From: Amycolatopsis tolypomycina
GTDB lineage: Bacteria > Actinomycetota > Actinomycetes > Mycobacteriales > Pseudonocardiaceae
Assembly: GCF_900105945.1 (NCBI RefSeq)
Contig: NZ_FNSO01000004.1
Location: forward strand, 1,922,001 to 1,986,000
Length of the DNA stretch: 64,000 bases
Direction of reading: 5' to 3'
Of this stretch, positions 1 through 64,000 are shown one piece after another. Position 1 is the first letter of the stretch. Each line of letters opens with the position of its first letter. Below the pieces are notes generated by a model. It ran no database searches. It had not been told where the DNA came from and saw only the letters and a list, made by a program, of their open reading frames with translations. Position numbers and translations under genes: made by a program.

Positions 1-1240
1 CGATCCGGCGGTCCGCCAGCAGGGACAGCGCCAGCCGCAGGACGTGGTGCTCACCCGCGAGGAACAGCGTCACGGCGTGCTCGCGCAGCAGCTCGCGGAC
101 CCGTTCGGGCCGGCCCGAACGGACGCTGTGCAGCAGCGCCGGCCCGGGCCGGTCGTGCTCGGCGAACCAGCGGGCCGCCTTCGCGTGCAGGGTCCGCGTC
201 CGGTCCGGTGCCCGCCGCTGCAGCTCCGCGCGCAGGTAGGTGCGCAGCACCGGCAGCACCGCGTGCCGCGGCGGGGTGCCGCCGGAGTCGACAACCTGGG
301 TGGCCGGCTCGCCGAGTTCGCGCAGCATGGCCTCGGCGTCCACCCGGCCGGACAGCTCCGGCGCCAGCCCGGCCGGGACCTCGTCGCAGATGCTGATCGT
401 CCGCAGCAGTTCCCGCTGCGCCGGGGTGAGGGCGGCGAGCACCTCGTCGGTCAGGTAGCCGAGCACGGAGCTGTCACGGCCGGCGCAGAAGTCCCGCAGG
501 CTGCCGTGCCGGGCCGCGGACGCCGCGGCGAGCCGCAGCCCGGCCGGCCAGCCCCCGGTCCGGGCGACCAGGTGGGCGACCTGGTCCCGCGGGATCGCCG
601 AGCCCGCCGTGGCCAGCAGGGCGTCCGCCTCTTCGGCGGTGAACCGCAGCCGGGCGGCGCCGACTTCGACGAGCCGGTCCGCGAGCCGGGCCCGGCCCAG
701 CGGCAGCGGGGGTTCCCGCCGGCTGGCGACCGCCAGGCACAGGCTCGCCGGCTGGTGGCGGACCAGCGCCCGCAACCCCTGCCACGGACCGGCGGAGGTG
801 ATTTCCTGCGCGTTGTCGAGGACGAGCACCACGGGTTCGGGCAGCGTGTCGAGCGCGTCGGCGACCTGGGCGAGGAAGGCGAGGTCGGTGCTCGGCGCGT
901 CGGGGACCGCCAGCCGCCGCAGCGGGTTGCCGTCCGGGATCCGGCGGCAACGGCCGAGTGCTTCGAGGACCGCGCTCCAGAAGAGCCGGTCGTCGTTGTC
1001 GTCGGTGTCGGCCGACAGCCAGGCGACCGCGCCGCCGTCGCGGTGCCGCGCCCACTCGGCCAGGAGCAGCGTCTTGCCGAACCCGGCCGGGGCCCCGACG
1101 AAGACCAGGGCCGCTTCGCCCGCCGCGTCGAGGACGGCACGCAGCCGCGGCCGCGAGACGAAGTCCGCCGGCGGGCCGGGCACGGTGATCTTGGCCCTCG
1201 GTACCCGTCTTCGGGCCGGGACGTCGTGGCATTGCCGCAT
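1..1240 (-). CDS. LuxR/MalT-type ATPase transcriptional regulator, C-terminus beyond the left edge
   Basis: Open frame running off the left edge, about 413 residues visible. The ATG at 1240 is chosen because AAGGAG lies 7-8 bases upstream. The N-terminus holds a STAND/AAA ATPase module: a Walker A-like GAPAGFGKT at about residues 49-57, followed by a Walker B-like VLVLDN segment. Winged-helix and helical-repeat regions typical of MalT regulators follow. The LuxR HTH expected at the C-terminus lies outside the window. It is clearly paralogous to the complete regulator at 4874-7432, with a matching start, Walker A and RxRLRAVLD/RPRLAAVLD segment. Such proteins bind an inducer through the helical repeats and activate promoters when ATP-bound. 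The target is unknown. The family assignment is firm; the role is inferred. Confidence 0.85.
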   Translation of the reverse strand, partial: MRQCHDVPARRRVPRAKITVPGPPADFVSRPRLRAVLDAAGEAALVFVGAPAGFGKTLLLAEWARHRDGGAVAWLSADTDDNDDRLFWSAVLEALGRCRRIPDGNPLRRLAVPDAPSTDLAFLAQVADALDTLPEPVVLVLDNAQEITSAGPWQGLRALVRHQPASLCLAVASRREPPLPLGRARLADRLVEVGAARLRFTAEEADALLATAGSAIPRDQVAHLVARTGGWPAGLRLAAASAARHGSLRDFCAGRDSSVLGYLTDEVLAALTPAQRELLRTISICDEVPAGLAPELSGRVDAEAMLRELGEPATQVVDSGGTPPRHAVLPVLRTYLRAELQRRAPDRTRTLHAKAARWFAEHDRPGPALLHSVRSGRPERVRELLREHAVTLFLAGEHHVLRLALSLLADRRI

Positions 1241-1350
1241 GTCCGTTCTCCTTCGTGATCGGTGCACAAGACAATCCCGGCGGATCCTGCCACGCAATTG
1301 CCCCGGCTCACCCGCTGCGGGCGAAGAGAACAACAGGGGCCGGCACAATC

Positions 1351-1692
1351 GTGGGCCGGGTGAAAAATCGTGGAGATTCTGCGGGGAAAGAACGATTCGC
1401 CGTTTCCCGGTTCAGCTGGCTCGGACCGGCCGAGGTCGTGGTCTTCGACGTGGTCCGGACCGGCCGGGTCGGGGCCGGTTCGGTGCTGCTCGGGCTGGCC
1501 GTCGCGCTGTCGGCGCTGAGCCCGGTGCCCGAGCTGCGGACCGGCGTCCGCGCCGGTGCGGACCTGGTCGCCCGGCTGGTCTTCCTGCCGGCCCGCGGCT
1601 GGTCGGCGGTCGTGCTGCTGCTCGACGCGGCGCTCGTCGCCCGCGCGTGGTTCTCCGCGGGCCGTCCCCGGCGGCGCCGGGACGCCCGGTGA
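1351..1692 (+). CDS. small predicted membrane protein, unknown function
   Basis: About 113 residues from GTG 1351; GTG 1360 is an alternative, and a GGGG stretch 11 bases upstream weakly favours 1351. After a basic, polar N-terminus, a hydrophobic stretch (GAGSVLLGLAVALSAL) and a second near the C-terminus (AVVLLLDAALVARAWF) suggest two membrane segments, followed by an Arg-rich tail. The layout recalls small DUF1622-like membrane proteins, but I cannot assign a family. Its stop overlaps the next start in a GTGA, so the two small genes are probably translationally coupled. It is divergent from the truncated LuxR regulator and could be one of its targets. Confidence 0.5.
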   Translation: MGRVKNRGDSAGKERFAVSRFSWLGPAEVVVFDVVRTGRVGAGSVLLGLAVALSALSPVPELRTGVRAGADLVARLVFLPARGWSAVVLLLDAALVARAWFSAGRPRRRRDAR

Positions 1693-1928
1693 GCCGGGCG
1701 GGCGTGGCCGCGGCGAATTACGTCTTCCGCGGCGGTGGCGCCATTCCGGAACGGGCCGCCGAAGGTGTCGAGGATTTCCGTGGTGTGCTCGTCGTGCCGG
1801 TGCCGCCGGATACGATAGTTTTCGGAACCGTTGCCCATCCCGGAAGCCTTCCGCGGATCCTGCGGCGCCTGGAAGCGCTCGGGATGCACGTGCAATCCGT
1901 GCACCGGGTCCGGGAACTGCCGTCATGA
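1689..1928 (+). CDS. small hypothetical protein, coupled to upstream gene
   Basis: 79 residues starting at a GTG that overlaps the preceding stop codon (GTGA). The protein is soluble with a mixed alpha/beta look: a VVVPVPPDTIVFGTV segment, then PGSLPRILRRLEALGMHVQSVHRV. It resembles a small ACT- or ferredoxin-like fold rather than a membrane protein, but I recognise no family. The last six bases overlap the 3' end of the convergent DUF2252 gene. The coupling and the codon usage support a real gene; nothing shows its function. Confidence 0.45.
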   Translation: MSRAGVAAANYVFRGGGAIPERAAEGVEDFRGVLVVPVPPDTIVFGTVAHPGSLPRILRRLEALGMHVQSVHRVRELPS

Positions 1929-3281
1929 CGCGGCGGCCGCCGTGACGTGCCCGGCCCGGATCGCCTGCCGCAGGGCCGCGTGGTCGCGTTCGTTCTGGTT
2001 GGCGCACGAGACGGCGAACTCCCGCACGGCCTCGGCGAACGCCGGGCCGGAACCGAGGTAGGCGGCGATGGCCAGGGCGTCCCCGGTGCGCGCGTGGGCT
2101 CGGGCCAGCGTCCACCCGCACAGCCGCGCGTGCGCACGCAGGACGTCCGGGGTCATCGCGGTGACGTCGCCGGCGGGCTGGTCGTCGCGCAGCCGCCGGA
2201 CGTGGAAGTCGGCGGTCCGGCCGTCGAACTCCGTGGTGCGGGCCCAGCCGAGGAAGACGTCGCCGGTGGCCTGGATCAGCCGCTGGCCGGTGACCACCCG
2301 CCGGCCGGGGCCGCCCGGCACGCTCGCGCCGGTGTACTCCTGCAGCACCGACGGCCGCGCTTCCTTCAGCTGCAGCAGGAGCGGGTCACCGGTGCCCGTG
2401 CGGACGAGCAGCGCCACCCACGACCGTGTGCCCGCGTCACCCGGCCCGGTCACCGCGCGGGCCGCGTCGGCGAGCCGGTAGCGGTCCAGCAGCGCCTTCC
2501 GCGCGGGGCCGAGCGTGCGCCGGTACCGGGCGAGCACGGCGCCGAGCCGGTCGGTCAACGTCGCCGGGTCGCCGTCGCCGGCGAGGCGGCCCGCCGGGAC
2601 GAGCGAAGGCGGCCGCGCCGCCAGCCGCAGGTGCCCGTCGCGGATTTCGGTGCGGCGCCGGGCGTCGTCGCCGCGCCGCGGCCCCAGCCGGTGGGCCGCG
2701 ACCACCCGCAGCGTCCGGGCGTCGGGCGGGGCGAAGAAGATGTCGAGCGGCGTGCGCCGCGCGAAGTCGTGCATCGCCAGGCGGTAGGCCTCGACCACGG
2801 CGAGCACGGTGCGCCGGCGCGGGGCCGCCGCGTGGCCGTTCTCCCGGCCGGTGACCTCGAAGCTCGCGGCCAGCCGCTTGACGTCCCATTCCCACGGCGC
2901 GGGCAGGGTTTCGCCGAAGTCGGCGAAGTCGAACACCAGCCGTCGGCCCTGCGCGGGGAACAGCCCGAAGTTGGCGAGCTGCGCGTCGCCGCACGCCTGG
3001 ACACCGAACCCGGTCCGCGGGGTCAGCGCGAGGTCGGCCGCCGCGGGGAGCGCGGCACCGCGGAAGTAGGCCAGCGGCGAGGTGGCCATCCGGCCGTAGC
3101 GCAGCGGCCGCAGTTCCGGGACGCGGTCGCGGTCCTGGCGGGCCAGCAGCGTCAGGGGATCGGCGCGCCGGAGCGGGCCGGGGAATTCGGCGTGGCCGTC
3201 CGGCGGGACGGCGGCGCGCGCGGCGCGGGCCCGGGCGATCCGCTCGTCGGGTGCCGCGGTCTCGTTTTCGGTGAGAGTCAT
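1923..3281 (-). CDS. DUF2252 family protein (kinase-like fold)
   Basis: 452 residues from ATG 3281 (MTLTENET). Family hallmarks are present: an MATSPLAYFRGAA segment near residue 70, then GDAQLANFG, VFDFADFGE and WEWDVKRLAASFEV, and a later LLLQLKEARPSVLQ and GQRLIQATGDVFLGW. DUF2252 proteins of actinomycetes have a fold related to aminoglycoside phosphotransferases and protein kinases; the GDAQLANFG and DFxDF segments look like the catalytic and metal-binding loops. The substrate is unknown. The length is typical. Its 3' end overlaps the convergent small gene by six bases. The start is supported by the conserved N-terminus rather than by a strong ribosome-binding site; longer in-frame starts would add only a low-complexity extension. 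Confidence 0.88.
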   Translation of the reverse strand: MTLTENETAAPDERIARARAARAAVPPDGHAEFPGPLRRADPLTLLARQDRDRVPELRPLRYGRMATSPLAYFRGAALPAAADLALTPRTGFGVQACGDAQLANFGLFPAQGRRLVFDFADFGETLPAPWEWDVKRLAASFEVTGRENGHAAAPRRRTVLAVVEAYRLAMHDFARRTPLDIFFAPPDARTLRVVAAHRLGPRRGDDARRRTEIRDGHLRLAARPPSLVPAGRLAGDGDPATLTDRLGAVLARYRRTLGPARKALLDRYRLADAARAVTGPGDAGTRSWVALLVRTGTGDPLLLQLKEARPSVLQEYTGASVPGGPGRRVVTGQRLIQATGDVFLGWARTTEFDGRTADFHVRRLRDDQPAGDVTAMTPDVLRAHARLCGWTLARAHARTGDALAIAAYLGSGPAFAEAVREFAVSCANQNERDHAALRQAIRAGHVTAAAAS

Positions 3282-3594
3282 GGGACGGATCGTCGGCCGC
3301 GGCGCGGGCCGGGGCGTCGCCCGCCGGGGGTGAAGCGGGGAGTCATCCACCACGGGTGACGACCGGCGGCGGCGCGGGCCGCAGGGTGTGGCCGTGGAGG
3401 TGCGGTGATGGCGAAGCGGACGCCGCGCGGCCGTCACCCCGGCGGGTGCGCCACGGGATCTCCCCGCCGGTCCGGCCCGGCGCCGCGCTCCGCCATCCCG
3501 TGCGGGCCGGCCCGGCCGCGCTCTCGGGGGAGCGCGCGTACCTCCCACGGGACCGCGGCGGCGCTCGGGGGCGCCGCCGCGGTCCTGCCCGCGC
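3282..3594. other. intergenic stretch without a convincing gene
   Basis: 313 bases upstream of the DUF2252 start and downstream of the DUF1269-like gene. Open frames crossing it are Arg/Pro/Gly-rich, have no ribosome-binding site and no family resemblance. It must hold the DUF2252 promoter, but I see no clear -35/-10 pair and no terminator hairpin with a T tract. Confidence 0.4.
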
Positions 3595-4101
3595 TCACCG
3601 CGGTTCGGGCTGCGGTGCCTCGCCGAAGGCCTCCCGCAGCCGGGCTTCCTCCACGTCGGACAGGTTCGTGCTCAGCAACGTGGCGCCCGTTTCCTTGAAC
3701 GGCTCGACGACCCGGTCCAGCACGGTCTCCTCCGACATCACGAACAGCGCGGACGTCCCCGGCGTGACCTGGGACCGGACGGTGGCGACGAACTCCGTGT
3801 CGATCCCGACGTGGCTGAGCGATCCGGTCAGGGCGCCGATCGCCGCGCCGACGGCCATGCCCAGCAACGGCACCAGGAAGATCAGGCCGAACAGCAGACC
3901 CCAGAAGCCCCCGCCCAGCGCGCCGGCGCCGGTCAGGTTGCCGAGGTCCGTGGTCTTCGGCTTCTTCCGGCCTTCGGGCCAGGAAACGTATGCCGCATCG
4001 GCGATCGAGATCAGCTGCTGCTTCTGCAGCTGCCGCAGCAGATCCAGTGCGTTTTCGGCACCTTCGACGGTCGGGAACCGCCACACGGTCAACGTGGACA
4101 C
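3595..4101 (-). CDS. DUF1269-like membrane protein
   Basis: 168 residues from GTG 4101, with GAGGAGG six bases upstream. The N-terminus (STLTVWRFPTVEGAENALDL) is an alpha/beta domain typical of DUF1269 proteins. It is followed by a KPKTTDLGNLTGAGALGGG linker and one long hydrophobic, Gly-rich segment (about residues 68-105: FWGLLFGLIFLVPLLGMAVG) that likely spans or inserts into the membrane. The C-terminal half (VTPGTSALFVMSEE, VDRVVEPFKETGATLLSTNL) is soluble and conserved. The family is common in actinomycete stress islands; its biochemical role is not established. It is transcribed divergently from the DUF7144 gene across a 207-base gap. Confidence 0.8.
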   Translation of the reverse strand: MSTLTVWRFPTVEGAENALDLLRQLQKQQLISIADAAYVSWPEGRKKPKTTDLGNLTGAGALGGGFWGLLFGLIFLVPLLGMAVGAAIGALTGSLSHVGIDTEFVATVRSQVTPGTSALFVMSEETVLDRVVEPFKETGATLLSTNLSDVEEARLREAFGEAPQPEPR

Positions 4102-4308
4102 GACGTCCTCCTCGGTTCGGTGGATCGGTGGTCGAGCCGCACTGTTTCCCCGGTGCGGGCGGGCGGCATCGCCCACGCCGTGTGAGCCCGCGAGCGCCCC
4201 GGCCGATCTCACCTGGGGCGGGCGAGGCCCGGCGGACCGGCGACCGACCATGATCGCCCGGGTCCGCAGCCCACCCCGAGAAACGAGCGAGGAACGAGGA
4301 AGAGGATC

Positions 4309-4770
4309 ATGACCGAACCCATGCAGCCCCGTGCCGGAGCGACCGGAGCCCGGGCCCCGCTCCCACCGGACCGGGCCGTCGCGCGGTCGCGGCGGGTCGG
4401 CTGGATCTGGTTCGCCGGGGCGATCACCGTCCTGGCCGGACTGTTCAACGTGGTCGAAGGCGCGGTCGCGCTGTTCGACCGGGACTACTACGTGATCGGC
4501 CCGTCCGGGCTGCTCGTCTTCTCCCTGGCCGGCTGGGGCTGGGTGCACCTGATCGTCGGCATCCTCGTCGTGCTGACGGGCATCGCGCTGTTCACCGGAT
4601 CGACGTGGGCGCGGGTCGTCACCGTCGCGCTCGCCGGGTTCAACGCGCTCGCGCAGCTGGCTTTCCTGTCGGCGTACCCGTTCTGGGGCGTCATCGTGAT
4701 CGCCCTCGACGTCCTGGTGATCTGGGCCGTCATCGTGCACGGCGACGAAGCCACCTACGAAATCTGGTGA
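4309..4770 (+). CDS. DUF7144-like four-helix membrane protein
   Basis: 153 residues from ATG 4309, with AAGAGGA just upstream. A proline-rich cytoplasmic N-terminus (about 30 residues) precedes four hydrophobic helices: GWIWFAGAITVLAGLFNVVEG, WVHLIVGILVVLTGIALF, ARVVTVALAGFNALAQLAFL and WGVIVIALDVLVIWAVIVHG. The spacing, the WxW start of helix 1 and the short polar C-terminus match the actinomycete DUF7144 family, which has no assigned function. The gene stands alone, divergent from the DUF1269-like gene and 103 bases before the LuxR regulator. No operon partner is evident. Confidence 0.75.
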   Translation: MTEPMQPRAGATGARAPLPPDRAVARSRRVGWIWFAGAITVLAGLFNVVEGAVALFDRDYYVIGPSGLLVFSLAGWGWVHLIVGILVVLTGIALFTGSTWARVVTVALAGFNALAQLAFLSAYPFWGVIVIALDVLVIWAVIVHGDEATYEIW

Positions 4771-4873
4771 CCCCGGCGTCCCGGCCGGACGCGGCTGATC
4801 AGTAAGGTCGTGGCCTCCGCCCGGCGTCGACCGCGGATCCGGGGCGCATTCTCCCGACAGCCGAGAGGTTCAC

Positions 4874-7432
4874 GTGCCCGATCGAACGACGCTGGAGTTC
4901 CGACCGGTCCCCGGGGCGAAGGTCGCGGTGCCGCGGCTGCCGGGCAGCTTCGTCCCCCGGCCCCGGCTGGCGGCGGTGCTGGACCGCGCCACCACCCGGC
5001 CCGTCACCGTGGTCCGGGCGCCGGCCGGGGCAGGCAAGACCACCGCGCTGGCCGGCTGGGCCGGCGACGGCCACGACGTCGCCTGGGTGTCCCTCGACGA
5101 GAACGACAACGACGAGTCCCGGTTGTGGGCGGCGATCCTCCGCGCGCTGCGCCGCTGTCCCGCGGTGCCCGGCGACCGTGGTCTGGACCGGCTCGGCCCA
5201 CCGCCCGCCGGGCGGCGGCGGGCCTTCCTGGCCGATCTGGACGACGTGCTCGCCGGGCCCGCCCGCCCGGTGCGGCTGGTGCTCGACGACCTGCAGGAGA
5301 TTTCCCACGCGGAACCACTGGCGGCCCTCGCGGCGCTGGCCCGCCACCTGCCCGCCGCCCTGCGGCTGGTGCTCGTCAGCCGGGTCGAGCCGCGGCTGCG
5401 GCTGGCCCGGCTGCACGTGGAAGACGTCCTGTCCCGGGTGGAGGCGGCCGAACTCCGGTTCACCGCCCGGGAAACGGCGAACCTGCTGCGCGCCACCGGA
5501 AGCGTGGTGAGCGACGACCGCGTCCGGGAGCTCACCGAACGCACCGGCGGCTGGGCCGCGGCACTGGGCTGGGCGGCCGTTTCGGTGCGCGACGCCGACG
5601 ACGCGGACGCGCTCGTCGCCTCCGTCACCGGCGACGAGCGCGCCGTGGCGCGGTTCTTCGCCGACGAAGTGCTGGCGCGGCTGCCCACGGCGACGTCGGA
5701 TCTGCTGCTGTGCCTCGGTGTCTGTGACGCCGTGAGCGCGACGCTCGCGGTCCGCCTGTCGGGACGCGCGGACGCCGGGGAACGCCTGGACGAGCTCGAG
5801 CGCGCGATGGGGCTCGTCACGCGCACCCCCGCCGACACCTACCGGCTGCCGCCGTTGCTGCGCGGCTTCCTGCGGGCCGAGCTGGCCCGGCAGGATCCGG
5901 GGCGGGTGCTGCGGCTGCACGGGATCGCCGCCCGCTGGTACGCCGGCGAAGGCCGGTTCGGGGAGGCGCTCCGGCACGCCGTGGCCGGCCGCGACCGGCA
6001 GCGCGTCCTCCTGCTGGCGCGCGAGCACGCCGTGCGCCAGGTGCTGGCCGGCGACGGCGAACCGGTGCGGATCGCGCTCACCTACCTCGGCGCCGCGGCG
6101 GTCGCCGCGAGCCCGCCGCTGCGGCTGGCCTCGGCGCTGGAGAACGTCCAGCGCGGCCTGCCCGCCGAAGCCGCCGCCGACCTCGGCGCCGCGGACCACG
6201 ACCACGAGCTGTGGCCCCTCGCCGCCCGCCACCTGGCGCTGGTCACCGGGAAAACCCCGCCGGACAACGGCCTTCCGGTGACCCGGCCGTCCGGGTGCGA
6301 CGCCTGGGTCACCCTCGACCGCGCGTGGCGGTCGCTGCGCCGCGGGGCCCGGCGGCACGCCGTCACCCAGGGGCAGGAGGCGCTGCGGCTGGCCCAGGGG
6401 GACCGGCTGGACCACCTCGTGCTCCACAGCAGGCTGGCACTGGCCGTGGCCACCGCCGTCGCCGGCGACCACCCGGCGATGCGGCGGGCCTGCACGGGCG
6501 CGCTCGCCGTCGCGCGACGGCACGGCTGGCGCCGGTCTCCCGGCGTGGCCGAGTGCCACCTGATGCTGGCCTACGACGACCTCATGCGCGCCGAGCCGGT
6601 CGCCGCCGCGCGCGAACTGGCCCAGGCGGCCGCGGCCGAAGTGCCCGGCGGCGCGCCGCTGCCGGCCGCGCTGCGCGGGTTCTTCGAGGGCATGGTGCGC
6701 TTCGACGACGGCGACCGGACGGCGGGCTCCCAGGCCATGCGCGCGGCCCGGCACCGGCTGGCCGGCCTGGCGCTGCCGCCCGAGCTTGTCGCGGTGTGCG
6801 GCGTCGCCGAGTACCACGCGGCCATCGCCCTCGCCGAGGGCGTGCACGCGGCGGAAGTGCTCGCGTGGATGCACGAGCGGCTGCCCGCCGGCGGCGAGCT
6901 GGCCCTCCTGCGGGTCCGCGCGCACCTGGCCGCGGACGAACCGGCGGCCGCCGAAGCGGTCCTGCGCGACACCGCCGCGGCGCCGACGTTGCTGCCGGCC
7001 ACGCCGGTCGACCGGTGCCTGGCGGAGACGGCGCTGGCGCTGCGCTCCCACCGGCGGACCAAGGCGCTGCACGCGTTGGACCGCGCGCTCGCCCTCGCCC
7101 GGCCGAACGGGCTGGTGCGCCCGTTCGCGCTGGCCGAGCCGCAGGTCGGGCACCTGCTGATCGACCACTCCGGCGGGTTCGGTGCGCTGGACCGGTTCGC
7201 CCAGGCGGTCCGCGGCCGGCTCGTCCCGCACGCCTCGGCCACCAGCCTGACCGACCGCGAGCAGGTGGTGCTGGAACGCCTGCCGTCCCAGCGGTCCCTG
7301 GACGAGATCGCCTCGGACCTGACGGTTTCGGTCAACACGGTGAAGACGCACGTGCGGGCGATCTACGGCAAGCTGGGTGTGAACAACCGGCGTTCGGCCG
7401 TCGTGGTGGCCCGCCAGCACGGCTTGACCTGA
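4874..7432 (+). CDS. MalT/LAL-type LuxR family transcriptional regulator
   Basis: 852 residues from GTG 4874, preceded by GAGAGG. Domains: a STAND ATPase with Walker A APAGAGKT at residues 49-56 and a Walker B-like RLVLDDLQEI near 140; a winged-helix and helical-repeat sensor region (about 250-780); and a C-terminal LuxR HTH (about 787-845: LTDREQVVLERL, LDEIASDLTVSVNTVKTHVRAIYGKLGV). Expected length for the family is 850-950. It is a paralogue of the truncated regulator at the left edge. It presumably activates transcription when ligand and ATP are bound. The gene is monocistronic and ends four bases before the convergent permease gene. Its target genes are not evident from the sequence. Confidence 0.9.
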   Translation: MPDRTTLEFRPVPGAKVAVPRLPGSFVPRPRLAAVLDRATTRPVTVVRAPAGAGKTTALAGWAGDGHDVAWVSLDENDNDESRLWAAILRALRRCPAVPGDRGLDRLGPPPAGRRRAFLADLDDVLAGPARPVRLVLDDLQEISHAEPLAALAALARHLPAALRLVLVSRVEPRLRLARLHVEDVLSRVEAAELRFTARETANLLRATGSVVSDDRVRELTERTGGWAAALGWAAVSVRDADDADALVASVTGDERAVARFFADEVLARLPTATSDLLLCLGVCDAVSATLAVRLSGRADAGERLDELERAMGLVTRTPADTYRLPPLLRGFLRAELARQDPGRVLRLHGIAARWYAGEGRFGEALRHAVAGRDRQRVLLLAREHAVRQVLAGDGEPVRIALTYLGAAAVAASPPLRLASALENVQRGLPAEAAADLGAADHDHELWPLAARHLALVTGKTPPDNGLPVTRPSGCDAWVTLDRAWRSLRRGARRHAVTQGQEALRLAQGDRLDHLVLHSRLALAVATAVAGDHPAMRRACTGALAVARRHGWRRSPGVAECHLMLAYDDLMRAEPVAAARELAQAAAAEVPGGAPLPAALRGFFEGMVRFDDGDRTAGSQAMRAARHRLAGLALPPELVAVCGVAEYHAAIALAEGVHAAEVLAWMHERLPAGGELALLRVRAHLAADEPAAAEAVLRDTAAAPTLLPATPVDRCLAETALALRSHRRTKALHALDRALALARPNGLVRPFALAEPQVGHLLIDHSGGFGALDRFAQAVRGRLVPHASATSLTDREQVVLERLPSQRSLDEIASDLTVSVNTVKTHVRAIYGKLGVNNRRSAVVVARQHGLT

Positions 7433-7436
7433 GCGG

Positions 7437-8630
7437 TCATTCCCGGCGCGGGGCCGACAGCAGCGCCTCGGCCCAGCGGGCCCGCGGGTCGACGTCCACC
7501 AGCAGCGCCTTGGCCAGCAGGGTCGCCGGCACGGCGAGGACAGCGCCGAGCGGGCCCAGCAGCCAGGTCCAGAACACCAGCGCCAGCACGGTGACCAAAG
7601 TGGACAGACCGACCGAGCCGGCCACGAACCGCGGCTGCACGAGCGACTGCACCACGAAGTTCAGCGCGGCGTACACCACGAGCACGGCGAGCAGGTGCCG
7701 CCACCCGCCGTCCAGGAGCGCGATGACCGCGGGCGGGGCGACACCGATGACGAAGCCGACGTTCGGGATGTAGTTGGTGACAAAGGCGAGCAGGCCCCAC
7801 AGCAGGGCGCCCGGCACGCCGAGCAGGGCGAGCGCGGTGGTGTCGAGGGCGGCCACGAGCCCGCCGAACACGGTCGTCACGACGAGGTACCGCCGGGTGC
7901 CCGTCGCAAAGCCGCGCAGCGCGGCGGAAATCCACGGCCGGTCCCGCCCGATCCGGCCGAGGCGCTGCCCGGCCCAGGCGGTTTCCGCGCTGAGGAAAAG
8001 GAGGAGGGCGAACAGGAAGGCCAGGTTCGTGACGAGGCCGCCGACACCGGCGAGCAGCGAACCGGCCAGCCCGACGAGCTTCCCGGTGTCGACCGACGCG
8101 AGCACGGCCCGCAGTTCGGCCTCCCCGACCCCGAACCGGCCGAGGACGGTGAGGCCGTCGCGGAGCAGTTCGTCGACGCGGCCGGTGTAGCGGGGCAGCA
8201 GGGCGGACAGCTGCGCGACGGAGACGACGAAGACGAGGAAGAACCCGACGAGGATGGCGTAGACGGTGACGACGAGCACGCCGACGGTCAGCCACCGCGG
8301 CAATCCCTTGCGCCGCAACCAGGACCGCACGGGATCGAGGGTGATGACGACGACGAGCGCGAGGAAGACGGGCCCGGCGAACCAGGCGACGGCCCGCACC
8401 CCACCGAGCACGACCACCGCGGCGGCGGCGCCCAGCAGCACGACGAGGGCGCGGGGGAGCGGGCCGCCGCCGGTCTCGTGACCGGGAGGCAACGGGATGG
8501 GGGTACCGCCGCTGCCGAACCGGTCGGCGAGGCCCCGGAAGGCGCGGCCCGCCCGCCGTTCCCGGGGCCGGCCCCGCCGGGGCTTGCGGAACCGGGCAGC
8601 GGGGACGTCGGTGAGAGTGGCACGCACCAT
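7437..8630 (-). CDS. AI-2E family (PerM-like) membrane transporter
   Basis: 397 residues from ATG 8630, with GGAGG five bases upstream. After a basic N-terminal tail rich in Arg/Pro/Gly come seven to eight hydrophobic helices in the order typical of AI-2E/PerM proteins. The conserved ITLDPVRSWLRRKGLPRWLTV segment follows helix 2, and the characteristic LWGLLAFVTNYIPNVGFVIG and VQSLVQPRFVAGSVGLS segments lie near residues 250-320. Family members include the autoinducer-2 exporter TqsA and Na+/H+ antiporters, so the substrate cannot be named. It is a single gene; its 3' end abuts the convergent LuxR gene. Confidence 0.88.
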   Translation of the reverse strand: MVRATLTDVPAARFRKPRRGRPRERRAGRAFRGLADRFGSGGTPIPLPPGHETGGGPLPRALVVLLGAAAAVVVLGGVRAVAWFAGPVFLALVVVITLDPVRSWLRRKGLPRWLTVGVLVVTVYAILVGFFLVFVVSVAQLSALLPRYTGRVDELLRDGLTVLGRFGVGEAELRAVLASVDTGKLVGLAGSLLAGVGGLVTNLAFLFALLLFLSAETAWAGQRLGRIGRDRPWISAALRGFATGTRRYLVVTTVFGGLVAALDTTALALLGVPGALLWGLLAFVTNYIPNVGFVIGVAPPAVIALLDGGWRHLLAVLVVYAALNFVVQSLVQPRFVAGSVGLSTLVTVLALVFWTWLLGPLGAVLAVPATLLAKALLVDVDPRARWAEALLSAPRRE

Positions 8631-8731
8631 GCAAACCTCCGAAGACCAGCGGCGGCGAGGTCACGATGCCGCGGTTCGGGTGTTTCGGCTTCACCTGGTG
8701 CGGGGGAAAGCGGTGCGGGCCGCCGACCGAG

Positions 8732-8786
8732 TGTCATGAACGAGTCGTTCATGACATCAGACGTCCTGAACGAGTCGTTCATGACA
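8732..8786. repeat. two tandem copies of a 25-bp palindrome
   Basis: Bases 8732-8756 form a perfect inverted repeat around a single central G, with 12-base arms TGTCATGAACGA and TCGTTCATGACA. A second copy at 8762-8786 differs at two positions of the left arm. The pair lies between the 3' end of the epoxide hydrolase gene and the upstream region of the AI-2E gene. It could act as a terminator for the hydrolase (no T tract), as an operator, or be a dispersed intergenic palindrome. Confidence 0.7.
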
Positions 8787-8817
8787 GCGGCGACTGCGAC
8801 GCTGCACGTCGCCGGCC

Positions 8818-9936
8818 TCAGCCCGCCGCGAGCCTGCCGAAGAACTCCCGGACGTCGGCCACCAGCAGATCAGGCGCCTCCATCGCCGCGAAGTGGCCGC
8901 CGCGGGGGAACTCCGACCAGTGGACGATCGTGTGCTCGCGCTCCAGGGCACTGCGGATCGACACGTCCAGCGGGAACACCGCCACCCCCGTCGGCACCGG
9001 GGACCGCGAGCTCGCGCCCCACGCTCCGGCGTGTGCGGTTTCGTAGTAGCAGTTGGCCGATGACCCGCCGGTGCCGGTCAGCCAGTAGAGCATCACGTTG
9101 GTGAGCAGCAGGTCGCGGTCCACCGCGTCCTCCGGCAGCTCGGCCGCCGGGTCGGTCCACTCCTTGAACTTCTCCACGATCCACGCCAGCTGCGCCACCG
9201 GGGAATCGTGCAGGCCGTGCGCCAGTGTCTGCGGCCGGGTCGTCTGCAGCGCCACGTACCCGGCCCCCTCGGTCCGCAGGTACTCGAAGTGCTGCAGCCG
9301 TTCCTTCTCGGCTTCGGTCAGCTCGCCGTCCGGGGCGCCGAACGCGTAGAGCCCGTTCGCGTGGACGCCGACGACCTTGTCCGGGTTGAGCCTGCCCAGG
9401 CCCGGGCCGACCACCGCGCCCGTGTCGCCGCCCTGGACGCCGTAGCGGTCGTAGCCGAGCCGGTCCATCAGCTCGGCGAACGCGCGGGTGATCCGGCCGG
9501 TGTCCCAGCCCGCCTCGCGGGTCGGTCCGGAGAAGGCCGTGCCGGGGATCGAGGGGATCACCAGGTGGAACGTCTCGCTCAGCGGGCCGATCACGGTCAG
9601 GAACTCCACCACCGAGCCGGGCCAGCCGTGGATCAGCAGCAGCGGCAGGGCGTCCGGGCGGTGCGAGCGGACGTGCAGGAAGTGGATGTCCTGCCCGTCG
9701 ATCTCGGTGACGAACTGGGGGTACCCGTTCAGCTGCCGCTCGTGGGCGCGCCAGTCGTAGCCGTCGCGCCAGTACGCGGCCAGCTCCTTGAGGTAGCTCA
9801 CCGGCACGCCGCGGCTCCAGCCGGCGCCGGGCAGGTCCGCCGCCCAGCGGGTGCGGGCGAGGCGGTCGCGCAGGTCGTCCAGGTCGGCCTGCGGGACGTC
9901 GATGGTGAAGGGCCGGATTCCGCTGTTGTTCTGCAT
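8818..9936 (-). CDS. epoxide hydrolase (alpha/beta hydrolase)
   Basis: 372 residues from ATG 9936. The N-terminal epoxide hydrolase domain ([28 protein letters not shown]) precedes the alpha/beta-hydrolase core: oxyanion motif LLIHGWPGS near residue 105, nucleophile Asp in [10 protein letters not shown] near 175, and catalytic His in [13 protein letters not shown] near 350. The length and order match the microsomal/juvenile-hormone-type epoxide hydrolase family, which opens epoxides to vicinal diols; the natural substrate is unknown. It is divergent from a WYL-domain regulator across 54 bases with a CCTAGG dyad, so it is probably controlled by that regulator. Confidence 0.9.
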
Positions 9937-9945
9937 GTCTCCAAC

Positions 9946-9979
9946 CCTAGGAGCCGGTTAGGTCAGGTTCGGTCCTAGG
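9946..9979. promoter_or_regulatory. candidate operator between epoxide hydrolase and WYL regulator
   Basis: The 54-base gap between the divergent genes contains an inverted repeat, CCTAGGA at 9946-9952 and TCCTAGG at 9973-9979, flanking a GGTTAGGTCAGGTTCGG core with half-site-like repeats. Its symmetry and position suit binding by the adjacent regulator. This is an inference from layout only. Confidence 0.45.
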
Positions 9980-9990
9980 CGACGAGCAGA

Positions 9991-10950
9991 ATGGAACCCA
10001 TGTGGGAAACCTCGGCCCGGCTGCTGCGCCTGCTCTCGCTGCTGCAGACCCGGCGTGACTGGTCCGGCGCGGAACTGGCCGAACGCCTCGACATCACCCC
10101 GCGGACCGTGCGCCGCGACATCGAACGGCTGCGCGCGCTCGGCTATCCCGTGCTCGCCACCGCGGGCACCGCCGGCTACCGGCTGGGCGCCGGGGCGGAC
10201 CTGCCGCCGCTGCTGCTCGACGACGACGAGGCCGTCGCCGTCGCGATGGGCCTGCGCACCGCGGCCGGCGGCTCGATCACCGGCATCGAGGAGACGTCGG
10301 TGCGCGCGCTGGCCAAGCTCGAACAGGTGCTGCCCTCGCGGCTGCGGCACCGGATCAACGCCCTGCGCTCGGCGACGGTGCCGCTGGCCAACACCGGCCC
10401 CACCGCCGACCCGGACACGCTCACCGCGATCGCCGCCGCCGTCCGCGACTCGGTGCGGCTGCGCTTCGGCTACCGCGCCCACGACGGCACCGAAACCGTC
10501 CGCACCACCGAACCGCACCGGCTGGTGCACACCGGACGCCGCTGGTACCTCGTCGGCTGGGACGTCGACCGGGCGGACTGGCGCACCTACCGCGTCGACC
10601 GCCTCGACCCCCGCACGCCCACCGGCCCCCGGTTCACCCCGCGCACCCCGCCCGACCCCGACATCGGCGGCTACACCTCCCGGGCGATCTCGACGGCGGC
10701 CTACCGCTACCAGGGCCGGTTCACCCTGCACGTCAGCGCGGAGACCGCGGCCGAGCGCATCAGCCCCACCACCGCGGCGCTGGAGCCGATCGACGAGCAC
10801 CGCTGCACCCTGCGCGCCGGCTCGGACTCGCTCGACGAGCTGGCGATCTACGTCGCCGGCAAGGGGTTCGACTTCGAGGTCCACGAGCCGCCGGAGCTCG
10901 TCGACCACATCCGGGCGCTGGCGGCGCGGTTCGGCCGGGCGACCGGCTGA
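9991..10950 (+). CDS. YafY-type HTH/WYL-domain transcriptional regulator
   Basis: 319 residues from ATG 9991 (ATG 10000 is an in-frame alternative). An N-terminal HTH_11 winged helix (residues 6-60: ARLLRLLSLLQTRRDW, LAERLDITPRTVRRDIERLRALGYPV) is followed by the WYL ligand-binding domain (about 135-215, with PHRLVHTGRRWYLVGWDVDR, a WYL-like WYLVGWD core) and the C-terminal WCX segment ending ARFG. Such proteins sense small molecules or nucleic acids and usually control an adjacent divergent gene, here the epoxide hydrolase. Complete and of normal length. Confidence 0.9.
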   Translation: MEPMWETSARLLRLLSLLQTRRDWSGAELAERLDITPRTVRRDIERLRALGYPVLATAGTAGYRLGAGADLPPLLLDDDEAVAVAMGLRTAAGGSITGIEETSVRALAKLEQVLPSRLRHRINALRSATVPLANTGPTADPDTLTAIAAAVRDSVRLRFGYRAHDGTETVRTTEPHRLVHTGRRWYLVGWDVDRADWRTYRVDRLDPRTPTGPRFTPRTPPDPDIGGYTSRAISTAAYRYQGRFTLHVSAETAAERISPTTAALEPIDEHRCTLRAGSDSLDELAIYVAGKGFDFEVHEPPELVDHIRALAARFGRATG

Positions 10951-11037
10951 GCGGGGCACCGATTCCTTCCGGGCCCGCGCGGGGTCCAAGTCTCCGGAAG
11001 CACCGCGACGCCGGTGCCCGGAGGCGAGGAGACGCGA

Positions 11038-12444
11038 GTGCACACCAGGACTTCACCCCCACCGGTGGCCGCGGGACGGGCCCGGCGGAAATGGGTGCCG
11101 GCCATCACGGCGGTCGCGTCGCTGATGGTCGTCCTCGACGCGCTGGTCGTGGCGACCGCGCTGACGGCGATCAGGAGCGACCTCGGCGCGTCGGTCACCG
11201 AGCTCGAATGGACGGTCAACGCCTACGGCCTGAGCTTCGCCGTCCTGCTCCTGACGGCGGCGGCCGCCGGTGACCGCTGGGGACGGCGCCGGGTCTTCGC
11301 GGCCGGGGTGACGCTGTTCGCGGCGGCGTCGCTGGTCTGCGCGGTCGCCCCCGACGTCACGGTGCTGATCGCCGGCCGGGTGCTGCAGGGGGCCGGCGCC
11401 GCGTTCGTCATGCCGCTCGCGCTCGCCCTGCTCGGGGCCGCGTACCCGCCGGAACTCCGCGCCAAGGCCCTCGGGGTCTTCGCGGGCGTCAGCGGGATCG
11501 CGGTGCCGCTCGGGCCGCTGCTCGGCGGCGCGGTCGTGGAGGGCGTCTCGTGGCCGTGGATCTTCTGGATCAACGTCCCGATCGGGGCGGCGCTGGCGTA
11601 CTTCGCGCTGACCCGGATCGAGGAGAGCCACGGCCCGGACCCGGCCCTCGACGTCCCGGGCCTGCTGCTGGCCGGCGCCGGCTCGTTCGGCGTGGTGTGG
11701 GGCCTGGCCCAGGCCGGTGCGGCGGGCTGGGCCGATGTGGCGACGCTGGCGCCGCTCGGGGCGGGCCTGGTGGCGCTCGGCGCGTTCGTGGTGTGGCAGG
11801 GGCGGGCGGCCCACCCGATGCTGCCGCTGCACCTGTTCCGCTCCCGGCGGTTCGCCGCCGGCAACGCCGTCATCTTCTGCCACTGGGCGTCGGCGCTGGG
11901 CGCGGTGTTCTTCATGGCGCAGTTCCTGCAGGAGGGCCTCGGGTACGGGCCTTTGGCGGCCGGGCTCGGGCTGGCACCGTGGGGACTGACGACGACGTTC
12001 GTCCCCCAGCTGGCGGGCCGGCTGGTCGGCCGCTTCGGCGAACGGCCGTTCATCGTGGCCGGGCTGGGGCTGCACGGCCTGGCCATGCTCTGGCTCGCGC
12101 TCGTGGCCGGGCCCGGGATCGGCTACTGGGTGATCGCCGTGCCGCTCGTGCTGTCCGGGACGGGGATCGCGATGTGCCTGCCGGCGGCGCAGAGCGCGGT
12201 GCTGACGTCGGTCGCGCCGCGGTTCCTCGGCAAGGCGTCCGGCGCCTTCAGCGCGATGCGGCAGCTCGGCGGGGCGTTCGGCGTCGCGGTCCTGGTCACC
12301 GGGTTCTCCCTGGCCGGCGGCTACGGGTCGAGCGCGGAGTTCTCGGCCGGGTTCGGCGCCGCCGCGGTGGTCAGTGCCGTCCTCGCCGGGGTGGGCGCGC
12401 TGGCCGGTTCCCTGATTCCCCGGCGGTCCGAAGGAGCAATGTGA
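11038..12444 (+). CDS. MFS drug exporter, DHA2/EmrB-QacA type
   Basis: 468 residues from GTG 11038, with GAGGAG seven bases upstream; an in-frame GTG at 11014 lacks a site. There are about 14 hydrophobic helices. DHA2 signatures: VVLDALVVATALTAIRSDL in helix 1 with LEWTVNAYGLSFAV in helix 2, motif A GDRWGRRRVFAAG after helix 2, and motif C-like GIAVPLGPLLGGAVV in helix 5. It exports hydrophobic compounds by proton antiport in the cytoplasmic membrane. Its stop overlaps the next start (TGATG), making it the first gene of a coupled operon with the isocitrate-lyase-fold enzyme. Confidence 0.9.
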   Translation: MHTRTSPPPVAAGRARRKWVPAITAVASLMVVLDALVVATALTAIRSDLGASVTELEWTVNAYGLSFAVLLLTAAAAGDRWGRRRVFAAGVTLFAAASLVCAVAPDVTVLIAGRVLQGAGAAFVMPLALALLGAAYPPELRAKALGVFAGVSGIAVPLGPLLGGAVVEGVSWPWIFWINVPIGAALAYFALTRIEESHGPDPALDVPGLLLAGAGSFGVVWGLAQAGAAGWADVATLAPLGAGLVALGAFVVWQGRAAHPMLPLHLFRSRRFAAGNAVIFCHWASALGAVFFMAQFLQEGLGYGPLAAGLGLAPWGLTTTFVPQLAGRLVGRFGERPFIVAGLGLHGLAMLWLALVAGPGIGYWVIAVPLVLSGTGIAMCLPAAQSAVLTSVAPRFLGKASGAFSAMRQLGGAFGVAVLVTGFSLAGGYGSSAEFSAGFGAAAVVSAVLAGVGALAGSLIPRRSEGAM

Positions 12445-13205
12445 TGTCGAAGGCCGATCTGCTGCGCGAACTGCACCACGGGAAGCTGCTGGTGCTGCCG
12501 AACGCGTGGGACGAGGAGAGTGCCTCCCTGGTCGTCGAGGCCGGGTTCCCGGTGGTGGCGACGTCGAGTGCCGCGGTGGCCGGCGCGCTGGGGCACGAGG
12601 ACGGCGAGCGGGCGCCGTGGCGGGCGATGTTCGCCGCGGCGGCGCGGATCGCCCGTGCGGTGCCGGTCCCGGTGACGGTGGACGCCGAAGCCGGCTACGG
12701 CCTGGAGCCGGACCAGCTCGTGGCCGAGCTGCTCGCCGCCGGGGCGGCGGGGTGCAACCTGGAGGACACCGACCACCGGGCCGGGGGACTGGTGCCCGCG
12801 GAGGCTCAGGCGGAGCGCCTGGCCGGAGTCCGCGCGGCCGCGGGCGAAGCGTTGGTCGTCAACGCGCGGATCGACACCTTCCTGCCCGCCGGCGGGCTTT
12901 CGGAGGAGGAGCGGACGGACGAGACGATCCGGCGTGGCCGGCTCTACCGCGCGGCGGGCGCGGACTGCGTGTACCCGATCGGGATGGCGAGCGCGGCCGA
13001 GCTCGGGAAGGTGGTCGCCGGCGTGGGCGGGCCGGTCAACGGGAACACGAGCGCGGAGCTGGATCTGGACACCCTGGCGTCGCTGGGGGTCGCCAGGGTG
13101 TCCTTCGGCCCGAGGTTCTACCGGGCGGGCTTGGCGGCGATGCGCGAGGGGCTCGAGGAGTTGCGCCGCGCGGCGGGGATGGCGGTGCCGGGTGCCGGCC
13201 GTTGA
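12444..13205 (+). CDS. isocitrate lyase/PEP mutase superfamily enzyme
   Basis: 253 residues from ATG 12444, overlapping the MFS stop. The TIM-barrel landmarks of the ICL/PEPM superfamily are present: LLVLPNAWDEESASLVVEAGF at the start, VATSSAAVA, the metal-binding VTVDAEAGYG, NLEDTD, VVNARIDTFL, and a late GPVNGNT and VSFGPRFY. The superfamily cleaves or rearranges C-C and C-P bonds of 2-oxo-acid-like substrates. This short form, common in actinomycetes, has no known substrate and lacks the KKCGH catalytic loop of true isocitrate lyase. It overlaps the downstream MDMPI-like gene by 14 bases. Confidence 0.85.
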   Translation: MSKADLLRELHHGKLLVLPNAWDEESASLVVEAGFPVVATSSAAVAGALGHEDGERAPWRAMFAAAARIARAVPVPVTVDAEAGYGLEPDQLVAELLAAGAAGCNLEDTDHRAGGLVPAEAQAERLAGVRAAAGEALVVNARIDTFLPAGGLSEEERTDETIRRGRLYRAAGADCVYPIGMASAAELGKVVAGVGGPVNGNTSAELDLDTLASLGVARVSFGPRFYRAGLAAMREGLEELRRAAGMAVPGAGR

Positions 13206-13755
13206 GGTGCTGCTCGCCGCCGCGCTCGACCACGCCGTCGCGGCGGCGGCCGGGGTCGGGCTCGCCGATCTCGGCCGCCCTTCGGCCTGCGACGGCTGGA
13301 CCGTCGCCGACGCGCTCGACCACCTCACGCGGTCCCTCCGCTGCGTTGCCACGTCGCTCGCTTCCGGTGCCGTCCCGCCTGTTCCGTCGCCGCGGGCCGG
13401 GCCGGTCACCGCCCGGAGCCTGCGGGGCGACCTCGGCCGGGCCGCGGCCGCGCTCGCGGCCGCCGTGACCGAGCTCCGGGGCCGGCGCGCGGTCGCCGTC
13501 GACGGGCTGCCGCTGCCGTGTCACCGGCTGATCGTCGTGGGCGCGCTCGAAGCCGCCGTCCACGGCTGGGACGCGAACCGGGCCCGGCCGCTGCCCGACG
13601 ACCTCGCCGCCCGGTTGCTCGCCGAACTGCCGTCGGTGCTCGACGGCGGTACCCGCCGGGGCCTGTTCGCCGAGCCCGTCACCCTGCCGCCGGGTCACCC
13701 GCCCGGCGTCCGCCTGCTCGCCGCACTCGGGCGGGATGATCGACGATGTCCATGA
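13192..13755 (+). CDS. TIGR03086-like / mycothiol-dependent maleylpyruvate isomerase N-terminal domain protein
   Basis: 187 residues from GTG 13192 (GTG 13207 possible), overlapping the preceding gene by 14 bases. The DinB/MDMPI four-helix layout is visible: LGRPSACDGWTVADALDHL near residue 35 (the usual position of the first metal ligand His is in DHLTR), a central AAAALAAAVTEL helix and an LEAAVHGWDANRA segment near 125 with the second histidine. Family members bind metal and use mycothiol as a cofactor or detoxification partner. The last ten bases overlap the start of the ECF sigma gene, so these genes form one operon. Function unknown. Confidence 0.75.
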   Translation: MPAVEVLLAAALDHAVAAAAGVGLADLGRPSACDGWTVADALDHLTRSLRCVATSLASGAVPPVPSPRAGPVTARSLRGDLGRAAAALAAAVTELRGRRAVAVDGLPLPCHRLIVVGALEAAVHGWDANRARPLPDDLAARLLAELPSVLDGGTRRGLFAEPVTLPPGHPPGVRLLAALGRDDRRCP

Positions 13756-14696
13756 CGAACGAGGAGCGTGTGGTGTCTTCCGAGGAGCTGCTGCGGGACG
13801 AGTTCGGCTCGCTGCGCCCGGCGCTGGTCGCGCACTGCTACCGGATGACCGGGTCCTATCAGGACGCCGAAGACGTCGTCCAGGAGACCTACCTCAAGGC
13901 CGCACGGGGCGTGGACGCCTTCGAGGGCCGGTCGTCGCTCAAGACGTGGCTCTACCGGATCGCGACCAACACCTGCCTCACCGAGCTGAACCACCGGAGC
14001 CGTCGGGTGCTGCCGTCCGGGCTCGGGGCGCCGTCGGACGATCCCGGGGCGCGGGTCTTCGCCGACGACTCCGTCGCGTGGCTGGGCCCGCTGCCCGACG
14101 CCGTGCTCGGCGACCCGGGCGAGGTCGTCGTGCGGCGCGAGTCCGTCCGGCTCGCGCTGGTCGCCGCGCTGCAGCACCTGCCGCCCCGGCAGCGCGCGGC
14201 TTTCCTGCTGCGCGAAGTGCTTTCGTGGTCGGCCGCCGAGATCGCGGACGTCCTCGGCATCAGCGTGCCCGCGGTGAAGAGCCTCCTGCAGCGGGCGCGC
14301 GTCCGGCTCGACGAGCTGGACCCGGACGCCCGGCTGCCGGAGCCGGCCGAGCACGCGCTGCTCGACCGCTACATCGCCGCGTTCGAGGCCGAGGACACCG
14401 CGGCGCTGCGGGCCGTCATCCAGGACGACTTCAGCCTCGAAGCCGTGCCGCACCCGGTGTGGTTCCGTGGCGTGGGCGTGTGCCTGCCGTTCATGGAACG
14501 CGCGTTCGCCGCGCGGGGCGGCCCCGTGCGGCTGCTGCCCACCCGCGCGAACGGCCAGCCCGCCGCGGGCAGCTACCAGCACGGGCGGGCCGAAGGGCTG
14601 TGGGTGTTCACGATCACCGGCGGCCGGTTCTCCCGGGCGGTCAAGTTCCACGACCCGCGGCTGGTGACGGCGGCGGGGCTGCCCGCCCGGCTCTAG
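13746..14696 (+). CDS. ECF sigma-70 factor with SnoaL-like C-terminal domain
   Basis: Up to 316 residues from ATG 13746; a GTG at 13773 has a GAGGAG six bases upstream and may be the true start (VSSEELLRDEF). Sigma region 2 is at about 20-90 (LVAHCYRMTGSYQDAEDVVQETYLKA). Region 4 is at about 135-190 (LQHLPPRQRAAFLLREVLSW, ADVLGISVPAVKSLLQRAR). The rest is a SnoaL/NTF2-like domain typical of SigG/SigX5-type ECF factors, which lack a dedicated transmembrane anti-sigma and use this domain for control. It follows an exporter, a metabolic enzyme and an MDMPI-like protein in one overlapping operon, consistent with a detoxification response. Its stop TAG overlaps the opposite-strand stop of the next gene in CTAG. 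Confidence 0.88.
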   Translation: MSMTNEERVVSSEELLRDEFGSLRPALVAHCYRMTGSYQDAEDVVQETYLKAARGVDAFEGRSSLKTWLYRIATNTCLTELNHRSRRVLPSGLGAPSDDPGARVFADDSVAWLGPLPDAVLGDPGEVVVRRESVRLALVAALQHLPPRQRAAFLLREVLSWSAAEIADVLGISVPAVKSLLQRARVRLDELDPDARLPEPAEHALLDRYIAAFEAEDTAALRAVIQDDFSLEAVPHPVWFRGVGVCLPFMERAFAARGGPVRLLPTRANGQPAAGSYQHGRAEGLWVFTITGGRFSRAVKFHDPRLVTAAGLPARL

Positions 14697-15172
14697 TGGG
14701 CGAGCAGCTTCACGCCGACGACGGCGAGGGCGATCGCCAGCTCGACGACGAAGAGCAGCAGCTTGACCGGCCACCGGACGGCGGTCCGCCGCGTCGCGAG
14801 CAGCGCCAGCGCGGCGATGGTGAGCACCAGCGACAGGGCGGCGAGCCACAACGCGGTCTTCAGCGGCAGCCAGCCGAGCGCGGCGGCGCCGACGCTGAGG
14901 ACGGGCAGCAGCGCGGTCTCCAGGACGTGGCCGGCCGCGGCGACGATGTGGCGGAGGTCGTCGCCGCACGGGAAGCGGCCGTGCGTGATGCGGTGCGCGC
15001 TGACGTCGGCGAACCCGCCGGCCAGGCAGAGCGCGCCCATCGCGGCCCCGATGTCGGTGACGGCTTCGCCCGCGGACGTCTCGGCGGCGTAGCTGAGCAG
15101 GAGGACCACGGTCGAGAGGCCCACCAGCGTCGCGTACACGCGTTCCCGCAGGGCGGACACGGGTGCGGTCAT
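14693..15172 (-). CDS. four-helix membrane protein, unknown
   Basis: 159 residues from ATG 15172. Four hydrophobic helices: YATLVGLSTVVLLLSYAAE, DIGAAMGALCLAGGFADV, VLETALLPVLSVGAAALGWL with ALWLAALSLVLTIAALALL, and KLLLFVVELAIALAVVGVKLL. A polar loop with ITHGRFPCGDDLRHI lies between helices 2 and 3. It resembles actinomycete membrane proteins of unknown function often annotated only as hypothetical. It lies nine bases beyond the stop of the upstream DedA gene, so the two are probably co-transcribed. Confidence 0.65.
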   Translation of the reverse strand: MTAPVSALRERVYATLVGLSTVVLLLSYAAETSAGEAVTDIGAAMGALCLAGGFADVSAHRITHGRFPCGDDLRHIVAAAGHVLETALLPVLSVGAAALGWLPLKTALWLAALSLVLTIAALALLATRRTAVRWPVKLLLFVVELAIALAVVGVKLLAH

Positions 15173-15181
15173 GCCCGAACC

Positions 15182-15826
15182 TTAGACGTGCTTGCGCTCC
15201 CGGACCCGGCGGACCACGAACAGGCCGACGGCCACGGCGATCAGGGCGAACACGACGTACTGGAAGATCGACGCATACCGTTCGACGACCGGCCAGTTTT
15301 CGCCGAGCAGGTAGCCGGCGACGACGAACACGGTGTTCCAGATGAGACTGCCGGCGGTGGTGTAGAGCAGGAACCGCCCGAACGGCATGCGTTCCACGCC
15401 GGCGGGCACGGAGATGAAGCTGCGGAAGAGGGGGACCATCCGGCCGAAGAAGACCGCTTTGCCGCCGTGCCGGGCGAACCACGCGGCGGTCTTGTCGAAG
15501 TCGTCGGTCTTGACGAGCGGGATCCGCCCCACGAGCCGGCGCATGCGGTCGTGCCCGAGCCGCAGCCCGACCAGGTAGACGACCACGGCACCGGCCACGG
15601 AGCCGAGGGTGGTCCAGAAGAGGGCACCCGCGAGCGAGAACGCGCCCCGCCCGGCGGCGAACCCGGCGAGCGGGAGGACGAGTTCACTGGGCAGCGGCGG
15701 GAAGAGGTTGTCCAGCCCGACGACCAGTGCGGCGCCCGGACCACCGAGCGATTCCATGAGCCCGACGGCCCACCCGGCCACCCCGGTCAGCTCCCCGGCG
15801 GCGGTGGGGGCGGGGGACACGCTCAT
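15182..15826 (-). CDS. DedA/SNARE-associated family membrane protein
   Basis: 214 residues from ATG 15826. The DedA core is clear: FPPLPSELVLPLAGFAAGRG (re-entrant loop with the essential acidic residue) near residue 45, then GSVAGAVVVYLVGLRLG, HGGKAVFFGRMVPLFRSFISVPAG (conserved GR-x3-FR motif) and GSLIWNTVFVVAGYLLGENW, plus a final helix with a basic C-terminus. DedA proteins act as undecaprenyl-phosphate or phospholipid scramblase/flippase-like proteins and affect membrane potential and drug resistance. It is likely co-transcribed with the four-helix protein downstream. Upstream lies a strong hairpin that ends the TerC operon. Confidence 0.9.
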   Translation of the reverse strand: MSVSPAPTAAGELTGVAGWAVGLMESLGGPGAALVVGLDNLFPPLPSELVLPLAGFAAGRGAFSLAGALFWTTLGSVAGAVVVYLVGLRLGHDRMRRLVGRIPLVKTDDFDKTAAWFARHGGKAVFFGRMVPLFRSFISVPAGVERMPFGRFLLYTTAGSLIWNTVFVVAGYLLGENWPVVERYASIFQYVVFALIAVAVGLFVVRRVRERKHV

Positions 15827-15889
15827 GGAGGCTCCTGGAGTGGGGGATCGGGGCGGGCCGGTTGCGGTGGGTGGTCTGCCGCGGCTGGT

Positions 15890-15931
15890 CGTGGGTGGTA
15901 AGGCGCGTTGGAACGCGCCTTACCACCCACG
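15890..15931 (-). terminator. 42-base near-perfect hairpin after the TerC-lipoprotein operon
   Basis: Two 20-base arms, CGTGGGTGGTAAGGCGCGTT and its exact complement, separated by only two bases. It starts seven bases beyond the stop of the lipoprotein gene. No T tract follows on the minus strand. The position suggests a terminator; the exceptional length and tiny loop are also compatible with a dispersed palindromic element. Confidence 0.7.
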
Positions 15932-15937
15932 AGGGCC

Positions 15938-16312
15938 TCAGCCGGCGCAGGCCTTGGTCAGCGCGGCCACCTGGTCGGCCTTCTTCTGGACCCAGTCCGC
16001 CGGCCGCTGCACCAGGTCGTCGACCGTGGTTTCGCGCATCGTCTTGGCCAGGCCGTTGATCGCGTCGGCCGCCGTCGTGTTCGCGGCCTTGGCCGCCAGG
16101 CCGGTCAGCTCGTCCGCCGACGCGTGGGCCTTGTCGGCCGCCGCCTGGGGGTTGGTCAGGTCCAGGTTGGCCGTGGCGATGCGGACCGCGTCCGCGCAGA
16201 CCGCGGCCGTCGAAGCCGCGTTGCTCACCTGGCCTGCCGTTTCCGCGGCCACGCCGCAGCCGGTGAGGGTCAGCAGGAGGCCTCCCGCGAGAACCGTGGT
16301 GACGAGGCGCAT
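15938..16312 (-). CDS. small secreted lipoprotein
   Basis: 124 residues from ATG 16312. An upstream in-frame ATG at 16318 overlaps the TerC stop (ATGA), but GGAAGG is correctly spaced only for the inner ATG. The signal peptide MRLVTTVLAGGLLLTLTGCG ends in a lipobox (LTGC), so the mature protein should be anchored to the outer face of the membrane. The mature part is helical and Ala-rich (AASTAAVCADAVRIATANLDL, ANTTAADAINGLAKTM, LVQRPADWVQKKADQVAALTKACAG) with two further Cys residues. It is coupled to TerC and therefore under the same manganese riboswitch, suggesting a role with the exporter. No family assigned. Confidence 0.75.
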   Translation of the reverse strand: MRLVTTVLAGGLLLTLTGCGVAAETAGQVSNAASTAAVCADAVRIATANLDLTNPQAAADKAHASADELTGLAAKAANTTAADAINGLAKTMRETTVDDLVQRPADWVQKKADQVAALTKACAG

Positions 16313-16314
16313 GG

Positions 16315-17244
16315 TCATTCCTTCCGAGAGAGAGCCGGGGGACGGGTACGGATCAGGCTGGCGGCGACCGCCGTCGCGAGGATCGCGGCGACCACGCCCA
16401 GTGACAGCGGCGTCGGGATCTTCCAGACGTCCAGGAGCAGCATCTTCACGCCGACCCAGACCAGCACCAGCGCCAAGCCGACCTTCAGGTAGACGAACCG
16501 GTGCATCACGTCGGCGAGCAGGAAGTACATCGCCCGCAGGCCGAGCACCGCGAAGGCGTTCGACGTGAAGACCAGGAACGGTTCCTGGGTGACCGCGAAG
16601 ATCGCCGGGATCGAGTCGACCGCGAAGACGACGTCGGTGACCTCGATCAGCACCAGGACGGCCAGCAGCGGCGTCGCCACCCAGCGGCCGGCCTGCCGCA
16701 CCAGGAACTTGCCGCCGTGGTCGCCGTCGGTGGACGGGACGATCCGGCGGAACAGCCGCAGCACGCGGTTCTGCTCGTAGTCGACCGTCTCGTCCCGGTG
16801 CATCGCCATCCGGATGCCGGTGAAGACGAGGAACGCACCGAAGACGTAGAGGATCCAGGAGAAACTCGCGATCAGCACCGAGCCCGCGGCGATGAACACC
16901 GCGCGGAACACCAGGGCGCCGAGCACGCCGTAGAACAGGATGCGGTGCTGGTACTCGCGGGGGACGGCGAAGTAGCCGAAGATGATCGCGAACACGAAGA
17001 CGTTGTCGACCGCGAGGGACTTTTCGATGACGTAGCCGGCGAAGTACTGGCCCGCGAACTCCGCGCCCCAGGCCCACCAGACCACGGCACCGAAGGCGAG
17101 CCCCAGCACCACCCAGGCGCCCGACCACGCGAGCGCCGACCGGACGCCGACGACGGGTGTGCGGCGGTGGGCCAGCAGGTCGACCGCGAGCATGGCCAGG
17201 ATGACGCCGAGCACGGCGGCCCAGGCCCAGATCGGGACGGTCAC
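16315..17244 (-). CDS. terC: TerC family integral membrane protein (metal/Mn efflux)
   Basis: 309 residues from GTG 17244, with GGAGGAG six bases upstream. There are nine hydrophobic segments in the TerC order, with the diagnostic acidic motifs YVIEKSLAVDNVFVFAIIF (helix 3) and LIEVTDVVFAVDSIPAIFAVT (helix 7) that form the metal site, and a later FAVLGLRAMYFLL. TerC/Alx proteins export Mn2+ from the cytoplasm and help to metallate exported proteins. The gene is preceded by a yybP-ykoY riboswitch, which strongly supports manganese as signal and substrate. The downstream lipoprotein is translationally coupled. Divergent from a small HTH gene. Confidence 0.93.
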   Translation of the reverse strand: MTVPIWAWAAVLGVILAMLAVDLLAHRRTPVVGVRSALAWSGAWVVLGLAFGAVVWWAWGAEFAGQYFAGYVIEKSLAVDNVFVFAIIFGYFAVPREYQHRILFYGVLGALVFRAVFIAAGSVLIASFSWILYVFGAFLVFTGIRMAMHRDETVDYEQNRVLRLFRRIVPSTDGDHGGKFLVRQAGRWVATPLLAVLVLIEVTDVVFAVDSIPAIFAVTQEPFLVFTSNAFAVLGLRAMYFLLADVMHRFVYLKVGLALVLVWVGVKMLLLDVWKIPTPLSLGVVAAILATAVAASLIRTRPPALSRKE

Positions 17245-17252
17245 GAGACACT

Positions 17253-17366
17253 CCTCCGGTTCGGTGACGAACCGAAGGTCTCCCCGGTCACCCGAAGGTG
17301 ACGCCGGCACCGGGCTGCGCAGGCAGCCGGATTGACGATGCCGGACCGGGCGGGTACTCCCCTCCG
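17253..17366 (-). promoter_or_regulatory. yybP-ykoY manganese riboswitch with SD-sequestering helix, controlling terC
   Basis: Read on the minus strand, the leader contains the three conserved yybP-ykoY blocks: GGGGAGTA (17355-17362), TCGTCAATCCGG (17327-17338) and GGGGAGACCTTCGG (17272-17285). P1 can form between CGGAGG (17361-17366) and CCTTCG (17273-17278). The same CCTTCG also begins an alternative 11-bp helix, CCTTCGGTTCG (17268-17278) with CGAACCGGAGG (17253-17263), whose 3' strand contains the terC Shine-Dalgarno. The two helices exclude each other, so Mn-bound P1 would free the ribosome-binding site: a translational ON switch, in line with known behaviour of this class on exporters. 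The motif match is direct; the mechanism is inferred. Confidence 0.9.
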
Positions 17367-17373
17367 TGTCACC

Positions 17374-17402
17374 AGAATGACGAACTGGACTTCGTCTGTC
17401 AA
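17374..17402 (-). promoter_or_regulatory. promoter of the terC riboswitch transcript
   Basis: Minus strand: a perfect -35 TTGACA (17397-17402), a 17-base spacer and a -10-like CATTCT (17374-17379). Transcription would begin about seven bases downstream, near 17367, just at the 5' end of riboswitch P1. The fit of promoter spacing to the aptamer boundary supports both calls. Confidence 0.6.
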
Positions 17403-17426
17403 GTTCGGACGGTTAATGTGACGGGT

Positions 17427-17717
17427 ATGGCTTCGTGGACGTTCCTCAGCAACCACGCGCACGTCCTGCTGTGCGTGGCCGCGGATCCCGACCGGACGCT
17501 GCACGACATCGCCGAGCGGGTCGGGATCACCGAGCGCGGCGTGCAGCTCATCCTCGCCGACCTGATCGCCGAGGGCTACTTGGAACGCGAGCGCATCGGC
17601 CGGCGCAACCACTACAAGATCCACCCGGAAGGACGGCTGCGTCACCCGTTGGAGGCACACCATCGGGTGGCCGATCTCGTTGCGGCACTGGGGGTTGAAC
17701 CCGCGACACCGGCGTGA
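17427..17717 (+). CDS. small winged-helix (ArsR/MarR-like) transcriptional regulator
   Basis: 96 residues from ATG 17427 (MASWTFLSNHAHVLLCVA). A compact winged helix: helix 1 NHAHVLLCVAADPDRTLHDIAERV, recognition helix ITERGVQLILADLIAEGYLE, and wing RERIGRRNHYKIHPEG. The C-terminal tail LRHPLEAHHRVADLVAALGV is a short dimerisation-type helix. Proteins of this size and sequence are common HTH regulators of actinomycetes with unknown ligands; there is no ArsR-type Cys metal motif. It is divergent from the TerC operon and may bind within their shared 180-base region. No clear ribosome-binding site, so a leaderless or short-leader mRNA is possible. Confidence 0.8.
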   Translation: MASWTFLSNHAHVLLCVAADPDRTLHDIAERVGITERGVQLILADLIAEGYLERERIGRRNHYKIHPEGRLRHPLEAHHRVADLVAALGVEPATPA

Positions 17718-17774
17718 TGGCGCGGCCGACGACCGCCGGCGTGACTGCACCACCGCCCACCGCAACTCCCGTGA

Positions 17775-30032
<12,258 letters not shown>

Positions 30033-30060
30033 GCTGGCGGCTCCTCTGCGGCGGTGGGGA

Positions 30061-30098
30061 CGCCAGTATCGGCAGGGCAGGACTGGCAATCCGCAAAG
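30061..30098 (-). promoter_or_regulatory. conserved promoter/operator block of NRPS-1
   Basis: Minus strand, ending 28 bases before the NRPS-1 start. It matches the block upstream of the stand-alone C gene (38322-38359) at about 33 of 38 positions. Both contain a 6-bp inverted repeat GCCAGT ... ACTGGC with 14 bases between (here 30062-30087) and end in GCCGATACTGGCG. GATACT could serve as -10. It is presumably recognised by a cluster-specific activator. Confidence 0.75.
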
Positions 30099-30114
30099 AA
30101 GCGCCCAGGGCGGC

Positions 30115-32805
30115 TCAGCCCTGCGCGTAGTGGCCGGAGAGGATCGCGGTCGCCAGTTCGACCCGCGACCGGTAGCCGCTGCGCTGGAAGAGCCGGGACA
30201 GCCGCCCTTCGACGCTCTTCTCGCCCGTCTGCAGGAGCGTGGCGATCTGCTTGTTGCCCAGCCCTTCGGCCACGAGGACCGCGAGCAGGCGCTCGTTCTC
30301 GGCCAGCGTCGTCTGCCGGCCGGGCACCTGCACCCCGCACTGGCGCATCAGCGTCCGCGACCAGGACCGGCTCATCAGCGCGTCCATGGCGCCGAAGATG
30401 GCGTAGGACTCCGAAAGCAGGGCCGGCGGCTCGCCCAGCCCGTACCGCACGAACCGTTCGAGCGCGACGGCCTGCTCCAGCGGCTGGTCGCGCAGGCGCA
30501 GCAGGCGCATCGCCTCGGCGGCCGCGGCCGGGTCGTCGTGCACGAGCGCGTGCAGGGTGAGGCGGTTGAACTCGGCGCGCTCGGTGCCCAGGCACTTCGC
30601 CACCTTCTCGAGCTTGGTCAGGTAGCCCGGCAGGTGCTCGGTCCGGTGCGTGCGCACGCCCATGTCGGCCAGCGCGATCCACAGCAGGTCGGTCTGCGCC
30701 AGGACGCCGTTCTCCTCGGCCTCGTCGACCGCCGCCCGCAGGATCGCTTCCGTGCGCGCGTATTCGCCATGTGCGCGCTCGTACAGCGCCTCGGGAATCG
30801 CCAGCAGGTGGGGCATCGCGGGCCCGCGGGCCCGTGCCGTGGCGAGCAGTTCGCGGGCCCGCGAGAGCTTGCCGCGGCACAGCTGGATGGTCGAGACGAG
30901 CTGGAACATGACGGTCTGGGCCGGGTCGCAGCCGTCGGGTGCCCCGGCGGCGATGTGCTTGCGGGCCAGCTCCATGGCGTCGTCGAAGCGGCCGGCGCCC
31001 ACCGTGAGGATCATCCGGGCGGGCGTGCCAAGGGGCACCGTGCGGGTGGCGTCGAGCAGCCGCTCCGCCTGCCGCAGCTCGCTCAGCGCCACGAGCGCGC
31101 CGGCGTGGCCGGCCACTTCCGCGGACGGCCGTTCCCCGGCCTCGATCCGGCGCTCCAGTTCGGCGAGGTCGTGGTCGAACGCCGTGCGGTCGCCCAGCCA
31201 CAGGTCCACGACGGAGCCGAACTGCCGGACGGCCGCCGCGACCCGCGGGCCGCCGGGATCCTCGCGGATCCGCTGCAGCAGCTCGTGCGATGCGCGCCAG
31301 CGGCCGACCAGGGCCAGCGCGTACGCCCGGACGACCAGGCCTTCGAGCGGGGTGGCGAAGGGCATCGCGGGCGAAGTCCCGCCGTCGGCGAGCTCCGCCA
31401 GCTCGTCCCGGCGACCGGTCCCGGACAGGGCGCGGAGGTGGACGAAGCAGACGTCCAGCAGCTCGTCGGCCGGGATTTCCGCCGCGTGCGCGCGCAACAC
31501 CGTCCCGGTGGACTCGAGCGCCTGGCCGGGGTCGTCGACCGCTGCGCTGATGCGGGCGTGCAGCAGCAGGATCTCGGTGCGTGCGGCCGGGTCGGCGGTG
31601 AGCCCGGCCGCCGCCCGCAGCCAGGGCAGCGCCCGCCGCCCGTCGGCCGGCGCCAGTGCACGGGCGTGGGCGAGCAGGTCGGCGGCCGCCCGGGCGGGGT
31701 CGACGAGCCGCCCCGCGTCGACGAGCTGGTCGGGCAGGGCGTGGGGCGCGGTGCCGCGGGCCGCGCCGGACCACAGCGCCTGCACGGCGAGCTGGGCGAG
31801 CCGGCGCCGCTCGTAGGGCCCCAGCGCCCAGGTCAGCGCCACCGCGACCAGCGGCTGGCGGAACGTCCAGGTGTCCCGGGACCGGGCATGGTGCAGCACG
31901 CCGGTCCGGGCGAGCAGCTCCAGCTCGTGCCGGGCCTGGGTTTCGGCGGTGCCGAGCGCTTCGGCGACCAGCCGGGTGGCGGCCGGGCCGAGCCCCTGGA
32001 ACACCGAGACCGCCTTGGCCGCCGCCCAGGCGGTCGCGCCGAGCCGGCGGATCGCGGTGAGCAGTTCGTGCTGTTCGGACAGCCGCGACGGCGCCGGCGC
32101 CCCGGTCAGGTAGGCGTGCCGGTCGACCACGCGCAGGATGTCGTGCGCCTGGCCGATCCGCAGGCCGGCCTCGACGAGGGCGGGCCAGCCGTGGGTGGCC
32201 CGCCACACGCGGTCGGCGAGCCGGCGTTCCGGCACCGCGCCGAGCAGAGACGTGACGAGCGACGGCAGTTCGGTGCGGGGCAGCGGGCGCAGGGTGACGT
32301 GGTGGAGCAGGCCGTCCCGGTGCAGCCGCGCGGCGCTCTCCTGGAAGGCCGCGCGGGTCGCGGCGGGCAGGGGCAGCGCGACGGTGCACACGCAGGCGGA
32401 CTTCGTCGTGGCCAGCTGCCGGACGAGCGCGTCCAGCGAGCCGATGCCTTCGGCCGGCAGCAAGTGGACGTCCTTGAGGAGCAGCAGCGTGCCCGCGGTG
32501 GCGCGCAGCACCGCCGCGGTCGGGATCCGCTCCAGCAGGGCCGCTCCGGAGGCGGCGCCGGCGAACGCGAAGTCGACCACCCGCACCTGGGCGAAGGGCG
32601 GCGGGTGCTCGGTGAGGAGACGGCAGAGGGCGGCCTCGACCGCGGTGAGCTCGACGCCGACCGGTCCGCTGAGGACGGTCAGCACCGGACGGCCGGGCGA
32701 GTGGAGCGCCTCGGCGATTTCGCGGGCGACCCGCTCGGACGGCGGGACGAATCGATCAGGCTGCACGCTTCCCGCTCTGCTCGTTCGGGCACCCCGGCGG
32801 GACAT
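30115..32805 (-). CDS. LAL-type LuxR regulator with degenerate Walker A, cluster-linked
   Basis: 896 residues from ATG 32805. The N-terminal STAND-like module has [20 protein letters not shown] at the P-loop position: the Gly-Lys-Ser/Thr of Walker A is missing, so ATP binding is doubtful. A Walker B-like [15 protein letters not shown] remains. Long helical repeats occupy about 300-820. The C-terminal LuxR HTH is at about 835-890 ([39 protein letters not shown]). It lies 82 bases downstream of the NRPS-1 start region, and NRPS-1 is transcribed the same way, so read-through is possible, but the conserved promoter block between them indicates separate initiation. It is likely a pathway regulator. 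Divergent from the second LAL regulator. Confidence 0.88.
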
Positions 32806-33220
32806 CGGTTCGCCGGGCCGGGGCGTGTCAGATTAACCGCAGCCCGCCGGAGCCCGCCAACGCCGCCGGACCGGTCGCCCGCTGTCCAAATGCACTGTGG
32901 TGGCACGGGATCTGGCCGATGAGGCCACTCCCGCACAGCTGAAGATCACTCTTGCGGGTGACCGTCGGCGCTTTTCCCGGCGTTCTGTTTGTCCCGCTGC
33001 CTCCGGTGGCCGGTATCACTCCGGAGTGCCGGGCAGGGCCTCGGCCGGGTGACTAACACTGTTCACGCGCACATATGCGTGATCGACTACTTGAGCTGTG
33101 TCCCCGAATGGGGTACATCTCATTCCACTTTCGGCCGGACGGCGTAATGGGCGTGGCCCGCTCTCGTCACCCGAGGGAGCGCGGCGGCCCGACGGGGCGG
33201 TGAACGGGAGGAGGCGGTCG
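32806..33220. promoter_or_regulatory. divergent control region of the two LAL regulators
   Basis: 415 bases without a convincing gene. Near the centre, GTGACTAACACTGTTCAC (33050-33067) and CACGCGCACATATGCGTG (33066-33083) form two adjacent imperfect dyads, followed by CCCCGAATGGGG (33103-33114), a 4-bp inverted repeat. AT content rises here compared with the flanks. These are plausible operators for one or both regulators; no clear -35/-10 pair could be fixed. Confidence 0.4.
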
Positions 33221-36200
33221 GTGATCCGGGACTGCAGTGCCTTGCCGGGGCGGGGCGACGAGGTCGCCGCGCTGGAAAATGTCGCGGGGCGGCCCGTTCT
33301 CGTCGTGCTCAGGGGGGTGGCCGGCGCGGGCAAGACGGCCGTGCTCGGCGCGGTGCGGAAGAAGTGGCACGAACGTGGAATGAAGATTATTCACGTCTCC
33401 TTTTCCGCCGGTGATTCCGGTGAATGCGGCGTCCCGGCGGTGCTGGCCGCTTTTCACGCGGAATTCGGCACTCGATGTGACACCAAGCTGGCGGCTGTAA
33501 ACCGGCTTTGCTCGTCGGAGGACACCGGGAGTTCACCTTCCGATCCCGCGTTGTTCACCGAGCTGACCCGGCTGTTCGGGGCGCTCCGGCAGAGCGGTCC
33601 CGCGGCCGTGGTCTTCGACGACCTCCACGCCGTGCCCGACTCCGGTTTCACGATCGCGGCCGCGCGCTACGCCGGCTGCACGGTGCTCGCGGCCTGCCGC
33701 GACGAAGAGGCCGTCGAGCCCACCCTGCTGAGCGCGCTCGCCGACCAGGTCGTCGACCTGCGGCCGCTGACGGACGGCGAGATCGACGAGCTGCTCGCCG
33801 ACCGCGGGCCGGTGGATCCCGCCGTCGCCCCGGCGTTGCGGGCCGCGCTCGGCTCCCTGCGCGGCAACCCGGGTGCCGTGCTGGCGGTCCGGGACGAACT
33901 CGAGCGGGCCGGCCGGCTCGTCCCGGTGCGCGGGGTGCGGTGCCTGGCCGACCCCACGGCGCCGATCGCGCTCCCGCCCGGCCACGAGCGGGTCCGGCAG
34001 GTGACGCGGCTGCCCGAGCCGGCCCCGGCACTGGCCGCGCTCGTCGGCGTCGCCGGGACCATCCCGGTGGACGACCTGCTGCGCCTGGCCGAAACGGCCG
34101 GCTGGGAGCCGGCCGCCTGCGGCCGGGCCACCGACCGGCTCGTCGCCGCCGGAGTGCTGGGCTGCGACGAGCGGGGTGAGCTGTTCGTCCCCTGCCCGGC
34201 ACTGGCCACGGCGGTGCTGAACACCTTGGGGGAGCGGACGCACGCGATCCACGCAATGGTCGCCGGCCACCTGCTCCACGGCGACTCCGCGTTCGAGGTG
34301 GAGCCCCTCGCCGGGCCCGAAGTGCGGAGCGAGCCGGACGTGGTCGCGCGGCTGTGCCGGGAAGCCGCCCGGATCAGCCCCGCCGCCTCGGCCACCCGCT
34401 GGTACCGCACGGCGCTGGCGCACTGCGCGGCCTCCGGCCCCGGCCCCGACTCCGGACGGGTCCTCGGCCTCGGCCGCGACCCTGACACTGGCCGCGGCCG
34501 CGGCCCCGGCTCTGGCCCCGGCCCCGGCCTTGGCCTCGGCCCCGGCTCTGGCTTTGGCCCCGGCTCTGGCCGCGACTCCGGCCCTGGCCCTGGCCCTGGC
34601 CCCGACACTGGCTCCGGCTCCGGCCCCGGCCCCGACTCCGGACGGGTCCTCGGCCTCGGCCTCGGCCGCGACCCCGACACTGGCCCCGGCCCCGGCCCCG
34701 GCCCCGGCCCCGGCCCCGGCCCCGGCTCTGGCCCCGGCCTTGGCCTCGGCCCCGACGCCGGCCCCGGCCCCGGCCGCGGCCCTGGCCCCAGCCCCGACAC
34801 TGGCCCCGACCCCGACCCCGACCGCGACCGCGACCGCGACCGCGACCCCGGCCTCGGGCCCCGCCCCGGCTCAGGCCCCGACCCCAGCCCCGACCCCGGC
34901 CGGGTCTCCGACCTGACACGGTCGCTCCTGCGCCTGCTGGTGCGGATCGGCCGCCACGACTGGCTGCCCGAGGTGGTCGCCGAGGTGGTCGCCGACGGCG
35001 TGCCGGCCGGGCTTGAATACGAGCTGGCGGTGGCGGCGGCGCTGGGGGCCTTGCACACGGGCATCCCGGTCACCTCGGCCGTGGCGGCGGAGCTGGCCGT
35101 CGATCCGGCCGGGCGGCCGCCGCTCGAGTTCGCCGGGCTGTGGTTCGACGGGCGCGAGGCCATGAGCCTCGACGGGTTCGTGGCCGCGTTCGGCGCCTTC
35201 CGGCTCGGCGGTGCGCCGGATGCCGCGCCGATGCGTGACCAGCTCGAGATCTGGGCGGGCCGGCACGACCTGGTCGCCCTGTTCGGGTTCCTGTTCGGCG
35301 CCGAATACGGTGTCCCGGAGGGCGGGCCGCTCGCGCTGTACCACCGGGTCATCACCGGCTACCACCGCGGGGAGTGGGCCGAGGTGCTGTCCGCGGTCCG
35401 CGTGCTCGAGCTGAGCGGGCAGCCGACCACGCCCGCGCACTCGCAGGCGCGGCTGCTGGCGGCGGAGATCCAGGCGTGCGAAGGGGAATTCGAGCTCGCC
35501 GCCGAATGGCTGGCCGCGGCGGGCGGGAGTCCGTTCCCCGCGATCGCGACCTGGGCCGAAACCGGCCTGTTGTGGCGCAGCGGACGGCTGCACGAAGCGG
35601 TCGACGCGGGCTGGCGCGGCTACGAAAAGGCCGCGGCGGCGGCCGAGCGGGGCAACCCCATCGGGATGCACTGGCTGCTGGTGCGGCTGACGATGCTGGA
35701 GTCCGAGGCCGGCGGCGTGGAAAGGCTGGCCGAGCTGCGGACGCTGGCCCGGAAGTGGTACCGCCGCTACGGCGGCCGCCGGCTGCAGATGGCCGACCTG
35801 ATGGTCACCAGCCTGGTCGAACGCGACTTCGCGAGCGCCCGCGCCGCCGTCGAGGTGGTGCGCAACCACGACAACCAGAGCGAACTGATGCGCGCGTGCC
35901 TGATCGCCTCGAGCAGCGCCGACGAGCCGCGGCCGTGGCTGCACGAGGCCTACGACATCGCCCGCCGCCTCGGCGGCGACCTGCTCCGCATGACGATCAA
36001 GGCCCGGATGCGCGAGCGCGGCGTGGCCCCGCCCCGCCGTCACCTCGCCTCGGCCGACCTGTCGGCCACCGAGCTGCGCATCATCGCCCTGATCCGCCAG
36101 GGCCTGACCAACCGGCAGATCGCCGGTGCGCTGCGAATCAGCGAAAAGACGGTGGAGAGCCACCTGACGCGGCTGTTCGCGAAGACGGGCTGCCGGTCGC

Positions 36201-36274
36201 GGCTCGACCTGGCCACCGCGAGCATCGAGGGCCGCCTGACCGTCGCGGGCCTCGACCGGAACGGAACGGCCTGA
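33221..36274 (+). CDS. LAL-type LuxR regulator with a long Gly-Pro repeat insert
   Basis: 1017 residues from GTG 33221, chosen because GGGAGGAGG precedes it; an upstream in-frame ATG at 33098 would add 41 basic residues. An intact Walker A GVAGAGKT lies at 32-39 and a Walker B-like AAVVFDDLHAV near 127. Helical repeats are interrupted at about 404-565 by a low-complexity stretch of Gly-Pro, Gly-Ser, Gly-Leu and Asp-Arg dipeptides. The LuxR HTH is at the C-terminus (about 950-1005: LSATELRIIALIRQGLTNRQIAGALRISEKTVESHLTRLFAKTG). Without the insert the length (about 855) is normal for the family. It is next to the NRPS genes and is the best candidate for the cluster activator. Confidence 0.9.
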   Translation: MIRDCSALPGRGDEVAALENVAGRPVLVVLRGVAGAGKTAVLGAVRKKWHERGMKIIHVSFSAGDSGECGVPAVLAAFHAEFGTRCDTKLAAVNRLCSSEDTGSSPSDPALFTELTRLFGALRQSGPAAVVFDDLHAVPDSGFTIAAARYAGCTVLAACRDEEAVEPTLLSALADQVVDLRPLTDGEIDELLADRGPVDPAVAPALRAALGSLRGNPGAVLAVRDELERAGRLVPVRGVRCLADPTAPIALPPGHERVRQVTRLPEPAPALAALVGVAGTIPVDDLLRLAETAGWEPAACGRATDRLVAAGVLGCDERGELFVPCPALATAVLNTLGERTHAIHAMVAGHLLHGDSAFEVEPLAGPEVRSEPDVVARLCREAARISPAASATRWYRTALAHCAASGPGPDSGRVLGLGRDPDTGRGRGPGSGPGPGLGLGPGSGFGPGSGRDSGPGPGPGPDTGSGSGPGPDSGRVLGLGLGRDPDTGPGPGPGPGPGPGPGSGPGLGLGPDAGPGPGRGPGPSPDTGPDPDPDRDRDRDRDPGLGPRPGSGPDPSPDPGRVSDLTRSLLRLLVRIGRHDWLPEVVAEVVADGVPAGLEYELAVAAALGALHTGIPVTSAVAAELAVDPAGRPPLEFAGLWFDGREAMSLDGFVAAFGAFRLGGAPDAAPMRDQLEIWAGRHDLVALFGFLFGAEYGVPEGGPLALYHRVITGYHRGEWAEVLSAVRVLELSGQPTTPAHSQARLLAAEIQACEGEFELAAEWLAAAGGSPFPAIATWAETGLLWRSGRLHEAVDAGWRGYEKAAAAAERGNPIGMHWLLVRLTMLESEAGGVERLAELRTLARKWYRRYGGRRLQMADLMVTSLVERDFASARAAVEVVRNHDNQSELMRACLIASSSADEPRPWLHEAYDIARRLGGDLLRMTIKARMRERGVAPPRRHLASADLSATELRIIALIRQGLTNRQIAGALRISEKTVESHLTRLFAKTGCRSRLDLATASIEGRLTVAGLDRNGTA
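34432..34914 (+). repeat. in-frame GGCCCC-rich minisatellite inside the LAL regulator
   Basis: 483 bases built from degenerate hexamers such as GGCCCC, GGCCTC, GGCTCT and GGCCGC, coding mostly Gly-Pro, Gly-Leu, Gly-Ser and Gly-Arg. A larger unit beginning at 34442 recurs at 34628, exactly 186 bases (62 codons) apart, showing an in-frame segmental duplication. The reading frame stays open throughout. Such arrays change length by slippage. Confidence 0.9.
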
Positions 36275-36316
36275 CGGAGCCGCCGTCGTCCACGACGTGC
36301 GACGGCGGCACCCGGC

Positions 36317-36520
36317 TCAGCCGCCCTGGACGACCCCGAGCAGGTCGCCGACCGACAGCGGCGCCCGCCCGCCCGGCACCGCCGGGACCGCCCGGCCCGC
36401 GACGGCACCGCCGTGGGCGAAGAACTGGTCGCAGATCGCCGCGACCGGCTGTTCCGGACGGCCGAGGGCCAGCGGATCCGGCGCGGGCGTGGTGTTCACA
36501 GTGGACTCGACGGTGTTCAT
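36317..36520 (-). CDS. 67-residue peptide ending in Gly-Gly, candidate precursor or signalling peptide
   Basis: Starts at ATG 36520 with GAGGAG five bases upstream and lies only eight bases beyond the ABC permease stop, so it is the third gene of the exporter operon. The sequence has an N-terminal polar part (MNTVESTVNTTPAPDPLALG), one Cys (QPVAAICDQFF), a Gly/Ala/Pro-rich middle, and ends APLSVGDLLGVVQGG directly before the stop. The ending resembles double-glycine leader peptides of bacteriocins and lanthipeptides, yet no core follows the GG. The Pro-Leu ... Cys ... Ser-x-x-Asp-Leu-Leu-x-Val layout recurs in three small proteins at 57.6-58.8 kb. It is not a carrier protein (no GxxS). Function unknown. 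Confidence 0.75.
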   Translation of the reverse strand: MNTVESTVNTTPAPDPLALGRPEQPVAAICDQFFAHGGAVAGRAVPAVPGGRAPLSVGDLLGVVQGG

Positions 36521-36528
36521 GCTTCTCC

Positions 36529-37320
36529 TCAGGGTGTTTTCTCGGAAACGGACCGGAAAACCCGCGAAGCCGCCGTCACGACGACGGCCAGCAGGATCGT
36601 GATCGTCACGCACGCCACCGGCACGGCGTGGACGACGGCGAAGCTGTCGCCGGTGTCCGCCACCGGGTTGCCCCACAGCAGGCGGCAGGCCGTCGACACC
36701 GTGCTCACCGGGCTCCACGACGCGATCGCGTGCAGCCAGCCCGGCAGGCCGTCCGGGGGGACGAAGGCCGTCGACACGAACGAGCCCACCACCAGGACCA
36801 GGCCCGACAGCGAGTTGACCGCCGGGGTGCTGCGGATCCACAGGCCGGCCAGGATGCCCGTCCACGACAGGAGGAACGCCAGTGCCAGCAGCAGGCCGAA
36901 GCCCGCCAGGCCCGCGCCGATCCCGGTGTGGATCCGCCAGCCCAGCAGCCAGCCGACGGCCAGCGCGATGGTCATGCCCACCGCGAGCAGCAGCAGGTCG
37001 CACAGCGACTGCGCGAGCAGCACCGGGGTCCGGCCGATCGGCAGGGAGCGGAACCGGTCGACGAGCCCGCCGCGCAGGTCCTCCGCCACCGCGATCGCGC
37101 TCGTGCCGAAACCGGCCAGCGCCACCTGGGCGCCGACGCCGGCCATGGTGAAGTCGAGGAAGCTCGTGCCGTCCGGCATGGCCATGGACTTGTTGAGCAG
37201 GTAGCCCATCACCACCACCATCGTCACCGGGGTGAGCGTGACGGCGAACAGCTCGCCGGGCGAGCGGCGCAGCCGCAGCAGCCGCCGTCCGGTGAGGGCG
37301 GCGGTCTCGGTGAGGATCAT
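36529..37320 (-). CDS. ABC-2 type exporter permease (DrrB-like)
   Basis: 263 residues from ATG 37320, overlapping the ATPase stop (ATGA). Six hydrophobic helices in the ABC-2 order: [100 protein letters not shown] and the C-terminal [18 protein letters not shown]. The conserved polar loop [21 protein letters not shown] matches daunorubicin-type DrrB. With the adjacent ATPase it should export a hydrophobic metabolite, most simply the NRPS product, and provide self-resistance. Followed by the 67-residue peptide gene. Confidence 0.9.
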
Positions 37321-38252
37321 GCGGCCTGCTCCTTTCCGGTCAAGGCGAGGAAGACGTCGTCGAGGGACGGCCGCCGGACGGCGAAGTCGGTCACGGCCAG
37401 GCCGGCCCCGTCGAGGGCGGCCGCCGCCGCGGCGACGGTCGCCATGCCGTCGTCCAGCGGCAGGGAGAGCCGTCCCGCCGCGGGGTCGACGTCCGACGCC
37501 GCCGGGCCGAGCGCGGCCACCGCGGCCGGGACGTCGGCCGGGTCCGCCAGGACGATGCCCAGCCATTCGCCGCCCACCTTCCGCTTCAGCTCCTCGGGGC
37601 TGCCCTCCGCGACGACCGAACCGGCGCCGAGGACCACGATCCGGTCGGCGAGCCGGTCGGCCTCCTCCAGGTACTGCGTGGTGAGCACCACCGTGATGCC
37701 GCTGTCGACCTGCTCGCGGACCTCCGTCCACAGTTGACGGCGGCTGGCCGGGTCCAGCCCGGCGCTCGGCTCGTCGAGGAACAGCACCGCCGGCCGGGTG
37801 ACCAGGCAGCACGCCAGGTCGAGCCGACGGCGCATCCCGCCCGAGTAGGTGCCCGCCCGGCGGTCCGCGGCGGCGGTGAGGTCGAACCGCGCCAGCAGCT
37901 CGTCCGCCCGGACGCGGGCACCCCGGGCGCCCAGCCGCAGCAACCTGCCCAGCAGCACCAGGTTCTCGCGCCCGGTGAGCTGCCCGTCGACCGCGGCGTA
38001 CTGGCCGGCGAGCGCGATCCGGCGCCGGACCTCCTGCGGCGCACGGGCGACGTCGAACCCGGCGACGCGCGCCGCCCCGCCGTCCGGCGCGAGCAGCGTC
38101 GCGAGGATCCGGACGGTGGTGGTCTTGCCTGCCCCGTTGTGGCCGAGCAGGCCCAGCACGGTCCCGGACGGCACGTGCAGGTCGATGCCGCGCAGGGCCT
38201 CGTGGCCGGGATAACGCTTGCGCAGCTGGCAGGTCTCGACGACCGCGTCCAC
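37317..38252 (-). CDS. ABC exporter ATPase (DrrA-like)
   Basis: 311 residues from GTG 38252, with AAAGGGG seven bases upstream. Walker [15 protein letters not shown] near residue 45, Q-loop, signature [12 protein letters not shown] near 140, Walker [15 protein letters not shown] near 160, and switch His in [13 protein letters not shown]-terminal DrrA-type domain follows ([14 protein letters not shown] near the end). It energises the coupled ABC-2 permease. The gene is transcribed divergently from the stand-alone C gene, and the 139-base gap holds the conserved promoter block, so exporter and synthetase are probably co-regulated. Confidence 0.93.
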
Positions 38253-38269
38253 TTCGGACCCCTTTCCTG

Positions 38270-38359
38270 GCGTTGCCCGCCGATCCTGGCCGTGCCCGCA
38301 CTGGCATGGCGCCAACGTCGCTTTTGCGCTTTGCCAGTCGTGCCTTGCCGATACTGGCG
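38270..38359. promoter_or_regulatory. bidirectional control region between exporter operon and NRPS-2 operon
   Basis: The plus-strand block at 38322-38359 contains GCCAGT (38333-38338) and ACTGGC (38353-38358), an inverted repeat with the same 14-base spacing as upstream of NRPS-1, ending 32 bases before the stand-alone C gene start. A degenerate second copy lies closer to the exporter: GCCGATCCTGGC ending near 38290, compared with GCCGATACTGGC in the block, plus another ACTGGC at 38300-38305. Two sites could serve the two directions. Confidence 0.7.
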
Positions 38360-38391
38360 GCCCCCACCCGCCTCCGGAGAGGAGCTCCCCG

Positions 38392-39635
38392 ATGCCCGAA
38401 ACCGCGCTACCGCTGACCGCCGCCCAGTCGGAGCTGTGGCAGCGCTGCGTCCGCGAGCCGGGCAACGCGGTGTACAACCTCGGCGGCGTCTACGACATCC
38501 ACGGCCCGCTCGACCCCGCCCGGTGGACGGCCGCGGTGCGGACCGCCGTCCGGGAAGCCGAAACCCTGCGCGTGCGGTTCGTGCCCGAAGCCGGCGAGAC
38601 GCGCCAGGCCGTCGTGGCCGCCGAACCCGAGATCGCGCGGCTCGAACTGAGCCGGGACGCGGCCGAAGCGTGGATGCGGGCGGACGTCCGCACGCCGTTC
38701 GACCTGACCGCGCCGATGCTGCCCCGGTTCGCGCTGATCCGGCTCGCCCCCGAGCACCACCTGGGCTACGTGTGCGTGCACCACGTCGTGTCCGACGGCT
38801 TCAGCCAGCTCCTGCTGTTCCGGCGCATCCTCGACATCTACGACGCCGGACCGGACGCCGGGAAGGGCGCGCCGGCGCCCCTGCGGCTCCTGGTCGAGGA
38901 CGACGTCGCCTACCACGCCGATCCCGCCCGGCACGGAACCGACCGGGCGGTGTGGGCGAGCCGCTTCCCCGGCGAGTGCGAGCCGACGACCCTGTCGAGC
39001 CGTCCGTTCGTGCCCGCGGCCGACTTCGTCCGGGAGTCCGAGGTGGTGCCCGGCGCGGTCGCGCAGCAGCTCAGGGCGGCCGCGTGGGAGGTCCGGGCGG
39101 CCCTGCCCGTACTGCTGATCGCCGCGACCGCGGCCTACGTCGAGCGGATCACCGGCACGACCGACGTCCTGCTGAACCTGCTGACCACCGCCCGCACGGA
39201 CGCGCAGCTGCGGCCGATCCCCGGCATGGTGGCGAACGCGGTGCCGGTGCCGGTGACCGTCCGGCCCGGGATGACCCGCGGCGAGCTCGTCACGGAGGCG
39301 GCCGTGGAGATCAAGCGGACGGTGCGGCACCAGCGCTACCGCGGGCGGCGGGTGCGCGAGCACATGGGCCTGCCCGGGGATCCGCGGCCGTTCGGCCCGA
39401 CCGTGAACATCCTGCGCGTCGGCCAGGAACGGCACTTCGGCGGCTGCCGCGCGACCGTGCACGACGTGTCCACCGGCCAGGTCGACGACATCGAATTCGT
39501 CATCGGCGAAACCCCGGACGGCGGCCTGCCGCTCACGGTCATCGCCAACCCCGCGCTGTACGACCAGGACGAGGTGGCCGCGCACGCGTCGCGGTTCGTG
39601 GCGTTCCTCGCCGACTTCGCCCGGGAGGGATCGCT

Positions 39636-39639
<4 letters not shown>
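38392..39639 (+). CDS. stand-alone NRPS condensation domain
   Basis: 415 residues from ATG 38392 (GAGAGGAG upstream). A single EntF-like C domain: [11 protein letters not shown] at the N-terminus, catalytic [10 protein letters not shown] near 133, and late [30 protein letters not shown] and [11 protein letters not shown] motifs. It is strikingly similar along its length to the first C domain of NRPS-1 ([40 protein letters not shown]). It ends just after the C fold with no A or T domain. It is coupled to NRPS-2 by a GTGA overlap. It may transfer the acyl group from the type II ACP to a carrier domain, or condense in trans; that role is inferred. Confidence 0.88.
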
Positions 39640-49609
<9,970 letters not shown>

Positions 49610-49613
<4 letters not shown>

Positions 49614-49819
49614 GCAACCCGTTCGACGACGCCGACGGCACCTTCCACGTGCTCGTCAACGACGAGCAGCAGCACTCCCTGTGGCCGGCCTTCGCCGAAG
49701 TGCCCGCCGGCTGGACGGTGGTCCTGCGCGACGCGACCCGCGAAGCCGCGCTGGCCTACGTCGAAGAGAACTGGACCGACATGCGGCCGGCGAGTCTCGT
49801 CCGCGCCATGGGTGAATAG
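49610..49819 (+). CDS. MbtH-like protein
   Basis: 69 residues from ATG 49610, overlapping the NRPS-2 stop (ATGA). The family signature is present: [33 protein letters not shown], with the conserved Trp of SLWP, and the later [13 protein letters not shown] with NWTDxRP. MbtH-like proteins bind adenylation domains and are needed for their solubility and activity. Being in the NRPS operon, it probably serves A domains of both synthetases. Typical length, nothing unusual. Confidence 0.95.
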
Positions 49820-49828
49820 GAGCCCGTC

Positions 49829-50080
49829 ATGACCGAGGTGAAGGTCGAGCTCTACGAGGAGCTGCGTGACCTGGTGTGCGACGTGCTCGAACTCGAGCCC
49901 GGGGAGGTCGACGGCACGAGCTCGTTCGTCGACGACCACGGCGTCGACTCGCTGTCGCTCATCGAGCTGGTGTCCCAGTGCGAGAAGCGCTACCGCATCC
50001 GGATCGCCGAGTCGCAGCTGAAGACGATGCTCACGCTCGACGGCGTCTACCACGTCGTCACCGAGGCGGAAGCGATCTGA
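49829..50080 (+). CDS. acyl carrier protein
   Basis: 83 residues from ATG 49829, nine bases after the MbtH stop. A single carrier domain with the phosphopantetheine Ser in HGVDSLSLIELVSQCEKRY (about residue 41), an acidic helix 1 (ELYEELRDLVCDVLEL) and C-terminal LKTMLTLDGVYHVV. It is of the type II polyketide/fatty acid kind rather than an NRPS carrier. Immediately followed by KS, KS-like partner and ketoreductase genes, so it should carry the growing acyl chain of this mini-pathway. Confidence 0.92.
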   Translation: MTEVKVELYEELRDLVCDVLELEPGEVDGTSSFVDDHGVDSLSLIELVSQCEKRYRIRIAESQLKTMLTLDGVYHVVTEAEAI

Positions 50081-51303
50081 TGAGCCGCCGGGTGGTGGTG
50101 AGCGGGCTCGGGGTCGTGTCGAGCATCGGGATCGGCCGGGCCGAGTTCGCGGGGGCGCTGCGAGCGGGCCGCAGCGGCGCCCGGCCGATCAGCGTCTTCG
50201 ACACCGAAGGGTTCGAGCGCACGATGGGGTGTGAGGTCGCGGGGTTCGACCCGCGGCCCTGGATCCACCGGGTCGACCCGGACGAGCTCGGCCGGGCGAG
50301 CCGGTTCGCCGTCGCGGCGTCCCGGATGGCCGTCGAGGACGCCGGGTTCACCGAAGCCGAGCTGCGCGCCCGGCGCGGCATGATCTGCGTCGGCACCACC
50401 GACGGCGAGGCCCACGACCTCGACCGGCTGGCCGAACTGGAGCTCGCCCACGGACCGGCGGCGATGGACCCGGTGCTGGCCCGGCGCTCGACGGCCACCC
50501 GGCTGTCCGCCGCGATCGCCCACGACCTCGCCCTGTCCGATGTGGAAGCGGTCACGGTGGCCACCGCATGCTCGGCCGGGAACTACGCCATCGGCACCGG
50601 GTTCGACGCCGTCCGCGCGGGGGAAGCGGACTTCGCCCTGTGCGGCGGCGCGGATTCCCTGTGCCGCAAGACGTTCGCCGGCTTCTACCGGCTCGGGACG
50701 GTGGCCCCGGACTGCTGCCGCCCGTTCGACTCGGGGCGGAAGGGCATCCTCACCGGGGAGGGAGCCGGGGTGATCGTGCTGGAGACCGCGGAGTCCGCGC
50801 TGCGCCGCGGGGCCCCGATCTACGCCGAAGTGCTCGGGTACGCGCTCAACTGCGACGCCCTGCACCCCGTCGCGCCCGACCGGGCGAGCATCAAGGAGTG
50901 CATCGAGCTGGCACTGGCCGACGCCGGGGTCGAGCCGGCCGAGGTGGACCTGATCTCGGCGCACGGCACCGGCACCCCGGCGAACGACGTGACCGAAACG
51001 GGGGCGATCCGGGACGTGTACGGGGAGAAGCCGCCGCCGACCGTGTCGTTCAAGGCGATGCTCGGCCACGCGATGGGTGCCGCGAGCGCGCTGGCGGCCA
51101 TCGCGTGCGGGCTGGGCATCACCCACCGGTTCATCCCGCCGACCATCAACCACCGCGAAACCGACCCGGAGTGCGCCATCGACTGCGTGCCCAACCACGC
51201 GGTCGACGCCGAACTGAAGATCGTGCAGAACAACGGCCTCGCGTTCGGCGGCAACAACGCCGTCGTCGTCCTCGGCCGGTTCGACGAGGAGGTGGCCCGG
51301 TGA
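50080..51303 (+). CDS. type II beta-ketoacyl synthase (KS alpha, FabF-like)
   Basis: 407 residues from ATG 50080 (TGATG overlap with the ACP). The full catalytic set is visible: nucleophile Cys in ATACSAGNYAIG (about 165), His in SAHGTGTPAND (about 305), Lys in SFKAMLGH and second His in GHAMGAASAL (about 340), and the C-terminal NNGLAFGGNNAVVVLG. It carries out decarboxylative condensation of malonyl-ACP with the acyl-KS. It pairs with the following KS-like protein, as KS/CLF heterodimers do. In an NRPS operon this suggests in-cluster synthesis of an acyl starter, as in actinomycete lipopeptides and acyl-amides with highly reducing type II PKS. Confidence 0.92.
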   Translation: MSRRVVVSGLGVVSSIGIGRAEFAGALRAGRSGARPISVFDTEGFERTMGCEVAGFDPRPWIHRVDPDELGRASRFAVAASRMAVEDAGFTEAELRARRGMICVGTTDGEAHDLDRLAELELAHGPAAMDPVLARRSTATRLSAAIAHDLALSDVEAVTVATACSAGNYAIGTGFDAVRAGEADFALCGGADSLCRKTFAGFYRLGTVAPDCCRPFDSGRKGILTGEGAGVIVLETAESALRRGAPIYAEVLGYALNCDALHPVAPDRASIKECIELALADAGVEPAEVDLISAHGTGTPANDVTETGAIRDVYGEKPPPTVSFKAMLGHAMGAASALAAIACGLGITHRFIPPTINHRETDPECAIDCVPNHAVDAELKIVQNNGLAFGGNNAVVVLGRFDEEVAR

Positions 51304-52268
51304 ACCCGGTCATCACGGCGTGGACGGCGGTCTCGCCCTACGGCATCGACCGCGAGTCCTTTGTGGATGGTCTGCGCGGCGGCCGCGCGGCGCCGGTGTC
51401 CGACGGCGCGGTCCACCGGACGGCCCTGGTGCCCGGGTTCGACGCCCGCGAGCTGCTGGGCCGCAAGGGCACCCGGTCGATGGACCGGCTCATCGGGCTC
51501 GCCGTGTGGGCCGTCGGCCGCCTGACCGCCGACCGGCCCGCCGAACGCGGGGACCGCTCCGGGCTGGTGCTCGGCACCATGGGCAGCCTGCAGAGCACCA
51601 TGGACTTCAGCCGCTCGTCCTTCACCGAAGCCAAGCCCTACTTCGTCGACGCGGCCCGGATGCCGAACTCGATCATGAACTCCGCCGCGGGGCAGTGCGC
51701 GATCTGGCACAGCCTGACCGGGCCGAACGTGACGCTGGCCGGCGGGCGGCCGGCCGGTCTTTCGGCGCTGGCCTGCGCGCTCCGCCTGCTGCGGGCCGGC
51801 CGGGCGTCGAACGTGCTCGTCGGTGCCGTCGAGGAGTACTCCGACACGCGGTCCTGGATCGAGTCCCACAGTGTTGCCGACAGCGTTGGCGGCGTGCTCG
51901 GCGAGGGCTGCGTGGTGCTGCGCGTCGAGCCCGCCGGGGAGCGCCCGGCGCTGGCGGAGGTGCTCGCCGTGCGGTCGCGCGTGGCGCTGACCGGCGACCT
52001 CGAGGGCACGCTTACGTCCTGTGTGGACGATGCGCTGGCCGCGGCGGGCGTGTCCGCGGACGACGTCGCGATCGAGTTCTGGTCCGGCGTGCCGGGCCGG
52101 GCCGACCCGGTGGCGGACCTGATCGGCGACACCGGCGCGGCGACGGCCATGTTCCACGTCGCCGGGGTACTGGCGACCGGCGAACCCGGTGACGTCGCCG
52201 TCGTCGGCTCGGCCGACCGCGACGGCGCGGTGGTGTGCGCGGTGCTGCGGCTGGGCGGCCCGCGATGA
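51300..52268 (+). CDS. chain-length-factor-like KS partner (no active-site Cys)
   Basis: 322 residues from GTG 51300 (GTGA overlap with KS). Thiolase-fold N-terminal half with TAWTAVSPYGID, GLVLGTMGSLQSTMDF, and GQCAIWHSLTGPNVTLAGGRPAGLSALACAL. Aligned with KS alpha, the Cys of TACSAG falls at Arg in AGGRPAG. Only remnants of the C-terminal half remain; the HGTGT and GHAMG histidines are not recognisable, and the protein is about 80 residues shorter than usual CLFs. It should form a non-catalytic heterodimer with the KS and help set chain length. Coupled to the ketoreductase by ATGA. Confidence 0.82.
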   Translation: MNPVITAWTAVSPYGIDRESFVDGLRGGRAAPVSDGAVHRTALVPGFDARELLGRKGTRSMDRLIGLAVWAVGRLTADRPAERGDRSGLVLGTMGSLQSTMDFSRSSFTEAKPYFVDAARMPNSIMNSAAGQCAIWHSLTGPNVTLAGGRPAGLSALACALRLLRAGRASNVLVGAVEEYSDTRSWIESHSVADSVGGVLGEGCVVLRVEPAGERPALAEVLAVRSRVALTGDLEGTLTSCVDDALAAAGVSADDVAIEFWSGVPGRADPVADLIGDTGAATAMFHVAGVLATGEPGDVAVVGSADRDGAVVCAVLRLGGPR

Positions 52269-52999
52269 GCGGGGTGGCGCTGGTCAGCGGCGGCTCGCGG
52301 GGCATCGGCCGGGCGGTCGCGCTCCGCCTGGCCCGCGACGGCTTCGACGTCGCCTTCTGCTACCGCACCGACGAAGACGCCGCGCGCGAGGTCGAGAAGG
52401 AACTGGCCGAGCTGGGCGTGCGGGCGCTGGCCGAGCGGGTCGACGTCGCCGACGCCGAAGCCGTCCGGGCGTGGGTCGCCCGCACCGAGGACGAGCTCGG
52501 CCCGGTCACCGCCGCGGTGACCTCCGCGGGCATCACCCGTGACCGGCTGCTGGTCCGGATGCCGGACGAGGACTGGAAAGCCGTGCTGGAGACCAATCTG
52601 GACGGTGTCTACCACGTGTGCCGCTCGGTCGTGTTCGGGATGATGAAGCGCAAGGCGGGCACGGTGATCGCGATCAGCTCGATCGCCGGCGTGCACGGCG
52701 CCGCCGGGCAGACCAACTACAGCGCCTCGAAGGCCGGCACGATCGGCTTCTGCAAGGCTCTGGCCAAGGAGGTCGGGCGCTACGGCGTGCGCGTCAACGT
52801 CGTGGCACCGGGGTTCATCGACACCGACATGGTCGCCGAGCTCGACGACCGCACCCGCGAGCGCGCACTGGCCGACATCCCGCTGCGGCGGTTCGGCACG
52901 CCGGACGACGTCGCCGACCTGGCCGGGTTCCTCGCGTCCGCGCGGGCCCGGTACATCACCGGCTCGGTGCTGCACGTCGACGGTGGGCTCATCCGGTGA
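52265..52999 (+). CDS. 3-oxoacyl-ACP reductase (FabG-like SDR)
   Basis: 244 residues from ATG 52265, overlapping the previous stop. Short-chain dehydrogenase signatures: cofactor loop SGGSRGIGRAVAL (11-23), NAG-equivalent SAGIT (about 88), catalytic Ser in AISSIAGVHG (about 138) and YSASKAG Tyr/Lys (about 151/155), and C-terminal GSVLHVDGGLIR. NADPH-dependent reduction of 3-ketoacyl-ACP to 3-hydroxyacyl-ACP. No dehydratase or enoyl reductase gene is in the window, so the local pathway as seen would stop at a 3-hydroxyacyl unit unless those steps are supplied elsewhere. Last gene of the NRPS-2 operon. Confidence 0.93.
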   Translation: MSGVALVSGGSRGIGRAVALRLARDGFDVAFCYRTDEDAAREVEKELAELGVRALAERVDVADAEAVRAWVARTEDELGPVTAAVTSAGITRDRLLVRMPDEDWKAVLETNLDGVYHVCRSVVFGMMKRKAGTVIAISSIAGVHGAAGQTNYSASKAGTIGFCKALAKEVGRYGVRVNVVAPGFIDTDMVAELDDRTRERALADIPLRRFGTPDDVADLAGFLASARARYITGSVLHVDGGLIR

Positions 53000-53154
53000 C
53001 CCGGGAGCCGGAGCCGTTCCGCGTTCGGCGGACGGCGGCTCCGCCCGGACCTGAATTGCCTGCGCCACCACCGCGTTTCCCGCGGCCCGTGCCTACCGTG
53101 AGCGAGCCGGTTCCGCACATCGGTGGAGCCGCGGGCGAAGGGACGGTGGTCAGC

Positions 53155-53757
53155 ATGAGCGAAGCGGCGCTGCGCCGGGGAAAACGGCTCCCGGAACACG
53201 GGGAGCCGGGGGCCGGGATGGCCGAACTCGGCCGCGACCTGGTGGTCCGGCGGGTCAACGGCGCCTTCGCTGACCTGTTCGGCACCACGCCGGACGACGT
53301 GATCGGCACGCCGTTCCGCGGCTGGTTCCGGCCGGCGGACCGGGACACGCTCCGGCGCGAGCCGGCCGGGCTGGTCCCCGGCGAGCGGTTCGACGAGCGG
53401 CTCGTCGGGCTGGGCCCCCGCCCGTTCCTCGCCGACGTGACGGGCCGGGCCATCGACGACGACGGCGAGGTGCGCCTGGTGCTGCTGGTGCGCCCGGTGC
53501 CGTCCGGCGAGGCACCGGTGCGGCTCGCCGCGCTGGACGCGCGGATCCTGGAAGGACTGGCGGCGGGCGAGCCGGCGGTCCGCATCGCGCTGCGGCTGTA
53601 CCTGAGCCGCCAGGCGGTCGACTACCGCATCGGCGCGATGCTGCGGAAGCTCGGGGCGCCGAGCCGCGCCGCGCTCGTCTCGCGGGCGTACGCGGCCGGG
53701 GTGCTGCAGCCCGAGCTGTGGCCGCCGCGGGTGGCGTCACACGCGCTCGAAGACTGA
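53155..53757 (+). CDS. PAS-like sensor LuxR-HTH regulator 1
   Basis: 200 residues from ATG 53155. The N-terminal PAS-like domain (about 25-120: DLVVRRVNGAFADLFGTTPDDVIGTPFRGWF, then FLADVTGRAIDDDGEVRLVLLVRPV) is followed by a LuxR-type HTH (about 128-185: ILEGLAAGEPAVRIALRLYLSRQAVDYRIGAMLRKLG) and ends in ELWPPRV. No phosphoreceiver. Regulators of this PAS-LuxR build often accompany actinomycete secondary-metabolite clusters. It follows FabG after 155 bases on the same strand and is a tandem paralogue of the next gene, sharing the LSRQxVxYxxGA recognition helix and the WPPRV ending. Confidence 0.82.
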   Translation: MSEAALRRGKRLPEHGEPGAGMAELGRDLVVRRVNGAFADLFGTTPDDVIGTPFRGWFRPADRDTLRREPAGLVPGERFDERLVGLGPRPFLADVTGRAIDDDGEVRLVLLVRPVPSGEAPVRLAALDARILEGLAAGEPAVRIALRLYLSRQAVDYRIGAMLRKLGAPSRAALVSRAYAAGVLQPELWPPRVASHALED

Positions 53758-53885
53758 GTTTCCGCACTGAGTTTCCGCACCGCGGCACCGCCGCTCGCGT
53801 GGATCGCGGGTACCGCGGCGGCCGTCCCGGCTTGTTGGATGAGGACATCCGAGCACGGGCATCCGAAAACCACGGGGTGGGTGAC

Positions 53886-54479
53886 ATGAGCGAAGCGTGG
53901 CACGTCGCGTGCGTCGACGAAGCCTTCCGCGTGCTGACGGCCGAACCGGCGTTCGGCGAGCTGTTCGGCGCGTCGGCGTTCGAACTGCGGCACCGGGGGC
54001 TCCTCGACTTCCTGCACCCGGACTGCGCCGACGGGCCGCGCCGCGCCTTGACCGCGCTCGCCGCCGGCACCCGGCCCGAGGCGACCGAACGCGTGGTGCT
54101 GCGCGGCCCGGGCGGCACGGTGGTCGCCGCGGAGGTGGCCGCACTGGCACTGGCGGGCTCGCGGCGGATCGTGGTGGCCGTCCGCCGGGCCGCGGACCGG
54201 CCGCAGCGGACCCGGCCACCGCTCCTGACACCGCTCGAGGCCCTGGTCCTGGAGGGGCTCGCCGCGGGCGTGCCGACGACCGAGCTGGCGCGGCGGGCCC
54301 ACCTGAGCCGCCAGGGCGTGGAGTACCACGTCGGCGCCCTGGTCCGCCGGTTCGCGGTGCCCAACCGCACGGCGCTGGTCGCCAAGGCTCACGCGACCGG
54401 CCTGTACACGGCGGAGACGTGGCCACCCCGCGTGGACCCGCGCCGGCTCGACGGCACGCGGAAGGCCGCCGGTTCCTGA
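53886..54479 (+). CDS. PAS-like sensor LuxR-HTH regulator 2
   Basis: 197 residues from ATG 53886. Same plan as the preceding regulator: N-terminal PAS-like part (CVDEAFRVLTAEPAFGELFGASAFELRHRGLLDFLHPD) and C-terminal LuxR HTH (about 118-180: VLEGLAAGVPTTELARRAHLSRQGVEYHVGALVRRF), ending ETWPPRVDPRR. Sequence identity is concentrated in the HTH, so the pair may share operators but sense different signals. It marks the right edge of the NRPS cluster; the next gene, on the opposite strand, is carbohydrate metabolism. Its 3' end carries one copy of a 24-base direct repeat. Confidence 0.82.
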   Translation: MSEAWHVACVDEAFRVLTAEPAFGELFGASAFELRHRGLLDFLHPDCADGPRRALTALAAGTRPEATERVVLRGPGGTVVAAEVAALALAGSRRIVVAVRRAADRPQRTRPPLLTPLEALVLEGLAAGVPTTELARRAHLSRQGVEYHVGALVRRFAVPNRTALVAKAHATGLYTAETWPPRVDPRRLDGTRKAAGS

Positions 54480-54522
54480 TCACCGGCCCGGCGCGCGCAA
54501 GGCCGCCGGTTCCTGATCACCG
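54462..54522. repeat. 24-base direct repeat at convergent gene ends
   Basis: The same 24 bases, beginning AAGGCCGCCGGTTCC and ending TGATCACCG, occur at 54462-54485 and 54499-54522. The first copy supplies the last codons and stop of the PAS-LuxR gene; the second contains the stop of the convergent GH13 gene. A recent short tandem duplication is the simplest explanation. Confidence 0.85.
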
Positions 54523-56172
54523 CGCCGGCAGGAACCAGGCTGCGGAATCGCCCGCCACGCCGGAATTGCCGCCGCTGCTGTTCCCGGCACTGCTGACCAC
54601 AGCCGCACCCCAGGCGGCCGGTGCGGTGAACGCCGTGCTCCCGGTGTTGACCGCGCACACCAGCTGCCCGCGCCGGAACGCCAGCACCGCGTCGTCGCCC
54701 GGGTCGAGCCACTCCACCGGGCCCGGCGCGCCGAGCCCCAGGTGCCGCCGCGCCTGGATCGCCCGGCGGGAGAAGTGCAGGACCGACGCCTCGTCGGCCT
54801 CCTGGACGTCGACCGCGTACCGGCCGAACCACTCCGGCTGCGGCAGCCACGGCACCCCGGTGCCGAACCCGAACGCCGGGGCGTCCGCCGTCCACGGCAG
54901 CGGGACGCGGCAGCCGTCGCGGCCCTGCTCGCGGCCGCCCGTGCGGTGGAACACCGGGTCCTGGCGGGCTTCGGCGGGCAGGTCGAGGACCTCCGGCAGG
55001 CCCAGTTCCTCGCCCTGGTAAAGGAAAACCGACCCGGGCAGGGCCAGCAGCAGGAGCAGCGCCGCGCGGGCCCGCCGCTGCCCGAGCTCGACGTCGACCT
55101 CGCCGCGGGGGCGCAGGAGGGCAGCGAACGCGTCGTTGCTGGCCGGGGCCGGCTCGGGGCGGGTGATGCCGTAGCGGGTCACCGTCCGGTGGACGTCGTG
55201 GTTGGCCAGCGTCCACGCCGCCGGAGCGCCGGTCGCCGTCGTCCGGGCCGTGGTGCGCTCGACCGCCGCCCGCAGTGCCCGGGCGTCCCAGGGCTGGACC
55301 AGCAGGTCGAACGAGAAAGCCTGGTGCAGCTCGTCCGGCCGCAGGTAGTGGTCGAGGTCGGCCGGGTCCGGCACCCACACCTCGCCGACGAGCAGCAGGT
55401 CGCGCTCCGGGCCGTAGCCGGCCGCGAGCGCGTGCCAGCGGCGGAAGATCTCGTGCACCCCGGGCTGGTTCCAGCTGTGGGCGTTGTAGCCGTCGCCCGG
55501 CCAGTCGCGCAGGGCCGCGTCCTTGACCAGGCCGTGGCAGACGTCGATGCGGAACCCGTCGACACCGCGGTCGAACCAGAACCGCAGCACGTCGTCGAAG
55601 TACGCCAGGACCTCGGGGTGGCGCCAGTCGAAGTCCGGCTGCTCGCGGGCGAACAGGTGCAGGTACCACTGCCCGGGCGTGCCGTCCGGCTCGGTGACGC
55701 GGGTCCAGGCCGGACCGCCGAAGACCGACCGCCAGTTGTTGGGTGGCTCGTCACCCCGGCCGTCGCGGAAGACGAACCGCGCGCGCTCGGGGGAACCCGG
55801 GCCGGCGGCCAGTGCCGCGGTGAACCAGGGGTGCCGTTCCGAGCAGTGGTTGGGGACGAGGTCCATGAGGACCCGCAGGCCGCGGGCGTGGGCTTCGGCG
55901 ACCAGGCGGTCGAACGTCTCGAGCGTGCCGTACTCCGGGTTGACGGCGTGGTAGTCGGCGATGTCGTAGCCGTGGTCCGCCTGCGGCGACGGGTAGCACG
56001 GGTTGAGCCAGATCGCGTCGGCGCCGAGTGCGGCGATGTGGCCGAGCCGCCCGATCACCCCGCCGAGGTCACCGACGCCGTCGCCGTCGCTGTCGGCGAA
56101 CGACCGGACGTAGAGCTGGTACACCACCGCGTCGTCCCAGAACGAGCGCGGGCGGGCAGGAATCCGGGGCAC
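54517..56172 (-). CDS. GH13 alpha-glucosidase (oligo-1,6-/trehalose-type)
   Basis: 551 residues from GTG 56172 (VPRIPARPRSFWDDAVVYQLYVRSF). The GH13 barrel motifs are intact: DLVPNHCSERHPWF (region I, near 110), DGFRIDVCHGLV with the nucleophile Asp (region II, near 205), LLLVGEVWV with the acid/base Glu (region III, near 265) and LANHDVHRT with the third Asp (region IV, near 320). The SFADSDGDGVGDLGG calcium-binding-like segment is typical of the alpha-glucosidase subfamily. It hydrolyses terminal alpha-glucosidic bonds of short maltooligosaccharides in the cytoplasm. Divergent from a sugar-binding lipoprotein, with which it probably forms a maltose/trehalose uptake-and-use unit, but no permease genes are present nearby. 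Confidence 0.92.
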   Translation of the reverse strand: MPRIPARPRSFWDDAVVYQLYVRSFADSDGDGVGDLGGVIGRLGHIAALGADAIWLNPCYPSPQADHGYDIADYHAVNPEYGTLETFDRLVAEAHARGLRVLMDLVPNHCSERHPWFTAALAAGPGSPERARFVFRDGRGDEPPNNWRSVFGGPAWTRVTEPDGTPGQWYLHLFAREQPDFDWRHPEVLAYFDDVLRFWFDRGVDGFRIDVCHGLVKDAALRDWPGDGYNAHSWNQPGVHEIFRRWHALAAGYGPERDLLLVGEVWVPDPADLDHYLRPDELHQAFSFDLLVQPWDARALRAAVERTTARTTATGAPAAWTLANHDVHRTVTRYGITRPEPAPASNDAFAALLRPRGEVDVELGQRRARAALLLLLALPGSVFLYQGEELGLPEVLDLPAEARQDPVFHRTGGREQGRDGCRVPLPWTADAPAFGFGTGVPWLPQPEWFGRYAVDVQEADEASVLHFSRRAIQARRHLGLGAPGPVEWLDPGDDAVLAFRRGQLVCAVNTGSTAFTAPAAWGAAVVSSAGNSSGGNSGVAGDSAAWFLPAR

Positions 56173-56300
56173 CCCGAGATCTTCGCACGCGCGTCCCCGG
56201 CACACGGGGGGACTTTTCCCGCGGCTTGCGCGTAGTGCCCGGCCGCGCCGCGGGGGACAATACGCAGTTGCCCGGTTTCCCCCCGACCACTGGAGGCCCC

Positions 56301-57593
56301 ATGTTCCCCCGACGCGGCCGGTCGGCAGCCGGCGCGATCCTGCTGGCGGGCGCGGCACTGGCCGGCTGCGCGCGGACCGACGGCCTGACGGTCAACCTGT
56401 ACATCTCCCCGGAGGACCACCTCCAGACGGTCGTCGACCGGTGCACCGCGCAGGCCGCCGGGCGCTACCGGATCGTCTACAACAAGCTGCCGCGCGGCGC
56501 CGACGGCCAGCGCGAGCAGATGGCGCGGCGGCTGGCCGCCCGCGACGACTCGATGGACGTCCTCGGCCTCGACGTCACCTGGGTGCCGGAGTTCGCCGAG
56601 GCCGGCTGGGTCGAGCCGTGGACCGGCGCGGCCGAGGCGCAGGCGACCCAGGGCGTGCTGCCCGGGCCGCTGACCACCGCCCGCTGGAACGGCCGGCTCT
56701 ACGGCGCCACGAAGAACACCAACGTCCAACTGCTCTGGTACGACGACCGGACCACGGCCTCGCCGCCGAAGAGCTTCGACGAGATGATGCGCACGGCGGA
56801 GCAGCTCAAGGCCGCGGGCAAGCCGTACCAGGTGCTGTTCACCGGCGCGCAGTACGAGGGCCTGGTCGTCTTCTACAACACGCTGGTGGCGTCGGCGGGC
56901 GGGCACATCCTGTCCGACGACGGCAAGTCCGTGGTGATGGACGACGGCGCCGTCCGCGCGCTGCAGCTGCTGAAGACGCTGACCACCGCCGGCATCACCG
57001 ATCCGTCGCTGACGAACTCGAAGGAGGACGACGTCCGGCAGGCCTTCCAGCGGGGCAGCGGCGCGTTCGAGCTGAACTGGCCCTACGTCTTCGCGTCCTA
57101 CGCACAGGAGAAGCCGCAGGACCTGGCGCACTTCAAGTGGGCGCGCTACCCGTCGGTCGAGCCCGGGCGGCCCAGCCGCGTCACCATCGGCGGCTTCAAC
57201 CTGGCGATCAGCACGTACTCGCGGCACAAGCCGGAAGCGTTCGAGGCGGCGCTGTGCCTGCGCAACGCGGCGAACCAGAAGTACCAGGCCCTCGTCGACG
57301 GTATCCCGCCAAGCATCGCGTCCGTCTACGACGACACCAAGCCGCTGGACCCGGCGAAGCCGGCCGACGCGGGCACGAACCCGACGATGGCCGACCAGTA
57401 CCCGATGAAGGCCGACATCCGCGCGGCGCTCGCCGACGCCGCGGTGCGCCCGCTGACCCCGGCGTACCAGAACCTGTCGACGGTGATCTCGAACGTGCTG
57501 TCGCCGCCGTCGGAGATCGATCCGGCGGCCACGGCGCAGCAGTTGCGGGAGGCGCTCACGGACGCGTTGAACTCCCGCGGCATCATCCCGTGA
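56301..57593 (+). CDS. ABC transporter sugar-binding lipoprotein
   Basis: 430 residues from ATG 56301, with GGAGG four bases upstream. A lipoprotein signal, MFPRRGRSAAGAILLAGAAL with lipobox LAGC (Cys23), then the type 1 extracellular solute-binding fold: LTVNLYISPEDHLQTVVDRC, DVLGLDVTWVPEFAEAGWVEPW, LYGATKNTNVQLLWYDD, and late GFNLAISTYSRHKPEAFEAAL. This resembles LpqY/ThuE-type trehalose- or maltose-binding proteins. The usual two permease genes do not follow; instead a terminator hairpin lies directly after the stop, so this binding protein is an orphan here and must use permeases encoded elsewhere. Confidence 0.88.
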   Translation: MFPRRGRSAAGAILLAGAALAGCARTDGLTVNLYISPEDHLQTVVDRCTAQAAGRYRIVYNKLPRGADGQREQMARRLAARDDSMDVLGLDVTWVPEFAEAGWVEPWTGAAEAQATQGVLPGPLTTARWNGRLYGATKNTNVQLLWYDDRTTASPPKSFDEMMRTAEQLKAAGKPYQVLFTGAQYEGLVVFYNTLVASAGGHILSDDGKSVVMDDGAVRALQLLKTLTTAGITDPSLTNSKEDDVRQAFQRGSGAFELNWPYVFASYAQEKPQDLAHFKWARYPSVEPGRPSRVTIGGFNLAISTYSRHKPEAFEAALCLRNAANQKYQALVDGIPPSIASVYDDTKPLDPAKPADAGTNPTMADQYPMKADIRAALADAAVRPLTPAYQNLSTVISNVLSPPSEIDPAATAQQLREALTDALNSRGIIP

Positions 57594-57600
57594 GGCGGGC

Positions 57601-57633
57601 GGGTCCTGCGACCGCGTGGCGATCGCAGGACCC
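57601..57633. terminator. bidirectional hairpin between convergent genes
   Basis: Eleven-base arms GGGTCCTGCGA and TCGCAGGACCC enclose an 11-base loop. It lies eight bases beyond the stop of the binding-protein gene and seven beyond the stop of the opposite small gene. No T tract, as usual in this GC range. Confidence 0.75.
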
Positions 57634-57639
57634 CGGGTG

Positions 57640-57918
57640 TCACAGCGTGCCGAGCACGTTCAGCAGCTGGTCGGCCGACATGCGGTCGCCGGCGGCCGGG
57701 CCTTCGGCCACCGGGGAGGCGGTCTGGTCGAACCCGTGCCGGAAGACGTGCGCGGCGGCCCGCCACGCGTAGGTGAACGCGGTGACGCCGACGTAGACGG
57801 TGTCGAACTCCGCGGCGCAGGCCAGCGGCAGGACGGCCTCAGGAACTTCGAGCGGCTTCAGCGCTTCGGTGGCACGGGAGAAGTGCGCGGTCGCGGCCGC
57901 TTCGACAACAGTCATCAT
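57640..57918 (-). CDS. small Cys-containing protein of the PL-Cys-LLxV group
   Basis: 92 residues from ATG 57918 (or ATG 57915); GGACG lies 4-5 bases upstream, a weak site. After a short helical N-terminus comes ALKPLEVPEAVLPLACAAEF, then a moderately hydrophobic aromatic segment VYVGVTAFTYAWRAAAHVF, a polar linker and the ending DRMSADQLLNVLGTL. The Lys/Glu-Pro-Leu, the Ala-Cys followed by a hydrophobic stretch, and the Ser-x-x-x-Leu-Leu-x-Val ending are shared with the two divergent neighbours and with the peptide at 36317-36520. No known family recognised. It is divergent from the two related genes across a region with a large dyad. Confidence 0.7.
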   Translation of the reverse strand: MMTVVEAAATAHFSRATEALKPLEVPEAVLPLACAAEFDTVYVGVTAFTYAWRAAAHVFRHGFDQTASPVAEGPAAGDRMSADQLLNVLGTL

Positions 57919-58023
57919 TTTCGTCCGTTCTCGGTGGGTTCGGCGAGGAATTTCCCCGGCCTCGCCGACCGGGTAAGGTCATGATGTCCGCTGTTCTCCG
58001 GACGGCAACAAAATCGGCGTGTT

Positions 58024-58075
58024 GCGGGTGGAAATCCCCGATTGTTCGGACAATCGCGGAATGTCAACCACCCGC
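58024..58075. promoter_or_regulatory. large nested dyad in divergent small-peptide region
   Basis: Outer arms GCGGGTGG (58024-58031) and CCACCCGC (58068-58075) enclose inner arms CGATTGT (58039-58045) and ACAATCG (58050-58056) around a TCGG loop. As DNA it could be a compound operator for the divergent small-peptide genes; as RNA it would be a long hairpin in the leader of the rightward pair. Confidence 0.6.
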
Positions 58076-58185
58076 AGGTGTCGGTTGCCTGAATCCTCCG
58101 TCAATCGGTGGATGACCCGTTCCCGGCCGGCCGCTTATCGTGACGGAAGCTACGCGGTGCGTGGTACGGGAGCAGAGGAGAAGAG

Positions 58186-58458
58186 ATGGAAGTGATCGAG
58201 GCCATGCAGGACCTGGCGAACCCGGGAGTGGAGCCTCTTTCCTTTGGGGCGCCCGCGGTGGACCCCACCGCCTGCACCTGGGCGATCGCCGCGGCGACCT
58301 TCGCCGGGTTCACCGTGGGGGCGGGCGTGGGGTGGGTCAACTGCCACTACCACGGTTGCGTTCAGCAGGCCGACGACGTCGAAGTCCCGGAGGGAGTGGC
58401 GGGCCTGCCCGTCGCGGAACTGCTCGGCATGCGCAACCAAGCCGCCACCCAGGCCTGA
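58186..58458 (+). CDS. small Cys-rich protein of the PL-Cys-LLxV group
   Basis: 90 residues from ATG 58186, with GAGGAGAAG just upstream. N-terminal MEVIEAMQDLANPGVEPLSF, then VDPTACTWAIAAATFAGFTV and GAGVGWV, a single likely membrane-spanning segment rich in small residues (about 31-50), followed by a polar Cys/His cluster NCHYHGC and an acidic tail ending GLPVAELLGMRNQAATQA. First gene of a pair, 20 bases before the next. It could be a membrane-active peptide, a two-component bacteriocin-like partner or a modified-peptide precursor; no maturation enzyme is visible in the window. Unknown family. Confidence 0.75.
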   Translation: MEVIEAMQDLANPGVEPLSFGAPAVDPTACTWAIAAATFAGFTVGAGVGWVNCHYHGCVQQADDVEVPEGVAGLPVAELLGMRNQAATQA

Positions 58459-58478
58459 CCGAACCGATGGAGGATGAA

Positions 58479-58760
58479 ATGAGCGGGATTTCGACGGCCT
58501 CGTTCCCCGGAACGCTCGAGCCGCTGGAGTACGGCGGCCGCGAGGTCACCATCGCCTGCACCCCCGCGGCGGTCGACCTGGCCGCGGTCGGCCTCGGCGC
58601 GGCCGGCATCGGCTACTTCGCCGCGAAAGCGTTCTACCACAAGCACGTGGGCCACTTCGACGACCGCGAGGACCTCCTCGACAGCGGCGTGGCCCAGGAC
58701 GAGCTGCTGTCCTCGTCGGATTTGCTGTCGGTCCGGGTGAACGAGCTCACCCGCAGCTGA
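58479..58760 (+). CDS. small protein of the PL-Cys-LLxV group, partner gene
   Basis: 93 residues from ATG 58479, with GGAGG about six bases upstream. It opens MSGISTASFPGTLEPLEYGG, then VTIACTPAAVDLAAVGLGAA and GIGYFAAKAF, one hydrophobic helix after the conserved Cys, a His/Lys-rich stretch YHKHVGHFDD and an acidic C-terminal third with SSSDLLSVRVNELTRS. It is co-transcribed with the preceding gene, with which it shares the GlxEPL start, the Ala-Cys and the late Leu-Leu motif. Followed by a strong hairpin terminator. Role unknown; the pairing suggests that the two products act together. Confidence 0.75.
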   Translation: MSGISTASFPGTLEPLEYGGREVTIACTPAAVDLAAVGLGAAGIGYFAAKAFYHKHVGHFDDREDLLDSGVAQDELLSSSDLLSVRVNELTRS

Positions 58761-58767
58761 CAGAACC

Positions 58768-58800
58768 CGGCCGGGGGCGGGTCATCGCCGCCCCCGGCCG
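58768..58800. terminator. strong GC hairpin, bidirectional terminator
   Basis: Thirteen-base perfect arms CGGCCGGGGGCGG and CCGCCCCCGGCCG with a 7-base loop. It starts eight bases after the small-peptide operon stop and ends six bases before the stop of the convergent gene. No T tract. Confidence 0.8.
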
Positions 58801-58806
58801 CCCGGT

Positions 58807-59088
58807 TCACCCGGCAAACCGGAATTCCGGTGCGGCAAGGGCAGTGAGCCCTTCGTCGGTGACGACGGCGGGCACCAGTTCCCCCGGCCGCCCGGGCCCG
58901 TTCGCCGCGATCAGGCCGAGCCGGCCGAGGGTGCGGGCGGTGGCCTGGTCGCAGCAGGGGAGGCCATCGACGTAGAGATCGGGTTCGCAGCCGAGCGAAA
59001 GCTGCGCCCGCCCGTCGCCGACGGCCTTGAGCATGTTCACAGCGCGGCGGGTGAGCGGGCCGCTCTCCGGGCGGGTGTCGTGGTCCAT
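58807..59088 (-). CDS. small hypothetical protein, winged-helix-like
   Basis: 93 residues from ATG 59088 (MDHDTRPESGPLTRRAVNML). The sequence reads TRRAVNMLKAVGDGRAQLSL, EPDLYVDGLPCCDQATARTL, GRLGLIAANGPGRPGELVPAVVTDEGLTAL. The pattern helix, turn, helix (ATARTLGRLGLI), then a wing and VTDEGLTAL is typical of small winged-helix proteins whose C-terminus follows a basic-strand wing. It has an adjacent Cys pair. Upstream in-frame sequence is low-complexity and without a start signal, so the short form is preferred. Found as a lone hypothetical gene in actinomycetes; function unknown. Confidence 0.6.
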   Translation of the reverse strand: MDHDTRPESGPLTRRAVNMLKAVGDGRAQLSLGCEPDLYVDGLPCCDQATARTLGRLGLIAANGPGRPGELVPAVVTDEGLTALAAPEFRFAG

Positions 59089-59282
59089 TGATCGCTCCCG
59101 ATCTGGTTCGCCGGAATGATCAGGAAACGGTAGAACGCGGGTGGTGCAGGTCACCATGCGCGGATGGGGAAACGCGGACTCGCCACCGGCGGATCGCCGG
59201 CCCGGCCGGGAATACCGGGGAGTCGTGGTGGCTCGCAGGATGCGCAGCCAAGCAACGGCGGCCGGGTGCGGGTATCTCGGTG

Positions 59283-59409
59283 GCGCTGGTTGGGCTCGGG
59301 CGGGGGTGGCGGCGTGCGCCGGTTGGCTCGGGCGGAGGTGGTGGGGTGCGCTGGTTGGCTCGGGTGGAGTGGCGGTGAGCGCTGGTTGGCCCGAGCGGGA
59401 TGGCGATGA
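59283..59409. repeat. four tandem repeats of 31-33 bases
   Basis: Units start at 59283, 59316, 59348 and 59379, each beginning GCGCYGGTTGG followed by a GC-rich GGCTCGGGYGG segment and a variable GTGGYGG end. There are no spacers, so it is not a CRISPR array. It lies in the 448-base non-coding stretch between the small winged-helix gene and the 3' exon of the HNH gene; I see no other element there besides a terminator. Confidence 0.8.
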
Positions 59410-59500
59410 GCGTGGGCGGCTTCGGCTGTGCTGATCGTTCGCGGCGATCATCGGGTGAGTGCAGTCGCCTGACAAGTCTCCGGCCGCGCACGTGGGTGTG

Positions 59501-59526
59501 GGCCCGTAGCCGTGTGGCTGCGGGCC
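59501..59526. terminator. terminator hairpin after the split HNH gene
   Basis: Arms GGCCCGTAGCC and GGCTGCGGGCC (one G-T mismatch) with a GTGT loop, ten bases beyond the HNH stop on the minus strand. A short TTT tract follows only on the plus strand. Position suggests a terminator of the HNH transcript. Confidence 0.6.
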
Positions 59527-59536
59527 TTTCCCGTGT

Positions 59537-59734
59537 TCAGGCTGCGAATGGCAGGGGTTCGTGGATGTTGTTGCGTCGGGGTTGTCGGCGTCGGTCGATG
59601 AATGCTGGTGGGAGGAATTCGGGGAGGCCGTCGGGGGCGATGCGGACTTCCCAGCCGGAGCGGTGCAGGAGCCGGTGGTGGTGGGCGCACATCAGCACCA
59701 GGTTGTTCAAGTTTGTGGGGCCGCCATCAGCCCA
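59537..59734 (-). CDS. HNH/DUF222 protein, 3' exon (65 codons plus stop)
   Basis: The frame beginning directly at the intron's 3' boundary reads WADGGPTNLNNLVLMCAHHH and continues RLLHRSGWEVRIAPDGLPEF, ending LPFAA before TGA at 59537-59539. This is the second half of an HNH motif (the N of HNH in TNLNNL, the last metal-binding His residues in CAHHHRLLH), in phase 0 with the 5' exon at 61892-62923. There is no start codon of its own. Joined, the exons give 409 residues, normal for DUF222-HNH proteins. Confidence 0.85.
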   Translation of the reverse strand, partial: WADGGPTNLNNLVLMCAHHHRLLHRSGWEVRIAPDGLPEFLPPAFIDRRRQPRRNNIHEPLPFAA

Positions 59735-59798
59735 GTGAGAGTCGGCAGGGGGCGCGGTGTCCGGATTTCGCCGGGTCGTTTCCCCCTGCCGCTCTCCC

Positions 59799-59832
59799 GA
59801 ACCCGGCGTACCCGTTTCCGAGTACCGGGCTC
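59799..59832 (-). ncRNA. group II intron domain V
   Basis: The 34-nt minus-strand hairpin starts GAGCCCGGTACTCGG, has a GAAA tetraloop and returns CGGGTACGCCGGGTTC. It contains the catalytic triad AGC at its base, the two-base bulge region (CG) and the GNRA loop expected of domain V, the splicing core of group II introns. Confidence 0.85.
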
Positions 59833-59846
59833 TCCACGAGTCGCCG

Positions 59847-61304
59847 TCAGGCAGGCGAGACGCCTGGTTTGTCCCATGGTGTCGGTATCCGGTGGCCCCG
59901 GTAGCGATAACGCTGAATGGTCATCGTGGCGGGTTGCCAGAGTGCGACACTGTTGTATTCCGGCCACCACCGGTTGTAGTAGCGGCGGATGATCCACCGT
60001 CTGCTGGTGCGGGGGTGTTTGTTCTTCAGCCATTCCCAGACCCGCCACCACAGGTAGTGCTGGAGATGGTGGTAGGCCTTGCTGGAGGAACTGTGCCGGA
60101 AGTACTGGGCCCATCCGCGGGTCATCGTCCCGAGTTGCCGGAACAGTCGGTCCGCGTCCTGATGGGTGATCCGCTTGGTCGCTGCCTTCACCTTCCGTTT
60201 GATGGAAGTCATCGACTTCTTCGACGGATAGGTGTAGATCAGTTTCCGGTCGCTTCCGTATTGAGTGTGCCGCTGGATGCGGAATCCCAGGAAGTCGAAT
60301 CCCTCGTCGATGTGCACGATCTGTGTCTTTTCCGGGGCGAGCCGAAGCCCGATCCGGTCCAGGATCGCACCGATCTCATCCCATAGTTTCTCCGCGTGGT
60401 CTCGGGTTCCGTTGACCAGGACGACGAAGTCGTCGGCATAACGGGTCAGCCGGAATGTTGCGCCGCCGCGTTGGCGATGGCGCGCCCGGGTCCAGGAGTT
60501 CCTGTGGTTCTCCCAGATCTGGTGGAAATAGTCGTCCAGTTCGGAGAGAGTGATGTTGGCCAGCAGCGGCGACAGAATGCCGCCCTGAGGGGTTCCGGAA
60601 TGGGTGTCCCGGCCGGCGCCGTCCTCGCTGAGGATTCCCGCGCGCAGGAACGCCTTGATCAGCTCCAGGATCCGCTTGTCCTTGATCCGTTTCCGCACCA
60701 GCCCGAGCAGGGCGGTGTGGTCGATCTCGTCGAAACAGGCGGCGATGTCGCCCTCGAAGACCCACTCATAGCCCTGCTGGGCATAGTGGCGGATCTCCTC
60801 GACGGCGTCCTGGGCCCGGCGTCTGGGCTGGAAACCATAACTGGAGTCCCGGAACCCGGTCTCGAAGATCGGTTCCAGGACCAGCTTCAGCGAGGCTTGA
60901 ACGACCCGATCGGTCACGGTCGGTATCCCCAGCCGGCGCGTCTTCCCGCCGGTTCTGGGAATGTGCCGTTCCCGGACCGGGAGCGGACGGAACGCCCGAG
61001 CCTTCAGATCAGCCCGGATTTCCTCCAACAACCCGACAACACTCAGCTTCGATTCGGTGATCGAGCGGACAGTCCGCCGATCGACACCCGCGCTGCGTGC
61101 TCCGGTGTTCCCCGACACCCGTTCCCACGCCGTGACGAGGAATGCGGGGTCGGCCACGAGGTTATAGAGATCATCAAACCGGCGGCCGGGATCGGCCGCC
61201 GCCCAACGGTGCAGCTTCGTTTGCATTCCCAGTACCCGCTGCCCTGCGGTGAACGGCACCAACAGCAGATCACCGATGTTCACCGGTGAGGCTTCTTCTG
61301 GCAT
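59847..61304 (-). CDS. ltrA: group II intron reverse transcriptase/maturase
   Basis: 485 residues from ATG 61304 (MPEEASPVNIG). RT blocks 0-7 in order: NTGARSAGVDRRTV, FRPLPVRERHIPRTGGKTRRLGIP, LVLEPIFETGFRDSSYGFQP, VFEGDIAACFDEIDHTALL, HSGTPQGGILSPLLANI, and the catalytic YADDFVVLV near 305. Then comes the maturase X/GIIM domain (DFLGFRIQRH, MTRGWAQYFRHSSSSKAYHHL, WRVWEWLKNKH), ending soon after. A C-terminal HNH endonuclease domain is absent, so mobility would rely on reverse splicing into DNA, often at replication forks. The protein assists splicing of the surrounding intron and reverse transcription during retrohoming. Confidence 0.95.
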   Translation of the reverse strand: MPEEASPVNIGDLLLVPFTAGQRVLGMQTKLHRWAAADPGRRFDDLYNLVADPAFLVTAWERVSGNTGARSAGVDRRTVRSITESKLSVVGLLEEIRADLKARAFRPLPVRERHIPRTGGKTRRLGIPTVTDRVVQASLKLVLEPIFETGFRDSSYGFQPRRRAQDAVEEIRHYAQQGYEWVFEGDIAACFDEIDHTALLGLVRKRIKDKRILELIKAFLRAGILSEDGAGRDTHSGTPQGGILSPLLANITLSELDDYFHQIWENHRNSWTRARHRQRGGATFRLTRYADDFVVLVNGTRDHAEKLWDEIGAILDRIGLRLAPEKTQIVHIDEGFDFLGFRIQRHTQYGSDRKLIYTYPSKKSMTSIKRKVKAATKRITHQDADRLFRQLGTMTRGWAQYFRHSSSSKAYHHLQHYLWWRVWEWLKNKHPRTSRRWIIRRYYNRWWPEYNSVALWQPATMTIQRYRYRGHRIPTPWDKPGVSPA

Positions 61305-61891
61305 TACCTCAACTTCCCTGCTTCGTCTCGCTGTCGCCCTTCCCCATGTGGACGGCTTTCCCGTCCTCGGAGTACTACGGCGACTCCGCCCCATCGCAAG
61401 CCTCTCGGCAGGCAATGCGCCTATCCGTCATCAGACCACCGGCTGTGACCCGTTTATGGAAGGCTTGCGGTGGTTCCCATGTTCACGTGTTCCCGATCGA
61501 CGAGTGAGGCACCCAGCTTTACCCCGGCAGTCCCTGTGAATACGCCACAGACTTTCTCCACAGGCTGCCCGAGAACAATTCCCGGGCGGACGCTACCCCT
61601 ACCACTTGGTTCACGCGCACTGCACTACCGACCCATATCCGCCAGGTTCGAGTCGGCTCCACATAACGAGGCTTCAGACACTGATTCCTATTCGTATACC
61701 TTCTCGTCTCGCTCACCGAGCCCGCACCATCTGGCGATACTGGCACGACTCGACTTTGTCAGGGCCGCTTGCCACCTCAACCTGCCCATTCCCGCAGGTC
61801 AGGCTGCCCTCAGCTTCACCGAACCGCTGTGACGATCCAGCGTCGGAGGTCTTGCACCTCCGATCGGATAAACACGCGCCTCATGGCGCAC

Positions 61892-62923
61892 GTGGCGGAT
61901 GTGGTGACCTTGGCAATGCCGGGGTGGTCGGTGGCAGCCGGGGAAGGCGCAGCCTCGGTCCCGCAAGAACAAGGCCCGGCGCAGCCCAGCAGAGATCAAC
62001 CGGCGGAGGCGGCCCAGGTTGAGGGGTTCGCTCTTCTCACCCAGGACCGCAGGGATGATCATGGCATCACAGGCATGCACCCGGGCCTCGGCCGCGGTCA
62101 TGGTTCCGGTGTCGCCGAGGGTGGCCTTGCCGACCCCGGACTTCAAGTCCTCCAACGACACCGCGACCATCACGTGGGCCCGCTCGCCCGCCTGCATCGG
62201 CAGATCCGGAGAGTCGAGGGCGAGATCAACCGCGTCGGAGAAGGCATCGCCGTAGCGTTGCGGGGTGGTGCGGAAGTCGGGGCCGTCGTCTCCGGTGCGG
62301 CGCTCGGCCAAGGCATCGAGCAAGGTGTTGGCGCGGGTGCCGGTTTCGTCGTCGAAGCGGCCGCTCAGCTCCCATATCCCGGTTCTTTTGCGGCGCAGGA
62401 ACAACTCCCGGGTGGGCACCGAGGGTTCGGTGTCGTCGGGGGCGGTTCCGTCGGGGGCGAGGTGGGCGAGGATGCGGGCACCGAGGGCTGCGACTTGCTT
62501 GTGCCCGGCTTCCTCGGCGAAAGTCAGCAAGTTGGCCTCGGCACTCAACCGATGCTCGACCGGAACCTGAGCCAGGACACCGGTGATCACGTCGATCATC
62601 CGGTCACTCAACCGCCCCGCCCGCGCGGCAACACCGGTCGCGGGCGCCAGCGCGGGAATCGGGGAACCATCAAGGTTCCGCCCGGGATTCACCAAGCGGG
62701 CACGCTTCACCAGACGTTCCACGGTCGGCTTGGGCTCGTCGGCGAGGTGTTCCAGAAGTCGTGCTGCAGAACGGTATCCGAACAGCTCCATCACTCCGCG
62801 CTGCTCGATTTCCACCAGCAGCGCGCCAAGTTCGGCCTCGGCGGAGCGTATGGTCGTGAGCAGCTCACCGATGCGGTCGGCGAATGCCACCGCCTCGGAC
62901 GAGAGAGCCGCGTCGTTGGTCAT
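61892..62923 (-). CDS. DUF222/HNH endonuclease-like protein, 5' exon (344 codons)
   Basis: From ATG 62923 (MTNDAALSSEAVAFADRIGEL) the DUF222 domain runs through LFGYRSAARLLEHLADEPKP, LAQVPVEHRLSAEANLLTF and ELSGRFDDETGTRANTLLDAL, to the start of the HNH motif: LFLRDRGCAFPGCHRPPRHC, QGHHIRH. The next codon of the gene is 2157 bases away at 59734. DUF222-HNH genes are numerous in actinobacterial genomes and may be mobile or self-targeting nucleases. The reading frame carries about 22 intron-derived residues beyond codon 344 before a stop, so unspliced mRNA gives a protein without a complete HNH site. Confidence 0.88.
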
Positions 62924-62993
62924 ACCTCCAAGCTACTCACCAAATCGAACACATGGCATCACACGAAACGGTGAGAACACAAGGTAAAGAAAA

Positions 62994-63021
62994 GGCCCGC
63001 GGAGACGAATCTCCGCGGGCC
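62994..63021 (-). terminator. Rho-independent terminator of the secreted-protein gene
   Basis: Twelve-base perfect arms GGCCCGCGGAGA and TCTCCGCGGGCC with a 4-base loop, followed on the minus strand by TTTTCTTT. It lies 11 bases after the stop of the gene at 63033-63386. The T tract makes it the clearest terminator in the window. Confidence 0.92.
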
Positions 63022-63032
63022 GGGCGCACGTC

Positions 63033-63386
63033 TCAGCCGAGGACCGAGATCACGTCCGCCTTGATCAGGCCGAGGATCGAGCCCACCGTGACGATCTGCA
63101 CCTTCACGTCCTTCTTCAGGTCGCCGATGACCTTCGTCAGCGGCGTCCACTCGACGACGACCTTCCGGCCCGAGCCGTCCAGCACGATGGTGACGTACTT
63201 GCCGTGGACGGCGACGACCTTGCCGGTCAGGGTCACGCTGCCCAGGCCCGGCACCGTGATGTCGGAGGAGGCGGGGGCGGTCAGCGTGGCGGCGCCCGCC
63301 GTGCCCGTCGCGCCGAGCAGGCCCGCGCACACCAGCGCGGTCGCGGCGACGGCGGTCGTGATCTTCGTCAGAGTACGCATCTTCAT
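63033..63386 (-). CDS. small secreted protein
   Basis: 117 residues from ATG 63386 (MKMRTLTKITTAVAAT; ATG 63380 is possible). A classical Sec signal peptide (ALVCAGLLGATGTAGA, cleavage after AGA near residue 32) precedes a mature part of about 85 residues rich in beta-strand patterns: SDITVPGLGSVTLTGKVVAV, YVTIVLDGSGRKVVVEWTPL, DVKVQIVTVGSILGLI. The alternating strands suggest an OB-like or small beta-barrel fold outside the cell. No Cys in the mature part and no lipobox or sortase motif, so it should be released. A single gene with its own terminator; no family recognised. Confidence 0.75.
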   Translation of the reverse strand: MKMRTLTKITTAVAATALVCAGLLGATGTAGAATLTAPASSDITVPGLGSVTLTGKVVAVHGKYVTIVLDGSGRKVVVEWTPLTKVIGDLKKDVKVQIVTVGSILGLIKADVISVLG

Positions 63387-63524
63387 TTCCCACGCGGCCT
63401 TTCGGTCGTTCCGATCCGGGCGAGCGGTTTCGCCCGTGCCGCGAAGATTAGGGGAGCTCACCCGCTGCGCCGTATCCGCGAATGCCGAACCATTTTCCGG
63501 GCTTTCGTTGCCGGGTAAGCGAAA

Positions 63525-63854
63525 TCAGGGGGACGCCGTGCGGCCGGCGAGCCGGTAGCCCGCGCCGTGGGCGGTCCGGATCAGCACGTGGTGGCGGTCG
63601 CCGAGTTTCCGGCGCAGCCGGCCGACGTAGAAGCGGACCTTCCGGCTGTCGCCGCCGAGCGCGCGTTCGAGCAGCCAGCCCGGGCTGACGCGGTTGGGGT
63701 TGAGCATGAGCATCCGCAGCAGCCGGAATTCGGTCGGCGTCAGGTGGACCGCTTCTCCCCGGAGGCGCACCTTGCCGGTCCGCAGATTCATTTCGAGCCC
63801 TTGGACGCGCACCACGGGCTCCTGCGACGGAGTGCGCTCGATCACGTCGGTCAT
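63525..63854 (-). CDS. stand-alone OmpR/PhoB-type winged-helix regulator
   Basis: 109 residues from ATG 63854, with GAGGAA upstream. After about 15 residues the protein is just a Trans_reg_C winged helix: VQGLEMNLRTGKVRLRGEAV, HLTPTEFRLLRMLMLNPNRV, SPGWLLERALGGDSRKVRFY, VGRLRRKLGDRHHVLIRTAHGAGYRL. The usual N-terminal receiver domain is missing, and no kinase gene is nearby, so it is not a two-component response regulator in the usual sense. It is orphan-type, of the kind also seen in SARP N-termini, but without a BTAD. Target unknown; it may control the adjacent secreted protein. Confidence 0.85.
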   Translation of the reverse strand: MTDVIERTPSQEPVVRVQGLEMNLRTGKVRLRGEAVHLTPTEFRLLRMLMLNPNRVSPGWLLERALGGDSRKVRFYVGRLRRKLGDRHHVLIRTAHGAGYRLAGRTASP

Positions 63855-64000
63855 GATTCCTCGAATGGTTCAGGGAATTGTTCGGCGCAGAGTGTGTACG
63901 ACGGCAAAGATCGTGGACAAGGGTCCGGCGGCTGCGCATTCCGCGGAATTATCGTTCGGCGGATCCGGAGGCGCCAGGCTCGGACGCGGGTCACCCCGGG
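63855..64000. other. right-edge non-coding stretch
   Basis: The 146 bases upstream of the winged-helix gene contain AT-richer segments (GAATTGTTCGG, GAATTATCGTTCGG) that could be its promoter. No complete gene is visible before the window ends. Confidence 0.35.

Follow-up and report, generated by a model that had tools for sequence, protein, structure and literature searches.

The four small genes analysed here most probably encode precursors in a linaridin-related RiPP pathway, in which at least 20 genes scattered over the genome of Amycolatopsis tolypomycina share one maturation operon; this judgement takes in the route proposed below. The window, the whole analysed stretch of 64,000 nucleotides (C4:1922001-1986000 of the 10.36-Mb genome), contains the following precursor genes, with positions counted from its first nucleotide:

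57640..57918, minus strand: P1, precursor of 92 aa with motifs LKPLEV, PLACAA and MSADQLL; divergent from P2/P3
58186..58458, plus strand: P2, precursor of 90 aa with motifs VEPLSF, PTACTW and LPVAELL
58479..58760, plus strand: P3, precursor of 93 aa with motifs LEPLEY, IACTPAA and LSSSDLL
36317..36520, minus strand: P4, precursor of 67 aa, a short divergent member with motifs PDPLAL, PVAAICD and LSVGDLL

The window peptides and their scattered family

All four open reading frames proposed by a first-pass annotation are present at these positions and with these lengths, and the three motifs that it had described as shared can be read in each peptide. Purine-rich ribosome-binding sites, which it had rated good on three of the four genes, are indeed good in P2-P4 and poor in P1; P3 follows P2 after a gap of 20 nt. 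Comparison with Amycolatopsis sp. MtRt-6, where P1 has an orthologue under purifying selection, yielded dN/dS ratios of 0.38 (P1), 0.35 (P2), 0.24 (P3) and 0.16 (P4), indicating that P1-P4 are real genes. Searches of NCBIfam and Pfam returned no credible match for any of them, nor any match to Sdp. By eye, P2 has a look-alike in Amycolatopsis vastitatis (L096:6022-6282), upstream of an HTTM-like gene, and P3 has one at L096:12606-12857. A group II intron reverse transcriptase/maturase lies at 59847-61415 on the minus strand, about 1.1 kb downstream of P3 (RVT_1 and GIIM in the scanned part, 59847-60917).

Further members were found by a single-sequence search with P3, by gene calling on 132 kb from the window start and by profile searches. 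Among the weak matches of the first single-sequence search, L002, L003 and L006 were inspected and L004, L005, L007 and L008 were left out; L006 was rejected, being antisense to a urease-like ORF as judged by eye. The A5 alignment and profile comprise 38 rows, 17 from the own genome and 21 from relatives, ten near duplicates among the 31 relatives collected being omitted. Against the host genome this profile gave 21 matches at E <= 1.4e-5, with the next at E 0.13 (150 of 328 candidates scored). The matches correspond to at least 20 genes, of which one holds two units; the four-member family claimed earlier is real, but its size was underestimated. Fourteen of the 20 genes lie within 90 kb, between C4:1958320 and 2048969, around and beyond the window, and the other six at about 0.05, 0.06, 3.17 (two genes), 3.53 and 3.63 Mb. 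Identity to P3 is 15-35% among the remaining 16 aligned own members. In one gene (L031:11174-11707, that is, C4:2046174-2046707) two precursor-like units stand in tandem, each with the Cys and the tail motif, and two matches fall within one frame in G333:C12 too.

The small Cys peptides are confirmed to belong to one real family, in which the membership of P4 is weakly supported. A profile built from 31 relatives at loci that bear LinL, all in other genomes, scored P1 at 37.5, P2 at 31.5 and P3 at 23.8 bits, values reached by none of 500 shuffles of each peptide (maxima of 9.1, 10.6 and 6.0 bits, respectively). P4 failed this test, with 4.4 bits and 7 of 500 shuffles as good, and is the sole exception among 16 own peptides, the other 15 of which beat all 500 of their own shuffles. 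When own-genome members were added to the profile and P4 itself was omitted, it reached 20.4 bits against a shuffle maximum of 8.2 (0 of 500), and in such leave-one-out tests with own and other members all 17 own members tested beat all 500 own shuffles. An hhalign comparison of 18 P4-type sequences with the family gave E 1.4e-7. The comparison with shuffles, a check that the first-pass annotation had itself put forward, bears out its single family for P1-P3 and leaves P4 as a shorter, weaker member, separated from its shuffles only with own-genome members in the profile. These tests are not fully independent, since the own-genome profile had served to select the 31 relatives by similarity; the selection is common to the 31-relative and leave-one-out tests, and the position test upstream of LinG (next section) is free of it. 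When the ORFs of 1.52 Mb were reversed (16,387 sequences), there was no match, even at a threshold of E <= 10. The true ORFs of the same 1.52 Mb gave 211 matches at E <= 1e-3, a figure that is not a gene count, as the loci share sequence with one another and rows of the profile itself are among them. When the 171 small ORFs listed for the window were scored, P1 and P2 alone stood out; in that list P3 and P4 were hidden inside longer ORFs.

Maturation operon, its relatives and neighbouring genes

The host maturation operon (C4:2029084-2037331) starts 43 kb past the window end and 48 kb from P3. It encodes a pair of M16 peptidases, one with an HxxEH site and the other without it, an HTTM-like membrane protein (LinG, g74), an ABC exporter, an alpha/beta hydrolase (LinE, g76) and a LinL/CypL homologue (g77). 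No LinL, LinG or M16 homologue is found in the window itself. LinL (C4:2036125-2036676) is present in a single copy in the host genome, and the proposed link in trans rests on there being one LinL per genome; we infer that all scattered precursors are substrates of the single operon. In prochlorosin-type lanthipeptides, one modification enzyme (LanM) serves many precursors in trans; LanM is unrelated, the family here having a membrane complex instead. No precursor lies directly upstream of LinG in the host, the nearest being g70, which ends 4.4 kb before it.

In other actinobacteria, a peptide gene is found directly upstream of the HTTM-like gene, accompanied by genes for an ABC exporter, an alpha/beta hydrolase and a DUF5819-like protein, and often by an M16 pair. 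The order peptide, membrane protein of about 290 aa, ABC exporter, alpha/beta hydrolase and protein of about 190 aa occurs in six of 11 neighbourhoods (L083, L085, L086, L087, L088 and L090) and is the same in Kutzneria L081. The ABC gene is on the opposite side of the peptides in L084 and L092, L089 has only the peptide and membrane protein within the stretch examined, and the L091 match is probably due to chance. In Pfam and NCBIfam, the ~190-aa protein, which carries a WRFFAP.PG motif, falls near DUF5819 (E <= 0.01 for 9 of 11 rows). The membrane protein gives weak matches to HTTM, LMF1 and SdpB; the Pfam HTTM match of g74 is sub-threshold (E 0.0069), and 11 of 27 LinG rows match HTTM at E <= 0.01. 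A scan for the ~190-aa protein in one genome per species for 84,980 species returned 52 loci. In these loci (864 kb), 18 of 30 precursor-like domains recognised by a profile built from own-genome members only lie at most 500 bp upstream of a LinG gene; by the same profile, 17 of the 30 LinG genes in L093-L115 have such a domain within that distance upstream. Such operons are present in A. vastitatis, Micromonospora endolithica, Actinopolyspora alba and a Cellulomonas MAG, with more by feature count.

By hhalign, g77 matches a CypL-like protein at E 6e-21, and in profile comparisons g74 and g76 resemble the N-terminal and C-terminal halves, respectively, of a CypH-like protein. The profile search of other actinobacteria that the first-pass annotation had suggested found relatives adjoining ABC exporter and linaridin-type RiPP genes. 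Its view that the peptides form a true family, share a conserved C-terminal motif and are probably modified and exported holds, but the family is not 'unrecognised' in the strong sense, because the machinery accompanying the relatives is homologous to that of linaridins.

Several features of these loci may be recorded here. Nine loci (L102-L110) have two LinL genes that fall on different tree branches; eight of these loci have two LinG genes as well, and several have more than one precursor. A LinL and LinG pair occurs outside Actinomycetota, on a long branch, in an Opitutaceae MAG (L117). In Amycolatopsis marina (L085:9226-11849; by eye also in L086, L087, L088 and L090) the operon includes two flavoproteins resembling acyl-CoA dehydrogenases, one of which is fused to a polyketide-cyclase-like domain; neither was seen in the host operon.

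Two of the 52 loci returned by the scan for the ~190-aa protein, L118 and L126 (Streptomyces griseus), we take from sequence recognition to be of cypemycin and grisemycin type, respectively; L118 has a cypemycin-type precursor and CypH- and CypL-like genes. Like the host, these type A linaridins have a homologous LinL (CypL-like), homologues of LinG and LinE (fused as CypH-like) and a leader followed by a hydrophobic core. Unlike the host, they show one precursor per cluster and a C-terminal Cys pair, and the two precursors seen end without the [LM]S..LL..R tail. Their LinL lies across a deep tree split from that of the family (support 100/99, with long branches and midpoint rooting), and no precursor match at E <= 1e-3 was found in loci with cypemycin-type genes (L118 onward). 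The type A Cys pair undergoes decarboxylation according to the available part of PMC9927463; the window peptides have no such pair, and no decarboxylase is encoded among g71-g78. Corynaridin (type B), as described in the same part of PMC9927463, shares with the family a separate HTTM protein, an alpha/beta hydrolase, LinL, an ABC transporter and the PxxxTP hexapeptide of about half of the relatives, and has neither a methyltransferase nor a decarboxylase, as is also the case among g71-g78; it differs in its seven core Thr, all dehydrated, its one precursor, an SDR gene and a cluster without a protease gene. A putative role of an M16 peptidase in leader removal likens the family to class V lanthipeptides (lexapeptide, cacaoidin) as presented in the accessible text of PMC8068269, where the LxmP1/LxmP2 heterodimer is proposed for this step and no linaridin dehydratases or cyclases are reported in the cacaoidin cluster.

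The predicted model of LinG has, among the fold families compared, the fold of vitamin-K gamma-carboxylase (GGCX), a likeness at 13% identity that concerns the fold model only and not substrate or cofactor. Searches by sequence for solved relatives of LinG or LinL gave none at E <= 1. The precursor model has a mean pLDDT of 52 and places, with low confidence, a single long helix behind the motif; no fold reading is interpretable at that pLDDT. Such a helix, together with the many hydrophobic and Thr-poor cores, would suit unmodified, secreted SDP-like bacteriocins, for which the HTTM-like protein and its partners would act solely in processing and exporting a hydrophobic, helical peptide. We regard this as improbable: the match of g74 to NCBIfam SdpB is weak (E 0.0013, 18.4 bits against a cut-off of 178.4), the four peptides match no Sdp model, no Sec signal was recognised in them by eye, and the HTTM-like protein, hydrolase and LinL together make up the linaridin set.

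The surroundings of P4 had led the first-pass annotation to link one member of the family to a DrrAB-like exporter:

36529..37320, minus strand: ABC-2 permease (DrrB-like; PF01061), 8 nt upstream of P4, with the same arrangement in MtRt-6 (L155)
37317..38252, minus strand: ABC ATPase with a DrrA C-terminal domain (PF00005, PF13732)

This partnership is disfavoured, since the ABC exporter of operons elsewhere is of another kind, its membrane and ATPase domains being fused, and no P4-like ORF was seen alongside the DrrAB-like pair of Kutzneria; the pair probably serves the neighbouring NRPS product rather than the machine of the peptide family. The same setting could indicate that peptides near NRPS/PKS genes (P4, g64 and g70) are assembly-line accessory proteins, resembling RiPP precursors by descent only. 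P4 starts directly behind the DrrB-like gene in both genomes, g64 comes after PKS and ABC genes, and the gene that precedes g70 is an NRPS gene (PKS and NRPS judged by eye). This reading is nevertheless unlikely, as P4, g64 and g70 have the same motifs as the rest of the family, six of the 20 genes are at other chromosomal places, and the Kutzneria pair stands without a P4-like neighbour. A PALP enzyme (PF00291) at 67513-68547 of the region and an ORF at 106176-107108, by eye ornithine-cyclodeaminase-like, resemble the SbnA/SbnB diaminopropionate pair, and similar ORFs, again by eye, are adjacent in Kutzneria (L080:392-2357).

Regulators are a further element of this neighbourhood (window numbering extended past 64000, 132-kb region):

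64120-65268, 68560-69624, 75534-76691, 77144-78274 and 120931-122079: five similar PucR-type regulators

They raise the possibility that the peptides are signals, namely ligands of the regulators between them, with one peptide per local circuit. The three of the five that were scanned all have the PucR HTH_30 domain, g84 adjoins g85, g51/g52 are near g53-g55, and homologues occur in five of the seven Kutzneria loci examined. Yet none of 32 other loci tested among L083-L115 contains a homologue of these five regulators, although LinG, LinE, LinL and the ABC exporter recur there, and for this reason we give the signal reading very little weight.

Cleavage motif, tail and candidate chemistry

Under the preferred linaridin-related reading, the Cys emphasised by the first-pass annotation takes on a different role. 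It is present 9-12 residues after PL, as claimed, but sits inside a leader-cleavage motif of known type, PxxxTP being the hexapeptide where the corynaridin leader is cut (available part of PMC9927463). Exact PxxxTP stands at the Cys site in 10 of 21 aligned relatives, but all 17 own-genome members in the alignment, among them the four window peptides, lack it. The window peptides are accordingly filed as linaridin-related and not as linaridins. In the own-genome hexapeptide, Pro is at the first place in 13 of 17 members and Cys at the fourth in 14, with TP kept in two. Most likely, this Cys lies within or beside the site of leader cleavage and is not the heart of the product. In the tail motif, [LM]S..(D/E)LL..R, the first Leu is present in 37 of 38 aligned precursors (16 of 17 own, 21 of 21 others) and the Arg in 10 of 17 own rows and 21 of 21 other rows.

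In the proposed route, the membrane complex of LinG, LinE and LinL would be bound by the N-terminal half (M..IE...PLE), modification would affect the core that follows the P..[C/A/G]T[P] motif, the M16 pair would cut at that motif and the ABC exporter would send the product out; the C-terminal motif would be a tag removed later, or part of the product. The step order, the cut positions and the role of the C-terminal motif are given as we infer them, and by analogy we would guess that the product acts as a bacteriocin or a signal.

After the hexapeptide, the 17 own members have a median of one core Thr (range 0-5; four in P1, two in P2, none in P3 and P4), and the 21 relatives a median of three; a Thr-rich relative is found in Prauserella cavernicola (L104:7897-8160). 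Judging from these sequences, Thr dehydration may not be the main modification; with a median of one core Thr, Calpha chemistry such as L-to-D epimerisation would be likelier than large-scale Thr dehydration for most members, and P1 and P2 could still be dehydrated. As for N-terminal dimethylation, a scan of g71-g78 found no methyltransferase among these genes. A tentative further reading, which we think doubtful, is that one machine acts on many substrates: a GGCX-fold membrane complex would modify about 20 divergent scattered peptides, in Kutzneria as well as in this Amycolatopsis clade, through a reaction that is not Thr dehydration, e.g., multi-site L-to-D epimerisation, guided by the leader and the C-terminal tag, and so give a library of D-residue peptides encoded among NRPS/PKS genes. 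It is made slightly less likely by P1 and P2, which do hold Thr.

Distribution and significance

Genome counts in this section and for the host are lower bounds, because only part of the first-look candidates was scored. Within the same family of bacteria, precursors were found in at least 12 of 297 genomes, the host included (17 candidates scored per genome), and LinL is present in 11 of these 12; a further 11 family genomes have LinL without a precursor by this profile (11 candidates per genome scored for LinL, precursor candidates scored in part). The only precursor-positive genome without LinL is G259, where the match lies inside a 253-aa ORF and is taken as chance, although it is included in the counts. 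Among 80 genomes of the genus (67 candidates scored per genome), at least eight have precursors at E <= 1e-4, numbering 21, 20, 14, 4 and then 2 in each of four; no member was found at this threshold in the other 72, so the trait is dispensable. Kutzneria buriramensis (G126) has at least 22 precursor matches at E <= 1e-3 (150 of 374 candidates scored), some of them fragments and 20 of them on two contigs, and one LinL match (11 candidates scored). By eye, its loci L078 and L080 contain short peptide genes with short NRPS- and ketosynthase-like fragments, which suggests that part of the region is decaying in Kutzneria.

The machinery is of a known kind; what is unusual is how many substrates there are and how widely they are scattered, along with the Cys-altered cleavage motif, the tail motif and cores poor in Thr. 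In the part of the linaridin literature searched, we found no report of scattered linaridin-type precursors or of a C-terminal tail motif. Operons of this sort may already be counted in the Georgiou 2020 survey of 561 linaridin clusters, as cited in the available part of PMC9927463, where LinL is described as typically used for finding such clusters. Precursors far from LinL could be missed in this way, so the output of the linaridin class may be undercounted. The carboxylase fold predicted for LinG would offer a structural handle on enzymes whose mechanism is called unclear in that part of PMC9927463, and about 20 diverse substrates for one complex would form a natural library that would make the LinG/LinE/LinL chemistry directly testable.
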